From the NCBI GenBank assembly GCA_017436345.1, contig JAFSDH010000002.1:124001-188000 (forward strand): DNA of 64,000 nucleotides. Reading direction: 5' to 3'. A model generated the notes under the pieces. That model was not told the DNA's origin. It did no database searches and saw only the letters and a list, made by a program, of their open reading frames with translations. Positions 1 through 64,000 of the stretch are shown here, piece after piece. The DNA comes from Bacilli bacterium. GTDB lineage: Bacteria; Bacillota_I; Bacilli_A; RF39; UBA660. Position numbers and translations under genes: made by a program. The number at the start of each line of letters is the position of its first letter. Position 1 is the stretch's first letter.

Positions 1-2
1 TA

Positions 3-1799
3 GTTGTATTAATAATTGCTTTAATTATTTTCTTTACATCAGGAAATAAGTATAGTGTTGATACTTCTGCGATAACAATTAAGATTGATGAAACTGCACA
101 AATAGAAGTAGAAGGTAAAGAAAAAGTACTTAGCAAACTTACTTATCAAACAGAAGATAAAAAAATCGCAACTGTTGACAAAAATGGTAAAGTAACTGGT
201 GTAAGTGTTGGTAAAACATTTATCTATGTTGGTAAAGATGGTAAAAAAGAACATAAGATTACAGTCAAAGTAAATACTAATAAAGAAGCATTGATATTAG
301 AAACAGAAAATATCACTGTAAGAAAAGATGAAACAGCTCAAATAAAAGTAAAAAATGTTTTAAAGGACGATGTATTTACATATACATCTAATAATGAAGA
401 TGTTGCTACTGTAGACCAAGAAGGTTTAATTACTGGTATTCATGGTGGTACAACAAATATTATAGTAAAAGAAAGTGATGGTAGAACAGTTAAAGCAAAA
501 GTAACTGTTGAAAGTGATGAAGTACTAATTGAAAGTATTACTTTAACACCACAAACTATTGCAATCGGCGAACAAATAACTTTAAAACCAAGTTATGAAC
601 CAGCTAATGCAGTAGCTATATTTAAATATGAAAGTAGTAATGATAAAGTAGCAGAAGTTGATGAAAATGGTGTTGTAACTGGTATTAAAGATGGTTCTGC
701 AACTATTACAGTTAAATCACACAATGGTAAAAAAGCAACAGCTAAAATAACAGTAGATCAAGATTTAGCTGCTAAGATTACATTAAGTGGATGTCAAAAT
801 GTTGTAATTGGTACTCCAGTAACTCTAACAGTTAATTATGAACCAGATACTGCTAAATCAAAAGTAACATGGACTTCTTCTAATGAAAGTATTGCAACAG
901 TAAGTAGTGGAAAGATTACTGGTAAAGTACCGGGTAAAGCAACTATTACAGCAACAACTGCTAATGGAAAAAAAGCAATATGTAATGTAACAGTATCACC
1001 AACTGCTGTATCTTTATTAAAAGCTAGTGTAAGTAGTGTAACTCTAGATCAAAAAGCTACTAAAAAAGTATCAGTATCTTTTGAGCCAAGTAGTGCATCA
1101 AAATATTATACAGTAGCATGGAAATCATCAAATACAAAAGTTGCTAGAGTAGATGGCGAAGGAAATATTACTGCTGTTAATCCAGGTACTGCAACTATTA
1201 CTGCATCAGCTGGAGGAAAAAGTGCTAAGATAACTGTTACAGTTAATGCAACGGAAGTAACTAAAATAAATCTTACAGGTTGTCAAACTTCTCTAGAAGC
1301 AGAACAATCATTTACAATGACAGCAACAGCTACTCCAACAACAGCTAAAAATGCAACAATCAGATGGAAAACATCAGATTCAAGTATTTTAGCAGTAAGC
1401 GGAGGAAAAGTTACAGGTAAAGGGAAAGGTACTGCAACAATTACTGCTTATACATCAAATGGAACAGAAGCAACTTGTACAGTAACAGTAACAGCACCAC
1501 CAATCGAAAAAAATAGTTTATCATTAACAATTGATGGTACTGAATATAGTGGAAGTAATGCTTTTAAACCTAAAGTAGGAGCTTCTAAAACAGTTAAATT
1601 AACAACTAATTTAACATCAACACAAATGAGTAAGTATTATAAAGCAACTTGGACTTCAAGTAATCCAAAGGTGGCAACAATATCACCAAGTAGTAATACT
1701 CAAAGTGCTACATTAAAAGCACTTAGTAAAGGTGCAACAACTATTTCCGCAACAGTTGGTGGACATACTGTATCATTTAGTGTTCAAGTTACAGAATAA
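3..1799 (+). CDS. Membrane-anchored BIG2 (bacterial Ig-like) repeat surface protein, 5' end outside window
   Basis: The reading frame is open from the first bases, so the start codon lies upstream of the window. The visible part begins with a hydrophobic helix (VVLIIALIIFF) and then carries about seven tandem Ig-like repeats of roughly 75-80 residues. Each repeat has the BIG2 hallmarks: a 'VTLTPxxA'-type strand, 'WTSSNxxIATV' and 'GKVTGKxxGTATITA'. This indicates a membrane-anchored extracellular stalk or adhesin. No LPXTG sorting signal is present at the C-terminus, so anchoring is by the N-terminal helix. The missing N-terminus could be a cytoplasmic zinc ribbon, as in the gene at 49582-51288, but that is inference. 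It ends just before a strong terminator, so nifJ is a separate unit. Confidence 0.85.
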   Translation, partial: VVLIIALIIFFTSGNKYSVDTSAITIKIDETAQIEVEGKEKVLSKLTYQTEDKKIATVDKNGKVTGVSVGKTFIYVGKDGKKEHKITVKVNTNKEALILETENITVRKDETAQIKVKNVLKDDVFTYTSNNEDVATVDQEGLITGIHGGTTNIIVKESDGRTVKAKVTVESDEVLIESITLTPQTIAIGEQITLKPSYEPANAVAIFKYESSNDKVAEVDENGVVTGIKDGSATITVKSHNGKKATAKITVDQDLAAKITLSGCQNVVIGTPVTLTVNYEPDTAKSKVTWTSSNESIATVSSGKITGKVPGKATITATTANGKKAICNVTVSPTAVSLLKASVSSVTLDQKATKKVSVSFEPSSASKYYTVAWKSSNTKVARVDGEGNITAVNPGTATITASAGGKSAKITVTVNATEVTKINLTGCQTSLEAEQSFTMTATATPTTAKNATIRWKTSDSSILAVSGGKVTGKGKGTATITAYTSNGTEATCTVTVTAPPIEKNSLSLTIDGTEYSGSNAFKPKVGASKTVKLTTNLTSTQMSKYYKATWTSSNPKVATISPSSNTQSATLKALSKGATTISATVGGHTVSFSVQVTE

Positions 1800-1807
1800 A
1801 TAAAATA

Positions 1808-1834
1808 AAAGAGACAAAAAATTGTCTCTTTTTT
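1808..1834 (+). terminator. Rho-independent terminator after the BIG2 gene
   Basis: A 10-bp stem (AAAGAGACAA / TTGTCTCTTT) with an AAAA loop is followed directly by a T tract, 8 bases after the stop codon. Confidence 0.9.
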
Positions 1835-1896
1835 ATATGTCTTATTTAAAATAATAGAAAAATATTATATAATTGAATAGGAAAAAGGTGATAAAT

Positions 1897-4800
1897 ATGA
1901 AATATAAAATTATGGATGGGAATGAAGCTTGTAGTTATGTAGCATATAACTTTACGGAGTTAGCTGGAATATATCCAATAACACCAGCATCTCCCATGGC
2001 AGAATATACGGATAAATGGGCTGGAGAAGGTAAGAAAAACTTCTTTGGTGATAAAGTACAAGTAGTAGAAATGGAAAGTGAAGCAGGTGCTATTGCAATG
2101 GTACATGGATCACTTCAAAATGGAATGTTGTCAACTACTTATACAGCAAGTCAAGGACTACTTTTAATGATTCCTAATATGTATAAAATAGCAGGAGAAA
2201 TGTTACCATGTGTAATAAATGTAGCCGCAAGAAGTATTGCTACTCATGCTTTATCAATACTTGGAGATCATCAAGATATTTATAGTGCTAGACAAACAGG
2301 ATTTGCTTTTTTGGCATCTTCGTCTGTTCAACAAGTAATGGATTTAACTAGTGTTAGTTACTTATCTACAATTGAAGGAAAAATTCCTTTTGTAAATTTC
2401 TTTGATGGTTTTAGAACAAGTCATGAACTACAAAAAGTAGAGCTTTTAGATATGGATAAAGTCAAAGGACTAATTGATACAGAAAAATTACAAGAATTTA
2501 GAGATAGAGCCATTTCTAATAATATAGTTACAAGAGGTACTAATCAAAATGATGATATCTATTTCCAAATAGCTGAAGCAAGAAATAAATATTATGATAA
2601 CTTACCAGATATTGTAAATGCTTATATGGAAGAAATATCAAGAATTACTAAAAGAGATTATAAACCATTTAACTATTATGGAGATAAAAAAGCTACTAAA
2701 GTAATTGTTGCGATGGGTTCTGTTTGTGAAACAATTAAAGAAACAATTGATAGTTTGAATTCTCAAGGAGAAAAACTAGGACTTATTGAAGTACATTTAT
2801 ATCGTCCATTTAGTGCGAAATATTTACTAAATGTCCTACCAAAAACTGTAGAAAAAATAGCTGTACTTGATCGTACTAAAGAAAGTGGTAGTCATGAACC
2901 ATTATATTTAGATGTATTAGATGTTATTAAAAATAATAGACCAACAATTGAAGTAATAGGTGGTAGATATGGTTTGTCTAGTAAAAATACAACTCCATAT
3001 CAAATTAAAGCTGTCTATGACTTCTTAGATAATCCAAAGAAGTTTAATGGATTTACTATAGGTATATATGATGATGTAACTAATTTGAGTTTAAAAGAAA
3101 AGAAATTTGATTTTAATAATAATGCTCATGAAATGTTAATCTATGGATTTGGATCTGATGGAATGGTATCAGCTTCAAAAGATATAATTAAAATTACAGG
3201 AGCTAATACTAAAGCTTATACTCAAGGATATTTTGAATATGATTCTAAAAAATCAGGAGGACTTACTAGATGTCATTTAAGATTTTCTGATACTCCAATT
3301 AGAAGTACTTATTATGTAGATCATCCATCACTTGTAGTATGTACTAAAGATACTTATTTAAATAGATACTTTATGTTAGATAAAATAGAAGATAATGGCA
3401 TTTTCTTACTTAATACAACTAAGTCTAAAGAAGAAGTATTAGACTTATTTACTAGTCGTGATAAAAAAGTAATAAAAGAAAAAAATATTAAAATATATAT
3501 AGTTAACGCTAGTAAAGTATCTTATGAAGTAGGATTAGATAATAAAATAAATACTATTATGGAAACTATTATCTTTAAACTAGGAAAGATTATTCCATTT
3601 AACTTTGCTATAAAAGAATTAAAGAAAAACTTAGAAGTAATGTTTACTAATAAAGGACAAGAAGTAATCGATAAAAACATTAAAGCAATCGATAGAGCCT
3701 TAGAATCTTTAGAAGAAGTAGATTTAAGTAGTATGAATGTAAATACTAATAAAGCTAAGAATAAAGACTTATTTGACGTAATTGATTGTAAGATGGGAGA
3801 TAAATTAAAAGTTAGTGAACTAGAACAATTTATAGATGGTACATTTGAAGGTGGAAAATCTAAAGAAGAGAAGAAAAATATTACAGATATGTTACCATGC
3901 TATGATAAATCTAAATGTATTACTTGTAATCAATGTAGTTTTGTATGTCCACATGGTGTAATTAGACCATTCTTAATAAATGAAGATGAAGAAAAAGATT
4001 TACCAGAATCTATTAAAGAAGATTTAATACCAGCAATGATCCCAAAACAAAATTTAAAATTTACTATTGGTGTAAATCAAAGTAATTGTACTGGTTGTGG
4101 TTTATGTAGTAATGTATGCCCAGGTAAACGTGGAGAAAAAGCTATTACTATGAAACCAGCTAATGAAGTAAAGACTGAACAAACAGTAAAAGATAATGAA
4201 TATTTATTTGATAATATAAAAGAAAAACTAGTATTCAATCCATTAACTGTTAAAGGAAGTCAATTTATTAAACCTAAATTTGAATATTCAGGAGCATGTG
4301 CTGGTTGTGGAGAAACTCCATACTTGAAATTGTTAAGTCAATTATTTGGTAATGAACTAGTAATCGCTAACGCAACAGGATGTTCATCTATTTATGGTGG
4401 AAATGTACCAAGTACTCCTTATAGTGTTCCATGGGCTAACTCATTATTTGAAGATAATGCTGAATTTGGATTTGGTATGGCTGTATCTGATCGTATTAGA
4501 AAAGATAAGATAAAAAATATTATTGAAGAAAATATTCATACTATACCATCTCCTTATCAAGAAATATGTGCTAGTTACCATAAGAGATTAAGTTATGAAG
4601 CAAGTTGCTTATTATATGAAGCTGTTGATAATATTAAAATAAAAGAACTTCAACAAATGAAAGATTTCATTAAGACTAAATCATTCTGGATGATTGGTGG
4701 AGATGGATGGGCTTATGATATTGGATATAATGGACTAGATCATGTATTATCTACAAGAGAAAATGTAAATATCCTAGTCCTTGATACAGAAGTATATTCT

Positions 4801-5316
4801 AATACTGGTGGTCAATCATCAAAATCTTCTAAAGCAGGAAGTGTAGCCAAGTTTACTGCAAATGGAAAAGAAAATGCTAAAAAAGATTTAGCTAAAATTG
4901 CTCTTACATATCCACATGTATATGTTGCAACAATTTCTCTAGGAGCTAATATGCAACAAGCTATAAAAGCATTTAATGAAGCTAAAAATTATAATGGACC
5001 ATCTATTATAATTGCTTATGCTCCATGTATTGCCCAAGGTATTTTAAAAGGAATGTCTAATTCTATTGAAGAAGAAAAATTAGCTACTCAAGTAGGATAT
5101 TTCCCAATATTTAGAAGAAACCCAGAAACAGGAGAATTTAAATTAGATAGTGAAGCTAATTTTGATGGATATATGGATTTCTTACTTGGTGAAACTAGAT
5201 ATAGAGTTCTAAAGAAAATGAATCCAGAACGTGCTGAAGAACTTTATGAACAAAATAAAAAGAACGCTATGGAAAGATATGAATTCTATAAAAAATTAGA
5301 TAATACTAAAGAATAA
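1897..5316 (+). CDS. nifJ: Pyruvate:ferredoxin (flavodoxin) oxidoreductase
   Basis: This is the single-chain anaerobic enzyme that converts pyruvate and CoA to acetyl-CoA and CO2 and passes electrons to ferredoxin or flavodoxin in the cytoplasm. The 1139 residues match the family's usual length of about 1170. Domains in order are the pyrimidine-binding N-terminal domain (YPITPASPM near residue 25), the transketolase C-like and gamma domains, and a two-cluster ferredoxin domain (CITCNQC from residue 674, CTGCGLC from 731). The thiamine-diphosphate domain follows, with an additional cluster motif CAGCGETPY at about 801, ATGCSS, GGDGWAYDIG at about 934 and SNTGGQSSK. The ATG at 1897 is chosen because AAAAGGTG sits at normal spacing; an upstream in-frame TTG at 1873 overlaps the -10 TATAAT at 1868-1873 and is unlikely. 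It has its own promoter and terminator. No deviations in cofactor ligands were seen. Confidence 0.97.
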   Translation: MKYKIMDGNEACSYVAYNFTELAGIYPITPASPMAEYTDKWAGEGKKNFFGDKVQVVEMESEAGAIAMVHGSLQNGMLSTTYTASQGLLLMIPNMYKIAGEMLPCVINVAARSIATHALSILGDHQDIYSARQTGFAFLASSSVQQVMDLTSVSYLSTIEGKIPFVNFFDGFRTSHELQKVELLDMDKVKGLIDTEKLQEFRDRAISNNIVTRGTNQNDDIYFQIAEARNKYYDNLPDIVNAYMEEISRITKRDYKPFNYYGDKKATKVIVAMGSVCETIKETIDSLNSQGEKLGLIEVHLYRPFSAKYLLNVLPKTVEKIAVLDRTKESGSHEPLYLDVLDVIKNNRPTIEVIGGRYGLSSKNTTPYQIKAVYDFLDNPKKFNGFTIGIYDDVTNLSLKEKKFDFNNNAHEMLIYGFGSDGMVSASKDIIKITGANTKAYTQGYFEYDSKKSGGLTRCHLRFSDTPIRSTYYVDHPSLVVCTKDTYLNRYFMLDKIEDNGIFLLNTTKSKEEVLDLFTSRDKKVIKEKNIKIYIVNASKVSYEVGLDNKINTIMETIIFKLGKIIPFNFAIKELKKNLEVMFTNKGQEVIDKNIKAIDRALESLEEVDLSSMNVNTNKAKNKDLFDVIDCKMGDKLKVSELEQFIDGTFEGGKSKEEKKNITDMLPCYDKSKCITCNQCSFVCPHGVIRPFLINEDEEKDLPESIKEDLIPAMIPKQNLKFTIGVNQSNCTGCGLCSNVCPGKRGEKAITMKPANEVKTEQTVKDNEYLFDNIKEKLVFNPLTVKGSQFIKPKFEYSGACAGCGETPYLKLLSQLFGNELVIANATGCSSIYGGNVPSTPYSVPWANSLFEDNAEFGFGMAVSDRIRKDKIKNIIEENIHTIPSPYQEICASYHKRLSYEASCLLYEAVDNIKIKELQQMKDFIKTKSFWMIGGDGWAYDIGYNGLDHVLSTRENVNILVLDTEVYSNTGGQSSKSSKAGSVAKFTANGKENAKKDLAKIALTYPHVYVATISLGANMQQAIKAFNEAKNYNGPSIIIAYAPCIAQGILKGMSNSIEEEKLATQVGYFPIFRRNPETGEFKLDSEANFDGYMDFLLGETRYRVLKKMNPERAEELYEQNKKNAMERYEFYKKLDNTKE

Positions 5317-5322
5317 AAAATT

Positions 5323-5356
5323 AAAAAGAACTAATTAAAATCAATTAGTTCTTTTT
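5323..5356 (+). terminator. Terminator after nifJ
   Basis: A 14-bp stem (AAAAAGAACTAATT / AATTAGTTCTTTTT) has a 6-base loop and a built-in T tract. The next promoter's -10 begins only five bases later. Confidence 0.9.
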
Positions 5357-5357
5357 A

Positions 5358-5366
5358 TGTTATAAT
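5358..5366 (+). promoter_or_regulatory. Extended -10 promoter for the thioredoxin-like pair
   Basis: TGT-TATAAT begins immediately after the nifJ terminator T tract, with the start codon 19 bases downstream. No clear -35 is seen, as expected for an extended -10 promoter. The same ATGTTATAAT layout recurs at 47492, 48172 and 48683. Confidence 0.6.
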
Positions 5367-5384
5367 TTAATAGTAGGTGATGAT

Positions 5385-6041
5385 ATGAAAAAGTGTGTTA
5401 ATTGTCATAATAATTTAAATCCTGGTCAAAAACAATGTCATCATTGTGGAACAGTTCAACCTGAAAATCATCAAAATTCTTTACTAATATCATTAGTTTT
5501 AATATTTATTGTTATTATTTTTATGATTTATAATTTTTATAATATAACTAAAAGACAAGAAACAAATATGGAAAAAAGAGAAGAAAACGAAGTAAAAGAA
5601 AATAATAATTCTTATGATAAAAATAATAGTAGTAATAATAGTAATAATTCAAATAATAACACTAATACAAACTATGATACTAGTATGTTTAAAGAAATAA
5701 CTATGAGTGATTTTATAAGAATATTTAATAATCCTGATGATGAAATAAGATATGTATATACAGGAAGACCAACGTGTAGTTATTGTGTTCAGTTTGTTCC
5801 GATATTAAATAATTCATTGAAAGTATATGACTATAGTTTATATTATTTAGATGTAACTTATGTAACAGAATCACAATATAAGGAAGTAATTAAATACGAT
5901 CAAGACTTAGCTGATTCATTTATGTCAACACCAACGGTCTATAAAATAAGAAATGGTAAAGTAATAAACTATAGTGCTGGATATAAAGATTATGCTGATT
6001 ATTTTAAATATTTGGAAAATAATGGTATTAAGAAAAGATAA
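5385..6041 (+). CDS. Zinc-ribbon, single-pass membrane, thioredoxin-like protein (copy 1)
   Basis: The 218-residue protein has three parts. An N-terminal zinc ribbon (CVNCHNN...CHHC, residues 4-21) would be cytoplasmic. One transmembrane helix lies at about residues 30-50. An Asn-rich spacer then leads to an extracytoplasmic thioredoxin-like domain. That domain has a CSYC redox motif (TGRPTCSYCVQF) and the cis-proline loop (STPTVY), both expected of an active thiol-disulfide exchange protein. It probably reduces, oxidises or isomerises disulfides outside the membrane; the substrate is unknown. The next gene, 11 bases downstream, is a diverged copy with the same layout, so this is a tandem duplication in one operon. 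The function of the zinc ribbon is not known. Confidence 0.8.
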   Translation: MKKCVNCHNNLNPGQKQCHHCGTVQPENHQNSLLISLVLIFIVIIFMIYNFYNITKRQETNMEKREENEVKENNNSYDKNNSSNNSNNSNNNTNTNYDTSMFKEITMSDFIRIFNNPDDEIRYVYTGRPTCSYCVQFVPILNNSLKVYDYSLYYLDVTYVTESQYKEVIKYDQDLADSFMSTPTVYKIRNGKVINYSAGYKDYADYFKYLENNGIKKR

Positions 6042-6052
6042 TAGGTGGTAGT

Positions 6053-6757
6053 ATGAAAAAATGTAAAAATTGTAACAGTGATATATTTGATAATGAAAAA
6101 ATTTGTATGCATTGTGGAGCAGTTCAAGAAAACAATAATAATGATAAAAAAAAGTTTGTAATATGTATTGGTATTATATTAATAATTGCAATTCTATATG
6201 TAGCTTATAATTATAAATTATCAGAACAAACAGAAACTAATAGTTTTAAAGAAGAAAGTAATGAAGAAGTAGAAAATAATAACAATAACAATGAAAATAA
6301 TCTATATGATAATAATTACGAAGATGAAAAAACAGATGATAATTATTATAATAGTAGCTATGATACAAGTAATTTCTTTCATATATCAATTGATGATTTA
6401 AATAAAACACTAAATCAAAAAGATAATCAAAAATATTTTGTTTTAGCCGCATCTCCTTATTGTAGTCATTGTCTTGAATTTGTTCCTAAAGTAAATAGAT
6501 CTTTAGAAGATTATGAATATGCGATTGAATATATAGATATGAGTAAAGTATCAACAAATGATGTTAATACAATTAGACAAAAAAGAGGATTTTCTTCTTT
6601 TGGTTCAACACCAATTGTTTATGTTGTTCAAAATGGAATAGCTATTGATTCAAGTATTGGTAATGTTGATTATTATAATTACTTAAACTTCTTAGAAAAA
6701 CATGGAGTACAAAAGAAAGATAATAGTGATGAAATTATTATAGAATCAGTAAAATAA
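6053..6757 (+). CDS. Zinc-ribbon, single-pass membrane, thioredoxin-like protein (copy 2)
   Basis: This 234-residue paralogue of the preceding gene starts after an AGGTGG ribosome binding site. It has the zinc ribbon CKNCNSD...CMHC at residues 4-21 and one membrane helix at about 35-55. A long Asn/Glu-rich spacer is followed by a thioredoxin fold whose active site reads CSHC (ASPYCSHCLEF) instead of CSYC. The cis-proline loop is STPIVY. The two copies differ most in the spacer and in the residues between the cysteines, which tune redox potential in this family, so they may act on different partners or in opposite directions. It closes the operon at a terminator. Confidence 0.8.
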   Translation: MKKCKNCNSDIFDNEKICMHCGAVQENNNNDKKKFVICIGIILIIAILYVAYNYKLSEQTETNSFKEESNEEVENNNNNNENNLYDNNYEDEKTDDNYYNSSYDTSNFFHISIDDLNKTLNQKDNQKYFVLAASPYCSHCLEFVPKVNRSLEDYEYAIEYIDMSKVSTNDVNTIRQKRGFSSFGSTPIVYVVQNGIAIDSSIGNVDYYNYLNFLEKHGVQKKDNSDEIIIESVK

Positions 6758-6760
6758 AAA

Positions 6761-6784
6761 AAAGAGACTTTAAAAGTCTCTTTT
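6761..6784 (+). terminator. Terminator after the thioredoxin-like pair
   Basis: A stem AAAGAGACTT / AAGTCTCTTT with a 3-base loop is followed by Ts, 3 bases after the stop codon. Confidence 0.85.
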
Positions 6785-6794
6785 AATTTTAAAC

Positions 6795-6896
6795 AAAAAA
6801 GAAGTGGTCCCCCCTGAAGGGCCACTTCATAAAAAAGAATAAAAAGGGGTTGGCTAGTGTGATACTAGCGACCAATTCGCCAATTTCGAATTGGTA
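6795..6896 (-). ncRNA. Candidate small structured RNA, minus strand, about 100 nt
   Basis: Read on the minus strand, a near-consensus promoter (6903-6931) leads into about 100 non-coding bases. They fold as a first hairpin CCAATTCG/CGAATTGG, a second hairpin GCTAGT/ACTAGC, a pyrimidine-rich linker (CAACCCC, then T-rich) and a terminator hairpin GAAGTGG...CCACTTC (6801-6828) followed by six Ts. The loop of the terminator hairpin displays CTTCAGGGGG. It lacks the conserved SRP RNA apical loop and does not match any RNA class I recognise. Expression and exact ends are inferred. Confidence 0.65.
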
Positions 6897-6902
6897 GTTA
6901 CT

Positions 6903-6931
6903 ATAATAATCGAAAAGACCTAAATTGTCAA
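6903..6931 (-). promoter_or_regulatory. Promoter of the minus-strand small RNA
   Basis: On the minus strand a TTGACA -35 (6926-6931), a 17-bp spacer and a TATTAT -10 (6903-6908) form a near-perfect housekeeping promoter. No ORF lies downstream on that strand before the terminator at 6801-6828. Confidence 0.75.
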
Positions 6932-7008
6932 CAAAAAAATGCATATTTTTTAACAAAAAAAATAATCAAAAATAAAGTCCAAAAAAACTACCAAAAAAAG
7001 ACAAAATA

Positions 7009-7017
7009 TGCTATAAT
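7009..7017 (+). promoter_or_regulatory. Extended -10 promoter of recG
   Basis: TGC-TATAAT sits about 20 bases before the recG start. The preceding sequence is A-rich and has no clear -35. Confidence 0.6.
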
Positions 7018-7038
7018 AGCGCCTAGGAAGTGATGGGA

Positions 7039-9033
7039 ATGTTAGAGTTATCTGAAGTAAAAGGTATTGGACCAAAAACAGAAATGCTTTTAAATAAAAT
7101 AGGAATTACTAATATCGATGATTTAGTTACACATTATCCATTTAGATATGATGTATTAAAAAGAAGTAATCTTAAAGAAGTAACAGAAGAAGAGAAAATT
7201 GTAATTGATGGTAAAGTAGAAAGTATACCATTAATTGTAAGGTTCAAAGGTGGCCTAAATAAGCTTAATTTTAGATTAGCAACACCACAAGGACCAGTAG
7301 GAGTTTCTATCTTTAATAGAGCCTTTTTAAAGCCTCAATTAGAGATTGGTACTAATATTATTGTTTTAGGTAAATTTGATCAAAAAAAGAATATTATAAA
7401 CGCTAGTGATATTAAATTTGGAAGTTTATCAAATACAGAGAAAATAGAACCAGTATATCATACAACAAGTGGTCTAAATCAAAAAACATTAAGTGGATAT
7501 ATAAATAATGTTTTATTAAAACATGGAAACGATATAGAAGATAAAATACCAAGATACTTATTAGATAAATATGATTTTTTAAATAAAAAAACAGCTCTAA
7601 ACATAGTCCATAATCCACCTAACTTTGAAAAATTAAAAGAAGCTAGTATGAGATTAAAATATGAAGAATTATTTGAATTCATGTTTAAAATAAATTATTT
7701 AAGACTAGAAAAAGAAAAAAGTGAACAAGGTATAAATAGACAAGGTAATAAAAAAGATCTAGATAAAATAATTAAATCTTTATCTTATGAATTAACAAGT
7801 GATCAACAAAAAGTATTAAATGAAATAATAGAAGACTTAGATAGTGATAAAAGAATGAATAGAATTATTCAAGGGGATGTAGGTAGTGGTAAGACTATCG
7901 TATCTTTCTTGGCAATGTATTATAACTATTTATGTGGATATCAAAGTGCTTTAATGGCGCCAACTGAAATATTAGCTATTCAACATTACAATAATATGAA
8001 ACAAGTATTTAAAGATACGGATATTAATATTGAACTACTAACAGGATCTATCACAAAGAAAGATAAACAACCAATCTATAAAGGACTAAAAGATGGAAGT
8101 ATTAATATAGTTATAGGTACTCATGCCCTAATCCAAGATGAAGTAGAATATAATAACTTAGGTTTAGTTGTAACTGATGAACAACATCGTTTTGGAGTAA
8201 ATCAAAGAACTAACTTAAAGAATAAAGGTGTTAAACCAGATGTACTATATATGAGCGCAACACCAATCCCAAGAACTTATGCTTTAACTATTTATGGAGA
8301 TATGGATGTATCTATCATAAAAGAAATGCCAAAGGGAAGAAAACCAGTTAAGACAATCGTAAGAAGTGAAGCACAAATTAAAGATGTATTAGAAAGAATG
8401 CATGAAGAATTAAAAAATAATCATCAAATCTATGTAATCGCACCATTAATCGAAGATAGTGAAAATGTAGACTTAACTACAGTATGTAACTTAAGAGATA
8501 AAATGAAACTAGCATTTGGTAGTAAATATAAGATTGATATCGTTCATGGTAAAATGGCACCTGCTGCTAAAGACTTAATCATGGGTGAATTTAAACAAAA
8601 TAAAGTAAATATACTTATAAGTACTACAGTAATAGAAGTAGGTGTAGACGTACCTAATGCTACTATGATGGTTATATTTGATGCTAATAGATTTGGACTT
8701 TCTACTTTACACCAATTACGAGGAAGAGTAGGAAGAAGTGATCTAGAATCACACTGTATCCTTATTAGTAATGCTGATACAAAAAGATTAGAAATAATGG
8801 AAAGTACACATGATGGATTTGTTATTTCAGAAGAAGACTTCAAACTACGTGGATCAGGAGATATCTTTGGAACAAAACAGAGTGGGGACATGTCTTTCAA
8901 AATAGCGAACCTTAAATCAGATTACAAAATCTTATCACAAGCTAAAAAAGATTCACTAGAATTCTTAAAAGACAAAGACTATGACAATGATCCAATCAAA
9001 ATAAATTTAATCCAAAGTGTAAAGACAGATTAA
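7039..9033 (+). CDS. recG: ATP-dependent DNA helicase RecG
   Basis: RecG remodels stalled replication forks and branched recombination intermediates. The 664 residues fit the family length of about 680. Visible parts are an N-terminal helix-hairpin-helix-like start (VKGIGPKTEMLL), the wedge/OB domain, and helicase motifs in order: GDVGSGKT (Walker A, about residue 280), DEQHRFG (motif II, about 381), SATPIPRT (motif III) and QLRGRVGRS (motif VI, about 559). The TRG-like segment (FKLRGSGDIFGTKQSG) follows. In-frame GTG (7030) and ATG (7033) codons lie on or against the AGGAAG ribosome binding site, so ATG 7039 is preferred. Two candidate small RNAs flank the gene. No obvious terminator follows it. 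Confidence 0.96.
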   Translation: MLELSEVKGIGPKTEMLLNKIGITNIDDLVTHYPFRYDVLKRSNLKEVTEEEKIVIDGKVESIPLIVRFKGGLNKLNFRLATPQGPVGVSIFNRAFLKPQLEIGTNIIVLGKFDQKKNIINASDIKFGSLSNTEKIEPVYHTTSGLNQKTLSGYINNVLLKHGNDIEDKIPRYLLDKYDFLNKKTALNIVHNPPNFEKLKEASMRLKYEELFEFMFKINYLRLEKEKSEQGINRQGNKKDLDKIIKSLSYELTSDQQKVLNEIIEDLDSDKRMNRIIQGDVGSGKTIVSFLAMYYNYLCGYQSALMAPTEILAIQHYNNMKQVFKDTDINIELLTGSITKKDKQPIYKGLKDGSINIVIGTHALIQDEVEYNNLGLVVTDEQHRFGVNQRTNLKNKGVKPDVLYMSATPIPRTYALTIYGDMDVSIIKEMPKGRKPVKTIVRSEAQIKDVLERMHEELKNNHQIYVIAPLIEDSENVDLTTVCNLRDKMKLAFGSKYKIDIVHGKMAPAAKDLIMGEFKQNKVNILISTTVIEVGVDVPNATMMVIFDANRFGLSTLHQLRGRVGRSDLESHCILISNADTKRLEIMESTHDGFVISEEDFKLRGSGDIFGTKQSGDMSFKIANLKSDYKILSQAKKDSLEFLKDKDYDNDPIKINLIQSVKTD

Positions 9034-9069
9034 AAATTAAAAATAAAAATAAAAAAACTAAAAAACCAA

Positions 9070-9099
9070 TTGACTAAATATAGAAAAATATATTATGAT
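9070..9099 (+). promoter_or_regulatory. Promoter of the plus-strand small RNA
   Basis: TTGACT (9070-9075), an 18-bp spacer and TATGAT (9094-9099). An alternative -10, TATTAT, overlaps at 9091. A structured non-coding stretch with a terminator follows. Confidence 0.55.
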
Positions 9100-9104
9100 T
9101 AATA

Positions 9105-9209
9105 TGCATAAGATAAACCTTATGCAGATGAACACTTAACGATCATATAATGTTAAGTGTATTCAACCAAAACCCCCTGAAGAGACGTCGAGAGACGTCT
9201 CATTTTTGT
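9105..9209 (+). ncRNA. Candidate small structured RNA, plus strand, about 105 nt
   Basis: Downstream of the promoter are three perfect stem-loops: TGCATAAG/CTTATGCA (9105-9126), ACACTTAAC/GTTAAGTGT (9132-9160) and GAGACGTC-GAGA-GACGTCTC (9182-9201). The last is followed by ATTTTTGTTT and looks like a terminator. A single-stranded linker between the second and third hairpins contains CCCCCTGAAG (9173-9182), which is exactly complementary to the terminator loop of the minus-strand RNA at 6795-6896. No credible ORF is present. The class is not recognised. Confidence 0.6.
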
Positions 9210-9287
9210 TTGTAGATAAGAAAAAAACAACACAAACCAACTCCTTCAGGGGATTTGGGTGGTAAAAAACGTTTAATTTATATCTCT

Positions 9288-9329
9288 GACAAAATTACTG
9301 ACAAACATCAAAATATCAGTAGTTTTGTC
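9288..9329. repeat. Imperfect 14-bp inverted repeat upstream of fic
   Basis: GACAAAATTACTGA (9288-9301) and TCAGTAGTTTTGTC (9316-9329) are inverted copies with one mismatch and a 14-base spacer. They lie in the roughly 240-base non-coding stretch between the small RNA and fic. That stretch also holds a weaker hairpin around CTCC-TTCA-GGGG (9241-9252). The repeat could be an operator or a transcript hairpin; its function is unknown. Confidence 0.45.
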
Positions 9330-9353
9330 AAAGAAATTAAAAAATTAAATTTT

Positions 9354-9395
9354 AAAGTGCAAAAGACGATTTCTAAAGTGCAAAAATTGCACTTT
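9354..9395. promoter_or_regulatory. Triple half-site operator O1 upstream of the fic promoter
   Basis: AAAGTGCAA at 9354-9362 is followed exactly 21 bp later by AAAGTGCAA (9375-9383), a 3-bp spacer and the inverted copy TTGCACTTT (9387-9395). The palindrome ends 4 bp before the fic -35. The same arrangement occurs inside fic at 10290-10332. This is the expected geometry for a dimeric winged-helix repressor. Confidence 0.7.
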
Positions 9396-9399
9396 GAAA

Positions 9400-9428
9400 T
9401 TGTTTTTTTTATAAAAAAATGGTATAAT
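9400..9428 (+). promoter_or_regulatory. Promoter of the fic operon
   Basis: TTGTTT (9400-9405), a 17-bp spacer and TATAAT (9423-9428). It lies directly downstream of operator O1, with the start codon 24 bases after the -10. Confidence 0.65.
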
Positions 9429-9451
9429 ATTAATAGTTGGGAGGATTATTT

Positions 9452-10510
9452 ATGAATAAAAAAGAAGATTGGAGTATTGAATTATCAGAATATATTAAAC
9501 AAGGTGAACCAACGCGTGTTGAAAAAACTAAAACATGGGGAACTGCAATTGGTTTACAAGAAGTAGATGGATTAAAACCATCTGAGTATTTAATAGAGAC
9601 TGCAAAAGAACATATCGAAGGTAATATCGATTTACCAGAAGTTGAACATAGAATAAATGAATATTATAAAGTTTTAGGTAAGCGTAAAACAGAAGAAGTA
9701 GAAAATAGTGAAGAAGCAGATAAAGTTGCGGTAAGAATTACAGAAATCCTAAGTGAAAAATCTTTTAACTTTAATCCGACAGAATTAGTGATGATTCATC
9801 AAAGATTATTTTCAGGCGTATATAAACACGCAGGAAAAATTAGAGATTATGATTTTATAAAAGCAGAATGGGTTTTAAATGGTGATACAGTTACATATTC
9901 TCAATACGAAACAATTAAACCAGCTTTACAATACGATTTTGAAAAAGAAAAAGAATTTTCATATAAAGATCTACCAATAGAAGAATCAATAAATCATCTA
10001 TGTCGTTTTACTTCTGATATATGGCAAGTTCATCCTTTTTGTGAAGGGAATACAAGAACTACTGCAGTATTTATTATTAAATATTTAAGAACTTTTGGAT
10101 TTAATATAAATGACGATGTTTTTGCAGAACATTCTTGGTATTTTAGAAATGCACTAGTAAGAGCTAATTATAAAAAAATTGAAAAAAATATTTTTGAAGA
10201 TATATCTTTCTTAGAAAAATTCTTTTATAATCTTTTACAAAATACTAACTTTGATTTAAAAAATAGATATATGCATGTTGATTATAACCAAAGTGCAAAT
10301 GATACAAATTTAAAGTGCAATGATTGCACTTTAGATGAACAAGTTATTATAAATATTATTAAAAGTAATCCAACAATAAGACAAGAAGAAATAGCTAATA
10401 TGATTAATAAGTCAGTAAGAACTGTAAAAACAAGAATGATTGCAATGCAAGAAAAAGGACTTATTGAAAGAAAAAATGGAAAGCGTAATGGAGAATGGAT
10501 AGTTTTATAA
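9452..10510 (+). CDS. Fic-domain protein with C-terminal winged helix (probable AMPylating and DNA-binding regulator)
   Basis: Fic enzymes transfer AMP or a related group from a nucleotide to a protein hydroxyl. The 352-residue protein has a mixed N-terminal region, the Fic core (about residues 90-240) and the signature HPFCEGNTRTT at about 194. This matches HxFx(D/E)GNxR, retaining the catalytic His and the phosphate-binding Gly-Asn and Arg. A flap-like NGDTVTYSQYE lies upstream. A polar linker (about 275-295) leads to a winged-helix domain (IRQEEIANMINKSVRTVKTR), typical of Fic proteins that act as regulators. ATG 9452 follows GGGAGGA; an upstream TTG at 9437 overlaps that site. Repeated AAAGTGCAA operators lie in its promoter and within the linker codons, suggesting autoregulation. 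Two large genes follow without a terminator. Confidence 0.9.
   Translation: MNKKEDWSIELSEYIKQGEPTRVEKTKTWGTAIGLQEVDGLKPSEYLIETAKEHIEGNIDLPEVEHRINEYYKVLGKRKTEEVENSEEADKVAVRITEILSEKSFNFNPTELVMIHQRLFSGVYKHAGKIRDYDFIKAEWVLNGDTVTYSQYETIKPALQYDFEKEKEFSYKDLPIEESINHLCRFTSDIWQVHPFCEGNTRTTAVFIIKYLRTFGFNINDDVFAEHSWYFRNALVRANYKKIEKNIFEDISFLEKFFYNLLQNTNFDLKNRYMHVDYNQSANDTNLKCNDCTLDEQVIINIIKSNPTIRQEEIANMINKSVRTVKTRMIAMQEKGLIERKNGKRNGEWIVL
10290..10332. promoter_or_regulatory. Triple half-site operator O2 inside the fic coding region
   Basis: AAAGTGCAA at 10290-10298, again at 10312-10320, then 3 bp (TGA) and the inverted TTGCACTTT at 10324-10332. The layout is the same as O1, except that the direct repeats are 22 rather than 21 bp apart. 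It lies in the codons for the linker between the Fic and winged-helix domains, about 937 bp from O1. Confidence 0.65.
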
Positions 10511-10566
10511 AAAAATAAGTTTAAAACTTATATAAGAATACCTACAAATAGAAAGGAGGAAAATAT

Positions 10567-13500
10567 ATGAAATTGATTAAAAGTACAAATATTGAAGAAT
10601 ATGTAAAGAAAAATAAAAAAGAAGCTGAAAATGAAATTCCATATATTTTGAAAAAACTTATTAATAATACTGTAAAAGAGATAAAAGGGATTGACATTCC
10701 AAGTGGAGACAATACAATTCAAACAGGGTTTGATGGTATAGTGAGTTTTAGAGGAACTAACAAATATTTAGGAGATAAAACGGCAAATATAGAAATTGGC
10801 ACGAATGCTGATTATATAAAAAAAGCTAATGACGATATAAAAAAAAGAGAACCAAAAAATAATGAAAATTTTATTTTTATAACTCCCTACAGATGGAATA
10901 ATAGAAAAATATCGAAGGATTCATGGATAAGTTCTAAAAAAAATAAATATAAATGGAATGACATAAAAATAATAGATGCTTCTGTTTTAGAAGATTGGTT
11001 AGAAGAAGATTTTTTAACTACAAAATATTTTTTAGAGAAAATGGGAATATCAACAAAGAAAGTATATTCTATTGGTGAAAAAGAAAAAGAGTTTATTAAG
11101 AAAACAAAACGTGGGATTAGTCTTGAATTTTTCGATTACGATGATAAAGAGTATGAAAAAATATTATCCGAGCTAAAAAAAGAACACTATAATATTACAG
11201 CTCCGACTAGAGAAGAAGGATTATTAGTAACGTTATATTATTTGAGAAAAATAGGGAAAGAAAATGATACTCTAATTATAGAAGATGAACTTGCTTGGAA
11301 AAATATTGTTAGTAATAATTTAGTAAAAAATAGCATACTTATTCCAAATTTCTACCATGAAGAGGGGTTAGAGACTTTAGATGAAAATGTAACTTTATTC
11401 TTGCATGATAATGATGAATTAATCAATGATTCAGATTATATAATTAAACAACGTACAATCAGCAATCTAAACAAATGTTTAGAACTTTATTATAAGAAAG
11501 AAAGAAATCAAACTGATTACGAAGCTATTAATTTAATAATTAATAAAAGTTTAGGCAAATATGTTCCCCTAAAAAGAGAACTATTCAAAGAAGTGATTAA
11601 GCCTAAATGGTACAATGAAAGTAATATAAAACTATATCTATATTTATTTTTTGTTAATAATTTTAAAACTTATGATATGAAATTATTCGAAGATCTTGGA
11701 TTAAATATAGAGGAATTGAAAGAAAAACTAAAAAAGTTAACAAAAGAAAAAGATCCATTCATTGTTTATTATAAATATTGGGATCAGTACAGGGTTGTAA
11801 ATATCTATAATGCAATCGATTGCTTAGGTTCATTTATTGATGAGTCGGATATTGAAAAACTATGTAATATTGCTCGAAAAGTGTTATTTTATCTAGAACC
11901 GAAATATTTACCTGAAAATATTGATAAAAAGTATTATATTGAGAATAGTGCAATTAGAGAATATAGTGATGTAGTTAAGGAGGGTATATTAAGAAGTTTA
12001 ATAATTACAAAATTATATTTGGAAACAGAAAATAAGAATAATTTAGTACAAAAACTAGAAAATCTAATCGACGAATATTATAATTCTATAGAAAATGAGG
12101 GACAATTTTTAAGTCTAGCTAATATAGCGTCTAAATTAGTTGAATTTGACTACGAAAAATATCTAAAAAAAATTCAAAATTCAGTCACAAATAAAGAATT
12201 TGAAAAAATGTTTGACTTAAGCAATAAAGATACTATTTTTTCATCTAATGAATATTGCAATATACTTTGGGGAATTGAAAAGGCAATAAATAAAAGGGAT
12301 TATATTTGTGATGCTATTGAAACATTAGCGTTATTGTCAGAAATGAAGAATACAGAATACAAAAATATGGCAAACAAGCCAATTGAAACTCTAAGAGTAG
12401 TGTTTTTAGGATGGGATAACTTAACATGCTTAGATATAAGAGAAAAAGTAAAACTATTAGAAATGTTAATAAAGAAGCATAATGAATTGGGAAAAGAACT
12501 TATGAAAAAAATTCTTCCAAATAATAGTTGTACTTGGTCCCCATTGCAAAAACCTGAATTTGATAAATATGATGAGGTGAATAAGATAAAGTATGTTAGT
12601 GAACAAAAAGAATATTTTGAAAAATACTACATGCTTTACTTGAATAATTATGTTAATAAATTAGATGATTTAATTTGCATATATGACGAATTGTATTTTG
12701 TAGATTTTAATTGTTTTGAAGATATAAAAACCAAAACTTTAAGTTTAATAGAACATAGTTCTGATAAGCAAAAACTTAACTTCAAAGAAAAAATTTCCGA
12801 AAGATTAAGAGGATATGAAAAATTTAATAATCAAGCATGGAATTTAACTGAAAAACAATTTGACTTTTTAACTGAAATAAAAAATAAATTAATATATGAT
12901 AATTCAATTTATGATTACTTGTATTTGTATCAATATAATCATTTGAAGGATGAAGAAGATGAACCAAAAAGAAAAGAAGCAATGGAAATACTAAAAAACA
13001 ATATAGAAAACGAAAATATATTGTTTGAGAATTGTAATGATAAAAGAAGGCTTATAAGTGATATTTACAAGTATTGTCATAATGGTCAATGTAATATAAA
13101 GTTCTTAAGAAAATTATTTATAAATTATAGTGAATGCGTTGAATTTTATTTAAGAATGATTTATTTGAATGAAACGGTAGAAAATATCATAAAAATATAT
13201 AATAATCATGAGTTAGAAGAAATACCAATAGAAAATAAAATTTTTATTCTATCAAATATGGGGTATAACGAATTTATTTATAATGAAATAAAAGGAAGAT
13301 CCGAAGAAGCAACATACTGGAAAAAATTAAATATATTTAACGGAGAAAAAAATGACTTTGTATACGATTCATGTTTTAAATATGGTAATTACGAGATATG
13401 CTTAGATATGATATATGAACAAAGTGGTAAATATGAAGAAAAGTGTAAATTACTAGAAAAAATGCAAGAAATAGATGGATATAAAAACTTTTTAGATGAA

Positions 13501-14166
13501 TATAGAATAAACAAAATATTTGAGAGTTTTTACAATTCTAATGATGTTAGTAATTATGAAAGGCTAGCTAAATTGGAGATTTATTATAGTCCAATTTTAG
13601 ATAATAAAACATATTTCTTATCAAAAGAAGCAAGTAAATATCCAAGTATAGTAGCAGAAATGGCTGAAATAATTTATAAAGATGAAGAAGGAAATTTTTC
13701 GGAGTTTAAAAATAAAGAGAAAATTGTTTCAAATTGTTATACTAAATTAAGAGAATTGAATATTGATTTTGAAAATGCAAATGCACTAGAATGGTGCGAA
13801 AAATTTATAAAAGCTATGATAGAAAAGAAAAGAAGTCATATTATGTATAATGTACTAGGTAGATTGTTAGCCAAATCTGGAACTGATAAAGATGATAAAA
13901 TGTATCCAACTAAAAGCGTAAGGATGATTATTGAATATTATAAGTCAAAAGAATTAGCTCATTCTTTTGCCATCGAACGTTATAACTCGCGAGGCGTTCA
14001 TTTTATTGGTGTGGGTGAAGAAGAATTATCATTATATAAACAACATTTGGAATGGTCTAATAAAATGAAAATCGAATATCCAGAAACATCTAAAATATTA
14101 AAGAATATCGCTGAAAATTATAGACAAGAAGCAAAGATGTTGAGAGATGAAGCGAACTATGTATGA
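10567..14166 (+). CDS. Large (1199 aa) putative defence protein with nuclease-like N-terminal domain
   Basis: The N-terminal ~150 residues contain SGDNTIQTGFDGIV, then ANIEIGTNADYIKKANDD, then FIFITPYRWNN...W and IIDASVLEDWLEE. From memory this resembles a domain at the start of large bacterial proteins written 'GWDG...WE(I/F)GT...KA..DY..R...FVTPRRW', probably a PD-(D/E)XK-type nuclease fold. That assignment is from pattern, not a search. It is followed by a region (ITAPTREEGLLVTLYYLRK) that sits where a NACHT/STAND NTPase would begin but has no Walker A. The rest is alpha-helical and repeat-like. The ribosome binding site GAAAGGAGG precedes ATG. It overlaps the kinase gene by 20 bases and lies 56 bases after fic, implying an operon. 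A sensor-effector role in immunity is inference. Confidence 0.6.
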   Translation: MKLIKSTNIEEYVKKNKKEAENEIPYILKKLINNTVKEIKGIDIPSGDNTIQTGFDGIVSFRGTNKYLGDKTANIEIGTNADYIKKANDDIKKREPKNNENFIFITPYRWNNRKISKDSWISSKKNKYKWNDIKIIDASVLEDWLEEDFLTTKYFLEKMGISTKKVYSIGEKEKEFIKKTKRGISLEFFDYDDKEYEKILSELKKEHYNITAPTREEGLLVTLYYLRKIGKENDTLIIEDELAWKNIVSNNLVKNSILIPNFYHEEGLETLDENVTLFLHDNDELINDSDYIIKQRTISNLNKCLELYYKKERNQTDYEAINLIINKSLGKYVPLKRELFKEVIKPKWYNESNIKLYLYLFFVNNFKTYDMKLFEDLGLNIEELKEKLKKLTKEKDPFIVYYKYWDQYRVVNIYNAIDCLGSFIDESDIEKLCNIARKVLFYLEPKYLPENIDKKYYIENSAIREYSDVVKEGILRSLIITKLYLETENKNNLVQKLENLIDEYYNSIENEGQFLSLANIASKLVEFDYEKYLKKIQNSVTNKEFEKMFDLSNKDTIFSSNEYCNILWGIEKAINKRDYICDAIETLALLSEMKNTEYKNMANKPIETLRVVFLGWDNLTCLDIREKVKLLEMLIKKHNELGKELMKKILPNNSCTWSPLQKPEFDKYDEVNKIKYVSEQKEYFEKYYMLYLNNYVNKLDDLICIYDELYFVDFNCFEDIKTKTLSLIEHSSDKQKLNFKEKISERLRGYEKFNNQAWNLTEKQFDFLTEIKNKLIYDNSIYDYLYLYQYNHLKDEEDEPKRKEAMEILKNNIENENILFENCNDKRRLISDIYKYCHNGQCNIKFLRKLFINYSECVEFYLRMIYLNETVENIIKIYNNHELEEIPIENKIFILSNMGYNEFIYNEIKGRSEEATYWKKLNIFNGEKNDFVYDSCFKYGNYEICLDMIYEQSGKYEEKCKLLEKMQEIDGYKNFLDEYRINKIFESFYNSNDVSNYERLAKLEIYYSPILDNKTYFLSKEASKYPSIVAEMAEIIYKDEEGNFSEFKNKEKIVSNCYTKLRELNIDFENANALEWCEKFIKAMIEKKRSHIMYNVLGRLLAKSGTDKDDKMYPTKSVRMIIEYYKSKELAHSFAIERYNSRGVHFIGVGEEELSLYKQHLEWSNKMKIEYPETSKILKNIAENYRQEAKMLRDEANYV

Positions 14167-15472
14167 AGCTTTTGTTGGAAGAGAAATCGAATTAGATAAT
14201 GAAATTATAACAATAACAGAATATATTACTAAAGGTGGTAATAGTATAGTATTTGGCTGTAAGTATTTAGAGAGGGATTACGTTATTAAATTTTTTAAAG
14301 GTAAGAATAAAGGTAGATATGATAGATTTAAATCAGAAGTTGATAAAATCAATTATTTAAATAATAATATTCAAAACTACTCGCCGCAAGTAATCAAAAA
14401 AAATTTTCCAAAGTATAATTATCGTCTATTTAATACCACACAGGTAGAAAATTTACCGTTTTATGTTATGGAACGCGGAGAGATGTATGAGTATTCTAAT
14501 TTAAATTTTGAACAAAAATTAAATGATATAATTGAAATCTGTAATAGTTTAAATAGTATGCATAGCATAAATTGTATCCATAGAGATATTAAACCAGAAA
14601 ATATAGTAAGGTATAATGGAAAGTTAACATTTATTGATTATGGAACTGCACATGTTCCTGGAATAGATACGATTAATAATAAAGAACAAATGGGGAGTAG
14701 AGGGACAATTGCTCCTGAAATGGTTGATCGAATAAATGGACAAAATGATAATGAAAATAAATATTCAGATATTTATTCTTTTGGAAAAACTATGTGGATA
14801 TTACTTACGAATGATCGCGCCGCTTATAAATTTACAACATATGATTCAAATAATATTAACAGTAAAATAAGATTGAATGATGTAAATAAAGGTATAGTTA
14901 TGGCTTTAGAGAGAATCATAGCAAGAGCTACTAGAGAAAATTATTTAGAAAGAATAGAACTTAATAAAATGCTTGAATTATTGATTCTTATAAGGGATGG
15001 TTTGTTAAAGAATGATAGGAATTGTAATATAATGAAATTTAAGTGTTTGTTAGAGGATACAGTTGATATTTATTACGATGCTACATTAATTGATAATGAA
15101 AATAAAATAATAGAATATATAAAGCAAATAAAAGATTTAGGATGTATTTTATCTTTAAAAGTAGATAAAAGAAATTTATGCGATGAAGTAGAACTAGAAT
15201 CATTTGATATTGAGTATGAACCATCAGGGAAATATTATTATTTTATATTAAATGCTAAAAAATTTATTTTTAAAATTAAAGAAATAGTAATTAACAAAGA
15301 TAATATATGTATCAAATGTAATGAAATGTCCGAACCAATATTAACGGAAAATAGCACTTTTTTTAGAGACATAGATCCTTTTAGCAAAAAATCAATATTA
15401 TCTAATCCAATAGATGACATCGCTGAGAATGTGTATTTAGAATGCGATGTATGTCTAAATGTTGTTGAATAA
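14147..15472 (+). CDS. Ser/Thr protein kinase with unknown C-terminal domain
   Basis: The 441-residue protein has a eukaryotic-like kinase domain in its first ~280 residues. It shows a Gly-rich loop (TKGGNSIVFG), VIK lysine (YVIKFFK), catalytic loop HRDIKPEN (His at about 145), metal-binding DYG in place of DFG (FIDYGTA), and GSRGTIAPEM for the APE motif, so it should be active. The C-terminal ~150 residues (mixed alpha/beta, with CIKCNE and CDVCLN) are not recognised. There is no membrane helix, unlike PASTA kinases of cell-wall control. The start overlaps the preceding gene by 20 bases, implying translational coupling. It probably signals within the Fic/nuclease-like operon. An alternative start at 14159 is possible. 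Confidence 0.85.
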   Translation: MKRTMYEAFVGREIELDNEIITITEYITKGGNSIVFGCKYLERDYVIKFFKGKNKGRYDRFKSEVDKINYLNNNIQNYSPQVIKKNFPKYNYRLFNTTQVENLPFYVMERGEMYEYSNLNFEQKLNDIIEICNSLNSMHSINCIHRDIKPENIVRYNGKLTFIDYGTAHVPGIDTINNKEQMGSRGTIAPEMVDRINGQNDNENKYSDIYSFGKTMWILLTNDRAAYKFTTYDSNNINSKIRLNDVNKGIVMALERIIARATRENYLERIELNKMLELLILIRDGLLKNDRNCNIMKFKCLLEDTVDIYYDATLIDNENKIIEYIKQIKDLGCILSLKVDKRNLCDEVELESFDIEYEPSGKYYYFILNAKKFIFKIKEIVINKDNICIKCNEMSEPILTENSTFFRDIDPFSKKSILSNPIDDIAENVYLECDVCLNVVE

Positions 15473-15475
15473 GAA

Positions 15476-15502
15476 AAAAGAACTTCGCTAGAAGTTCTTT
15501 TA
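15476..15502. terminator. Bidirectional terminator between the kinase gene and ndk
   Basis: Stem AAAAGAACTTC / GAAGTTCTTTT with a GCTA loop, flanked by A-rich and T-rich sides. It can serve both converging genes. Confidence 0.85.
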
Positions 15503-15509
15503 TTATTTT

Positions 15510-15956
15510 CTACTTACCAAAATTATATTCTTCTCCATGGTTTAATTTCAATCCAAAGAATCTTTCAATTTCAATTAAAGCATTTTCTTGAGAGTCAGAT
15601 CCATGGATAACATTTTGATTAACTATTTCCTTATTACCATAATCTCCTCTAATAGTACCAAGAGGTGCTTCAGCACTTTTAGTAGGTCCCATTAAATCTC
15701 TCATTCCTTGAACAGCATTTTCTCCATATACTATCATAGGTACTACATAATCAGATAACATAAATTCTTTCATTTCAGGATAGAAATCTCTATCTTTAAC
15801 ATGAGCATAATGTTCATCTAAAACTTCACCAGTTAACTTTCTAACATCAAATAATTTAATTTCAAAACCTTTACTATGAATTCTTCTAACTATTTCTTCA
15901 GTTAATCCCATTCTAACACCATCAGGTTTAATCATTATATAAGTATATTCTTTCAT
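15510..15956 (-). CDS. ndk: Nucleoside diphosphate kinase
   Basis: This enzyme transfers the gamma-phosphate from ATP to other nucleoside diphosphates through a phosphohistidine. The 148-residue length is normal. The start YTYIMIKPDGV and the active site NVIHGSDS (His near residue 118) are diagnostic. The start ATG at 15956 is preceded on the minus strand by AAAGGAG. A TATAAT -10 (15988-15993 on the minus strand) lies about 30 bases further upstream. It is a housekeeping gene lying between accessory modules. Confidence 0.96.
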   Translation of the reverse strand: MKEYTYIMIKPDGVRMGLTEEIVRRIHSKGFEIKLFDVRKLTGEVLDEHYAHVKDRDFYPEMKEFMLSDYVVPMIVYGENAVQGMRDLMGPTKSAEAPLGTIRGDYGNKEIVNQNVIHGSDSQENALIEIERFFGLKLNHGEEYNFGK

Positions 15957-16049
15957 ATTTATCTCCTTTATAAAAATTTCTAAATCTATTATAACTTATA
16001 GTTAATAATTAGTATATAAAGATTTACTTAAAGTCTTAATTTAATAATA

Positions 16050-16058
16050 TGCTATAAT
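16050..16058 (+). promoter_or_regulatory. Extended -10 promoter of the nucleotidyltransferase gene
   Basis: TGC-TATAAT (TATAAT at 16053-16058), 18 bases before the start codon. Confidence 0.55.
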
Positions 16059-16076
16059 CATTATAGGAGTGATAAT

Positions 16077-16835
16077 ATGAATAATTGGGAATTATCTTTA
16101 AATAAATTCTTAGAACAATATATAAATGAAGATTACTTTTTAGGAGCAATCCTAACAGGAAGTTATGCTACTGGTAATAATGATATTAATAGTGATATAG
16201 ATGTCTTTATCGTAACAAAAGATACTACTAACTGGAGAGAAAGAGGAAATAAATTAATAGATGGATACTTAATAGAATATTTTATAAATCCAGTAAGACA
16301 AGTATTAAAAGAATTTGAAGAAGGATTTAAAAATAATGGTATCGCAACAACACTTATATTTGCTGGAAGTAAAATATTATATGATAAAGAAGGTACTATC
16401 GAAAGCCTAGTAAATAAAGCAAAACAAGATTTAAATAAAGAAATAAATAAAATACCAGAATTTAAATGGAAAATGAACTGTTATACAGTATGGCATTCTT
16501 TTTATGAATTAAACTCTAAATATATAAAAAATGAAGATATAGATTATACATATAATATATATTTAAATGATATTATAAAAGCACATTTCTTAAATAATCA
16601 AATACCAACATTACCAGTACATAAAATAGAAAAAATATTAACTAATAAAGAATATAGAAATAGATATAATATAAAGAAATTACCAGAAGATATATTTATA
16701 GATAAATTATTAAAATGTTTTAAAGAAAAAGACTATAATAAAAAATATGAATACGCTAAAGATTTATATGATTACTATATGAAACAAAATAAAGACTTTG
16801 ATATAAATAATTTTGAATTAAGAAGTGAGATATAA
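16077..16835 (+). CDS. Nucleotidyltransferase-fold protein (MNT/aminoglycoside-type)
   Basis: The 252-residue protein opens with a polymerase-beta-like nucleotidyltransferase domain. The motif GSYATGN...SDIDVFIV at residues 28-45 supplies the Gly-Ser and two metal-binding Asp residues, so it is likely active. A helical C-terminal half (substrate or HEPN-like helices) follows. Relatives adenylylate small molecules such as aminoglycosides or act as antitoxins that AMPylate partner toxins. No HEPN partner gene is adjacent, which favours a stand-alone small-molecule or tRNA-type transferase. Substrate unknown. RBS AGGAG lies 8 bases upstream. It forms a single-gene unit with its own promoter and terminator. 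Confidence 0.75.
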   Translation: MNNWELSLNKFLEQYINEDYFLGAILTGSYATGNNDINSDIDVFIVTKDTTNWRERGNKLIDGYLIEYFINPVRQVLKEFEEGFKNNGIATTLIFAGSKILYDKEGTIESLVNKAKQDLNKEINKIPEFKWKMNCYTVWHSFYELNSKYIKNEDIDYTYNIYLNDIIKAHFLNNQIPTLPVHKIEKILTNKEYRNRYNIKKLPEDIFIDKLLKCFKEKDYNKKYEYAKDLYDYYMKQNKDFDINNFELRSEI

Positions 16836-16838
16836 GAG

Positions 16839-16877
16839 AAAGAAAAACTTTACTAAATGTAGGGTTTTTCTTTGTTT
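16839..16877 (+). terminator. Terminator after the nucleotidyltransferase gene
   Basis: AAAGAAAAAC (16839-16848) pairs with GTTTTTCTTT (16864-16873), with additional internal TAC/GTA pairing, followed by Ts. Confidence 0.8.
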
Positions 16878-16883
16878 TAATTG

Positions 16884-16911
16884 TTGACACATGTTAAACT
16901 ATTAGTATAGA
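16884..16911 (+). promoter_or_regulatory. Promoter of the type I restriction operon
   Basis: TTGACA (16884-16889), a 16-bp spacer and TATAGA (16906-16911) lead directly into the hsdM ribosome binding site AAGGTG. Confidence 0.65.
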
Positions 16912-16924
16912 AGGTGTGAAGAAT

Positions 16925-18493
16925 ATGAACAATAAAAAAGAACAAGAAAGAGAAGAATTGCATAAAACAATTTGGAAAATTGCAAATGAACTTAGAGGTT
17001 CAGTTGATGGATGGGATTTTAAACAATATGTATTAGGATTATTATTTTATAGATTTATTTCTGAAAATGTAGAACATTATGTTAATGAAAATCAGAAAAA
17101 AGCAGGACTTATTGATTTTGAATATAAAAATATAAGTGATGAAGAAGCTTTATTTGGTAAACAATCAATACTTGACGATAAAGGACTATTTATATTACCA
17201 AGTGAGCTGTTTTGTAATGTAAGAAAAAATGCTGATAAAAATGAAAATTTAAATGTTGTAATTTCAAATATATTTAAAAATATTGAATCATCTGCAAGAG
17301 GAACAGCATCTGAAAATGATGTTAAAGGTTTATTTGATGATTTTACTATAGATAATAAATTAGGTAATACAGTGGATGAAAGAAATGAAAAATTAGTAAA
17401 GTTACTTAATGCTATCGGCAATTTAAAACTAGGAGATTACTACGATAATAATATAGATTTATTTGGTGATGCTTATGAATTTTTAATGACAATGTATGCA
17501 TCATCTGCTGGTAAATCAGGTGGAGAATTTTTCACGCCACAAGAAGTAGGGGAATTACTTGCAAGAATAGTAATACAAGATAAAACATCAGTAAATAAAG
17601 TATACGACCCTGCGTGTGGTTCAGGCGGTTTATTATTAAAATTTGCTAAAATACTTGGAAAAGAAAATGTAAGAGATGGATTTTTTGGACAAGAAATAAA
17701 TTTAACTACATACAACTTAGCTAGAATAAATATGTTTTTACACAATATAAATTACAATAAATTTCATATAGCAAGAGGAGATACATTAGTTCATCCAGAA
17801 CATTGGGATGATGAACCATTTGATGCGATTGTTTCTAATCCACCATATTCAATTAAATGGGCAGGAAAAGAAAATCCAATTTTAATAAATGATGAAAGAT
17901 TTTCACCAGCTGGAGTATTAGCACCTTCATCTAAAGCTGATTTAGCTTTTACTATGCACATGTTATCATGGTTAAGTCCTAAAGGAATCGCTGCTATAGT
18001 TGAGTTCCCAGGAGTACTTTATAGAGGAGGAGCAGAGCAAAAAATAAGACAATATATGATTGATAATAACTTTGTTGATGCAGTTATTCAATTACCATCA
18101 GATTTATTCTTTGGTACATCAATTGCTACATGTATATTAGTATTAAAGAAAAATAAAACAGACAATAGTATCTTATTTGTGGATGCTAGTGAAGAATTTG
18201 TTAGAAATACAAATAAAAATAAATTATCTGATGAAAATATAAATAATATTGTTAATTTATTAAAAGATAGAGTATCAGTCGATAATAAAGCTTATTTAGC
18301 TAGTTATGATGAAGTCAAAGAAAATGATTATAATATATCAGTAAATTCATATTTAATAACAAATGCTGGAGAAGTAGAAATAGATATAGAAGAAGTGAAT
18401 AAAAAACTTGCTGAAATAGTTCCAAGACAGCAACAAATAAGAAATGAACTAGAAGAAATAATCAGAGAATTGGAGTCTGATTATTATGAGTAA
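16925..18493 (+). CDS. hsdM: Type I restriction-modification system, DNA methyltransferase subunit
   Basis: HsdM methylates adenine in the recognition sequence and is the core of the M2S and R2M2S complexes. The 522-residue protein has the helical HsdM N-terminal domain and then the N6-adenine methyltransferase core. AdoMet motif I is DPACGSGG (about residue 228) and catalytic motif IV is NPPY (about 305). ATG 16925 is preferred because AAGG at 16911 is correctly spaced; an in-frame GTG at 16916 overlaps that site. It overlaps hsdS by 8 bases. The order hsdM-hsdS-hsdR without gaps implies one transcript. Confidence 0.95.
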   Translation: MNNKKEQEREELHKTIWKIANELRGSVDGWDFKQYVLGLLFYRFISENVEHYVNENQKKAGLIDFEYKNISDEEALFGKQSILDDKGLFILPSELFCNVRKNADKNENLNVVISNIFKNIESSARGTASENDVKGLFDDFTIDNKLGNTVDERNEKLVKLLNAIGNLKLGDYYDNNIDLFGDAYEFLMTMYASSAGKSGGEFFTPQEVGELLARIVIQDKTSVNKVYDPACGSGGLLLKFAKILGKENVRDGFFGQEINLTTYNLARINMFLHNINYNKFHIARGDTLVHPEHWDDEPFDAIVSNPPYSIKWAGKENPILINDERFSPAGVLAPSSKADLAFTMHMLSWLSPKGIAAIVEFPGVLYRGGAEQKIRQYMIDNNFVDAVIQLPSDLFFGTSIATCILVLKKNKTDNSILFVDASEEFVRNTNKNKLSDENINNIVNLLKDRVSVDNKAYLASYDEVKENDYNISVNSYLITNAGEVEIDIEEVNKKLAEIVPRQQQIRNELEEIIRELESDYYE

Positions 18494-19616
18494 GATTAAT
18501 GATTTAATTAAAGAATTATGTCCTAATGGAGTAAGATTCTATCAAATAAAGGATATAGCCAAAGTAACGATAGGTGAGTTTGTTCATAAAAATAAACAAA
18601 CAGCAGATGGTGAATATCCAGTTTATAATGGTGGAACATCAAACACTGGTTTTTATGATGAATATAATAATGATGGACAGAAAGTAATTATTAGTGCAAG
18701 AGGAGCAAATGCAGGCTTTATTAATAGAGTAAGAGGCAAATATTGGGCTGGTAATAGTTGTTATACAATTAATATAAATGATGAAACTTTATTAGATTGG
18801 AATTTTTTATATCAATATCTAAAAAATAATCAGAAAGTATTATTAGGTGTTCAACAAACTGGTAGTATTCCTTCAATTTCAAAAAAACAAGTAGAAGATT
18901 TTAAAATTGCAGTTCCTCCATTAAAAGTACAAGAAGAAATAGTTAGAATTCTTGATAAATTTGGCGAGTTGGAAGCGGAGTTAGAAGCGGAGTTAGAAGC
19001 GAGAAAGAGTCAGTATGAGTTTTGGCGTGGACAAATGTTTAAGCGTAAAGGTAATACCAAAATATCTGATATGTTCACAAGAGTTAAAGGTACTGCAATA
19101 ACAGCTGGAAAGATGAAAGAAATAGAAGATACTAACGGTAAAATAAGAATATTTGCTGGAGGACAAACTGCTGTTAATGCAAATCTTGAAGATATTCCTA
19201 AAGCAAATATTATTGATTATCCATGTGTAATAGTACAATCTCGTGGATTGATTGATTTTGTGTATTACGATAAGCCATTTACATTTAAAAATGAAATGTG
19301 GGCATATAGTTGTGATAATAAAGTAACAGTTAAATACTTATATTATTATTTGAAGAATAATGTTAACTATTTTAGAGAAATTGGTACACAGATGGGTTCA
19401 ATGCCTCAAATATCATTGCCAGTTACTGAAAAATTTGAAATATATTTACCTACATTAGAAGAACAGAAAAAGGTAGTAGACATTTTAGATAAATTTTCAA
19501 AATTAGTTAATTCATATACAGAAGGTCTTCCTGCAGAAATAGAATTAAGAAGAAAACAATATGAGTATTACAGAAATAAGTTGTTAAGCTTTGAGGAGTT
19601 GAGTAATAATGAATAA
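18486..19616 (+). CDS. hsdS: Type I restriction-modification system, specificity subunit
   Basis: HsdS chooses the bipartite DNA target. The 376-residue protein has two target-recognition domains (about residues 20-150 and 190-325). Each is followed by a conserved helical spacer: 'VQEEIVRILDKFGELEAELEA...RKSQYEFWR' and 'EQKKVVDILDKFSKL...RRKQYEYYRNKLL'. The pseudo-symmetric arrangement is typical. The central spacer carries three in-frame ELEA repeats (18966-19001), comparable to the TAEL repeats of EcoR124I. It overlaps hsdM upstream and hsdR downstream by 8 bases each. Both recognition domains appear complete, so it should be functional. Confidence 0.93.
   Translation: MSKINDLIKELCPNGVRFYQIKDIAKVTIGEFVHKNKQTADGEYPVYNGGTSNTGFYDEYNNDGQKVIISARGANAGFINRVRGKYWAGNSCYTININDETLLDWNFLYQYLKNNQKVLLGVQQTGSIPSISKKQVEDFKIAVPPLKVQEEIVRILDKFGELEAELEAELEARKSQYEFWRGQMFKRKGNTKISDMFTRVKGTAITAGKMKEIEDTNGKIRIFAGGQTAVNANLEDIPKANIIDYPCVIVQSRGLIDFVYYDKPFTFKNEMWAYSCDNKVTVKYLYYYLKNNVNYFREIGTQMGSMPQISLPVTEKFEIYLPTLEEQKKVVDILDKFSKLVNSYTEGLPAEIELRRKQYEYYRNKLLSFEELSNNE
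18966..19001 (+). repeat. Three tandem 12-bp repeats in hsdS coding ELEA units
   Basis: GAGTTGGAAGCG is followed by two copies of GAGTTAGAAGCG, all in frame. They sit between the two target-recognition domains in the central helical spacer, where repeat number changes the spacing of the recognised half-sites in EcoR124-type enzymes. Confidence 0.9.
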
Positions 19617-22600
19617 TATAGGTTTAATTAGTGAAAATGATAACTCTACTGTATTAGCTGAATATATTGGATTGAATAGAGTTGCTACATCTTTTCAAGG
19701 TGAAGAAGCTTTAGAAAAAGAATTAATTAATACTTTAATTGAACAAGGATATGAAAGATTATTAATTAATAATGAAACAGAATTAATTCTTAATTTGAGA
19801 AGGCAATTGGAAGAACTTAATAATTATCGTTTTACTGATGGTGAATGGGAACATTTCTTAACTAAAGTTATTGCCAATAAGAATGATTATATAATTGAAA
19901 AAACAAGATTAATTCAAGAAGATTATAAACAAGAAATAACTTTAGACACAGGTGAAAAAAGAAATATTTATTTAATTGATAAAAAAAATATTCATAATAA
20001 TAGCGTTCAAGTTTTAAATCAATATATCAATAATGATGGTAATTATGATAATAGATATGATGTTACTATTTTAGTTAACGGTCTTCCTTTAGTTCATGTC
20101 GAATTAAAGAAAAGAGGAGTAGATTTAAGAGAAGCATTTAATCAAATCGAGAGGTACCAAAGAGATTCTTTCTGGGCTGGTTCTGGATTATATAATTTTG
20201 TTCAAATATTTGTTATTTCAAATGGGACATTAACTAAGTATTATTCTAATACTACTAGGGAATTTCATATAAACAATCAAAAGAAAAAGAAATCTAATTC
20301 ATTTGAGTTTACTTCTTATTGGGCAGATCAAAAAAATAATGGTGTTACAGATTTAATTGATTTTGCTAAAACTTTTTTTACTAAACATACTTTATTAAAT
20401 ATATTAACTAAGTATTGTGTATTTACAAGTGAAGAAGATTTGCTTGTAATGAGACCATATCAAATAGTTGCTACTGAAAAAATATTAAATAGAATTAAAG
20501 TAGCATATAATAATAAATTTTTTGGAAAGATAAATGCTGGTGGTTATATCTGGCATACAACGGGTTCTGGTAAAACTTTAACTTCTTTTAAAACATCTCA
20601 ATTAGCTAGTAAATTAGATTTTATTGATAAAGTATTATTCGTTGTTGATAGAAAAGATTTGGACTATCAAACAATGAAAGAATATGATCGTTTTAAAGAA
20701 GGAGCAGCTAACTCGAATACATCTACAAAAGTATTAGAAGAACAATTAAATGATCCTAATGCTAAAATTATTATTACTACTATTCAAAAATTATCCCAAT
20801 TTATTAAAAAGAATGCTGATAGTGAAGTGTTTAATAAACATGTAGTATTTATATTTGATGAATGTCATAGATCGCAATTCGGTGAAATGCATAAGTCAAT
20901 AATAAAAAAATTCAATAAGTATTATATATTCGGATTTACTGGTACTCCAATATTTCCTGAAAATGCTAGAACTATTAAAGGGATATCAGAAACTACAGAA
21001 CAAGTATTTGGTCAAAGATTACATACTTATACAATTGTAAATGCAATAGCTGATAAAAATGTTTTGCCTTTTAGATATGAATATATTGGTAGAGTTGATA
21101 TTGGTGATGATGTTAAAGATGAAAGAATTTATAACATAGATGAAGAAAAACTATTTGATAACAAAATAAGAATAAATTTGATTACAGAATATATAGTAGA
21201 CCATTATAGTATAAAAACAAAAACTAGTGAGTCTTATATATATTCAACACTTGATAATGTTGTTGAAGTAGCTAAAAAACACAGTGCAGAAGAAATTAAA
21301 TCAAAGAAAAATGTAAATGGATTTAACTCAATTTTTGCAACATCAAGTATAAAAATGGCAAAAGAATATTATAGTGAATTTAAAAAAGTATTATCAACTA
21401 AGAATAGTAATTTAAAAGTAGCATTAATATATTCATATGGTGTTAATGGTGAAGATGGAAATATTGATGAAAATTCTGAGTCAACAGAAGCATTAAGTGT
21501 TGATGATAGAACATTCTTAGATAGTACAATTAAAGATTATAATAAAATATTTGGAACTAGCTATGATACATCCTCAGAAAGATTCCAAAATTATTATAAA
21601 GATGTTTCTTTAAGAATGAAGAATAGGGAAATAGATATTTTAATTGTTGCTAATATGTTCCTAACTGGATTTGATGCAAAAACTTTAAATACTTTATGGG
21701 TTGATAAAAATTTAAAATGGCATGGATTAATTCAAGCATTTTCAAGAACAAACAGAATCTTAAATAGTGTTAAAACTTATGGAAACATAGTATCATTTAG
21801 AAACTTAGAAGATAGACTTAATGAAGCATTAGCTAAATTTGGTGACGAAGATGCCAGCGGTGTTGTTTTATTAAAACCATATAAAGATTATTACTATGGG
21901 TATGAAGATGATAATGGTAAAACGTTTGAAGGTTATAAAACTTTAGTTGAAAAATTAATGTCTAAATTTGTACCGGGTGAATTAATGCAAAGTGAACAAG
22001 AACAAAAAGAGTTTATTAAACTTTATGGTGCAATCTTAAAAGTAACAAATATTTTATCAGCTTTTGATGAATTTAAAGATGAAGAATTAATTAACGAAAG
22101 AGATAAACAAGATTTTCATAGTATATATATTGAGCTTTATAAAGAATTTAGAAATAAAGCAAAAAGAGATAAAGTAGATGTATCAGAAGATGTTGTATTT
22201 GAAATGGAATTAATTAAATCTATTGAAGTAAATATTGACTATATTTTAGGATTAGTTAAAAAGTATCATGAATCTAATATGGAAGATAAAGAAATATTAG
22301 TAACAATTCAAAAGACAATTATGGCTAGTCCAGATTTAAGAAATAAAAAAGATTTAATTATGGCGTTTATTGAGTCGCTAAATCAAAACTCTAATGTTTA
22401 TGGGGATTTTGAAGCATTCATGAATAGTAAGAAAAAAGAAGAACTAGACCAAATTATTTCAGACGAAGGATTAAATAAAGAAGAAACATATAATTTTATT
22501 CAAAGATCATTTGAACAAGGAAAAGTAGAAACAAATGGTATGGAAGTATCTAATATTCTTCCACCAATGAATATGTTTACTCCAACAAATGATAGACAAG

Positions 22601-22677
22601 AAAAGAAGAATAAAGTTATAGATAAATTATTAGAATTCTTTGATAAATTTTTTAGTATATCTAGTAATAAGTTATAA
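19609..22677 (+). CDS. hsdR: Type I restriction-modification system, restriction/translocase subunit
   Basis: HsdR translocates DNA and cleaves unmodified DNA far from the recognition site. The 1022-residue protein has an N-terminal endonuclease domain with an Asp (YDVTILVNG, about residue 151) and VELKK (Glu about 165), matching the PD...ExK motif. Two RecA-like motor domains follow: TTGSGKT (Walker A, about 317), DECHRSQFG (motif II, about 417), FTGTPI (motif III) and QAFSRTNR (motif VI, about 710). The C-terminal helical part binds HsdM. All catalytic residues are present. It starts at ATG inside the hsdS stop region and ends before a strong terminator. Confidence 0.95.
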   Translation: MNNIGLISENDNSTVLAEYIGLNRVATSFQGEEALEKELINTLIEQGYERLLINNETELILNLRRQLEELNNYRFTDGEWEHFLTKVIANKNDYIIEKTRLIQEDYKQEITLDTGEKRNIYLIDKKNIHNNSVQVLNQYINNDGNYDNRYDVTILVNGLPLVHVELKKRGVDLREAFNQIERYQRDSFWAGSGLYNFVQIFVISNGTLTKYYSNTTREFHINNQKKKKSNSFEFTSYWADQKNNGVTDLIDFAKTFFTKHTLLNILTKYCVFTSEEDLLVMRPYQIVATEKILNRIKVAYNNKFFGKINAGGYIWHTTGSGKTLTSFKTSQLASKLDFIDKVLFVVDRKDLDYQTMKEYDRFKEGAANSNTSTKVLEEQLNDPNAKIIITTIQKLSQFIKKNADSEVFNKHVVFIFDECHRSQFGEMHKSIIKKFNKYYIFGFTGTPIFPENARTIKGISETTEQVFGQRLHTYTIVNAIADKNVLPFRYEYIGRVDIGDDVKDERIYNIDEEKLFDNKIRINLITEYIVDHYSIKTKTSESYIYSTLDNVVEVAKKHSAEEIKSKKNVNGFNSIFATSSIKMAKEYYSEFKKVLSTKNSNLKVALIYSYGVNGEDGNIDENSESTEALSVDDRTFLDSTIKDYNKIFGTSYDTSSERFQNYYKDVSLRMKNREIDILIVANMFLTGFDAKTLNTLWVDKNLKWHGLIQAFSRTNRILNSVKTYGNIVSFRNLEDRLNEALAKFGDEDASGVVLLKPYKDYYYGYEDDNGKTFEGYKTLVEKLMSKFVPGELMQSEQEQKEFIKLYGAILKVTNILSAFDEFKDEELINERDKQDFHSIYIELYKEFRNKAKRDKVDVSEDVVFEMELIKSIEVNIDYILGLVKKYHESNMEDKEILVTIQKTIMASPDLRNKKDLIMAFIESLNQNSNVYGDFEAFMNSKKKEELDQIISDEGLNKEETYNFIQRSFEQGKVETNGMEVSNILPPMNMFTPTNDRQEKKNKVIDKLLEFFDKFFSISSNKL

Positions 22678-22702
22678 AAATTGTTAAAATAGTATTGATA
22701 AT

Positions 22703-22745
22703 AGAGTATATTTCATTTTATTTAAGATGGAATATGCTCTTTTTT
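22703..22745 (+). terminator. Terminator after hsdR
   Basis: A 12-bp stem with G-T pairs (AGAGTATATTTC / GGAATATGCTCT) is followed by TTTTT. Its left arm is identical over 19 bases to the terminator arm at 38598-38616. Confidence 0.85.
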
Positions 22746-22761
22746 AGATATAGGAGGAAGT

Positions 22762-23472
22762 ATGAAAGATATTTTAAAACTTATAAATGATAATGCGATT
22801 TTGGCATCTTTGATTACATTAATGATTTCAACGATTATTCAGATAATTTTTAGAGCAAGCGATAGGAAATATAATGATAAAAAAGATAGGGTAAAAGAAA
22901 ATAGAAGAGAATATGAAAATAAAGCGGAAATGCTAATAGATAATAACATGGAAGATGATGGAACGATACCATGTATTAGACTATTTATGACAGATTTTGA
23001 TGCTCATGTATCCAAAGAAGAGGTTATATTTAATTATCGTAAAGATATATTAAACTCAAAGAAATACAAACATTTAATATTTTATATTAAGAATATTGGT
23101 AAAGCAGATATAAATCAATTAGATATATGTGTAACTAATCAAAAACACCATATGTTATGTCAAATAGATAGTTTAAAAACTGTGGTAAAAAATAATGTTG
23201 TTAATTATAGTTATTGCTTTGATAGAAAAATAATGAAAGGTAAGGCAATTAAAATAGATATAGCTTATTTAGAGGACTCTAAAATTTTTCATTTAGCTAG
23301 TTCGGAATTGTCTTTGTTATTTAGAGACTCTTATAATAATTTATATCAACAACCATTTTTTATTGGACAAAAAAACTTGTATGAACCATATAAAATAAAA
23401 GAAAAAGATTACAGAATTTATGTTACAGTAGATACAGCACTTGAGTGCTTTAAAAATCCATGGATGTGGTAA
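22762..23472 (+). CDS. Hypothetical protein with N-terminal membrane helix, downstream of hsdR
   Basis: The 236-residue protein has one hydrophobic segment at residues 12-30 (ILASLITLMISTIIQIIF), a charged juxtamembrane stretch, and a soluble alpha/beta domain of about 180 residues. No catalytic motif is visible. RBS AGGAGG lies 8 bases before ATG. It follows the hsdR terminator by 16 bases with no evident promoter, so it probably depends on readthrough from the restriction operon. No family recognised; a link to restriction is inference from position only. Confidence 0.65.
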   Translation: MKDILKLINDNAILASLITLMISTIIQIIFRASDRKYNDKKDRVKENRREYENKAEMLIDNNMEDDGTIPCIRLFMTDFDAHVSKEEVIFNYRKDILNSKKYKHLIFYIKNIGKADINQLDICVTNQKHHMLCQIDSLKTVVKNNVVNYSYCFDRKIMKGKAIKIDIAYLEDSKIFHLASSELSLLFRDSYNNLYQQPFFIGQKNLYEPYKIKEKDYRIYVTVDTALECFKNPWMW

Positions 23473-23777
23473 CGACATAAAAATGCACTAATGTTAAAGA
23501 AAAAGTCGCAGCATATTTTAGCCATTAATTTGAAATAATTAATGTAGATATTATTACATATTTTCATCAAAAGAAATATGTTTTTTATGCAAAAGTTATA
23601 TAAATAAATTAAAGCGATAATGATAATTATAATCCAGCAAGATGTAGTTATAAAATGTAAGCATGATTTTAATAACCCAAATTTTTAAAAAACAACCATA
23701 AAAATTCCATGATATTGCTTGAAAATGAAATTTGTGGTAGAATTGATCTATCAGGCTAACTTTGATGGAGGTGTGGT
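23473..23777. other. Intergenic stretch with a possible promoter only
   Basis: About 305 AT-rich bases without a credible gene. A weak inverted repeat CATTAATT/AATTAATG occurs at about 23524-23545. A possible promoter TTGCTT-N17-TAGAAT lies about 50 bases before the next start, followed by a GGAGGTG ribosome binding site. Nothing else recognisable. Confidence 0.5.
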
Positions 23778-24500
23778 ATGATATCGTTAAAAAATTATAT
23801 TAAGAAATTAAATTTTTATGAGATGACGGAATTTGAAAAAATAAAACATATTTCTTATTACTTGTATTCAGCAGGAGTTAAGGAGTTTGAAATAGAACTA
23901 CTTGTTGATAAGCTAAAAGAAAATGGTTTTTATATATCAAATTTATCAAGACTTAAAAGAAGGGTAAGAGATAGTAAATTGTTTAAAAAAGTAACTCCTG
24001 ATACCTATACATTGACTACGGTTGCACACAATGAATTAAAAACTTTAAATCAGTATTTTGAAAGTGAAGAAGTGGAAGTAGTTGAAATGGAACTTCTAGA
24101 AATGAATATTTTTTGTGGACATACTAATTATCTAAATAAATTAGTATTACAGGCAAATAAATGTTACGAAGAAAAGTGTTATGATGCTTGCGCTACTATG
24201 TTAAGACGAATTTTAGAAATTTTATTAATAAAAAGTTATGAAGAGTTAGGGATTGAACAAAATATAAAAGATTCTAATGGTAATTATTTTTTGCTTGAAA
24301 AAATCTGTAATGATGCAAAAACGAATACCAGTTTAAATCTTTCAAGAATTAAAAATAAATTAGACATATTAAGAAATATTGGAAACTATGCTGCACATAG
24401 AATAACGTATAACACTACTAAAAAAGATATAGATGAAATAAAAGTAGATTTAAGAGTTATACTTGAAGAATTACTTTATAAAGCTAATTTCATACAGTAA
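23778..24500 (+). CDS. Winged-helix protein with DUF4145/HEPN-like C-terminal domain
   Basis: The 240-residue protein has an N-terminal helix-turn-helix region (residues about 15-85, with ISNLSRLKRRVRDSKLFKKV). Its C-terminal half resembles DUF4145, a HEPN-related helical domain: YDACATMLRRILEILL followed by LRNIGNYAAH. In this family the conserved Arg...His can be part of an RNase centre or only structural, so activity is uncertain. RBS GGAGGTG precedes ATG. The next gene starts 14 bases downstream and is probably a functional partner. DUF4145 proteins are frequent in restriction and defence islands, which fits the context. Confidence 0.65.
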   Translation: MISLKNYIKKLNFYEMTEFEKIKHISYYLYSAGVKEFEIELLVDKLKENGFYISNLSRLKRRVRDSKLFKKVTPDTYTLTTVAHNELKTLNQYFESEEVEVVEMELLEMNIFCGHTNYLNKLVLQANKCYEEKCYDACATMLRRILEILLIKSYEELGIEQNIKDSNGNYFLLEKICNDAKTNTSLNLSRIKNKLDILRNIGNYAAHRITYNTTKKDIDEIKVDLRVILEELLYKANFIQ

Positions 24501-24514
24501 GGGAGGTTTTATTA

Positions 24515-25411
24515 ATGAATAATAGTAGATTAAAAATAAAGTATGGGATGATAGAGTTTGAAATTGAAAGTGATCCGGAAACAATAGAAAAAGAAAGAAA
24601 AGCTTTTTTGGAAACATTACCAACAATATCTGTGCTTTCAAATAACAAGCCCGTATATGAAGCAGAAAAGGTTGAATTGATTGATGAACCGAGAATGAAG
24701 GCTCTGCCTAGTCAAACTCCAAATATAACAACTAATTTAAATACTTTTCTTCAAGAAAAAGGATTTAGTTCAGACATAGATAAATGTTTGGGAGTTATTT
24801 ATTTTATGAATAATGTAGAAAATGAAGAAAGTGTAAGTAATCAAACTATAAAGGCAAGAATGCAAAAATCAAAATTATCTATTCCGAAAAGTCTTTCGGT
24901 TGCTTTGAACGGTTTAACAACAAAAGGATACATTCAGTTGTTTGACAAAGATGGGAATAAAGGAATGAACTATTATATAACTCCTGAAGGTATACAATAT
25001 ATAGAAGCGTATGAAAAAAAAGAAAAAAAAGTTAAAACTATAAAAAGAAATAAATCTTTAAAGCGCACTAGTGAAAACAGATATGATTCATTAACAAAAG
25101 AAATAATGTGTTTAGATGATTATCCGGCTTTTTCTAAATTAAAGACAAGCAAAGAAAAAATAATGTTATTAATGTATATAATGAAGAAAAGAGATCTAGG
25201 AGAATATTTTACAGTTTCTGAGATAAAGAGTGTTATATCTCAAATATTTAATGAAAGATTAAGTGATGATGCTATAAAAGGTGTATTTAAAAATAGATCA
25301 ACAGCTAAATACTTTGATAAAAAGAAGTTAGAGAATAATAATAAGGTTTTTGAATACAAAATGCTACAAAATGGTTTTGATTATTTTGAAGACGCTATTA
25401 TAAATAAATAG
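24515..25411 (+). CDS. Hypothetical protein with helix-turn-helix-like segments, partner of the DUF4145-like gene
   Basis: The 298-residue soluble protein follows an AAGGGAGG site. The N-terminal ~90 residues are acidic. Residues about 90-170 look like a winged-helix domain (VSNQTIKARMQKSKLSIPKSLSVALNGLTTKGYIQL). A Lys-rich linker and a second possible helix-turn-helix (FTVSEIKSVISQIFNERLSDDAIKGVFKNR) follow. No enzyme motif is visible. The two HTH-like segments and tight linkage to the DUF4145-like gene suggest a regulator or DNA-binding partner; the family is not recognised. Confidence 0.6.
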   Translation: MNNSRLKIKYGMIEFEIESDPETIEKERKAFLETLPTISVLSNNKPVYEAEKVELIDEPRMKALPSQTPNITTNLNTFLQEKGFSSDIDKCLGVIYFMNNVENEESVSNQTIKARMQKSKLSIPKSLSVALNGLTTKGYIQLFDKDGNKGMNYYITPEGIQYIEAYEKKEKKVKTIKRNKSLKRTSENRYDSLTKEIMCLDDYPAFSKLKTSKEKIMLLMYIMKKRDLGEYFTVSEIKSVISQIFNERLSDDAIKGVFKNRSTAKYFDKKKLENNNKVFEYKMLQNGFDYFEDAIINK

Positions 25412-25448
25412 TATTAATGTGAATTAAGAAAGAAATCATATTTTAACT

Positions 25449-25470
25449 AGACACTTATGTGTCTTTTTTT
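25449..25470 (+). terminator. Terminator after the HTH/DUF4145-like pair
   Basis: Stem AGACAC / GTGTCT with a TTAT loop and seven Ts. Confidence 0.85.
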
Positions 25471-25496
25471 CTTAATTTGCATCTTTCCCTCTTTTG

Positions 25497-25505
25497 TGTT
25501 ATAAT
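25497..25505 (+). promoter_or_regulatory. Extended -10 promoter of the ABC transporter leader
   Basis: TGT-TATAAT, with TATAAT at 25500-25505. It starts a leader of roughly 190 nt before the transporter gene. The leader opens with a hairpin whose arms are GTAGTAAA and TTTACTAC. Confidence 0.65.
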
Positions 25506-25573
25506 GTGCCTGTAGTAAATCAATTAGCCCATTCGCGTTTTACTACCATATAAACTTTAAGTTTAAAGGAATA

Positions 25574-25702
25574 ATGATGAGCCTTAAGAATCTCCTCATG
25601 AATGGCAAAAAACAAATCACAGTAAGAATTGTGATAGTTTTTGCTGTTTATGAAAGGAGGTTCTTTTTTATATCACAAATACTTAAGGAGGAATATATAT
25701 GA
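25574..25702 (+). CDS. 42-codon leader peptide overlapping the ABC transporter start
   Basis: ATGATG at 25574/25577 follows AAAGGA at suitable spacing. The frame stays open for 42 codons (starting MMSLKNLLMNGKKQ) and ends at a TGA that shares ATGA with the transporter start. The C-terminal half is hydrophobic and aromatic (VRIVIVFAVYERRFFF). Most of the ORF is laid over an inferred terminator hairpin (25586-25669). This matches the logic of BmrB, the leader of the Bacillus subtilis BmrCD multidrug ABC transporter, where slowed ribosomes prevent terminator formation. There is no evident sequence homology; the similarity is in layout. It is too short to assign by homology. Confidence 0.6.
   Translation: MMSLKNLLMNGKKQITVRIVIVFAVYERRFFFISQILKEEYI
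25586..25669 (+). promoter_or_regulatory. Conditional terminator (attenuator) in the ABC transporter leader
   Basis: AAGAATCTCC (25586-25595) pairs with GGAGGTTCTT (25656-25665), with one G-U pair, followed by TTTT. Inner TCAT/ATGA pairing and a nested hairpin (GCAAAAAAC...GTTTTTGC enclosing ATCACA...TGTGAT) fill the loop. The left arm also lies within an alternative small hairpin, ATGAG/CTCAT, that could act as antiterminator. The structure lies inside the leader ORF, so ribosome position should decide folding. Confidence 0.55.
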
Positions 25703-27387
25703 AATTATTTAAAGAAGTAATAAAAAACAATTTAAAAATGATAATCTTTTATGTCCTAATAGGAATAATAATAAATTTCTTAGATTTATATAGTGTTACA
25801 TATTATCAAAAAATATTAGATTCATTTCAGTTTAAAACTCTAACCCTAACACCTCTTATAATCTATGGTCTTTTATTAATAATATCTACTATCTTAGGTT
25901 ACATAGAAAATTATCCAGAACAACAAGTTAAAAACAAATTATATTTAGATTTTAAACTACAATCTCTAAAGAAAATGAAAACTATAGATTATTTAGAATA
26001 TCAGAAAATTGGTACTGGTAAATTAACTCAAAAAGTAGAAGATGGATCTATCGCATCAAGAGATATCTTAATAGACTTTTATTTAAAATTATTTAGATAT
26101 TTAATCCCAACGGCTTTATTTAGTTTAATTTTTATTTTTAGAGTAAAAAAAGAATTAGTATTATTTGTCTTTCTAGGATACATAATCGTTATAATAGTAT
26201 CTAATTTAATATTAAAAAAATTATATAAATTAAAAGAAAATATTTTATATAATCAAGAATATTTAAATAAACATTTAGTACGTGGTTTTATGGAATTAGT
26301 AGTCTTTAGAACTAATAAAAAATATGATACTGAAATAGAAGTATCTAATGAAGGTATAAAAAATATAGTTAATAGTAAAACTAAAATAAAATTAGTTCAT
26401 GAAATCTTTTTTACAGTATTTGCCTTTATTGTTAATGTTTTAAAAGTAGTTGTTTTAGGATACGCTGTTTTAAAGTCTGATTTATCAGTAGGTGCAGTTG
26501 TAACTGTATTATCATTACTTGGAAAAGCATATGAACCAATCGCTATATTTAATGTTGAATATGTTGATTACAAATTAAACAAAGTAACTGTTAAAAAGTA
26601 CATTGATTTTTTAGATTCAACTGATGATGAAAATTTAATCTTAGGTAAAAAGATAAAAGAAATAGATGGGAAAATAGAATTTAAAAATGTAACTTATTCC
26701 TACTCTGATTCATCTAAAAACATAATTGAAGATTTATCTTTTACTATAAACAAGAATTCATCTATTGCATTAGTAGGAGAGAGTGGTTCTGGAAAGTCTA
26801 CTATCATAAAACTAATAATGGGACTAATAAAATACAAAGATGGATCTATTCTTATTGATAAAAATGAATTAAAAGAAATAAATTTAAATTCATTCTATGA
26901 CAGTGTTACTTATGTATCACAAGATTCGCCAATCTTTGATGGAACATTAAGAGAAAATTTAATATTAGATAAAAAGATAAATGATGAAGAAATAATAAAA
27001 GTATTAAAACTAGTAAACTTAGATAAATTTTATGAAAGATTAGAAAAAGGTTTATCAACAGAACTTGGGGAAAAAGGTATAAGAATGTCTGGTGGTGAAA
27101 GACAAAGAGTAGCACTAGCAAGATTATTCTTTGATGACTCTAAAATCATCATTCTAGATGAAGCAACATCAGCAATGGACAACATCACCGAAAAAGAAGT
27201 AATGGAAAATGTTTTAACTAAATTAAAAGATAAAACTATCATCATAATTGCACATCGCCTAGAAACAATAAAAGATGTTGATAACATCTTTGTCTTAAAT
27301 GATGGAAAGATTGTAGAAGAAGGAAAGTATCAAGAGTTATTAGATAAGAATGGATATTTTAAGAAGCTATATAAATCGGCTAAATAA
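25699..27387 (+). CDS. ABC exporter (ABCB/MsbA-like half-transporter, permease fused to ATPase)
   Basis: The 562-residue protein has a six-helix transmembrane domain (about residues 1-310) and an ATPase domain with GESGSGKST (Walker A, about 360), MSGGERQRVALAR (signature, about 464), IIILDEATS (Walker B, about 484) and IAHRLE (switch His, about 516). All catalytic elements are present. It should work as a homodimer at the membrane and export a hydrophobic compound, peptide or drug; no neighbouring partner exists for a heterodimer. The start follows AAGGAGG. The leader ORF and attenuator upstream argue for induction by translation-inhibiting compounds. Confidence 0.9.
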   Translation: MKLFKEVIKNNLKMIIFYVLIGIIINFLDLYSVTYYQKILDSFQFKTLTLTPLIIYGLLLIISTILGYIENYPEQQVKNKLYLDFKLQSLKKMKTIDYLEYQKIGTGKLTQKVEDGSIASRDILIDFYLKLFRYLIPTALFSLIFIFRVKKELVLFVFLGYIIVIIVSNLILKKLYKLKENILYNQEYLNKHLVRGFMELVVFRTNKKYDTEIEVSNEGIKNIVNSKTKIKLVHEIFFTVFAFIVNVLKVVVLGYAVLKSDLSVGAVVTVLSLLGKAYEPIAIFNVEYVDYKLNKVTVKKYIDFLDSTDDENLILGKKIKEIDGKIEFKNVTYSYSDSSKNIIEDLSFTINKNSSIALVGESGSGKSTIIKLIMGLIKYKDGSILIDKNELKEINLNSFYDSVTYVSQDSPIFDGTLRENLILDKKINDEEIIKVLKLVNLDKFYERLEKGLSTELGEKGIRMSGGERQRVALARLFFDDSKIIILDEATSAMDNITEKEVMENVLTKLKDKTIIIIAHRLETIKDVDNIFVLNDGKIVEEGKYQELLDKNGYFKKLYKSAK

Positions 27388-27420
27388 AATAAAAATCAAC
27401 TATCTAATAGTTGTTAATTG

Positions 27421-27449
27421 TTGACATATATTTACCAAAATGTTAATAT
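27421..27449 (+). promoter_or_regulatory. Promoter of the toxin-antitoxin-like operon
   Basis: TTGACA (27421-27426), a 17-bp spacer and TAATAT (27444-27449). Just upstream a weak hairpin CAACTAT/ATAGTTG may terminate the ABC transcript. Confidence 0.7.
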
Positions 27450-27485
27450 ATGTATATAAAAGACTGTGTTGTAAGGGGGATTTAA

Positions 27486-27812
27486 ATGCATCTAGATAGA
27501 CTTGATAGCTATAAGAGGGAAGAAAAAAAGTTAAAAAAACATATAGAAGAACAAAAAATGTATGAGAAAATATTAGGACATATAAAAAATTGTGATAACT
27601 ATGAGGAATTAAAATCGAATCCATTATCTAAAACATATGGATACGAAGCTTTAAAAGAAGATTTATCTGGTTATCATCGCTTTAACTTATGTAAAAATGG
27701 TGGAAAAATAAGATTAATATTTACAATAAATGAAGAATCAAACACAGTATATTTAACATATATATCATTAGAGCATTATGTAGATTTTAAAAAATGGTTA
27801 AGACAAAGGTGA
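27486..27812 (+). CDS. RelE/ParE-superfamily toxin-like protein
   Basis: The 108-residue protein has a charged N-terminal helix and a compact C-terminal fold. The pattern NPLSKTYGYEALKEDLSGYHRF, LCKNGGKIRLIFTINEE and VYLTYISLEHYVDF fits the beta-sheet core of RelE/HigB-like mRNA interferases or ParE relatives (split here into pieces). It is followed six bases later by an XRE-domain protein, the usual toxin-first order of HigBA-like modules. The exact catalytic residues could not be fixed by eye. The RBS is AAGGGGG. Confidence 0.7.
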   Translation: MHLDRLDSYKREEKKLKKHIEEQKMYEKILGHIKNCDNYEELKSNPLSKTYGYEALKEDLSGYHRFNLCKNGGKIRLIFTINEESNTVYLTYISLEHYVDFKKWLRQR

Positions 27813-27818
27813 AATGAA

Positions 27819-28850
27819 ATGGGAAATGTGAGATTTAAGGATTATTTAATTGATTATTTAGAGTTTAATAATATAACAAATAAAGATTTTGCAAATAGAA
27901 TTGGAATAAGTGAAAAACATTTAATAGATATACTTGCAGGAGAAAGAAATCTTTCTTCTGATATTATTGAAAAAATATCAATAGTTACTGATATACCGCA
28001 AAAATATATATATAGCATAGAACTCAATTATAAATTAGAGAAAAAAATATTTGAGTATTTAGAACAAGAAAAAATTCAAATAACTAGTTATTTACAAAAA
28101 TTTAAATATACAGAGCTAATAAAAGAATGTTATATAGATTTTACAGATAAAAGTGATAAGATCGAAATAGTTAAAGATATTTTAAAATTTTTGAGAGTTC
28201 CAGAACCACAAAAAGTATATGAAATAGAAAAAGGATCTGTCTTGTTCAAAAGTAAAAATGATAAAACTGAATTGCTTTTACTGTGGTTAGAAAAATGTTA
28301 TAGAAAAACTTTGGAACAAAATGTTGAGAATTATAATAAAGAAAATATAAAAAAAATAGTAGATTTTATTTTAGAGTGTGCAAAAAAAGAAGAGTTTATT
28401 GAAGAAAAATTAATTGCCGAATTTAATAAAAATGGAATTAATTTAGTAATTCAAGATGATATAGTTGGATCGAAAATTAGGGGAGCGTTTAAAGTACATC
28501 GTGGTATCCCCGCTATCTATATTACACATAAACATAAAAGAATTGCAGACATTTATTTTGCATTATTGCATGAATTAGCGCACTGTAAGAGTGATTTTAA
28601 TAAAGCTCAAGGAAGTAGCCTTGTTTCTTTTATGGATGAAAATTTGGATGAGTGTGAAGAAAAAGCAGACAAGCAGGCATATAGTTGGATGGTGGATGAA
28701 GAGTATTACCAGACAATTTGTTGTAGTGATGAATATAATATTTATTTAGAAGACAAGTATCCAAAGGCTTTTGTAGTATATAGATTAGCTAAAGATAAAA
28801 AAATAAAATATGGTTCAGATGAATATCAACAGTTTAATATAAGTATATAA
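27819..28850 (+). CDS. XRE-family regulator fused to ImmA/IrrE-type metallopeptidase (antitoxin-like)
   Basis: The 343-residue protein begins with a helix-turn-helix (NKDFANRIGISEKHLIDILAG, residues about 18-40), has a helical middle region, and ends in an ImmA/IrrE-type zinc peptidase domain with HELAHCKSDF (first His at about 251) and a downstream Glu-rich segment (ECEEKADKQAYSWM). ImmA/IrrE peptidases cleave repressors to switch on mobile elements or stress responses. Fusion to XRE directly downstream of a RelE-like gene marks an antitoxin-regulator. ATG 27819 follows AAAGGTG. The next gene appears co-transcribed. Confidence 0.82.
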   Translation: MGNVRFKDYLIDYLEFNNITNKDFANRIGISEKHLIDILAGERNLSSDIIEKISIVTDIPQKYIYSIELNYKLEKKIFEYLEQEKIQITSYLQKFKYTELIKECYIDFTDKSDKIEIVKDILKFLRVPEPQKVYEIEKGSVLFKSKNDKTELLLLWLEKCYRKTLEQNVENYNKENIKKIVDFILECAKKEEFIEEKLIAEFNKNGINLVIQDDIVGSKIRGAFKVHRGIPAIYITHKHKRIADIYFALLHELAHCKSDFNKAQGSSLVSFMDENLDECEEKADKQAYSWMVDEEYYQTICCSDEYNIYLEDKYPKAFVVYRLAKDKKIKYGSDEYQQFNISI

Positions 28851-28870
28851 ATATAGGAAAGGTGAAATAT

Positions 28871-29617
28871 ATGCAAAAATTTAGAGATTATATTTATTGT
28901 GATATAAATAAAATAAATTCATATATAAGTCAAATTAGCGAACTAAATAAATTGGAAACATCTAGCAGCTATGAACGAGAAACAGCTGTTGAAGGGGGAC
29001 TTGATTTTAAATTGGCAAAAACTGGTACTACATTAAATGAAAAGACTTCAACAAATTTTGTTACCAATAATAGTCCGTTAGAAAAAATAGTTAATTGGGC
29101 GTGCAATCGTAAAAATGCCATAAATTATGAGGGGGAAAAATTGGAAGCAGATGATATAGATAAATTAATAGTAATAAGTGGAAAATTGAACGTCCCAGAA
29201 ATGAGTGAAAATATGGAAATAATCAATTCTTTAGCTCAAAATACGACGTTGTTTGATATGATTCCTATGTCAGAAGATGATAGGAAAAAAATGGCATTCA
29301 TAAAAGAAACAGAAAATATACCAATATTATTAGAGTTAGACTCCGACTATATTTTTAACTGCAATCTAAAAAGGGCTAGTATCATTGGTGACAAAAATGA
29401 TTTTTTTGATAACATAGAAGATGATATTACAATAATTGGCAGAATAGATAGAGTTTATAATAATGAAGAAAATATAGAAATATATGATTTGGCAAAGGAA
29501 GTGTTTAAATTGAATAGGACCATTAGAAGGAAAATACCTAAAGAAAATTTAGAGAAGGCCATAATTTTTGAAAGTGGACCATTAGTAAAAATTACACCAA
29601 TAATAATTTATAAATAA
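28871..29617 (+). CDS. DUF6414-like protein
   Basis: The 248-residue soluble protein starts with YIYCDINKINSYISQI, a pattern I associate with DUF6414 family proteins whose function is unknown. It continues with a Ser/Thr-rich segment and an alpha/beta domain ending GPLVKITPIIIYK. The ATG at 28871 is chosen over an in-frame GTG (28862) that overlaps the AGGAAAGGTG site. It is the third gene of the toxin-antitoxin-like operon, with a strong terminator right after. It could be a third component or a passenger; no catalytic motif is visible. Confidence 0.6.
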   Translation: MQKFRDYIYCDINKINSYISQISELNKLETSSSYERETAVEGGLDFKLAKTGTTLNEKTSTNFVTNNSPLEKIVNWACNRKNAINYEGEKLEADDIDKLIVISGKLNVPEMSENMEIINSLAQNTTLFDMIPMSEDDRKKMAFIKETENIPILLELDSDYIFNCNLKRASIIGDKNDFFDNIEDDITIIGRIDRVYNNEENIEIYDLAKEVFKLNRTIRRKIPKENLEKAIIFESGPLVKITPIIIYK

Positions 29618-29620
29618 GCA

Positions 29621-29652
29621 AAAAAAGATATACACCCCAGTATATCTTTTTT
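29621..29652 (+). terminator. Terminator after the toxin-antitoxin-like operon
   Basis: A 13-bp stem AAAAAAGATATAC / GTATATCTTTTTT with a 6-base loop. A TATAAT -10 at 29657-29662 follows at once and should serve the next gene. Confidence 0.9.
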
Positions 29653-29702
29653 GTTATATAATTATCTTATGGGAATAATATTTTTTAGCAAGAGATGAAG
29701 AT

Positions 29703-30338
29703 ATGATTAAAAATAGAACAACTCAGCTAATATTTCAAACTACTTATTTAGCTTTTGGATTTATTGGAATACTTGCTAGTCTTGGTTTATTTGCTGCTAA
29801 GTTTCAAAATAATTTTTATGTATATTTTACTAATTTAAGTAATTATATCTGTATAGGTATTATGTTATTTGAATTAATTGAAACAATTAAGAAAAATAAA
29901 AATAGTTATGTTAAGTTTAATCCTTTAATTAAATTTATGGGTATCTTAATGATACTTTTAACATTCTTTGTTTTTAATGTTTTACTCGCAGATGATCGAA
30001 CTTTAATAGAAAACTTATCAGTATCAAGCTTACTTTTACATGTTGCTTTACCAATTATGTTTGTATTAGATTGGATTTTATTTTATGAAAGAAGACAAAC
30101 TAAATGGTATTATCCATTATTATCTATTCTAGTACCACTAATATATGTAATTTTTATTTATCTACGTGCTTTTATCTTAAATGGTAAAGGAGAAGTAATC
30201 TATCCTTATTTCTTCTTTAATATAAATGAAATTGGATTAATGGGAGTAGGTAAATGGATTTTAATCTTACTAATTACTTTTATAGTAATCGGATACCTAA
30301 TATATTTCTTAGATAAAATAATAAAAAAGTACAAGTAA
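29703..30338 (+). CDS. Polytopic membrane protein (Pr6Pr-like)
   Basis: The 211-residue protein has six predicted membrane helices. The conserved-looking segments YFTNLSNYICIG, near helix 2, and LLLHVALPIMFVLDWILF, near helix 4, are what I associate with the Pr6Pr/FAR-17a-like family of membrane proteins of unknown activity. It has its own promoter and terminator. The stop codon lies in the left arm of the terminator stem. No soluble domain. Confidence 0.65.
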   Translation: MIKNRTTQLIFQTTYLAFGFIGILASLGLFAAKFQNNFYVYFTNLSNYICIGIMLFELIETIKKNKNSYVKFNPLIKFMGILMILLTFFVFNVLLADDRTLIENLSVSSLLLHVALPIMFVLDWILFYERRQTKWYYPLLSILVPLIYVIFIYLRAFILNGKGEVIYPYFFFNINEIGLMGVGKWILILLITFIVIGYLIYFLDKIIKKYK

Positions 30339-30356
30339 TTTACTTGTATTTTTTTT
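30330..30356 (+). terminator. Terminator embedding the stop codon of the membrane protein gene
   Basis: Stem TACAAGTA / TACTTGTA with a 3-base loop and eight Ts. The TAA stop (30336-30338) falls in the hairpin. The following ~195 bases up to the next gene hold only the promoter at 30473-30500 and a short GCC hairpin leader. Confidence 0.85.
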
Positions 30357-30472
30357 ATTCTTGTAGCATCACTTAAAAACAACTCAAAATATTTCAAAAA
30401 AAGACTCATATATATATCAATAGCTATAATTTAAAGTTATAATTAATGTATAAATATTTATACTTCAAACTA

Positions 30473-30500
30473 TTGACATCGAAAAGAAATAAAATATAAT
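30473..30500 (+). promoter_or_regulatory. Promoter of the Nudix-radical SAM operon
   Basis: TTGACA (30473-30478), a 16-bp spacer and TATAAT (30495-30500). A short leader with an AGCC...GGCT hairpin and RBS AGGGAG leads to the first gene. Confidence 0.8.
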
Positions 30501-30551
30501 AAAAGCCATAAAACAGGCTAATAGCCGTCTAAAAAGAATAGGGAGAATACT

Positions 30552-32117
30552 ATGAACAATAAATATATAATTGTAGTAGATTTACTGCTATACGATGAAG
30601 AAAAAAACAAATATTTATTATGTAAAAAGAAAAATGATAAATACTTTCAACTACCAGGTGGTCACTTAAAATATGGTGATGATTTATATGATGGAATTAT
30701 TTATTATACAAAAAAGCAACTTGATATTTCTTTGGATAGAAATGATTTAAATATTAAACATACAATGATTTATCCAGATAGAAATAAAATATTCTATTCA
30801 ATCGAAGCAAATTATAAAAATCAAAAAATAGATTTAAGTAAATCGTCTCATTATTTTGAATGTGATTGGTTTGAAAATAACGATACTTTAATAATTGATG
30901 ATAAATTAAAACAAGTTATGAAAAATGTTAAAAATAATAATTTATATAGTGTATATGGAGATAATGTAATGAAAGAAGCTGTACTTAGACAAGAGAGTTT
31001 TGGTGGAACATATTTTTGTTTTAATACCAATACTAGATATTATTTAAATGAAGAAGAAACAAAAAATATAATAGAAAATGGTATTTACCCAGAAGATTTT
31101 AAAGAAAAAGATTGTATTGATAAAACAAAAATTAAATATATTCCTATGGATAAAGATGAAAATCCCATCAAGTTTACATTTTCAGATGTAGTCTTTATCG
31201 AAGTAACACGTGCTTGTAATTTACAATGTAAACACTGCTTAAATAACTCTGGTACAAGAATGAAAGATGAACTTAATAAAGAAGAAACAGAAACTTTAAT
31301 AAGATCTTTAGCTAAAGCAGGAGTTAGTGAAATTAGATTTACTGGTGGAGAACCTTTATTAAATGAAAATATATATGACTACATAAGTCTTTGTACTAAA
31401 TTAGGTCTTAGTACTTCTATAGGTACAAATGGTACTTTAATAAATGGAAAGATTATTAATAAATTAAAAGAAGCTGGATTAAAAAGAAGTGTTGTTAGTT
31501 TAGATGGTACTGAAGAAATTCATGATGATATAAGAGGAAAGGGAAATTTCCAAAAATCATTTAAAGCAATTAACTTATTAAAAGAAGCTGGAATTGATGT
31601 AAGAGTAAATGCTGTAATAATGAAAAATAATATAGAAGATGTAATTGCACTTGCTAAGTTCTTAGATCAAAATAAAATTAAATTATATATAAGAAGATTT
31701 ATCGAATCTGGAAGAGGTCTTAATCTAACTAATTATGGTCTTACTTTAGAAGATTATGATTATGTAAGAGAACAATTAAAAGAAGAATTAAAAGGTAAAT
31801 ATATTGATGGTCACTATTTAAAAAGTAGTGAAGTATTAAAGAAATTTAGAGTCGATTTACCATTTGAAGTAACTGGATGTCGTGCTGGTCAAAGATCATT
31901 TTGTATAACTCCAAATGGTGATATATTCCCTTGTGGCTTTTTAGCAGCTCAAGGTTATGAAAAAGTAGAAAATGTAAGAAATATAACTGATTGGAGAAAA
32001 TTTTGGAATGATTTACAACAAAATAAAAAATTATGTGCATTAAGAAATGACATGATTAAATTAAATCATCAAAAAATAACATGTATGGCTTATTTATATA
32101 GTATCCAAGACAATTAG
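30552..32117 (+). CDS. Nudix-like domain fused to radical SAM/SPASM-type enzyme
   Basis: Residues 1-125 resemble a Nudix hydrolase (FQLPGGHLKYGDDLYDG), but the catalytic REUxEE residues are absent, so this part probably binds rather than cleaves a nucleotide-linked ligand. A linker follows. The radical SAM domain has CNLQCKHC (Cys222, 226, 229), TGGEPLL for the GGEP motif, and a C-terminal region with GCRAGQRSFCITPNGDIFPC, a SPASM/Twitch-like pattern for an auxiliary iron-sulfur cluster, plus two more Cys near the end. The enzyme should use AdoMet radical chemistry on an unknown substrate. It heads a seven-gene operon with a kinase, a GHMP kinase-nucleotidyltransferase and a second Nudix protein, which points to a sugar- or nucleotide-linked substrate. 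Confidence 0.82.
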   Translation: MNNKYIIVVDLLLYDEEKNKYLLCKKKNDKYFQLPGGHLKYGDDLYDGIIYYTKKQLDISLDRNDLNIKHTMIYPDRNKIFYSIEANYKNQKIDLSKSSHYFECDWFENNDTLIIDDKLKQVMKNVKNNNLYSVYGDNVMKEAVLRQESFGGTYFCFNTNTRYYLNEEETKNIIENGIYPEDFKEKDCIDKTKIKYIPMDKDENPIKFTFSDVVFIEVTRACNLQCKHCLNNSGTRMKDELNKEETETLIRSLAKAGVSEIRFTGGEPLLNENIYDYISLCTKLGLSTSIGTNGTLINGKIINKLKEAGLKRSVVSLDGTEEIHDDIRGKGNFQKSFKAINLLKEAGIDVRVNAVIMKNNIEDVIALAKFLDQNKIKLYIRRFIESGRGLNLTNYGLTLEDYDYVREQLKEELKGKYIDGHYLKSSEVLKKFRVDLPFEVTGCRAGQRSFCITPNGDIFPCGFLAAQGYEKVENVRNITDWRKFWNDLQQNKKLCALRNDMIKLNHQKITCMAYLYSIQDN

Positions 32118-32128
32118 GGGGGATTTAT

Positions 32129-32731
32129 ATGTTAATTTGTTTTACAGGATTACATGCAGCAGGTAAGAGTTTTTTTGTAAACAAAGTACCACAAATGTTT
32201 GGTTTCAAAGTGTATGATAAAAAAGAAATAGTTAAAAGTTTATACTATAAAGAAACTGGAAAAACAGATGATGAATGGAACAAATGGTTCGGTCAAAAAT
32301 TTGAAGAAAATCCAGAAGCAATTATTAGAGAAATTCTAGGATGTATGCCACAAGATGAAGATATTATTTTAGATGCTGTTCACAGTAATTTAGAATGGGA
32401 ATTAATTCATCAAATAATGCCTAATTCTCATTTAGCTGTTTTTATAACACCTAAACATTTACGTGAAGAAAGATGGGAAAAAAGAGAAGAATCACAACGC
32501 CCAATGGATAAATATGATCAAAGTAGATTAAAGTATTGGCACAATCCTAAAGCAGAAAGTAGATGCCTTTTAGAACACGCCAGTTGGTCATTCAATGGAG
32601 CAGCATCAGATGAATTAAATATCGAATCATTCTGGCAATTTATAAGTTACTGTAAAGAAGAAGAAAAAGAAATAGAAAGAGAAAAATCAAACAACCCAGT
32701 ACTAACATTAAGAATGAAAAAGGATAAATAA
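32129..32731 (+). CDS. P-loop kinase (AAA/deoxynucleoside- or dephospho-CoA-kinase-like)
   Basis: The 200-residue protein starts with a Walker A motif GLHAAGKS at residues 7-14, followed by features of small-molecule kinases. DAVHSNLEWEL may hold the Walker B Asp, and a lid-like Arg cluster HLREERWEKREESQRP could bind phosphates. It is expected to phosphorylate a small molecule in the cytoplasm; the substrate is unknown. It starts 11 bases after the radical SAM gene with a GGGGG-rich ribosome binding site. Its stop overlaps the next start as TAATG, so the two are translationally coupled. Confidence 0.75.
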   Translation: MLICFTGLHAAGKSFFVNKVPQMFGFKVYDKKEIVKSLYYKETGKTDDEWNKWFGQKFEENPEAIIREILGCMPQDEDIILDAVHSNLEWELIHQIMPNSHLAVFITPKHLREERWEKREESQRPMDKYDQSRLKYWHNPKAESRCLLEHASWSFNGAASDELNIESFWQFISYCKEEEKEIEREKSNNPVLTLRMKKDK

Positions 32732-35070
32732 TGAATGAATATTATATAATTTCAAATAACAAAGTAATAGGTATTAATAGTAGTTTTAAAAAGTATTTAT
32801 CTAATAATAATGATAATGCTCCTGATATTCCTAAAGGAGTTATTGAAATAGATGAAAATACTTTTAAAGATATAGAAAATATAAATGAAATATTTATACC
32901 AGATACATTAAAAGATTTAAGTATAAAAGTCTTCGAAAAATACGATTCTATTAAAATAAACTATAATAATATTTATTTAATAACTATAAGAAAAAAAGAT
33001 GTATATGCTAGATACAATAAAGTATATAAATTATCAGGATATTTTAATGATTTAAATATTTATCTTGATAATAATAAAGGAACTTTATATGAAATACCTA
33101 AATGGATATCTTGTATAGGGGAATTTTCTTTTAAAGAAAATCTAAAGATTAAAAGAGTAATTCTAAATAATAAAATAGCAATATTTAAAGAAGCATTTTG
33201 CGATTGTCATAATTTAAAAGAAATAATTAATTCTAATTATATTGTTGATTATGGTGATGATGCTTTTAGAAACTGTATTAAGTTAAAAGAAATTGATATT
33301 CCTATAGATGTCTTAAATATAAGATCAAATGTATTTCTAGGATGTAGAAACTTAAAAATAAATTTATTTAATAAAGATATTTTAACGGCGAAAGAATTCA
33401 TAATTAAACAAAGAAACTTATTTATGAATGATCGAAAAGATTCTTTTAAAGTACTTAAAACAAGAGATTATTATTATTTTATAAATAATGATATAGTAGA
33501 TAAAAAATCTAAAAAAGAATTTACTTATTCTAATGTAATAAATAAACATCTAGGTTACATCTATAAAAATAAAACATATTTTGAAGATAACTTAGAAACA
33601 ACATATAAAATATATTTAAATACAGGAATAGTTCCTTATGATTTTATTAGTAAAAATATTAAAAATACATATATAGATAATTATTTAAAATATGAAAAAG
33701 AGTTTGATAAAGTAATACTTAATAAAGTTAGAACTATATCTAAAAAAGTAAGTTTAAATAACAAAAATGAACAAGTAGGTAGACTTACTATAAGTCAATA
33801 TGAAACACTATTAAAGTTATGTATTATATCTGGATTCTTTGAACATGAAGAAGGAATAAGAAAGAAATCTATTAATTTAATAAATAATTATTTATTACCA
33901 ATAGATAGTACTAAAGGATTAAATTTATCTTTAAATAAATTAGATAATTTATTTAAAAATATTAATTCTCAAAATGTAACTTATAATCAGGAATTTTCTA
34001 CTTATTTCTTATTTAATAAAGATAACTTGATAAAACTAATAAAAAAATTATCTAAGTCACATCAATCATTTATAAATACATTACTAATAAAATGTGGAGA
34101 TAGTGATATTAAATATAAACATGATGATAAATATGAAGATAGTTTAGGTCTACTTCATGATGAATGGATTGTATATCGAAATAATAATAATGATAAACAA
34201 AAAAATATAAATAATAACAATAAAAGTACAGTACTAAGTTTTATAGATTGGTCTTTAACATTAGATGAACAAACTAATTATAATAATTTAAAAATAGATA
34301 ATAAAATAATAGATTTATTTTCTAAGTACTATAACAACGAAAAAGCTTTGATTAAACTAGATGATGTTATATCAAATAGTAATGATATATGTCCTTATAT
34401 CTTTATCCCAGATAAGTATTTAGATAAAGAATATAAAAACTTTAATATTGCAAATATTCATGCAAATGATGTCTTTAAAAAATTAGAAATATCTAAAGTA
34501 AAAAATATAAATGATATTAATGAAATCATAAAAAAAGAAGAAGAACTTTTATCAGTAGAAAAAGATAACTTTAAAGCTATTATTCTAGAAAAAAATAGTT
34601 ATATCGCAGCTTATTCAAGTTGTGTTATGGGCAATTGTGCTAATGTAACATCTACAGGTTGTGAATACTTATATGAATCTTATTATGATAATTCAACACA
34701 ACCATTTATTATCTATAATGATAAAGAACCAATAGCTAATTTTAGAATTGATATAGATAAAAAAACAGGTAATGCTTCTATAAATAGTTTAGAAGTAATA
34801 TCTAATGTTAAATTTAAATATTCAAACGAAGATAAAAATAATATTGTATATGTCTTTGATAAAATAATTAATAATTTTATAGAAATATACAATAAATATA
34901 ATGATATTAATATTAAAAAAATAAGTATGGGTAAATTATCTAACTTTGATATTAATGATATTCTTGAAAAACATTATAAATCTACCCAAGACTCATTTTA
35001 TATAAAGAAAAGAATAGTTTGTACACCATCTACTAAAAATCATTTTATAGTGTACAACAAGGAGAACTAG
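32731..35070 (+). CDS. Leucine-rich-repeat (LRR_5/BspA-like) protein with unknown C-terminal domain, 779 aa
   Basis: The N-terminal third contains degenerate BspA-type leucine-rich repeats (IPKGVIEIDENTFKDI, IGEFSFKENLKIKRVIL, DAFRNCIKLKEIDIP), normally used for binding. The protein has no signal peptide or membrane helix, so unlike BspA surface proteins it is cytoplasmic. The middle is helical. The C-terminal ~170 residues (SYIAAYSSCVMGNCANVTSTGCEYL, split SYIAAYSSCVMG / NCANVTSTGCEYL, then EPIANFRIDIDKKTG) have a strand pattern loosely like a GNAT acyltransferase plus a small Cys cluster, but I cannot assign it. It is coupled to the kinase upstream and separated by one base from the next gene. 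Confidence 0.55.
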   Translation: MNEYYIISNNKVIGINSSFKKYLSNNNDNAPDIPKGVIEIDENTFKDIENINEIFIPDTLKDLSIKVFEKYDSIKINYNNIYLITIRKKDVYARYNKVYKLSGYFNDLNIYLDNNKGTLYEIPKWISCIGEFSFKENLKIKRVILNNKIAIFKEAFCDCHNLKEIINSNYIVDYGDDAFRNCIKLKEIDIPIDVLNIRSNVFLGCRNLKINLFNKDILTAKEFIIKQRNLFMNDRKDSFKVLKTRDYYYFINNDIVDKKSKKEFTYSNVINKHLGYIYKNKTYFEDNLETTYKIYLNTGIVPYDFISKNIKNTYIDNYLKYEKEFDKVILNKVRTISKKVSLNNKNEQVGRLTISQYETLLKLCIISGFFEHEEGIRKKSINLINNYLLPIDSTKGLNLSLNKLDNLFKNINSQNVTYNQEFSTYFLFNKDNLIKLIKKLSKSHQSFINTLLIKCGDSDIKYKHDDKYEDSLGLLHDEWIVYRNNNNDKQKNINNNNKSTVLSFIDWSLTLDEQTNYNNLKIDNKIIDLFSKYYNNEKALIKLDDVISNSNDICPYIFIPDKYLDKEYKNFNIANIHANDVFKKLEISKVKNINDINEIIKKEEELLSVEKDNFKAIILEKNSYIAAYSSCVMGNCANVTSTGCEYLYESYYDNSTQPFIIYNDKEPIANFRIDIDKKTGNASINSLEVISNVKFKYSNEDKNNIVYVFDKIINNFIEIYNKYNDINIKKISMGKLSNFDINDILEKHYKSTQDSFYIKKRIVCTPSTKNHFIVYNKEN

Positions 35071-35071
35071 T

Positions 35072-35779
35072 ATGAAAAAATTAATAGTATTTTTAGATTA
35101 TGAAAGTAATTATTATGATCGTGTTGAAAGAATAAAAGAAGATGCTAAAAATGAAGTAGAATATTATTACTTGGAAGATTACTTAAAAATAAAAAATAAA
35201 ATAAAAGATGAAGATGTAATTTATTTCTTAACTAACGTTAAAGAAATAATTAATATAGTAGAAGATTTACCTAACAATAAAATTTTAAATAAAGATTATT
35301 ATTTAAGTAGATGTAGTAAAGTAGAAGTACAAGAAAAATTATTAAAAAATGGTATTGATACTCCAACTATAATAAAAGATATTGATAACTTAACAAATAG
35401 ATCATTTCCTTTATATGTAAAAAATAAAAATCATGATGTATTTGTAGCTAAAGTATGTTCAAAAAGAAGTTTTAACTATATGTTTAATAAATTTGATATT
35501 AATGATTTTTATTTAGAAGAAGAAATAAAAAATAAAGATATTATTAAAGAACATAAAATCTATTATGCTAATAAATCTGTCTTTGAAAACGACGAAGATA
35601 TAATAAGTGATAGAATTAAAGAAACTTGTCATAAATTAGGTGCGATAACAGGATTAGATGTATATTCTGCAGACCTAATTGAAACAAAAGATAAAGTATA
35701 TGTTATAGATGTTAATTCAGCACCAGGTTTCTGGTATTCAAGAGATTCAAGATTAAAATTATTAGAGTTTTGTAAGTAG
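35072..35779 (+). CDS. ATP-grasp-like ligase
   Basis: The 235-residue protein ends in a pattern typical of ATP-grasp enzymes of the RimK/D-Ala-D-Ala ligase group: GLDVYSADLIETKD, then YVIDVNSAPGFW, where the Asp and Asn would bind the Mg-ATP pair. The N-terminal half has a Rossmann-like substrate domain. ATP-grasp enzymes join a carboxylate to an amine or thiol through an acyl phosphate. Here the substrate is unknown. The protein is shorter than most family members (about 300 residues), so it may be a minimal version. It begins one base after the preceding stop in a tightly packed operon. Confidence 0.7.
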   Translation: MKKLIVFLDYESNYYDRVERIKEDAKNEVEYYYLEDYLKIKNKIKDEDVIYFLTNVKEIINIVEDLPNNKILNKDYYLSRCSKVEVQEKLLKNGIDTPTIIKDIDNLTNRSFPLYVKNKNHDVFVAKVCSKRSFNYMFNKFDINDFYLEEEIKNKDIIKEHKIYYANKSVFENDEDIISDRIKETCHKLGAITGLDVYSADLIETKDKVYVIDVNSAPGFWYSRDSRLKLLEFCK

Positions 35780-35787
35780 GGGATAGT

Positions 35788-37641
35788 ATGGAAATATTTG
35801 TAAATGGAAGAATATGTTTAGCAGGAGAACATTCTGATTGGGCAAGTGAATATAAAAGTAAAAATAAAAGAATAACACCAGGCAAATCTATTATATTTGG
35901 TCTTAATCAAGGTATTCTTGCAGACGTTGAAAAATCAAATGATATTATAGTTAAAACTAAAAAAGGTAATTTAAAGATAAGTACGAACCTAGATAAATTA
36001 TATGAACACTCAAAGAAACATGACTATTTTTCATATTGTACAGCAGCATCATATATTGTCTTAAAAAAATATGATGTAAAAGGTATTAATGTTAATATAT
36101 TAAAAGAAGATTTACCTATCAAAAAAGGACTAGCGTCTTCCGCTGCTATATGTATATTAATAATTCGTTCATTTAATAAACTATATAATTTAAATATGGA
36201 TATTAAAGAAGAAATGGACTTAGCTTATCAAGCAGAACGTTTAATGGGAATTAAATGTGGTAAAATGGATCAATTATGTGCATATGGAGAAAAATTTGTC
36301 GCAATAGATTATAAAGATAATAGTCTTGAAGAAATAAATGTAAAAAAGAATATGTACTTTGTCTTTGCAGATTTAAACTCTAAAAAAGATACAAAATTAA
36401 TACTAGAATCACTAAATACTATTTATCCTAAAGCCAAGAATATAAAAGAAATATTTGGTCATCTTACATTAGGTATTATAAGTAGAACTATTGTAAATAA
36501 AATGATAAAAAATATTCAAAAAGGAAATGTAAAAGAAGTAGGAAGATTAATGACAAAAAGTCAAAAGTACTTTGATAAAAATCTTGCTTACTTATGTGAA
36601 AGTGAACTTACATCACCTAAACTACATTCACTATTAAATGACCAAGAATTACAAAAACTTTCATATGGAATGAAAGGAGTAGGTTCTCAAGGTGATGGAA
36701 GTATTCAAATACTTGCTAAAGATGAAAAAACACAAAAAGAAATATATGAACTATTAAAGACAAAAGATGTTATCCCATACATCGCAACAATAAAAAGAAA
36801 TCCAATTAATAAAGCCGTAATTGCGTTATGTGGAAAAGGAACAAGGTTATATCCATATACTAAATTTGTTACTAAAGAATTTTGTCCAGTTATTCATAAA
36901 GGAAAATTAAAACCACAAATAAACGTATTATTAGAATACATTTATGATTCTGGTATAAGAGAAATTATTATTGCTATTTCAAATAGAAAACAAAAGAAAC
37001 AATACAAAGATTATTTTTATAAAACATTAGATGATAGTAATAAAGAATATGATTCTAAATTAAAGAAAATATATAAATGTATAAAATTTATCATAGTAAA
37101 AGATAGTATTGGTTTTGGAGATACAGTTTTAAGATTTAGAAAAGTAGCTAATAATGAACCAGTTATATTATTTTTAGGTGATACTTTATATGATTATAAT
37201 GAAAGTAATTGTATTGAACTAATAAAAAATAATTATGATAAATATCAAAGTCCATTAATAACTATTTCTCCAAAAGAAGATGAAGAAGTACCATCATGTG
37301 GAATTTGTAGTGGAAAAGTTATTGATACAAATATAATGAAAATAGATAAAATAGTTGAAAAACCAAATATTGAATATTGTAAAAAGAATCTTCAAACTAA
37401 TAAAAAAAGTTATGGTATATATGGATGTTACTTAATAACAAATGAAATATTTGATAACTTAGAAGATATGAAATTAAATAAAAAAGATTCAAAAGAGATG
37501 CAACTGACAGATGCTTTAATTAATACATTAGATGAAACAAATATTTATGGTATTATGCTAGAAAAAAATTCTTTAGATTTTGGTAATGTAAATGATTATG
37601 CTAAAAATTTTAGTAAATTAAGCGGAGAAAAACATGAATGA
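35788..37641 (+). CDS. GHMP sugar kinase fused to sugar-1-phosphate nucleotidyltransferase
   Basis: The 617-residue protein has an N-terminal GHMP kinase domain: GRICLAGEHSDW at residues 7-18, the phosphate loop LPIKKGLASSAA at about 110, and a C-terminal glycine-rich GMKGVGSQGDG. From about residue 345 it has a nucleotidyltransferase of the RmlA/HddC class, with GKGTRLYPYTKFVTKEFCPV and LGDTLYD. Together these would phosphorylate a sugar at C1 and convert it to an NDP-sugar in one polypeptide. Bacteroides Fkp (fucokinase/GDP-fucose pyrophosphorylase) does this with the domains in the opposite order. The end overlaps the next gene by 8 bases. The sugar is not identifiable. Confidence 0.85.
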   Translation: MEIFVNGRICLAGEHSDWASEYKSKNKRITPGKSIIFGLNQGILADVEKSNDIIVKTKKGNLKISTNLDKLYEHSKKHDYFSYCTAASYIVLKKYDVKGINVNILKEDLPIKKGLASSAAICILIIRSFNKLYNLNMDIKEEMDLAYQAERLMGIKCGKMDQLCAYGEKFVAIDYKDNSLEEINVKKNMYFVFADLNSKKDTKLILESLNTIYPKAKNIKEIFGHLTLGIISRTIVNKMIKNIQKGNVKEVGRLMTKSQKYFDKNLAYLCESELTSPKLHSLLNDQELQKLSYGMKGVGSQGDGSIQILAKDEKTQKEIYELLKTKDVIPYIATIKRNPINKAVIALCGKGTRLYPYTKFVTKEFCPVIHKGKLKPQINVLLEYIYDSGIREIIIAISNRKQKKQYKDYFYKTLDDSNKEYDSKLKKIYKCIKFIIVKDSIGFGDTVLRFRKVANNEPVILFLGDTLYDYNESNCIELIKNNYDKYQSPLITISPKEDEEVPSCGICSGKVIDTNIMKIDKIVEKPNIEYCKKNLQTNKKSYGIYGCYLITNEIFDNLEDMKLNKKDSKEMQLTDALINTLDETNIYGIMLEKNSLDFGNVNDYAKNFSKLSGEKHE

Positions 37642-38158
37642 AAAAGAAATAGAAAGATTTAAAGAACTATATAATAGAAAAGAACATTATGGTAAGAATT
37701 CTATTAAATTTTATGATCAAATATCTGAAATTATAAAGAGAAATAACTACAAAAACATACTTGATTTTGGATGTGGAAAAAGCGAACTATATCAAAAACT
37801 TATCGATGATTTAAATGTTAGTGTATATCGATATGATCCTGCGATAGAAGGCTTAGAAGAAAAACCAAATTCAAAATTTGATTTTGTTATATGTTCTGAT
37901 GTGCTACATAATTTAGAAGAGGAAGATGCCTTAAAAGTATTAGAAGAATTAAAAGATTATTCTGATAATTGTTTTATATATTTAAACTGTATTGATCATC
38001 CAACAACATTCTTTGATGGAACAAAAACGAATCGATGCGTTCATGAAAAAGAGTGGTGGGAAATCAAATTGAAAAATATTTTTGACTATGTTATGATTAT
38101 TAATGTAGAAGATAACACAAAAGCAATGTTTGAAACTAAAGGAGGAAAATATGAGTAA
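37634..38158 (+). CDS. Class I SAM-dependent methyltransferase-like protein
   Basis: The 174-residue protein has a Rossmann-like core with ILDFGCGKSELYQKL as AdoMet motif I (residues about 37-50), VYRYDPAI as the acidic motif II, and FDFVICSDVLHNL as motif IV. The short length and lack of a large substrate domain suggest a small-molecule target. The preceding gene's product makes an NDP-sugar, so the substrate could be a sugar or its conjugate. It overlaps both neighbours by 8 bases, which implies translational coupling. Confidence 0.75.
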   Translation: MNEKEIERFKELYNRKEHYGKNSIKFYDQISEIIKRNNYKNILDFGCGKSELYQKLIDDLNVSVYRYDPAIEGLEEKPNSKFDFVICSDVLHNLEEEDALKVLEELKDYSDNCFIYLNCIDHPTTFFDGTKTNRCVHEKEWWEIKLKNIFDYVMIINVEDNTKAMFETKGGKYE

Positions 38159-38561
38159 AGTTAAAAAAGCAGGATGTGTGTTAGTTAATACTAAAGAAAA
38201 AACAATTGCCTTAGTATATAGGGAAAAACAAAAAGACTATTCATTTCCAAAAGGGCATGCTGAAGGAAACGAAACATTAGAAGAATGCGCAATTCGTGAA
38301 ACAGCAGAAGAAACAAAAAGAGATAGTGCTTTATTAGAGAAAGAACCAATTTATATTGAACAATATGTAACACCAAGTGGTGAAGATGTAGAAATGTATT
38401 ATTACTTAGCTAAAGATATGGGACCAAGTGCAAATACTTCAGATGATACTCATCCAACTTTCTGGATTCCATTTGAAGAAGTACATGATACATTATCATA
38501 TCCAAGTTTACAAACAGTATGGAATTCTGTAAAAGATAAAGTACAAAGTTATTTTGAATAA
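38151..38561 (+). CDS. Nudix hydrolase
   Basis: The 136-residue single-domain enzyme has a complete Nudix box: GHAEGNETLEECAIRETAEE (residues about 38-57) matches Gx5Ex7REUxEE. It should hydrolyse a nucleoside diphosphate linked to another group. The start ATG 38151 follows GGAGG. It closes the operon whose first gene carries a catalytically degenerate Nudix domain, so ligand sensing and hydrolysis may be divided between them. It is followed by a terminator. Confidence 0.9.
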   Translation: MSKVKKAGCVLVNTKEKTIALVYREKQKDYSFPKGHAEGNETLEECAIRETAEETKRDSALLEKEPIYIEQYVTPSGEDVEMYYYLAKDMGPSANTSDDTHPTFWIPFEEVHDTLSYPSLQTVWNSVKDKVQSYFE

Positions 38562-38594
38562 TAAATAATTAATTAAATATATAATAATTATGTT

Positions 38595-38640
38595 AAAAGA
38601 GTATATTTCATTTTATGATGATAAAATATATTCTTTTTTT
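38595..38640 (+). terminator. Terminator after the Nudix-radical SAM operon
   Basis: A long AT-rich hairpin (AAAAGAGTATAT... / ...ATATATTCTTTT) is followed by Ts. Its left arm shares 19 identical bases with the hsdR terminator. Confidence 0.75.
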
Positions 38641-38667
38641 TATGTAAAATAAAAAAATATTTAAAAA

Positions 38668-38695
38668 TTGACAAAATATGATAAAATTATAATAT
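38668..38695 (+). promoter_or_regulatory. Promoter of the SipW/TasA-like operon
   Basis: TTGACA (38668-38673), a 16-bp spacer and TAATAT (38690-38695). A leader of about 95 bases follows, with AAATAATTG and CAATTATTT arms that could form a weak hairpin just before RBS AAAGGAG. Confidence 0.6.
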
Positions 38696-38796
38696 AGGGT
38701 AGGAAGTCTTAATTTTTGTTATGTCTTAAGTAAACAAAATAATTGATTTTTAACCTAATATAATAAAACCAATTATTTAAGAAAGGAGTATTCATA

Positions 38797-39309
38797 ATGA
38801 AAAAAAGAAAAACATTTATTGCAATGGCACTTGTTATTGCTGTATTAGTTTTAGGTGTTGGGTATGCTGCTATTAGTAACATTAATTTAACTATTAACGG
38901 TACTGCTAATGTTACTGCAAATGCTGACTTCACTGTTGAATTTGATACAACTCATGAAGTAACAAATGGTGCATATACAGATGCAAAAACAGCTACTATG
39001 ACAGTTAACTTATCTAATGATGTAAAAACAGCAACAGCAGTTTATAAAATTAATAATAAGAGCACTGAATTAGGTGCTACATTAACTGCTAATGTTGCAA
39101 ATGATGACGAAACTTTAAATAAGTATGTAGAATTCGCAACAGCATTCTATGCAAATGAAAATTGTACTGAAGCATTAAATGGTCCGGTTGCACATGGACA
39201 AACAGCATATTTAAAAGTTACTGCAAACTTAAAACAAAACCCAGCTCAAGACGTAAAAGATAAAGTGTTTACTGTAACAATTACTGCAGAACCTGCAGAT
39301 GCTAATTAA
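38797..39309 (+). CDS. Secreted TasA/camelysin-like matrix protein with SipW-type signal
   Basis: The 170-residue protein has a Lys-rich start and hydrophobic core ending VGYAAIS. This is the signal typical of substrates of SipW-type signal peptidases. The mature part is a Thr/Val/Ala-rich beta protein (LTINGTANVTANADFTVEF) that resembles TasA, camelysin and related biofilm fibre subunits. The gene directly upstream of a SipW-like peptidase supports this. The strong ribosome binding site (AAAGGAG) and position as first gene suggest the highest expression in the operon. Fibre formation is inferred. Confidence 0.75.
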   Translation: MKKRKTFIAMALVIAVLVLGVGYAAISNINLTINGTANVTANADFTVEFDTTHEVTNGAYTDAKTATMTVNLSNDVKTATAVYKINNKSTELGATLTANVANDDETLNKYVEFATAFYANENCTEALNGPVAHGQTAYLKVTANLKQNPAQDVKDKVFTVTITAEPADAN

Positions 39310-39341
39310 AATTATTTGAAAGAAAGTAGGCAAGAAAGAGG

Positions 39342-40460
39342 ATGAAAAAAGATAAAATAAAAATATATTTATTTTCCTTATCATTGATTGTAATACTTTT
39401 TCTTGCTCTCTTTGTGTCAAATAGTTTAAGTAAAAAAATTCTAGCACTTATTCTAGTATTCTTTGCTTTTTTATCAAATATCTTAGTGAAAAAGAAAAAT
39501 AAAAGTTTTTTATACGAAAAAGAAGTAACTTGGTTAATGACAGGTTTTACTCTTATTTATATAGTTGCTTTATATTTACTAGGATTATATTTTGGATATT
39601 ATAAATCATCATCTTTGTTTAATTTATATACTATTAATAATTTTATAATTCCACTTTCATTAATAATTATTTCATCTGAAATAATTAGAAAAAAAATTAT
39701 TAACTTAAAAGGTAAATATATTAAAGCATTAGTATTTATTATAATGGTACTTATTGATTTAATTATATATTCAAGTGCATATGATGTTACTAAGTTAGAC
39801 GATGCATTAACATTAATAGGATTTATATTTTTCGCATCTATTTCTTGTAACTTATTATATAACTATATAACAGTAAGGTTTTCAAACAAAGGAGTACTTA
39901 TATATAGATTAGTTACAATTTTATATATATATTTTATTCCTTATATTCCAAATATATATATATTCTTAAATTCATTTATAAGAATGTTATATCCATATTT
40001 AATATATTTAGTTTTAGAATATACATATGCTAAAACAAATAAAAAAACAGCACTTAAAGAAAAAAAGAAAACAGTTATAGGTACAACTATATGTATGATT
40101 CTTTTAACACTTATAATCTGTTTAATATCATGTCAGTTTAAATACGGACTGTTAGTAATAGGTACTGGTAGTATGACTGGTACTATTAATAGAGGAGATA
40201 TTATTTTATATGAGAAATATGAAAATGAAGATCTTTCACTTGATACAGTAATTGTATTTGAACAAAATGGTAATAAAATAATTCATAGATTAAAAGAAGT
40301 AGTATCAGTTGATGGATCTACAAGATACTTCACTAAAGGTGATGCTAATCCTGAAATGGATGCTGGCTATATTACTAAAGATCAAATACAAGGAACAGTA
40401 AAGTTAAGAATAAAATATCTTGGATATTTAACTTTATGGGTAAGAGATTTATTTAAATAA
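39342..40460 (+). CDS. sipW: SipW/ER-type signal peptidase I with extended membrane N-terminus
   Basis: The 372-residue protein has about seven hydrophobic helices in its first 260 residues, then a signal peptidase domain: TGSMTGTINRGD with the catalytic Ser at about 277, and KIIHRLKEVV with His at about 315 in place of the Lys of typical bacterial enzymes. This Ser-His arrangement defines the SipW/ER-type group. It continues FTKGDANPEMD and ends with a final hydrophobic stretch. SipW enzymes cleave TasA-like preproteins; both flanking genes encode candidates. The membrane N-terminus is much longer than in Bacillus SipW (about 190 residues total). The RBS AAGAGG is unusually close to ATG. Confidence 0.88.
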   Translation: MKKDKIKIYLFSLSLIVILFLALFVSNSLSKKILALILVFFAFLSNILVKKKNKSFLYEKEVTWLMTGFTLIYIVALYLLGLYFGYYKSSSLFNLYTINNFIIPLSLIIISSEIIRKKIINLKGKYIKALVFIIMVLIDLIIYSSAYDVTKLDDALTLIGFIFFASISCNLLYNYITVRFSNKGVLIYRLVTILYIYFIPYIPNIYIFLNSFIRMLYPYLIYLVLEYTYAKTNKKTALKEKKKTVIGTTICMILLTLIICLISCQFKYGLLVIGTGSMTGTINRGDIILYEKYENEDLSLDTVIVFEQNGNKIIHRLKEVVSVDGSTRYFTKGDANPEMDAGYITKDQIQGTVKLRIKYLGYLTLWVRDLFK

Positions 40461-40475
40461 GAAAGGAGGAAAGCT

Positions 40476-41570
40476 ATGAAAAGAAAACAAGTAAATGAAA
40501 TACTTAGATTTCAAACTGTAAGAAGAAGAAATGTATGTTTATTAGTATTTACTATAATCATAACTTTCCTTATTTCTTTATTCTTTTTACTATCATATAT
40601 AAATGGTAATAAATATCATTATGTTAAATATAATGAACAAAATAATACGACATATAAAGTATATTTAAATAAAAATGAATTCTTTAATGGCGATTACTTG
40701 GAAAAAGATAATGAATATATTTCTTCTTTAATTAATAAGATAGAAGCTGACTTTAAATATAATTTAGCAGTAGAAGAAAGTGCATCTTACAATTATTCAT
40801 ATCGTATTGAATCAAATGTCATTGTTAAAAGAAAAGATAGTTCTGAATACTTATATAATAAAACTGAAACTATTTTAAATACTGTTGAAAAAACAACAGA
40901 ACAAGAAAATGTAAAAATAGAAGAACTAATATCAATTGATTATAATAAATATAATAATTTAATGAAAAAATTTGTTAATATATATGCTCTTGATGATATT
41001 GAAAGTACATTAACTATAAATATGTATATTAATGTAGTAGGAGCATGTAATAGTTTTGTAGAAGTAGCAAATAAAGAAACTATTATATCTATTAAGATTC
41101 CATTAACTACTAGAGTCGTTGATGTTGAGTTAAGTGATAACTTAATGAATAATCAAAATAATTTGATTGAATGTAAAAAAGAATCAGAAAATGCAAATAT
41201 ATTCTTAGTAATATTTATAGTATTTATTTCAATAACAATAATATTAACATATATGACAATTAAATATATAGTTAAAACAAGAACTGCTGAAAGTATATAT
41301 CAAAGAGAAATGAAAAAGATATTAAATAATTATGGATCTTATATTCAAACATTAACTAATATATTTGACTTAAAAGAATATAAACTTTTACATATAGATT
41401 CTTTCCATGATATGTTAGAAATAAGCGAAACTATAAGTCAACCAATTCTATTAAAAGAAAATGAAGAAAAAACAGGAGCTTATTTCTTAATACTTACTAA
41501 TTTTGGAGTAATATATATATACAGATTAAAGGTATCTTCTATAGAAGAAACTATTAAAAATAATAAATAA
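40476..41570 (+). CDS. Two-helix membrane protein (DUF5305-like) of the SipW operon
   Basis: The 364-residue protein has a membrane helix near residues 22-42, an extracellular domain of about 200 residues, a second helix at about 245-270, and a cytoplasmic tail of about 90 residues. The layout is that of DUF5305 proteins, which I recall accompany SipW-type signal peptidases. There are no catalytic residues that I recognise. It could anchor or assemble the secreted fibre subunits. RBS AGGAGG lies 7 bases before ATG; the gene is 15 bases after the peptidase. Confidence 0.65.
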   Translation: MKRKQVNEILRFQTVRRRNVCLLVFTIIITFLISLFFLLSYINGNKYHYVKYNEQNNTTYKVYLNKNEFFNGDYLEKDNEYISSLINKIEADFKYNLAVEESASYNYSYRIESNVIVKRKDSSEYLYNKTETILNTVEKTTEQENVKIEELISIDYNKYNNLMKKFVNIYALDDIESTLTINMYINVVGACNSFVEVANKETIISIKIPLTTRVVDVELSDNLMNNQNNLIECKKESENANIFLVIFIVFISITIILTYMTIKYIVKTRTAESIYQREMKKILNNYGSYIQTLTNIFDLKEYKLLHIDSFHDMLEISETISQPILLKENEEKTGAYFLILTNFGVIYIYRLKVSSIEETIKNNK

Positions 41571-41591
41571 CTATTATAAGGAGGTTATAAT

Positions 41592-43067
41592 ATGGTGAAA
41601 AAACTTAAAATAAAACCTAGTTTTTTTACGCTATTAATTATTATAGCTTCTTTTTTTATGGCTATAGGTTATGCAGCTATTAATGCAATAACTTTAGAAG
41701 TAAATTCAAATGTTAATATAACTACTAAAAATGAATTATATATAACAAATGTTGATATAAAAACAGAAAATAATTCTATAGGTGAAATAAATTTATATGA
41801 AGGAAGATATTTCAGTAGTACATCTACTTTATCTAAGACAGATCCTTCTTCATCAGTAACCTATGAAATAACTATTGCTAATAATACTCCATATATATAT
41901 GGTTATATCGATACTAAATATATGTTAGGAGATACTACATATGATAATGAAAATATAATATTTGAACTAAATGGAATAGATACTACTACTGAATTACAGA
42001 GTGGGGATAGTATTACATTTGATATTACTTTTAAATATAATGATTCAACTAATATTAATAATAATATTTTAAATAGTAGTTTAAGTTTTATATTTAAAAA
42101 TTTATCAGCAATGCAATTAAGTTCATTAATAGAACTAAATGAATCTGCATTATCTGATAGTGGATTATCTCCATATGAAGATAAATATTATTTCATAGGA
42201 TCAAATGTAAATAATTATATTTGGTTTAATTGCCAAGATGGTCATACTAGTGGAAGTGAATATTGTGAAAAGTGGCGTATCGTTTCAATTGAAAATGATG
42301 AAAGAGTTAAAATAGTTAAAGATGAACCAGTAAGTTTAGCGCAAATAACTGAACTTGAAACTAAAACATCATTCTGGAGAACTAATACTAGTGAATGGAT
42401 GACTAATACTAAAATTTTAGCAGCCGGCAAAGTAATCTTTGATCCTAAAGGAAGAAGACCCTTAGATACAACAATAACTAATTCATATTGTATTAATACA
42501 AATAATGGATGTAATGCGTATGCTTCTAATCAAAATATAATAGGTTCATACAAAGATTTAAACGTAGATGCAGATAGTTTAATAAAATTATATTTAGAAA
42601 ATGTCTATTATCCATACGGACTTACAACTCAAGCTAAATCATGGATTCAAGAATATACATTCTCTGTTGGACTAGTAGGAGTAGATTTAAATTTAGCAAG
42701 TATTATAAATAGTGAAAAAAGTATTACTGTTAATTCAAATATAGGTCTTTTAAGTCCATCAGACTATGTAATTATATCTAATGATATAAACTGTCAAACA
42801 AACTTTACTAGATATCATAATTCTAGTTGTAAAACAACAAACTGGCTTCCAATAGCAGATAAACAATATATTATGATGAATGGTAAAATATTAAATACTG
42901 ATGATAAAAATGCACAAATTTGGACTGTTAATTCTAGTGGAGCAATAATAAGCCAAGATGCTAATAATGAATTCTATTTAAGACCAGTAGTGGTTCTAGA
43001 TAAAGATGTTCAAGCAATTGGTTTAGGTATAAATAATGAAGATAACTATTATATGTTAGTATCATAA
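41592..43067 (+). CDS. Second SipW-substrate-like surface protein with C-terminal DUF6273-like domain
   Basis: The 491-residue protein has a signal like that of the first gene (FFMAIGYAAINAITLEV), so it is probably processed by the neighbouring peptidase. A TasA-like beta domain occupies residues about 40-180. The C-terminal ~300 residues contain YFIGSNVNNYIWFNC...WRIVSI and end LRPVVVLDKDVQAIG, similar to the C-terminal domain of the protein at 44512-47460. Four Cys pairs suggest disulfides outside the cell. RBS AAGGAGG precedes ATG. It may be a minor tip or anchor subunit; this is inferred. Confidence 0.7.
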   Translation: MVKKLKIKPSFFTLLIIIASFFMAIGYAAINAITLEVNSNVNITTKNELYITNVDIKTENNSIGEINLYEGRYFSSTSTLSKTDPSSSVTYEITIANNTPYIYGYIDTKYMLGDTTYDNENIIFELNGIDTTTELQSGDSITFDITFKYNDSTNINNNILNSSLSFIFKNLSAMQLSSLIELNESALSDSGLSPYEDKYYFIGSNVNNYIWFNCQDGHTSGSEYCEKWRIVSIENDERVKIVKDEPVSLAQITELETKTSFWRTNTSEWMTNTKILAAGKVIFDPKGRRPLDTTITNSYCINTNNGCNAYASNQNIIGSYKDLNVDADSLIKLYLENVYYPYGLTTQAKSWIQEYTFSVGLVGVDLNLASIINSEKSITVNSNIGLLSPSDYVIISNDINCQTNFTRYHNSSCKTTNWLPIADKQYIMMNGKILNTDDKNAQIWTVNSSGAIISQDANNEFYLRPVVVLDKDVQAIGLGINNEDNYYMLVS

Positions 43068-43070
43068 TAA

Positions 43071-43103
43071 AAATACAAGTATAACTACTTGTATTTTTTT
43101 ATA
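43071..43103. terminator. Bidirectional terminator shared by converging genes
   Basis: Stem AAATACAAGT / ACTTGTATTT with Ts on one side and As on the other. The stop codon of the minus-strand gene (43085-43087) lies inside the hairpin. Confidence 0.8.
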
Positions 43104-43807
43104 TATGGAAGAGCATATTCATCATTAAAACTTTTTGGTTCTAACATCGATTCAATTATTTTTCTTCCTGTTCTTCTAAATACTTTTCTAAGTTCATAAC
43201 TACTACAATATAAATCTAAATTATATGCACCTAGAATCATTTTATTGTGCATATATGGATGAACTCCTTCATCAATACCACGCATCTCATTATATTCAAT
43301 TAAACTATATGGAAATACATCCATTTTATAATCTTTTATTTGAACATTATCCATATCACAAAACTTAACTTCACCAGTGTATCTATTAAATAATATATTT
43401 CTAGGTTCCATATCTCCATATACTATTCCTTTACTAGTAAAGTATTCTAATACTTTCTTAGTTTCCTTTAAAAAATGTAATAACTCTTCACTAGTTAATT
43501 GATATAATTTCAAACAATCAAAATCATATTCATCAACCATTTCATAACCAATTATCATATCGCCTAAACTAATCGTACTTATTGGTTTAACACTATAATC
43601 TATTTGCTCATTATATAGCTCGATAACTTTTTTCTCTTTATTATCGCCCATAGCTTTAGGTTTACCATGTCGATCAAATATTTTATATAAAGTATAAGGA
43701 TTATCTCCTCGACATATAACAGCTTCTCCACCAGTTATAATTCTTCCCATTGTTAGGATTCTATTTACTTGTTTTTCATCTAAAGATATATTAGGAATTC
43801 TATTCAC
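43085..43807 (-). CDS. Atypical kinase-like protein
   Basis: The 240-residue protein has a protein-kinase-like pattern: GGEAVICRG as a glycine-rich strand, TLYKIFD with a candidate ATP-binding Lys, then KGIVYGDMEPRNILFN as the catalytic loop (YGD in place of HRD, with Asp and Asn kept) and FCDMDN in place of DFG. Activity is plausible but the target could be a protein, lipid or sugar. The gene starts at GTG, supported by GGAG at correct spacing, and has an extended -10 (TGT-TATAAT, 43832-43840 on the minus strand). It stands alone, converging on the SipW operon. Confidence 0.7.
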   Translation of the reverse strand: MNRIPNISLDEKQVNRILTMGRIITGGEAVICRGDNPYTLYKIFDRHGKPKAMGDNKEKKVIELYNEQIDYSVKPISTISLGDMIIGYEMVDEYDFDCLKLYQLTSEELLHFLKETKKVLEYFTSKGIVYGDMEPRNILFNRYTGEVKFCDMDNVQIKDYKMDVFPYSLIEYNEMRGIDEGVHPYMHNKMILGAYNLDLYCSSYELRKVFRRTGRKIIESMLEPKSFNDEYALPYIKKYK

Positions 43808-43831
43808 TATATCACTCCTTAATTAGGCTAT

Positions 43832-43840
43832 ATTATAACA
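43832..43840 (-). promoter_or_regulatory. Extended -10 promoter of the kinase-like gene
   Basis: Minus-strand TGT-TATAAT, 24 bases before the GTG start. The gap 43808-43914 otherwise holds only AT-rich sequence for divergent promoters. Confidence 0.6.
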
Positions 43841-43914
43841 TACTTAATTAAATAAAAAAATATAATATAATTTATAAAAAAAATATATGATATACTTAAA
43901 CTAGGTGATAGTTT

Positions 43915-44430
43915 ATGTTATTTAAAAAGACCAATTATTTAACAAAAAAATATATGCAGGATAAATATATTAAGTATGATCGAAAAAAAGTATACGAAAA
44001 CAAAACTAACTTTATGGAATTTTTAAAGCAAATAGAAGAAGAATTCTATACTCATGAATTTAAAGAAGATAAAAGATATGTCTGTGTATCTCGTCATCGC
44101 TTTTTAATCGATGAAATGAGTGAATTATATTTAACTAAAAAACAATGTGAAGAAAAACATCTAGATAAGTGTCCAACCGTATGGTGTTTAGACTCTCTTT
44201 TAGAACTTATTTTTTATCCTAATAATTTAACTATAAGTGCTCATGAATCTTTAATAAAATCTTCAATTATTTATCAAGATAAAACATTTAATGAATGCCG
44301 TGAAATTTATGAATCATATAACAAAGATGGAATTATTTCTTTAAATGAAAGAGACCATATTATGCATGCTTTAAATATGATTAAAGATTCTTTAAAAAAA
44401 TGTAATGAAAAATTAGAATGGAATGATTAG
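43915..44430 (+). CDS. Hypothetical protein, 171 aa
   Basis: A soluble, Lys- and Glu-rich, mostly helical protein with four Cys, two of them in EEKHLDKCPTVWC. No membrane segment or catalytic motif is visible and the family is not recognised. The start follows AGGTGATAG at a normal distance. It is a single-gene unit with its own terminator, between a divergent kinase-like gene and a surface protein gene. Confidence 0.6.
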   Translation: MLFKKTNYLTKKYMQDKYIKYDRKKVYENKTNFMEFLKQIEEEFYTHEFKEDKRYVCVSRHRFLIDEMSELYLTKKQCEEKHLDKCPTVWCLDSLLELIFYPNNLTISAHESLIKSSIIYQDKTFNECREIYESYNKDGIISLNERDHIMHALNMIKDSLKKCNEKLEWND

Positions 44431-44452
44431 ATAACAGTTTGGTTATCTTTTT
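44428..44452 (+). terminator. Terminator after the 171-aa hypothetical gene
   Basis: Stem GATAAC / GTTATC with a 6-base loop and five Ts; the stop codon TAG overlaps its left edge. Confidence 0.75.
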
Positions 44453-44511
44453 ATTTTATTGAAATATAATAAAAAAAGTAATATAATTACTTTAGAATAG
44501 GATTGATGTAT

Positions 44512-47460
44512 ATGGATAAGAAAGAAACTAAAAGAAATAACACATATAAAAAAATAATAATATTAGTTATTATTATTATAATCATACTTTTATTACTTAA
44601 ATTCTGTACTAAAAAGACATACATATTAACGATTAATTATAATAATGCTACAGAAGAATTGAAAATAGAGTTAGAAGAAAATGAATCTTATGAATTAATC
44701 ATACCTAGTAAAGATGGATATACATTTGATGGTTGGGATATCATAGGAGAAAACTCTAAGATAGAAAATAATATTTTTATAATGGGAAAAGAAGATACAT
44801 CAATAAATGCTAAATGGACTATATCATCCTATAAGATTAGTTATGAATTAAATGGAGGAACCCAAGAGCAAGAAGAAATAAATAATTATACAGAAAATAC
44901 AGAAACATTTACTTTACCAATTCCTAATAAAGCAGGATATACATTTGATGGTTGGTACAATAATAAAGATTTTGATGGACAAGCTGAAACTCAAATAGAA
45001 AAAGGAACTAAAAATAATAAAACATATTATGCGAAATGGGAACCTGTTGTATATGAAGTTGAATATGACTTAAATGGTGGAACAACTGATAAACCTTTGA
45101 TAAAAGAGTATACAATTGAAACAGATTCATTTGAACTAGCTGTTCCTACTAAAAAAGATTATATTTTTGTTGGATGGACTGGAAGTAATTTGAGCGATAA
45201 AAGCTTAAATGTATCAATAGAAAAGGGAACAATAGGTAGTAAAAAGTTTATTGCTAATTGGAAACCAATTAAATATAGTATTAGTTATGATTTAAATGGA
45301 GGTGTTTTAACAGGAAATATTATAGATTCCTTTACAGCCTCAACAAACACTTTTTCTTTACCAAAACCTGAAAAGAAAGGATATACATTTCTAGGTTGGT
45401 ACCAAAATGCTGATTTAACAGGAAATAAAATAACTGAAGTGAAAAAGGGTACAAGAGAAAATAAAAAATATTATGCAAGTTGGGAAGTTGCAACATATAA
45501 TATCAAATATAATCTTAATGGTGGTAATGTTAATGCTCCACTCCCAGTAACTTATAATATAAATTCAAATACAATGACAATACCTAATCCAATTAAAGAA
45601 CATTATATTTTTACTGGTTGGAAAGAAAGTAATAGTATTTCTACTATTAAAAATCTTACTATAAAGAAAGGATCTTATGGTAATAAAGAGTTTATCGCAA
45701 ACTATGAACCTCTTAATTATCAAATTACATATAAAATTAATGGTGGAATATTAAATGATTCTATTAATAAATATAATATTGAAACAAAAAACTTTGACTT
45801 ACCAATACCAATAAAAGATGGATACAAATTTGTTGGATGGTACACAAATAAAGATTTTGACGGTGAAATTATAAAAGAAATAAAGTCTGGTACAACAGGA
45901 GATAAAACATATTATGCTAAATGGGAATTGGTTTCATATGAGATTAATTATGAATTAAATGACGGGAATCAAGAAGAAAATCCAATAACAACATATACGA
46001 TAGAAACAAGTAAATTTAATCTTCCATTACCAACTAAAAATGGGTACAATTTCAAAGGATGGTATGAAAAATCAGATTTTTCTTCTAAAGCACTTGTGCA
46101 ACAAGAAGAAGGGAAATTTGGTAATAAAACGTATTATGCTAAATGGGAAAAATATAAAGATTATAATAATTCAACTATTATTGAAATGATGGAAGAACAA
46201 TACTCTTATGATGATGAACAAAGTCTTTTTGTTACAAGTTCAGCAGGAATAAACTTTTTAGATAAATCTAGTATTTCAAATGGTAATGGTATTTATATTA
46301 TGAGTTCCACTAAAAATGATGAATATCCAATTTATTATTACAGAGGAGCCGTACCAAACAATAACGTTGTCTTTGGAAAGTATTGTTGGAAAATTTTGAG
46401 AACTACAGAAACTGGTGGCATTAAATTAGTTTACAATGGTTTATTAAAAAGTGATGGAACATGTAGTAATGTTGGAAGTAATACCCAAATATATTCTAGT
46501 AAAACATTTAATCCAACAAATATTGGAATGGCTGGAGCAGGATATAGTTATACCGAAAAAACAAAACTAAAGCTAAATGCTAAGAATGATAAAAATATAA
46601 CAGAAGGAACAATATTTGCTAATGATATAGAATATGATAAAGAAAAAGGAATATATAATTTAATCGGTGATAAAGTTAAAACATCTACTAATTTTACTGA
46701 AGAAAAAGATAATAAAATAAAAGAACATCATTATACTTGCTTTAAAACAACAGAAGATGGTTGTTCAAGTGTATATTATGTTTATATGAGTAGAGACGCT
46801 CAAATATTCTATGTAACTTTAACAGATGGTCAAAAAATAGATAATCTATTAAAAATAGAATTTGATGGTAATTCAACAAATAATACTAAATCAACAATCC
46901 AAACAACTATAGAAACTTGGTACAAAGACAATATGAACGATTTAACAAATTATTTAGAGGACACTGTTTTCTGTAATGATAGATCTTTATATAACCCTTG
47001 GACATTAACTAGTTCAATAGCTAATGACAATGATATAAAAATGCACTTTGCTACTAAAGCTCGAGTAGCATACACAGGTAAACCAACTGTTAAATGTGCA
47101 TATAAAGCCGATAGTTTCACAGTTGATTCTAAAAATGGAAATGGTAAACTAACTTATCCAATTGGTTTAATAACATTTGATGAAGCAAATCTTGCTGGTT
47201 TTTCTTGGAATCAAGTAAGTGATGACAATTATTTATATACGGACAGAGTTTGGTGGACGATGTCACCTGGTTTTGTAAGTGCAACAGGAGTGTATAATGG
47301 TGTAATACATAGTACATTAGATCATGTAGCTGTAAACTATGTCGGAAGTAGCGGTGTTGCTGGGGGAGTAAGACCATCCATATCTTTAAAAAGTAATATA
47401 AAGATTATAAGTGGTGATGGAACTAGTGATAATCCATTTATCTTAGAAGATAATAAATAA
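44512..47460 (+). CDS. Membrane-anchored surface protein with seven InlB_B (Listeria-Bacteroides) repeats
   Basis: The 982-residue protein has a short cytoplasmic start and one membrane helix (KIIILVIIIIIILLLLKF, residues about 11-30). Seven InlB_B_2-type repeats of about 75 residues follow (pattern 'YxxNGG...F.LP.P.K.GYTFxGWY...Y.AKW'). The C-terminal domain of about 400 residues contains FGKYCWKILRTTETGG, WWTMSPGF and GVRPSISLKS, a DUF6273-like pattern shared with the protein at 41592-43067. It has no LPXTG motif, so it is held by the N-terminal helix. The repeats probably serve as a stalk and the tip domain may bind a host or polysaccharide ligand; that is inference. ATG 44512 is chosen over the nearby ATG 44506 and TTG 44503. 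Confidence 0.85.
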   Translation: MDKKETKRNNTYKKIIILVIIIIIILLLLKFCTKKTYILTINYNNATEELKIELEENESYELIIPSKDGYTFDGWDIIGENSKIENNIFIMGKEDTSINAKWTISSYKISYELNGGTQEQEEINNYTENTETFTLPIPNKAGYTFDGWYNNKDFDGQAETQIEKGTKNNKTYYAKWEPVVYEVEYDLNGGTTDKPLIKEYTIETDSFELAVPTKKDYIFVGWTGSNLSDKSLNVSIEKGTIGSKKFIANWKPIKYSISYDLNGGVLTGNIIDSFTASTNTFSLPKPEKKGYTFLGWYQNADLTGNKITEVKKGTRENKKYYASWEVATYNIKYNLNGGNVNAPLPVTYNINSNTMTIPNPIKEHYIFTGWKESNSISTIKNLTIKKGSYGNKEFIANYEPLNYQITYKINGGILNDSINKYNIETKNFDLPIPIKDGYKFVGWYTNKDFDGEIIKEIKSGTTGDKTYYAKWELVSYEINYELNDGNQEENPITTYTIETSKFNLPLPTKNGYNFKGWYEKSDFSSKALVQQEEGKFGNKTYYAKWEKYKDYNNSTIIEMMEEQYSYDDEQSLFVTSSAGINFLDKSSISNGNGIYIMSSTKNDEYPIYYYRGAVPNNNVVFGKYCWKILRTTETGGIKLVYNGLLKSDGTCSNVGSNTQIYSSKTFNPTNIGMAGAGYSYTEKTKLKLNAKNDKNITEGTIFANDIEYDKEKGIYNLIGDKVKTSTNFTEEKDNKIKEHHYTCFKTTEDGCSSVYYVYMSRDAQIFYVTLTDGQKIDNLLKIEFDGNSTNNTKSTIQTTIETWYKDNMNDLTNYLEDTVFCNDRSLYNPWTLTSSIANDNDIKMHFATKARVAYTGKPTVKCAYKADSFTVDSKNGNGKLTYPIGLITFDEANLAGFSWNQVSDDNYLYTDRVWWTMSPGFVSATGVYNGVIHSTLDHVAVNYVGSSGVAGGVRPSISLKSNIKIISGDGTSDNPFILEDNK

Positions 47461-47497
47461 AAGACATACCAATATATGTCTTTTTTTATGTTATAAT
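47459..47497 (+). promoter_or_regulatory. Terminator joined to the next gene's promoter
   Basis: Stem AAAAGACATA / TATGTCTTTT (47459-47484) with a T tract is followed immediately by ATGT-TATAAT (-10 at 47492-47497), 24 bases before the next start. Confidence 0.75.
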
Positions 47498-47520
47498 GTA
47501 CATATAATAAGGTGATATAT

Positions 47521-48138
47521 ATGAAAGAAGTAATAAGAAGGATAACGGATAAAAGAATTAAATCATTTGAAAAAAATTTCATTTGGTTTGTATTAGGACT
47601 TTCCTTTATACTTGTCGCATTTAGATATGATTCAGGTTTTCTAGATGAATTAAGTATTATTGTTATGATGTTTATGATTATTCCTTTGAATAATGGACTA
47701 AAAGATCTTATTTATATATTATTTCCAACCAAAACGCCCATCTTTAGACAATTAAAACATATTGGTAATAAAGCAGCTATTTGTGAATATATTTTAAAAC
47801 AAGAAGAACAAAAAATATATGAAGATGATGTAGTAATGATTACTCCTAAGTTAATAATTGATAAAATAAATTTTGAAAATGCCGTATTACTTGATAATAT
47901 ATATTCTATATCTTTAATCATAACTACAAAGAAAAATAAAAAAGAAGAAGTTAAATTAAAGATAGAATGTTATAATCGTAAAAATATAGATATAAATTAT
48001 CCTGATACATATGATAAAGATAATTTACAAGAAAAAGCTAACGAAACTATTAAAAAAATTAATGAAATAGCTAATAATGGTAAAACAACTAAGACCCAAT
48101 TGAATAGTAATATCATAACACATATAATTGAGAAGTAA
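47521..48138 (+). CDS. Hypothetical two-helix membrane protein
   Basis: The 205-residue protein has two hydrophobic helices near the N-terminus (about residues 18-36 and 45-68) and a Lys/Glu-rich cytoplasmic domain of about 120 residues. The fold resembles small membrane-associated signalling proteins but no family is recognised. ATG 47521 is preferred, as the in-frame GTG (47512) is part of the AAGGTG site. Single-gene unit. Confidence 0.6.
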   Translation: MKEVIRRITDKRIKSFEKNFIWFVLGLSFILVAFRYDSGFLDELSIIVMMFMIIPLNNGLKDLIYILFPTKTPIFRQLKHIGNKAAICEYILKQEEQKIYEDDVVMITPKLIIDKINFENAVLLDNIYSISLIITTKKNKKEEVKLKIECYNRKNIDINYPDTYDKDNLQEKANETIKKINEIANNGKTTKTQLNSNIITHIIEK

Positions 48139-48139
48139 T

Positions 48140-48177
48140 AAAAGATATGCTTTAGACATATCTTTTTATGTTATAAT
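48140..48177 (+). promoter_or_regulatory. Terminator joined to the next gene's promoter
   Basis: Stem AAAAGATATG / CATATCTTTT plus Ts is followed by ATGT-TATAAT (-10 at 48172-48177). Confidence 0.75.
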
Positions 48178-48199
48178 AATAAGTAGGGAGTGAGGTTCT

Positions 48200-48652
48200 A
48201 TGATAAAAAATTCTAAATCTATCGCATGTCCAAGTTGTAAAAGTAATGATATTGATTTAACTATTGGATATATTAATGCTGATGAAAGAGAAATTGTTTA
48301 CGAAGATACTAAAGCTTTTGAATATTCAAGAGATAAAGTAATGGATTGTAAGTGTAAAAAATGTGATACTAAGTATTCTGTAAATCAAGGTAGAGAAATA
48401 TATACATTACTTCGTAAACCAATGCCATTAACAGTATCAGGAGATGTTAAATTAATTTCTTTTTATACAACTGAATTTGGATATGATTTTAAATTATTAA
48501 GAATGTCTACTTATAATAATAGAAGTATCTTAATGGCTCAAGTAGAAAATGATCAATATCCAGTAATAATTCCTGATGAAAAAGGTATTGAAAAAGATTC
48601 AACTAAAGTAAAATCATTAATATTTAATACATGGATGAATAGATATCGTTAA
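48200..48652 (+). CDS. Zinc-ribbon hypothetical protein
   Basis: The 150-residue soluble protein has two CxxC pairs (CPSCKSND at residues 10-13 and CKCKKCD at about 50-55), likely coordinating one zinc ion, followed by an alpha/beta domain. No membrane helix is present, unlike other zinc-ribbon proteins of this window. Function is not assignable; zinc ribbons of this kind often mediate protein or nucleic acid contacts. RBS AGGGAG. Confidence 0.6.
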   Translation: MIKNSKSIACPSCKSNDIDLTIGYINADEREIVYEDTKAFEYSRDKVMDCKCKKCDTKYSVNQGREIYTLLRKPMPLTVSGDVKLISFYTTEFGYDFKLLRMSTYNNRSILMAQVENDQYPVIIPDEKGIEKDSTKVKSLIFNTWMNRYR

Positions 48653-48688
48653 AACATAGAGAAATCTATGTTTTATTTATGTTATAAT
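48651..48688 (+). promoter_or_regulatory. Terminator joined to the next gene's promoter
   Basis: Stem AAAACATAGA / TCTATGTTTT overlaps the stop region of the previous gene. ATGT-TATAAT (-10 at 48683-48688) follows, 17 bases before the small gene. Confidence 0.7.
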
Positions 48689-48704
48689 TTATTTAGGTGA
48701 TTAT

Positions 48705-48872
48705 ATGAGTCTATTTGATATGTTTTCTACAAAGAAAAGTAAAGATAAAGAATTAGATAATTTAGGTCTATTTAAAAATGAAAAAAAAGAATATAAAAAA
48801 GGTAATTATGATAAATCTAATTTTGAAGAAGAAGAACTAGAAGATGATGATTATTATTCTGAAGATGATTAA
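48705..48872 (+). CDS. Small highly charged protein, 55 aa
   Basis: ATG 48705 is preceded by AGGTG and an extended -10. The 55-codon frame encodes a Lys-rich first half (MFSTKKSKDKELDN) and a strongly acidic end (EEEELEDDDYYSEDD), with no Cys and no membrane segment. The polar bias and proper signals make it a likely real gene. The next gene follows 15 bases later without a terminator, so they may be co-transcribed. No family recognised. Confidence 0.6.
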   Translation: MSLFDMFSTKKSKDKELDNLGLFKNEKKEYKKGNYDKSNFEEEELEDDDYYSEDD

Positions 48873-48887
48873 AAGTAGGGGGACTAT

Positions 48888-49526
48888 ATGAAAGAAGAAG
48901 TAATATCTATTATAAAAAGATCGTGGACTAAAGATACTTGTTATCCAGGATGTATTGAAGATTGGTCTAAAGATAATCCATCACTTGGTCAATGTGCAGT
49001 TACATCTTTAATTGTAAATGATTTCTTTGGTGGTAAAATAATGCGTTGTATGTGTAATGGAATAAGTCATTACTATAATGTTGTTAATAATGAAATAATT
49101 GATTTAACTGTAGATCAATTTAATGGAGAAATACCAAACTATGAAGAAGGAGAAGAACGTACTAGAGATTATCTTTTATCAAATTCAGATACTAGAGTAA
49201 GATATGTTTTGCTTCTTTATACTACAAAACTAAATTTCTTAAAATATGGTACAAAGACTTATCATTTACGAGATGAACATAATAAAGAAATAGAAAGTAT
49301 TATTCCAGGTACACTAGGTGGAAATAAAAGATTAAAGATATATGGAAAACTAGATTGTCCTTCGGCTTTAAGACATATAGAAGATGGTAAATATGTAAAA
49401 CATAGAGTTTTTTTTGCAGATGAAGAAACAGCTATTAAAGCCGGATATCGACCTTGTGGTGTATGTATGAAAAAAGAATATGAAGAATGGAAAGAAAATC
49501 ATAATAAGAAAGTTAAGAAGAAATAA
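48888..49526 (+). CDS. YunG-like domain fused to Ada-type zinc-binding domain
   Basis: The N-terminal ~125 residues (SLGQCAVTSLIVNDFFGG, NGISHYYNVVNNE, IDLTVDQF) resemble the YunG family of Bacillus, which has a papain-like Cys-His look: Cys in GQCAVTSL and His in SHYYN. The C-terminal ~55 residues (KIYGKLDCPSALRHI, RVFFADEETAIKAGYRPCGVC) match the zinc-binding repair domain of Ada, which in E. coli removes methyl groups from DNA phosphotriesters. Here it lacks the accompanying AraC and methyltransferase domains. The combination suggests a DNA-damage or nucleic-acid link but this is inference. RBS GGGGG. Confidence 0.7.
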   Translation: MKEEVISIIKRSWTKDTCYPGCIEDWSKDNPSLGQCAVTSLIVNDFFGGKIMRCMCNGISHYYNVVNNEIIDLTVDQFNGEIPNYEEGEERTRDYLLSNSDTRVRYVLLLYTTKLNFLKYGTKTYHLRDEHNKEIESIIPGTLGGNKRLKIYGKLDCPSALRHIEDGKYVKHRVFFADEETAIKAGYRPCGVCMKKEYEEWKENHNKKVKKK

Positions 49527-49533
49527 ATAAAAG

Positions 49534-49562
49534 AAAAGGTGTAGAATATCTACACCTTTTTA
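49534..49562. terminator. Bidirectional terminator between converging genes
   Basis: A 12-bp stem AAAAGGTGTAGA / TCTACACCTTTT with a 3-base loop, A-rich on one side and T-rich on the other. Confidence 0.9.
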
Positions 49563-49581
49563 AATTAAATAATTATTTATA

Positions 49582-51288
49582 TTATTTCTTTAAAGTAACA
49601 CTAGTGATACCATCAGTAACTCTAACTGTATTGTCAAGAAGAAAAGTATGTTTATCTCCTTCCTCATTATGAGAAGTGCCTTTCCATACTAATAAACTAC
49701 CTTTATGCATAAATTCTCCTTCTTTTTCATAAAAGTAAATAGATTTAGGATTATTTTTATTTAATAAACCAACATATACTTTATAAGTACCAGGACAAAA
49801 ATCTAATCCAGCAATTATATCTTTTTCTGTACCACCATCAAAATTAAAAGTATAACTATTCTTACATTCATTAATAACCCTTAAATCAAAACAATGTTTC
49901 TTATTAACATCATATTCTGGAACAATACAAATAGTTGTAGTTCCATATTTTAATCCTTTAATATTATTATTTTCATCAATTGATACAATATTTTTATCGT
50001 ATTCTAAACTAACATTTTTATTTTTTACATCAGGACTGATACTATAACTAAATTTAATTGTTTTATTAACTTCTACATAAGTATTACCAAAACTAGCATT
50101 TACTACTAAATCAGATTTAGTAATATTAACATTGATATCTTTTTTGCTTTCATTACCATCTTTATCACTAACTTTTATTTCAATAATTTTATTACCAGCT
50201 TCTTTAAAATCAATTCCATCAGTATTAATAATAGCTTTACTATTATCTATTTCTCCATCACTATAATCATATAATTTAAAACATGTATTTAAATCAATAT
50301 TATCAGTATCAGTATAGGAACAATTAACTTCTTCAATAACAGGCCCCATATCATCTATTAATTTAAACTCTATATCTTTTTCTTCAGTTTTAAAAATATT
50401 TTTTAAATAAGTAGTAAAAGTTACTTTTAAATTTTCTTTATCAATAACAACATTACTAATAACTATATCAGAATAAGTCTTATCTAAATTTTTTTCTAAG
50501 AAGTTATAACTAGAACATGTACCATCAATATGACATTCCATACTTAATTCAGATACTTTAACTTCTTTATTTTTAACTACAACTTTTTCATTTAAAAAAT
50601 ATAAACAAATAGAGATAATTGCAACTAAAATAATAACAAGAATTGTAATTAATACTATTTTTATAGTTTTCTTTTTCTTTTCTTCTTTGTTATATTTAGA
50701 AGTAATAAACTTATTAACTTTATCTTCTAGCTTTGCTTTTTCATTCTTATCACAATAAAGAATATAATTATTCCAATATATATTTAGCTCGCGACTAGAA
50801 ACTTTACAATCTAGATCTTTAAAATTATTAGTAGAATCATTTAATATTTTTAACCAAAATTCTTTGTTTAAAGAAGTAATATTACTTAAATATTTTTTAC
50901 AGTCATGATCACTAGCAATAGAAGTATACTTTTCCCAATAATCATTTATTTCTTCCATTTCTTTAACTCTAGTAATTTCTTTTTTAAATTCATTAGTAAT
51001 ACTTAAAATAAGTCCAATATATACTTCTGGTTTATGAGCATATTTATCAAGTAATTCTAAATATAATTCATACGCTGTATCATAATCTTTAAATTTATGT
51101 AGCGTGGTATAAGCAACTTTTAAAGAAGTATCATCTGTGATTTCAACTGTACCACTATGTTCAACTCGCTTAATACCATCATCAATCGTAAAGTGTGAAC
51201 CACAATATTCACAAACACCATCACGACTACCATCTTTTAATTTTAAATTAGCATTACAATTAGGACACTTATGTGTAACTACTTTCAT
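49582..51288 (-). CDS. Zinc-ribbon, single-pass membrane protein with extracellular Ig-like domains
   Basis: The 568-residue protein starts with a zinc ribbon (CPNCNANL...CEYC, residues 7-27) and a helical cytoplasmic region of about 170 residues. One membrane helix follows (IVLITILVIILVAIISICLYF, about residues 205-226; written IVLITILVII / LVAIISICLYF). The extracellular part has a beta-sandwich (GPVIEEVNCSY...AGNKIIEIKVSDKDGN), a BIG2-like domain (VSLEYDKNIVSIDENNNIKG) and a terminal beta domain. This is a receptor-like architecture joining a cytoplasmic zinc domain to an outer sensor. ATG 51288 with GGTGATGAT upstream is chosen; the frame extends further upstream but crosses the promoter (TATAAT, 51305-51310) and the opposing gene. 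Confidence 0.75.
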   Translation of the reverse strand: MKVVTHKCPNCNANLKLKDGSRDGVCEYCGSHFTIDDGIKRVEHSGTVEITDDTSLKVAYTTLHKFKDYDTAYELYLELLDKYAHKPEVYIGLILSITNEFKKEITRVKEMEEINDYWEKYTSIASDHDCKKYLSNITSLNKEFWLKILNDSTNNFKDLDCKVSSRELNIYWNNYILYCDKNEKAKLEDKVNKFITSKYNKEEKKKKTIKIVLITILVIILVAIISICLYFLNEKVVVKNKEVKVSELSMECHIDGTCSSYNFLEKNLDKTYSDIVISNVVIDKENLKVTFTTYLKNIFKTEEKDIEFKLIDDMGPVIEEVNCSYTDTDNIDLNTCFKLYDYSDGEIDNSKAIINTDGIDFKEAGNKIIEIKVSDKDGNESKKDINVNITKSDLVVNASFGNTYVEVNKTIKFSYSISPDVKNKNVSLEYDKNIVSIDENNNIKGLKYGTTTICIVPEYDVNKKHCFDLRVINECKNSYTFNFDGGTEKDIIAGLDFCPGTYKVYVGLLNKNNPKSIYFYEKEGEFMHKGSLLVWKGTSHNEEGDKHTFLLDNTVRVTDGITSVTLKK

Positions 51289-51304
51289 ATCATCACCTAA
51301 TATA

Positions 51305-51313
51305 ATTATATCA
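51305..51313 (-). promoter_or_regulatory. Extended -10 promoter of the zinc-ribbon/Ig-like gene
   Basis: Minus-strand TGA-TATAAT, 17 bases before the start. The divergent DUF3592-like gene starts at 51365. Confidence 0.55.
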
Positions 51314-51364
51314 TTTAAATAAAAAAAGTAATATGATAAAATAAAATATATAGTAGGTGATAGT

Positions 51365-52123
51365 ATGAAAGAAAATAATAATATGAGTAATAGTGTTGAA
51401 AAAGATAATAAAAAACAAAATCCCAAAGAAGAAAAAGGTAAGATATGGGGTGTTATTTTTTTTGCCTGGTTCTTTGCATCAATTATCGCATTAATGTATT
51501 TTAGCAAAACGAATCAATTGTTTTCAGTAGCTGTATTTGGACAATATTTTTTAGTGTTTGGATTGTTGGGATTTAATGCAAGTAAAAATGAAAAAGGCTT
51601 TGACAAATACTTTCCTTTAATATTTGCGCTAGTAGGACTAATATGCATTATAGTTCCACTTCTAATGGCAAATCCTGATTTTTTATCAGTAACAATTATT
51701 TGGGATAATGCTATTCCAGCATTAATGCTTTTAGCATTTGTATTATCTGGTTTTGGATTAATATTTATACCAATGATTTCAAGAAGAAAAAAACTAGAAA
51801 CAACAACATATAAAATTACTGCAACAATAAAAAAATACAAAACAACAAGAGGTGATTCATCGACAGTATATTGTCCAATATATGAGTTTTATTATAATGG
51901 AAAAGAATATTTAGTCGATGATAATTCATATACTAATGTTGGAGTAAAACCAGTTGGTACTAATGTCGAATTATTAATAGATCCAAATAATCCTGAAGAA
52001 TTTTTAACTAAAGAAAGATGGAATGGAGCAAGTATCATTACTCTTATATTGGGAATAATGTTTCTACTAATGTCTCTACCAATATTTATATATTTCATAA
52101 CTAACAATCCTTTAATTGCATAA
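51365..52123 (+). CDS. DUF3592-like membrane protein
   Basis: The 252-residue protein has a charged N-terminus, four membrane helices (about residues 27-47, 52-70, 82-102 and 115-138), a soluble domain and a final helix. The soluble part contains TATIKKYKTTRG, CPIYEFYYNGKEY and ELLIDPNNPEEF, a typical DUF3592 arrangement. Function unknown. RBS GTAGGTGATAG. It ends in its terminator. Confidence 0.7.
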   Translation: MKENNNMSNSVEKDNKKQNPKEEKGKIWGVIFFAWFFASIIALMYFSKTNQLFSVAVFGQYFLVFGLLGFNASKNEKGFDKYFPLIFALVGLICIIVPLLMANPDFLSVTIIWDNAIPALMLLAFVLSGFGLIFIPMISRRKKLETTTYKITATIKKYKTTRGDSSTVYCPIYEFYYNGKEYLVDDNSYTNVGVKPVGTNVELLIDPNNPEEFLTKERWNGASIITLILGIMFLLMSLPIFIYFITNNPLIA

Positions 52124-52149
52124 AACAACCTAGTGGTTGTTTTAATTTT
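52122..52149 (+). terminator. Terminator after the DUF3592-like gene
   Basis: Stem AAAACAACC / GGTTGTTTT with a TAGT loop, then AATTTT. The stop codon overlaps its left edge. Confidence 0.8.
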
Positions 52150-52159
52150 GAAACAAAAA

Positions 52160-52174
52160 GTGTATAAAATACAC
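52160..52174. repeat. Palindrome GTGTAT-N3-ATACAC upstream of the oxidoreductase cluster promoter
   Basis: A perfect 6-bp inverted repeat, 10 bp upstream of the -35. It could be an upstream operator related to the two palindromes at 52202 and 52228. Confidence 0.5.
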
Positions 52175-52183
52175 CAAAAACCA

Positions 52184-52212
52184 TTGACAAATGTAAAATA
52201 TACACATATACT
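52184..52212 (+). promoter_or_regulatory. Promoter of the oxidoreductase/kinase/radical SAM cluster
   Basis: TTGACA (52184-52189), a 17-bp spacer and TATACT (52207-52212). The -10 lies inside a perfect palindrome. Confidence 0.75.
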
Positions 52213-52220
52213 ATATGTGT
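52202..52220. promoter_or_regulatory. Palindromic operator overlapping the -10
   Basis: ACACATATA-C-TATATGTGT is a perfect 9-bp inverted repeat covering the -10 element. A protein bound there would exclude RNA polymerase. Confidence 0.65.
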
Positions 52221-52227
52221 AAAAAGA

Positions 52228-52239
52228 GACACATGTGTC
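52228..52239. promoter_or_regulatory. Second palindromic site before the ribosome binding site
   Basis: GACACATGTGTC is a perfect 12-bp palindrome sharing ACACAT/ATGTGT with the upstream operator. It lies just before AGGAGGG. Confidence 0.55.
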
Positions 52240-52249
52240 AGGAGGGTTT

Positions 52250-53116
52250 ATGAAAAAGATATGTATAATAGGTGCAGGACATGCATTTAAATTCCAATAT
52301 CAAGCTTTAAAAGATTTAGGATATGACATCTTAGTATGTGACATTAATCAAGAAAAAATAAAAGATTATCCAAATGGTGTTACTGATTATCGTAAAATAC
52401 CCGATGATTATAAATTAGTTTTAATATCAACACCACCAAATACTCACTACGAAATAATTAAATATCTAGCTAAACAAAATAAACAAATAATATGTGAAAA
52501 ACCATTAGTAATAAGTTTGAAAGAATTATATGAACTAGAAGAAAATAATTATCAATTTTACAACATTCTTCATTTCTCATTTGGTGATGAGATAGAGTGG
52601 TTTATAAATAGTAAATATAAAAATGAAAAACCTCTTCATATAAAAGTTCATATTAATGATCCATATATTGAAAATAATCACATAAAAGAAGAACAAATAT
52701 GTTTAAATGGTTCTTACTTAGATGAAACTATTAATCCATTAAGTGCCTTAAAAAGAATTTATAAAAAAGATATCTTTTATCGCAAAGTAACCAAGTTTAT
52801 GTATGAAGATGATAAATATGATTATGCTTCAATCTCTAAGTTTCAAATGGAAAATATTGAAATAGATGCTTTAGTAAAATGGAATGATAAAAATGATCGT
52901 AGTAAATATATAGATTTATATTTTGAAGATTATACAATTCGTCTAGATAGTATTAATCGAAGTGTAATTAATTTAACAACTAACGAAATCCTATATAAAA
53001 ATGAAGAAGAAAGAATGTATAAACATTATATAAATGCTATTAAAGATTTTGAAAAAGTACAAAATAACGAAAAAGAATCACTTAAATTAAATAAAGAAAT
53101 ATTACGAGGTGCCTAA
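52250..53116 (+). CDS. Gfo/Idh/MocA-family oxidoreductase
   Basis: The 288-residue NAD(P)-dependent dehydrogenase has a Rossmann start (CIIGAGHAFKFQYQAL) in place of the usual GxGxxG. The family motif STPPNTHYEII leads into ICEKPL, which holds the catalytic/structural EKP. The C-terminal domain is shorter than in classic sugar dehydrogenases (about 340 residues). It probably oxidises or reduces a sugar or cyclitol. ATG 52250 follows AGGAGGG. The stop overlaps the next start (TAATG). It is the first gene of a five-gene cluster under a palindrome-containing promoter. Confidence 0.82.
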   Translation: MKKICIIGAGHAFKFQYQALKDLGYDILVCDINQEKIKDYPNGVTDYRKIPDDYKLVLISTPPNTHYEIIKYLAKQNKQIICEKPLVISLKELYELEENNYQFYNILHFSFGDEIEWFINSKYKNEKPLHIKVHINDPYIENNHIKEEQICLNGSYLDETINPLSALKRIYKKDIFYRKVTKFMYEDDKYDYASISKFQMENIEIDALVKWNDKNDRSKYIDLYFEDYTIRLDSINRSVINLTTNEILYKNEEERMYKHYINAIKDFEKVQNNEKESLKLNKEILRGA

Positions 53117-53682
53117 TGTGTAAATTAATATTACTTGGTGGAGTACCAGGAGTAGGTAAAACAACAATTGCTTATGAACTAGCAAGAACTTATAAAATAG
53201 ATAAAGTTTTAAGTATAGATGTTATTAAAAATGTTATAAAAAAGTTTATCTCTAATAAACAAGAGCCATATCTTTATACAACTACTCATGAAGCTTATAC
53301 TCTAGAAAATTTAAATATTGTTGATGGATATAAAAAGCATAGTCAAATTTTAAATAAATATGTAATAGATATTTTAGATACATTTAAAAACGAAAAAATA
53401 ATTATTTTAGAAGGAGCAACTCTTACTAAAGAAATAATAAAAGATCTAAAAGATTTTCAAGTCTATTACTTTAACCTTTATTTAGAAAATGAATCTAATT
53501 TAATAGAAAGATATGAAAGTAAACTTAAAATAAGAAAAGGAAGATGGATAGAAAATATTGATAAGATAAAAGAAATAAACAAATATTTACTAAATCAAAA
53601 TTGTATAAATATAAAAGCAGAAAATATCAAAGAAACATTAAAAGAAATTAGGAGGTATATTGATGAAGATCTTTGTAATTAA
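53116..53682 (+). CDS. P-loop kinase (2-phosphoglycerate kinase-like)
   Basis: The 188-residue protein has Walker A GGVPGVGKTT at residues 8-17, an acidic residue after VLSID that would bind the substrate, and a probable Walker B IIILEGAT at about residue 96. The layout ELARTYKIDKVLSIDVIKNV resembles 2-phosphoglycerate kinase and other small-molecule kinases. The substrate is not known. It is coupled to the oxidoreductase by TAATG and overlaps the radical SAM gene by 20 bases. Confidence 0.75.
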   Translation: MCKLILLGGVPGVGKTTIAYELARTYKIDKVLSIDVIKNVIKKFISNKQEPYLYTTTHEAYTLENLNIVDGYKKHSQILNKYVIDILDTFKNEKIIILEGATLTKEIIKDLKDFQVYYFNLYLENESNLIERYESKLKIRKGRWIENIDKIKEINKYLLNQNCINIKAENIKETLKEIRRYIDEDLCN

Positions 53683-54835
53683 TGAAAATACTTGTACAAG
53701 AGTAAAATTATATGGAATGGATGTTATAAACTTATTTAAATTAAATGGTTGGGAAATAGTAAAAGAAAAAGAAGATGCAGACTATATCGCCATTAATACT
53801 TGTAGTTTTTTAAATAGTAAAGCAGCTTTCTTTCTTAGTAAAACAAAAAGATTATATGATGAAAAAAAGAAAAATCAAAAGATAATGATTATCGGTTGTT
53901 TAGGTGGAACTAATAAAGAAGATATTGATAAGATAAGTAAAGATATTATAGTATTTAAAAGAGATATAAACGAAATAAAAGAATACTTTAAGTTTGAGAA
54001 ATTACCAGATACTAAATCAACATCTGTAAAAGATAAACTACCACTAAAAAAACAAATATTATATTTATTTAATAAGTTTATACTAAGAAGTAAACATATT
54101 GAGTATCGCCTAAAAAGAAATAAAGTATGTTACTTACAAATATCTAGTGGATGCCAAGGTAAATGTAGTTACTGTTCTGAAAAATTTATTACAAAGTTAA
54201 AAAGTAGAAGTGTTGAAGAAATAATAGAAGCAATTAATGATGGAATAAAAAGAGGGTATAAGTTGTTTGGACTAAATAGTGATGATGCATCAGCTTATGG
54301 AAAAGATATTAATACAAATTTAGAAAATCTTCTAAAAGAAGTAGTAAAAATAAAAGAAGATATTAATTTCTCAATCCCTGAATTTAATCCACAAGGGCTT
54401 ACTGATAATGTTGTTGAACTTTTAAAAGATAAAAAATTCTTATATATAACTTGTCCTATTCAAAGTGGTTCAAATAAAACGCTAAGAAATATGAAAAGAC
54501 CATATACTATAGAACATGCTTTAAAACAATTAAGAAAAGTAAAAGAAAATAATAAAAATATTATGATAAATACACACGTAATTGTAGGTTTCCCTGGTGA
54601 AACAGAAAAAGACTTTAATGAGACAATTAAAGTTCTAGAAACAGGATTATTCGATCGTGTTAAAGTCTTTATGTATAATGAAAGACCTAACACCGAAGCT
54701 TTAAAAATAAATCCTAAAATAAGTGAAGAAGAAAAAGAAAGAAGAAAACAAATAGTATTAGATGTAATAAAGAAAAATAATTTAAAGAAAAAATCTCTTA
54801 CTAATTTAATTCTAAATAGGGAGCAATTAAAATGA
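53663..54835 (+). CDS. Radical SAM methylthiotransferase-like enzyme (MiaB/RimO family, no TRAM domain)
   Basis: The 390-residue protein has the N-terminal domain of methylthiotransferases with its three cluster-binding Cys (NENTCTRVKLYG, NTCSF, IIGCLGG). The radical SAM core has CQGKCSYC (first Cys about 164), followed by PIQSGSNKTLRNMKRPY and HVIVGFPGETEKDF, all characteristic. MiaB and RimO attach a methylthio group to tRNA or to ribosomal protein S12. The usual C-terminal TRAM RNA-binding domain is missing and the protein ends after a Lys-rich tail. This suggests a non-RNA or small-molecule/peptide substrate. RBS AGGAGG before ATG 53663. It overlaps both neighbours. Confidence 0.85.
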   Translation: MKIFVINENTCTRVKLYGMDVINLFKLNGWEIVKEKEDADYIAINTCSFLNSKAAFFLSKTKRLYDEKKKNQKIMIIGCLGGTNKEDIDKISKDIIVFKRDINEIKEYFKFEKLPDTKSTSVKDKLPLKKQILYLFNKFILRSKHIEYRLKRNKVCYLQISSGCQGKCSYCSEKFITKLKSRSVEEIIEAINDGIKRGYKLFGLNSDDASAYGKDINTNLENLLKEVVKIKEDINFSIPEFNPQGLTDNVVELLKDKKFLYITCPIQSGSNKTLRNMKRPYTIEHALKQLRKVKENNKNIMINTHVIVGFPGETEKDFNETIKVLETGLFDRVKVFMYNERPNTEALKINPKISEEEKERRKQIVLDVIKKNNLKKKSLTNLILNREQLK

Positions 54836-55689
54836 TTGAATTATTAGACTATGTTTTAGATTATAATGATAATTTCTGGATAGTAGAACAAATTGATAAT
54901 GAAGTAAAAGGATTTAAAGTATATGAAGTAGATGAAAATGGAAGTAGATATAATAACATCACAAAAAAAAACTACTCTAAAGCTAAATTTCAAAAATTAG
55001 AAATAATACCTGCGTATAAAAAATTATTTAAACCAAATGAATTTTATTTAAAAGTAAAAAAAAGTTTAAAAGGGGTATGGAAAAAGTATATTGAAGTATT
55101 AAATAAAATTGGAATAGAAGATTCTGATATTGGTATTTATGGATCATATTTAATTGGTTTTGACATAACTAAAGATATAGATTTTGTTATTTATGGAGAA
55201 GATAATTTATATAAATATTATGATAATAATGAATTAATAAAAGAATATACAAACTCTACTTATATAAATGAAAAACATATTCTTTATCAATATGAAAAAC
55301 ATCGTACTTATCATCATAAAGATACAGATTTATTAGAAATAATAAAAAGAAATTGGAGTGGGATTCAAGTAGATGAAAATGTTTTATCAACACCTAGATT
55401 TATTGACAGAGAACACCAACATCAAACACTTGAAACCGATAATAAAAAAGAAATTATTTTTGAAGTAATAGATGGATTTAAAACCGCATTGTTACCTAGA
55501 CATGCTACTGTTTTATATAATGGTGAAGAATATAACTTAGAAACATGTATATGGAAATATCAATCTTTTTTAAGAAGAGGTGATGTAGTTAAATGTTATG
55601 CATCAATTAATGAAGGATTAAAAACAATACTTTTAGAAAAAGAAAAAAGCTATGTAAAATTTATTAAAAAAGGAAAAGAAATAAAATAA
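54832..55689 (+). CDS. Nucleotidyltransferase-fold protein, copy 1 of tandem pair
   Basis: The 285-residue protein has a nucleotidyltransferase signature GSYLIGFDITKDIDFVIYG at about residue 104 (Gly-Ser and two Asp residues for metal ions). A preceding helical domain and a C-terminal beta domain (TALLPRHATVLYNGEEY) flank it. It probably transfers a nucleotide to a small molecule. Its start overlaps the radical SAM stop (ATGA). The next gene is a close duplicate, separated by a terminator hairpin. The C-terminal domain and full-length similarity to copy 2 indicate recent duplication. Confidence 0.72.
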   Translation: MIELLDYVLDYNDNFWIVEQIDNEVKGFKVYEVDENGSRYNNITKKNYSKAKFQKLEIIPAYKKLFKPNEFYLKVKKSLKGVWKKYIEVLNKIGIEDSDIGIYGSYLIGFDITKDIDFVIYGEDNLYKYYDNNELIKEYTNSTYINEKHILYQYEKHRTYHHKDTDLLEIIKRNWSGIQVDENVLSTPRFIDREHQHQTLETDNKKEIIFEVIDGFKTALLPRHATVLYNGEEYNLETCIWKYQSFLRRGDVVKCYASINEGLKTILLEKEKSYVKFIKKGKEIK

Positions 55690-55710
55690 GTTCATAAGAA
55701 CTTATTTTTT
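55686..55710 (+). terminator. Terminator hairpin between the duplicated nucleotidyltransferase genes
   Basis: Stem ATAAGTTC / GAACTTAT with an ATAA loop and six Ts. It overlaps the stop codon of copy 1 and touches the ribosome binding site (AGGAGG, 55711) of copy 2. No promoter fits between them. Confidence 0.7.
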
Positions 55711-55720
55711 AGGAGGTAAA

Positions 55721-56578
55721 ATGTTAGAATTATTAGATTATGTTTTAGATTTAAATGATAATTTTTGGATTGTTGGATACATTGACAATGAATTTAAAGG
55801 ATATATTGTATATCGTGCTGATGATAATGGAGATCGTTTTAATCATATTACAAAAAAATATTATAAGAAATGTGCATGTCATAAATTTGAAAAGATACCA
55901 GCTTATAAAAAAGTATTTAAACCAAATAAGTTTTATTTAGAAAAGAAAGATGAATTAAAAGGAGTTTGGGGTAAATATATAGAAGCATTAAATAAAATAG
56001 GGATAGAAGATTCTAATATTGGTATATTTGGTTCATATTTAGTAGGATTTGATATTATTAAAGATGTTGATTTTGTAATCTATGGTGAAGAAAATTTATA
56101 TAAGTATTATGAAAATAATGAATTTATAAAAGAATATACAAAGTCTACTTATATAAATGAAGATCATATTTTAAGACAATATAATAAGCATAAAAATGAT
56201 TATCATGATAAAACAGATTTATTAGAAATAATAAAAAGAAATTGGAGTGGAATTCAAGTAAGTGAAAAAGTCTTATCAACACCAAGATTCATTGATAGAA
56301 AAAAACAACATATACTTCCAGATAATAATAAAAGAGAAATAATTACATTTGAAGTAATAGATGGATTTAAAACCGCAATGTTACCAAGAATTGCTAAAGT
56401 AAAATATAAAGATGAAGAGTATAACTTAGAAACATGTTTATGGAAATATCAATCATTCTTAAAAAAAGGAGATGTTGTTGAAGTATATGCATCAATAAAT
56501 AAAGATTTAAAAACAATTATCTTAGTTGATCATGATTGTTATGTAAAATTTATAAAAAAAGGAGAAAAAATAATATAA
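55721..56578 (+). CDS. Nucleotidyltransferase-fold protein, copy 2 of tandem pair
   Basis: The 285-residue protein is alignable along its whole length with the preceding gene. It keeps the nucleotidyltransferase motif GSYLVGFDIIKDVDFVIYG. Changes cluster in the first 60 residues and near residues 150-200 (KNDYHDK versus RTYHHKD). Since both retain the metal-binding Asp residues, both are likely active, perhaps on different substrates. It should be transcribed only by readthrough of the hairpin at 55686-55710. Confidence 0.72.
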   Translation: MLELLDYVLDLNDNFWIVGYIDNEFKGYIVYRADDNGDRFNHITKKYYKKCACHKFEKIPAYKKVFKPNKFYLEKKDELKGVWGKYIEALNKIGIEDSNIGIFGSYLVGFDIIKDVDFVIYGEENLYKYYENNEFIKEYTKSTYINEDHILRQYNKHKNDYHDKTDLLEIIKRNWSGIQVSEKVLSTPRFIDRKKQHILPDNNKREIITFEVIDGFKTAMLPRIAKVKYKDEEYNLETCLWKYQSFLKKGDVVEVYASINKDLKTIILVDHDCYVKFIKKGEKII

Positions 56579-56620
56579 AAAATAATATAAAAGATAAATA
56601 TCTATGTATCATTAATTCTC

Positions 56621-56648
56621 TTTACAAAAACTAAAAAACAAGTATAAT
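56621..56648 (+). promoter_or_regulatory. Promoter of the methyltransferase-like gene
   Basis: TTTACA (56621-56626), a 16-bp spacer and TATAAT (56643-56648), 24 bases before the start. Confidence 0.65.
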
Positions 56649-56672
56649 AACTCGTACCAAAGGAGAGGTATT

Positions 56673-57515
56673 ATGGAAAAAGATCCAATTGAAATAGCTC
56701 AATTAATAGTAAGAGGAGAATACTATAATTTCAGTTTAAAGAAACCTTTTATTGATACATCAGGCATATATCGTTTTACTAATGAAGATATTTCTTCATA
56801 CTTTCATCATTTAAAAAATAAAAAGAATGTATTAACAGTAATTGGTAGTGGAGGACAAATATTAAATGGTGTACTTGCAGGTACAAGAAGATTCGATTGC
56901 TTTGATATTTCTGTCTTCCCTGAATATTATTTATATCTTCAAATTGCTAGTGTTTTGTCACTGTCTAAAGAAGAATATTTAGACTATTACTTTTCAGATG
57001 ATCGTGAAATAGTATTTGGTGATGATTACTATGATAGAATTAGAATTAATCTACCACCCAAATATAAGGATTTTTGGGATTCACTATATGATTTTGATGA
57101 TGGTTATGATATCTATAATTCTCTTCTTTTTAGAAGTGATCCCTGCCTAAAAAAGTTTGTTTTATCTTCAAATCCATATCTCCAAGATGATAATTATCAA
57201 AAATTAAGACATTTACTTCAAACCGAAAATATTACTATTACTCCAAGAACTTGTGATATTTTTAAAGAAAGATTTAAAGATGAATATGATCTAGTAAATT
57301 TATCTAACATCTTATCATATTATTATACAGAAAATGATAAAGAAAAATATATTGCTTTCTTAAAAGATAACTTTTTATTAACACCATCTGGGGAAATAAT
57401 TAATTATTTTTATGATATGAGTAGAAAAAATGAACAAGAATTTAACTCTTTACTACAACCTAATGGATATGTAGAAAGTTTAGATAAGAAAAAACTACTA
57501 GTTTATAAGAAGTAA
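56673..57515 (+). CDS. DUF3419-like putative SAM-dependent methyltransferase
   Basis: The 280-residue protein has a Rossmann-like motif VLTVIGSGGQILNGVLAG at about residues 52-69, followed by DCFDISVFPEYYL, matching AdoMet-binding glycines and an acidic ribose-binding residue. The layout resembles DUF3419/BtaA-type enzymes that transfer the aminocarboxypropyl or methyl part of AdoMet. The rest is helical. The substrate is unknown. RBS AAAGGAG. It stands alone with promoter and terminator. Confidence 0.6.
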   Translation: MEKDPIEIAQLIVRGEYYNFSLKKPFIDTSGIYRFTNEDISSYFHHLKNKKNVLTVIGSGGQILNGVLAGTRRFDCFDISVFPEYYLYLQIASVLSLSKEEYLDYYFSDDREIVFGDDYYDRIRINLPPKYKDFWDSLYDFDDGYDIYNSLLFRSDPCLKKFVLSSNPYLQDDNYQKLRHLLQTENITITPRTCDIFKERFKDEYDLVNLSNILSYYYTENDKEKYIAFLKDNFLLTPSGEIINYFYDMSRKNEQEFNSLLQPNGYVESLDKKKLLVYKK

Positions 57516-57533
57516 CCTATGGTTACTTTTTTT
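57510..57533 (+). terminator. Terminator after the DUF3419-like gene
   Basis: Stem AAGTAACC / GGTTACTT with a 3-base loop and Ts; it contains the stop codon. Confidence 0.85.
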
Positions 57534-57541
57534 ATGTCAAA

Positions 57542-57570
57542 TTGACAAAATTCCCTTTTTGTGGTAAAAT
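57542..57570 (+). promoter_or_regulatory. Promoter of the 1304-aa phosphoesterase gene
   Basis: TTGACA (57542-57547), a 17-bp spacer and an extended -10 TGG-TAAAAT (57565-57570). RBS AAGGGGG follows. Confidence 0.8.
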
Positions 57571-57596
57571 ATACGCGATTTTAAGGGGGTATTAAA

Positions 57597-60500
57597 ATGT
57601 GGTTCTGGTTTCAAAATATATTTGATTATTTAAATGATGAATCTGTTTTAATAGAAAAAAAAGAAAAAATTTTACAAAAGAAAACAAAGAGAGTTAAACA
57701 AGACTTTCAAAAACTTTTACCATCACAAATTCTTGATTATTTATTTAATTCAACTCTTCCTGAAAGTGTAAAGAAATTTATTTGTGATGAACTAGATAAT
57801 TTAACATCTACAGAATATGATCATAAGTTCTTAGGAATGAAAAACTATTATGAAAAAAACAATTTATATCGTGAAGAATTATTATATTTAGATTACTGTC
57901 CTAAATATATGAAAAAGAAAATAATAGATGAGATATTTGACTATGATGTTAAGCCTTTAATATGTGATAAAAAGACATCCAGTCGTTTAAAAAAAGTATT
58001 AATCGAACATCGATTATCATCATATGAATCAATAAGACTTTTATCAGAATCTCTTCCAAGAGAGATAATTGATTTTATTATTGATAATAAAATAAACTCT
58101 AATAATGAAATAGGAGAATCTATAAAAAAAGATGAAATATCAGAAGAAATAAAAGATGAAATTGTTATAAAAAAAGTAAACACTAGTAATATGTTTAATA
58201 TAATTCATCTAAGTTTTCATGGTGAAAAAGAAAGAGTATATCGCTTAAAAGATAAAGAAATAGAAGAATATATCTTAAATCTTAATTCTGATAATATTTT
58301 AGAAGTAATAAACGATTATAATACTCCTGAAGATTTCGTTGAAAGAATAGTAGTATTAAAAGAAAAAACAATAAAAGAAGCAATTTCTAAATGTGATAAA
58401 AAGTCTTTAGACAAAGTTCTATATCGTAGTAGATTAACAAGTATTGTTAATATGGCAGTTGAACTTCGTAAAGATGATACTTATCAAGTATTAAAAGAAA
58501 TAGATAAAGATCGTTTATTATATTTTTTAAATCAAGATAATTTATCTCAAGAATTAAAAGAGTATATTTTAGAAACGCATAAAGATATTCTAGATAGTGC
58601 AATTATTGATTTTAGAGAAAGTGCGCTTGGTTTTGAAATGTGGTATTTAAGTAACAAGGCTTCTTTACCAAATAGTGTTAAAAAAAGAATATTTGAACTA
58701 AGAAAAGATTTATTTATTGAAAGGATAAAAGAAAGAACAGATTCTGAAATAATGTCTGATCTTAAATATTCTTCCAGAACTTATTTTCCTCTTAAAGAAT
58801 TAACTATTCAAATGCGTGTTAATGAAAGTAATATTCATGAATTATTATCATATGAATATTTAGATGAAGAAACATTAGATTTAATTATTAAAAATAAAAA
58901 TGATATTTTAAGACCTTTCTTAGAAACAATTCCTTTTACTAAATTAATAAAACTAGATATAAATGAATTTTCATGGAAAGCAAAAGAAAAAATATTGGAG
59001 TTAAATAATGACTACGTAAAAGAAAATATCAGTTCCTTAACAGAAGAAGAATTATATAAATACTTAAGTGATATTGATGTATCTGCATACGTAAAAAAAG
59101 TCATTCTTGAAAAATTTAATATAAAAGAAAAAGATGTTGAAATATGTCTTCAATTAATAGATGGTAAAAATGCTCAAATTATATTAAAGAACTATAATAA
59201 TATTACTGATTTTATTAATAAGAATAATATTAATCTTCAAGCTTTTCTACAATATGGTAGTGGTAGTATTAAATACGCTAATTGGTTGGATAATATTATT
59301 AAAATAATAGATAATAATCAAATAAAAGAATTTATAAAATGTAAAGATTACTTTTTTAATAATTACTATGATGGTCTAAATGAAAAAGAAAATACTGTTT
59401 ATGTAATAAATAGTTTCTTAAACTTAATTGAAAACTTTAATAAATATAATGAATTATGTATTAGTCTATCTAAGAATAATATATCTTTATCAGAAGAAGA
59501 TAAATTAAGTTTAAATTTCCTATTTAATATTAAAGATCTTAATGGAATAAATCCACCGACATCCTTAAAAGAATTAAAAGAGTTTAAAACTAAATTATAT
59601 GATGGATATATTAATAAAATAAATAGTAAAGATACTGAAATAGAAGAAATAAAAGAAATAATAAATAGTTTATTATTTAGTAATAGTGATTATCTATTTA
59701 ATAGTATTGGTGGTACTAAAACATTAATATCTTTAAAAAAGGATAATGAAAATTCTTTATATATTACATCTCTTATTAATGAATTAATTTTATATTCAAA
59801 AGTAATAGAACAAGTAAGAGATACTGATAATATTACAGGACTAAAAAATATTTTAAATATAGCGTTTAAAGATATAGATACTTTAACAAAATTCCAAAAT
59901 ATGTTTTCAAGTCTTGATACTAAAGTAAATAAAGTATTTGAACTAGATGCTAAAAATCATTTGACTTCTCTTGAAAAAGTAAAAAGTATAGACGGTGTTT
60001 TAAATTTAGAATTAAGTAAAGAATATGGAGGAGAAGTCTACGATTTTAGTAATTCTAACTATGTTTTATATGCCCATGTTTTAAGTAGTCGTGAAAAAAT
60101 AGAGTCACTTATAAATGGGGAATCTAACGGTCAAAATAACTTTATTTCAATAAGTCCAATTAGTTATAAAGGACAAAAATATTATTGGGATCGTGGTGAA
60201 TTTATTATTGCCTATGACAAAATTCCAAACGGAAGCTTTGTATGTAGTTCAATAAAAAATATGGGGAGCAATTATAGTATTAAAAAGAATTCATCAGAAA
60301 TAGGTGATATGGCAATAATTCAAAGAGGTATTTTAGAAACAAGTGCTGTTACTAAAAACAATTCTGAAGTATTATTATATCGAGAAGGATTAAAAGCTTG
60401 TGGATTAATTCTTCCAGGTGGTAGAAAACCAACCAAGGCTGAACTAGAATATCATCAAAAGTATAATTTACCATTTATAATTACTCAAGAAGCGAAACAA

Positions 60501-61511
60501 GCAATTGATAAACCAGAAGTAATATTTGAAAGAAGTGATAATAATAGTATGAGTATTACACCTAAAAAAGAATTAGAAGATATTATCAAGTTGATTGACA
60601 CTAATACTAAAAGAGATAAAGAAAACGATATTTATACAGGAAAAGAAATAGCTATTATTACTGATTGTCATTCAATGTATGAACCAACGTTAGTTGCATT
60701 AGAAGCAATAAGAAGAAGAGGAATTGAAGAGATATATTCACTAGGGGATAATATTGGTTTAGGGCCAAATCCAAAAGAAGTATTTGATTTACTAGAAGAA
60801 TATAATGTTAAATCAGTTGCTGGTAATAGTGAATATTATGCTATTTTAGGAACAGAATCATTCCCATACTTTTATCGTGAGAAAAAAGAAAGTCAAGATT
60901 GGACTGAAGAACAACTTGGTAAAAGTCGTATTAAGAAACTAAAACTTTATCCAGCATCTATTGATTTATTTATTGGTGATAAGAAAATTGCGCTTTGTCA
61001 TTTTGCTAATGATGTGCGTTGGGATTTTAGAAAACAAAGTACACATACATATCAAGCTAATTTTACTCCAGGAGAATCATCAAAACAATTTTTATATACA
61101 AACAGTAATCAAGCTAAGAAAAAAGTTGTTTTATCACTAGCTGATCATCCAAAAGGTGATGAACGTATGAAAGGATATCAATCATCTAAAGATAGTCCAA
61201 TTTTTGAAGGAAAAAAAGTAACAGATTATGATGCTATTATTCAAGGACATGTTCATTTTGATCGTCGAGATTTCCTAGATGAAACTAAAATATATACACT
61301 AAGAGCTGTTGGTATGGGATATGAAGATGATCCTACTAACTCTGCTTGTTACTATGTTTTAAAAGAGAAAAAAGATGGGGACTTTGACTTAGAAAAAGTC
61401 TTAGTACCATTTAATAAAAATTTATTAATATCTGATATTCATAATAGTGGAGTACCAAATAAAGACTCTGTCTTAGAATATGTAATAACTCCAAAAGATC
61501 GAAAAAAATAA
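57597..61511 (+). CDS. Giant helical-repeat protein with C-terminal calcineurin-like phosphoesterase
   Basis: The 1304-residue cytoplasmic protein has about 780 residues of helical repeat-like sequence. An unrecognised alpha/beta domain follows (about residues 800-990, with NYVLYAHVLSSREKIE, QRGILETSA, LLYREGLKACGLILPGGRKPT and LPFIITQE). A metallophosphoesterase domain begins at about residue 1015: AIITDCHSMYEP (DxH), SLGDNIGLGPNP (GDxxG), VAGNSEYY where GNH(D/E) is usual, ALCHFA and IQGHVHFD (GHxH). The loss of His in GNH means activity may be altered. Phosphoesterases of this group act on nucleotides, RNA ends or phosphoproteins. This domain order is not one I know. Confidence 0.75.
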   Translation: MWFWFQNIFDYLNDESVLIEKKEKILQKKTKRVKQDFQKLLPSQILDYLFNSTLPESVKKFICDELDNLTSTEYDHKFLGMKNYYEKNNLYREELLYLDYCPKYMKKKIIDEIFDYDVKPLICDKKTSSRLKKVLIEHRLSSYESIRLLSESLPREIIDFIIDNKINSNNEIGESIKKDEISEEIKDEIVIKKVNTSNMFNIIHLSFHGEKERVYRLKDKEIEEYILNLNSDNILEVINDYNTPEDFVERIVVLKEKTIKEAISKCDKKSLDKVLYRSRLTSIVNMAVELRKDDTYQVLKEIDKDRLLYFLNQDNLSQELKEYILETHKDILDSAIIDFRESALGFEMWYLSNKASLPNSVKKRIFELRKDLFIERIKERTDSEIMSDLKYSSRTYFPLKELTIQMRVNESNIHELLSYEYLDEETLDLIIKNKNDILRPFLETIPFTKLIKLDINEFSWKAKEKILELNNDYVKENISSLTEEELYKYLSDIDVSAYVKKVILEKFNIKEKDVEICLQLIDGKNAQIILKNYNNITDFINKNNINLQAFLQYGSGSIKYANWLDNIIKIIDNNQIKEFIKCKDYFFNNYYDGLNEKENTVYVINSFLNLIENFNKYNELCISLSKNNISLSEEDKLSLNFLFNIKDLNGINPPTSLKELKEFKTKLYDGYINKINSKDTEIEEIKEIINSLLFSNSDYLFNSIGGTKTLISLKKDNENSLYITSLINELILYSKVIEQVRDTDNITGLKNILNIAFKDIDTLTKFQNMFSSLDTKVNKVFELDAKNHLTSLEKVKSIDGVLNLELSKEYGGEVYDFSNSNYVLYAHVLSSREKIESLINGESNGQNNFISISPISYKGQKYYWDRGEFIIAYDKIPNGSFVCSSIKNMGSNYSIKKNSSEIGDMAIIQRGILETSAVTKNNSEVLLYREGLKACGLILPGGRKPTKAELEYHQKYNLPFIITQEAKQAIDKPEVIFERSDNNSMSITPKKELEDIIKLIDTNTKRDKENDIYTGKEIAIITDCHSMYEPTLVALEAIRRRGIEEIYSLGDNIGLGPNPKEVFDLLEEYNVKSVAGNSEYYAILGTESFPYFYREKKESQDWTEEQLGKSRIKKLKLYPASIDLFIGDKKIALCHFANDVRWDFRKQSTHTYQANFTPGESSKQFLYTNSNQAKKKVVLSLADHPKGDERMKGYQSSKDSPIFEGKKVTDYDAIIQGHVHFDRRDFLDETKIYTLRAVGMGYEDDPTNSACYYVLKEKKDGDFDLEKVLVPFNKNLLISDIHNSGVPNKDSVLEYVITPKDRKK

Positions 61512-61607
61512 AAGTAAATAAAACATCTATTTTACATCATAATATTTATCTTTATTGCTAAATCTTATTTTAATGATTTATAATTTAATTAGAATAGGGT
61601 TGATAAT

Positions 61608-62567
61608 ATGGATAGTAATTTTGAAAGATATGAACAAATATTTTCTAGTGACAATCTATTGCAGATGGCACCTGAACACTTTAATTATTTCATTGGTGGT
61701 TTTATTAAAAACTGTATGGAATATATTGAAAATACAGATGATAATATGAATATCTACTATTCGTTTATGAATATATCCGGTTTAAATATTCCTAATCCTA
61801 TTAAATACAAAGTTATGTTAGAAGCAATGAAATCTCCTAAGCTGCGTCAAATAATATGGGATAAATCAATTACAGAAATTGCTGACTCATTAGGTGAAAC
61901 CTTAGGACTAACCAATCCAGAACTTTTAGAAGATTTAAGAGATGATCTTTTAGGACCAGATTTCCTCATGCTTGGATATCAAGCTAAAAGAGACTGGCCT
62001 GGTTTTATTGAAAGAATAGAACCATATGTAGAACAAAAAATAAATAGTGTTGAAGACCCAGAAAAAATTATTTTTTGGAGTAGTAGAGATACAACAGAAT
62101 TAAATGCTGAATATACAACTGTTGAAAATGCAACTATAGGTAATAAAATGTTATTTTTAGAAGGACTTGTTTTTATTAACTGGGCAAGTGAATCATCACA
62201 AATACCAACATTTTCTCCGTTTTGGGAAGAATTATCAGCAATGTATACCAAAACAGTTTTAACTAGATTAGAACAAGAAGAAAAAACGAGTATTCCTTTT
62301 TATAGTACGTCTGATGAAAAAGATGGCGTTAAATTTGGACCTATTTTTCAAAAAATAGAATTACCAATGATTTTAGAAAGTGGTATTGATACAATAAATA
62401 TAAATGTAAAAGATGGTTCTGAATACGCTCTCGATATTTATGGTTTAAGACAACAGTATCAAAGTATGAAAAAAGATCTTGAACCTGGTGTGTTAATTCC
62501 TATGATAAATCAGGAATTAAGAACTGTAACACAAACGTTAATAGGTGGTGAAAAACAACATGGATAG
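61608..62567 (+). CDS. Hypothetical protein, 319 aa
   Basis: An acidic, mostly helical soluble protein without a signal peptide, membrane segment or recognisable motif. It has few Cys. The start follows AGGGTTGATA, and a TATAAT lies about 33 bases upstream in an AT-rich gap of 96 bases after the phosphoesterase gene. Its stop overlaps the next start, so it is coupled to the 162-aa protein. The acidic composition suggests protein-protein contacts. Family not recognised. Confidence 0.6.
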   Translation: MDSNFERYEQIFSSDNLLQMAPEHFNYFIGGFIKNCMEYIENTDDNMNIYYSFMNISGLNIPNPIKYKVMLEAMKSPKLRQIIWDKSITEIADSLGETLGLTNPELLEDLRDDLLGPDFLMLGYQAKRDWPGFIERIEPYVEQKINSVEDPEKIIFWSSRDTTELNAEYTTVENATIGNKMLFLEGLVFINWASESSQIPTFSPFWEELSAMYTKTVLTRLEQEEKTSIPFYSTSDEKDGVKFGPIFQKIELPMILESGIDTININVKDGSEYALDIYGLRQQYQSMKKDLEPGVLIPMINQELRTVTQTLIGGEKQHG

Positions 62568-63048
62568 TAAATATGATAAATTAATATCTAGTATGCGTGA
62601 AATAAGAAACGATGAACTATTTGATCCAGAAGAATTAGATTCTTTAACAGAAGAAGAAAGAAAAAAAGTAGAATACGAAATTGTTTTTAATGTTTTATAT
62701 GGTAATCCTAATTTCTTTAAATTTATTCCGCATTTAGAAACATTTGATGCTAAAGGAATAAGAGATAAGATGGATTACAAATCTCTATCTGATACCAGTA
62801 TTATTGAACTGGATAGTCAAATCTATCGTGCTACTAATGACATGAATGATTTAAAAAGAATTATTCCTATGGCTTTAGACAACCAACAAGCTTTCTATAG
62901 TCTTGCTAAAATATATTCATATAATACTGAAAAAAATTTAGATGAGAATAATCAACAATTATTACCACATTTAAAAAAATGTTTAGATAATAAACAAGAT
63001 AAAAGTTATGAAACTATTTTTGAATCTGAAGTATTTAAATCAAAATAA
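62560..63048 (+). CDS. Hypothetical protein, 162 aa
   Basis: A helical, acidic soluble protein starting MDSKYDKLISSMREI. ATG 62560 is chosen over an in-frame GTG at 62545 because it fits the AGGTGG site and only then overlaps the previous gene by 8 bases. No motif is visible. It forms an operon with the 319-aa gene. A terminator follows at once. Confidence 0.6.
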   Translation: MDSKYDKLISSMREIRNDELFDPEELDSLTEEERKKVEYEIVFNVLYGNPNFFKFIPHLETFDAKGIRDKMDYKSLSDTSIIELDSQIYRATNDMNDLKRIIPMALDNQQAFYSLAKIYSYNTEKNLDENNQQLLPHLKKCLDNKQDKSYETIFESEVFKSK

Positions 63049-63075
63049 AATGAAACAGAAATGTTTCATTTTTTT
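63048..63075 (+). terminator. Terminator after the hypothetical pair
   Basis: Stem AAATGAAACA / TGTTTCATTT with a GAAA loop and Ts, overlapping the end of the stop codon. Confidence 0.85.
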
Positions 63076-63115
63076 ATATCTAATGATAAAATTAATTATA
63101 GAGTAGGTGTCTTGT

Positions 63116-64000
63116 ATGGAAGAAAAAAATAGTTTTAAAATCGTAAGAATTTTTTTAGTAATTTTTGTTTTATTAATAGGAATGTTATTTATAAAACCAT
63201 CAAATAATATTTTGACAAGTACTGATAACATTGTAAGCGAAGATATAGAAGTTAAAGATGTAGAAATAACATCTATAAAATTAAATTCAGGAGTTGAGTT
63301 AATAGCTAATTCTACTAATTCAGCTGATATGAAAAAAAATACTACTAATTTACAAAATGCTATTGATAAGGTATCAGAAAATGGTGGAGGAATAGTGTAT
63401 TTACCAGCTGGAACTTTTTACTTTGCACAAGGAGGAATTGCTGCTCATGGTAATGAAGATTATGCTATTAGATGTCGTAATAATGTTCATTTAAAAGGTG
63501 CTGGAACAAATGAAAATAGTGCTAGTGTAACTATATTAAAACCATATTATAATAACTCCAAGGCAGATGGTGGAATGGATATGTTCTATTTCAATAACTA
63601 TGCTGATACAGGATATAATGATGACGGTAAAGATGTAACGCCTGAAACCAAAAGAGATGTAACATATACAGATATGAATAATAAAACAGTAACATTAAAG
63701 AGTCAAACAGTTTATTTAATAGATGCCGATTTTTCTGACTTTATTGTTGATGGTGATTCATCACGTGGTGGAATAAAAAAATGCGGTGGTACTTATAAAA
63801 CTGATGGTAAAGGTTTTATGATTAATTTATTTAAAGATTGTGATTGGAATAATGTTGTTGTAAAAAATACAGATGCAACAGGTTTTGGAGTAGATTGTCC
63901 CCTTAATTCAACTATGACTAATTGTAAAGCTATAAATTGTGGTAAAGCTGCAGTACAAACCGATGGAGGAGCTTCTGGTTTTGGAATAGGAACAGGATAT
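63116..64000 (+). CDS. Membrane-anchored pectate-lyase-like right-handed beta-helix protein, 3' end outside window
   Basis: ATG 63116 follows GTAGGTG. The 295 visible codons encode a short cytoplasmic start, one membrane helix (IFLVIFVLLIGMLFI) and a linker, then LQNAIDKVSENGGGIVYLPAGTF. This last segment (split LQNAIDKVSENGG / GIVYLPAGTF) is the opening of Pectate_lyase_3/parallel beta-helix domains. Repeated short beta rungs follow (NNVHLKGAGTN, NSTMTNCKAINCG). Such domains bind or cleave polysaccharides at the cell surface. The end of the protein is not in the window, so catalytic residues cannot be judged. Confidence 0.8.
   Translation, partial: MEEKNSFKIVRIFLVIFVLLIGMLFIKPSNNILTSTDNIVSEDIEVKDVEITSIKLNSGVELIANSTNSADMKKNTTNLQNAIDKVSENGGGIVYLPAGTFYFAQGGIAAHGNEDYAIRCRNNVHLKGAGTNENSASVTILKPYYNNSKADGGMDMFYFNNYADTGYNDDGKDVTPETKRDVTYTDMNNKTVTLKSQTVYLIDADFSDFIVDGDSSRGGIKKCGGTYKTDGKGFMINLFKDCDWNNVVVKNTDATGFGVDCPLNSTMTNCKAINCGKAAVQTDGGASGFGIGTGY

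Follow-up and report, generated by a model that had tools for sequence, protein, structure and literature searches.

The window, by which the whole 64-kb stretch of DNA analysed is meant, contains a fic gene with two arrays of the half-site AAAGTGCAA, one upstream of the gene and the other inside it, and the features at the locus are located as follows.

9354-9362, + strand: upstream distal half-site AAAGTGCAA, exact, with the next half-site following as a direct repeat at an offset of 21 bp
9375-9395 (9375-9383 on the + strand, 9387-9395 on the - strand): upstream 9-3-9 palindrome AAAGTGCAA-AAA-TTGCACTTT, exact, predicted main promoter operator
9400-9428, + strand: predicted fic promoter, with TTGTTT, a 17-bp spacer and the extended -10 TGGTATAAT, read from sequence
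9452-10510, + strand: fic, 352 aa, Fic domain and C-terminal winged helix, by PF02661 and HTH_24 profile matches
10290-10332 (10290-10298 and 10312-10320 on the + strand, 10324-10332 on the - strand): predicted linker-coded operator of direct, direct and inverted half-sites, exact
10415-10453, + strand: recognition helix, residues 322-334, from the AlphaFold2 model, with R323 and T327 as putative base-reading residues

The product of fic was placed in the Fic family by its PF02661 match (40.5 bits, cut-off 24), and the HTH_24 match (30.4 bits, cut-off 21.9) lies C-terminal to the Fic domain; the protein also hits PDC-S72, a phage-defence candidate in PADLOC (E 5e-121). The AlphaFold2 model (40 homologues) has a mean pLDDT of 88, the linker residues 281-288 fall under 50 and are predicted to be disordered, and within the recognition helix of the model R323 and T327 are separated by roughly one turn. 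The full catalytic motif HxFx(D/E)GNxRxxR is absent, as the protein reads HPFCEGNTRTTA and its last arginine is replaced by Ala205 (window 10064-10066), a residue invariant across 40 aligned homologues; membership of the Fic family stands on the profile match, and AMP transfer is not claimed. The N-terminus, which may resemble VbhA, reads VDGLKPS with an invariant Asp39 (window 9566-9568) where the inhibitory glutamate would be expected, and no Pfam antitoxin match was found in the protein; with Ala205 and Asp39, the usual inhibitory lock seems altered on each of its two sides. On the 3' side of fic (window 10567-15472), a 1199-aa gene that matches nothing in Pfam or PADLOC follows at close spacing, as does a Ser/Thr kinase-like gene resembling PADLOC PD-T4-6/mad6 (E about 1e-17), possibly as a defence operon. 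Inverted repeats (CCCCTGAAG...CTTCAGGGG around GAGACGTCGAGAGACGTCTC) without an Rfam match were also observed in the intergenic recG-fic region (window 9170-9262).

A search of the whole window returned six exact AAAGTGCAA half-sites and no further exact match, and these are the six that the earlier note had read as a triple half-site operator at 9354/9375/9387 and again at 10290/10312/10324, with the geometry it described. Both arrays follow the same order of direct repeat, direct repeat, 3-bp gap and inverted repeat; the direct repeats are offset by 21 bp in the upstream array and 22 bp in the inner array, and the inverted pair forms a 9-3-9 palindrome in both. The inner array encodes residues 280-294 (QSANDTNLKCNDCTL), covering the linker plus one residue at the start of the winged-helix domain, so that its placement between the Fic and winged-helix domains is borne out. 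The genome (1,695,968 bp) carries 24 exact copies, of which only the six at fic are grouped closely. The palindrome, searched with up to 2 mismatches, has one other copy in its own genome, at 2 mismatches. At the background rate about 0.01 copies of AAAGTGCAA are expected in the 979-bp interval, and given the peptide and the codon usage of the window all three inner half-sites would be spelled with a probability of about 6e-5, a low value due mostly to the rarity of TGC (11% of the Cys codons in the window). The argument that such pairing could not easily be accidental thus stands, with no other close pair in the 1.7-Mb genome, and a chance origin of the paired arrays is excluded.

The upstream palindrome ends 4 bp before the -35-like TTGTTT (9400-9405), in agreement with the view that the array abuts the fic -35, and the TATAAT of the extended -10 lies at 9423-9428; the generic consensus scan did not include this predicted promoter in its list. 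A -10-like hexamer was observed 26-28 bp 3' of the upstream palindrome in 18 of the 19 loci with the upstream form, 11 of which were found through the DNA pattern, a route that selects for the palindrome and not for promoter distance. In most relatives the distal half-site lies at -20 to -22 (or -13, -32). The inner palindromes differ, since TATAAT with up to 1 mismatch at +26 to +28 was found for 2 of 34 inner palindromes versus 16 of 21 upstream ones, and the promoter scan of the inner site gave no score above shuffled sequences; the inner site therefore lies within the transcribed region without a promoter of its own, as a roadblock operator does. Bound ahead of the -35, Fic would repress fic, and this autorepression is preferred by analogy with CccR, which is an autorepressor acting through an inverted repeat. 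That the site instead makes Fic an autoactivator is unlikely: a palindrome 5' of the -35 at a fixed distance, with the operator centre near -50 and 26-28 bp to the -10 in the 18 loci, would suit an activator, but the known Fic-HTH protein represses itself, the consensus -10 makes activation seem unneeded, and in one relative (L128) the operator lies 6 bp ahead of TATAAT.

Conservation of the upstream site was assessed in nine unselected winged-helix relatives of the same class. The sequence AAAGTGCAA-NNN-TTGCACTTT is exact upstream of fic in seven of them (L123-L129) with diverged flanks, while the other two show rearranged half-sites with one mismatch (L130) and a near variant (L132). No such upstream site was found at 18 loci of Fic paralogues without a winged helix, some of these loci being partial. 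Across 30 genomes hardly any copy of the palindrome lies outside its own locus, indicating that there is no regulon, and the regulon reading was rejected on this ground. An open-gap palindrome scan of 84,980 genomes, in which the gap length was left free, returned 122 sites, 84 of them with a 3-nt gap, and many lie ahead of or within fic genes. Several orphan triple operators without a nearby fic were also observed (L074:6639, L120:2543, L121:6677; L062:247, L111:6317), located before an AAA_21 ATPase gene or next to terminators, and these may be either targets in trans or remnants.

The two arrays are seldom found together. Of the 44 KS-class fic genes that could be scored, part of which were found through the exact pattern, 27 carry the inner palindrome only, 14 the upstream palindrome only and 3 both; the fic gene of the window belongs to the rare group with both, together with L056, L125 (inner copy eroded) and L020 (one mismatch). 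In other families the inner site is the sole site. These counts bear on the earlier suggestion of a repression loop of about 0.9 kb, in which a dimer of dimers on both arrays would close a loop of about 0.94 kb. The window's fic has the two arrays intact, with like order and geometry, and the palindromes are spaced by 937 bp in L056 (same as here) and 939 bp in L020, but an equal spacing follows from conserved gene length; since the loop requires both sites and most relatives lack one of them, the loop claim did not hold up well and such a structure is quite improbable.

A different account of the inner array is that it arrived with the winged-helix cassette and is now a functionless fossil in this genome, its role having passed to the upstream operator. 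The motif is not absent from orthologous loci as far as the upstream site is concerned, but the inner site is eroded or lost in most of the close orthologues that retain the upstream one (L123-L129), so that the inner site may be a relic in this genome as well; L125, for instance, keeps the peptide KCKNCTL with two synonymous changes at the inner site. Against this, all 27 inner bases are intact in the window although its fic is 83% identical at the nucleotide level to the nearest orthologue, and the rare TGC codons are retained. The fossil account is therefore a doubtful, though real, possibility, and a second operator is preferred.

Differential half-sites were observed when the linkers of unselected homologues (the L055 family and the L012 order) were compared, in which other half-sites occur with the same 9-3-9 geometry. 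Among Fic homologues, AAAGTGCCA pairs with the recognition helix S-x-R-[ST]-I-K-R, AAAGT[AC]TCA pairs with S-x-[AS]-T-[IV]-K-R, and AAAGTGCAA pairs with S-x-R-T-[IV]-K-[TSN]. At the position of residue 323, arginine goes with G6C7 of the half-site and alanine or serine with NT, and at the position of residue 327, arginine goes with C8 and other residues with A8, with agreement at both positions in all 41 scored genes. At least 12 changes of operator type are needed on the Fic-domain tree, and the independent switches on that tree (5 and 3 pairs) are all concordant, being too few for a sign test. In new loci with repeated half-sites fetched later, the prediction was right for position 8 in 9 of 9 genes and for positions 6-7 in 8 of 9, the exception being L385, where the rule is broken at position 7. 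It is inferred that R323 reads half-site positions 6-7 and T327 position 8.

The same comparison bears on the alternative that the inner match is a protein-level feature, in which KCxxCTL would be a conserved peptide, a metal site for example, and its likeness to the upstream DNA would be incidental. Fic homologues always read the inner palindrome in one and the same frame, but the sequence also occurs upstream, where the DNA is non-coding, linker variants (KCQNGTL, KSQFDTL) change peptide and DNA together with the helix, half-sites are read in another frame in L005, 11-bp repeats run through three frames, and the linker is predicted to be disordered. This leaves the peptide explanation barely credible; a zinc-site reading of KCxxCTL was rejected. 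It is scarcely more probable that the sites are the target of a different DNA-binding protein or act in RNA, as a hairpin or terminator. Terminator-like scores were obtained for the palindromes, and the same palindrome lies ahead of XRE-nucleotidyltransferase genes in three genomes (L081:622, L042:7432, L077:777), but the site and the winged helix occur together, no match in Rfam reached its gathering score, and the T-run is not conserved; DNA binding is favoured over a terminator because direct-repeat half-sites are present and covary as well as the inverted ones do. In two of the XRE proteins a helix SLRSYK or PLRTFK was seen that resembles SLRTVK of the winged helix, and a convergent recognition of one half-site by the XRE domain and the winged helix is possible.

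Regulators of the AlbA/HATPase_c_4 type also carry linker repeats before their winged helices. In all 22 AlbA genes with a clear repeat, the tandem repeat that is strongest in the gene directly precedes the winged helix, with periods of 12, 21 or 24 bp, and in L246, L253 and L334 the linker repeat is also present upstream of the start codon. In one AlbA gene (L353) the winged helix is tandemly duplicated and the repeat array stands before the first copy. An 8-mer upstream-match test on the AlbA genes was weak (10 observed versus 2.3 expected) because short AT-rich repeats bring noise, and the tandem-run and helix-similarity tests were relied on instead. Otherwise unrelated proteins share repeats where their helices are alike, such as AAAGTGCCA in Fic SERTIKR and AlbA SERKVKR; AAAGTATCA in Fic SIATIKR and AlbA SIAAIKR; ATGTCGG in four AlbA proteins with the TKRTIER helix; and AGTTCGG in Treponema Fic SRAVEKQ and AlbA TRAVEKQ. 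The share of repeat-sharing pairs climbs with helix identity from about 0.3% to 20-50%. The repeats are moreover independent of reading frame, as the half-site AAAGTGCAA of the window is read in another frame in the linker of the AlbA-type gene L005, ACAAGTACC of a third helix class is translated as TST, EQVP or DKY, and in L228 and L235 a single linker carries ACAAGTAC repeats in all three frames, one every 11 bp. This suggests that linker repeats are DNA-level features under selection on DNA.

Evidence of exchange comes from L197 and L188, which are about 90-96% identical along the Fic domain, about 50-58% identical over about 120 bp covering the operator and the recognition helix, and about 80-96% identical beyond; the replaced segment of L197 carries AAAGTGCCA with TIKR, and by this identity pattern L197 is a mosaic with one swap of operator and reader. 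In the remnants L362 and L371 the Fic domain is gone and operator and reader are kept, and the small frames examined for the hypothesis that stand-alone winged-helix genes with promoter operators are the unfused ancestor are mostly remnants. Two short winged-helix frames with ambiguous start codons (L373 and L379, with SKTVRTVQR) have AGTGACA repeats around TATAAT, and these may represent readers not fused to another domain, each with its operator at the promoter. A phylum-level search for further relatives of L192 gained few.

The winged helix most probably binds the AAAGTGCAA-type sites of its own gene, as the earlier note had supposed; this is strongly supported by the footprint in orthologues, the absence of the site where the domain is lacking, the lack of another good site in the genome and the half-sites that track the helix. 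The Fic winged helix would bind the 9-3-9 palindrome as a dimer and would also contact the half-site lying two turns off, and the inner array would be a second operator written in the codons of the disordered linker. Its occupancy may impede elongation through fic and the downstream genes, or may add local occupancy; with no promoter behind the inner site, an elongation block is the likeliest effect. This is the least certain step of the mechanism and the roadblock is plausible, but many bound proteins block elongation poorly (PMC10310618). Judged on sequence comparison, it is likely that this fic has an autoregulatory upstream operator with a linker-coded second operator, and that linker-coded operators are general to this class of winged helix, both Fic-fused and AlbA/HATPase-fused. 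The operator adjoins the segment coding for its reader, so that address and reader would change together when the segment is swapped, and we lean, somewhat less firmly, towards a mobile cassette of reader plus address in many winged-helix regulators, with a linker operator in any frame beside the recognition helix. If so, recombination in the linker would swap specificity and operator in one step, and the cassette would be a self-contained autoregulated module whose natural recognition code can be read. For many Fic and AlbA regulators that are still uncharacterised, specificity could then be deduced from their own genes, paired protein-DNA data towards a winged-helix recognition code would be at hand, and regulators would have a route to switch specificity while keeping autoregulation. 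Repeated linker peptides such as NVTENVTE, STPTSTPT and KCxxCTL are also a warning, as they would be DNA features and not protein motifs.

Among known systems, CccR of Yersinia pseudotuberculosis joins Fic to a C-terminal HTH and represses its own promoter via an inverted repeat (PMC9755527). It has in common with the Fic of the window the C-terminal DNA-binding domain and an inverted-repeat operator in its own promoter, which for the window is assigned by sequence. The CccR operator, however, is AGATAATCAT-N26-ATGATAATCT, two 10-bp boxes 26 bp apart, whereas that of the window is 9-3-9 with a gap of 3 bp and extra half-sites; no linker operator is reported for CccR, whereas the window's Fic has a predicted one; and CccR has a full HxFx(D/E)GNGRxxR-type motif with R203, whereas the last arginine is Ala205 in the window. 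The closest solved Fic structures by sequence are those of VbhT (3zcb, 3shg, 3zc7), and unlike VbhT/VbhA and other Fic toxin-antitoxin modules the window's Fic stands as one protein that includes a winged helix, and no gene for a separate antitoxin was seen for this fic. The AlbA/HATPase_c_4 regulators (PF13749) share related C-terminal winged helices, linker-coded repeats and sometimes the same half-site, and differ in their other N-terminal domains and in having direct tandem repeats more often than palindromes. A search of the open literature turned up no account of linker-coded self-operators. Autoregulation and intragenic operators are already known, and a linker-coded, frame-independent operator co-inherited with the recognition helix would seem to be new; linker-coded operators are best seen as a variant of autoregulation, though the cassette principle has a real chance of amounting to more. 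Intragenic operators and roadblocks include lacZ O2, galE and PurR at purB, and fic shares with these a repressor site, predicted in its case, inside a transcribed gene; it differs from them in that the gene is the regulator's own, and the site is written in linker codons beside its reader and changes with the recognition helix.
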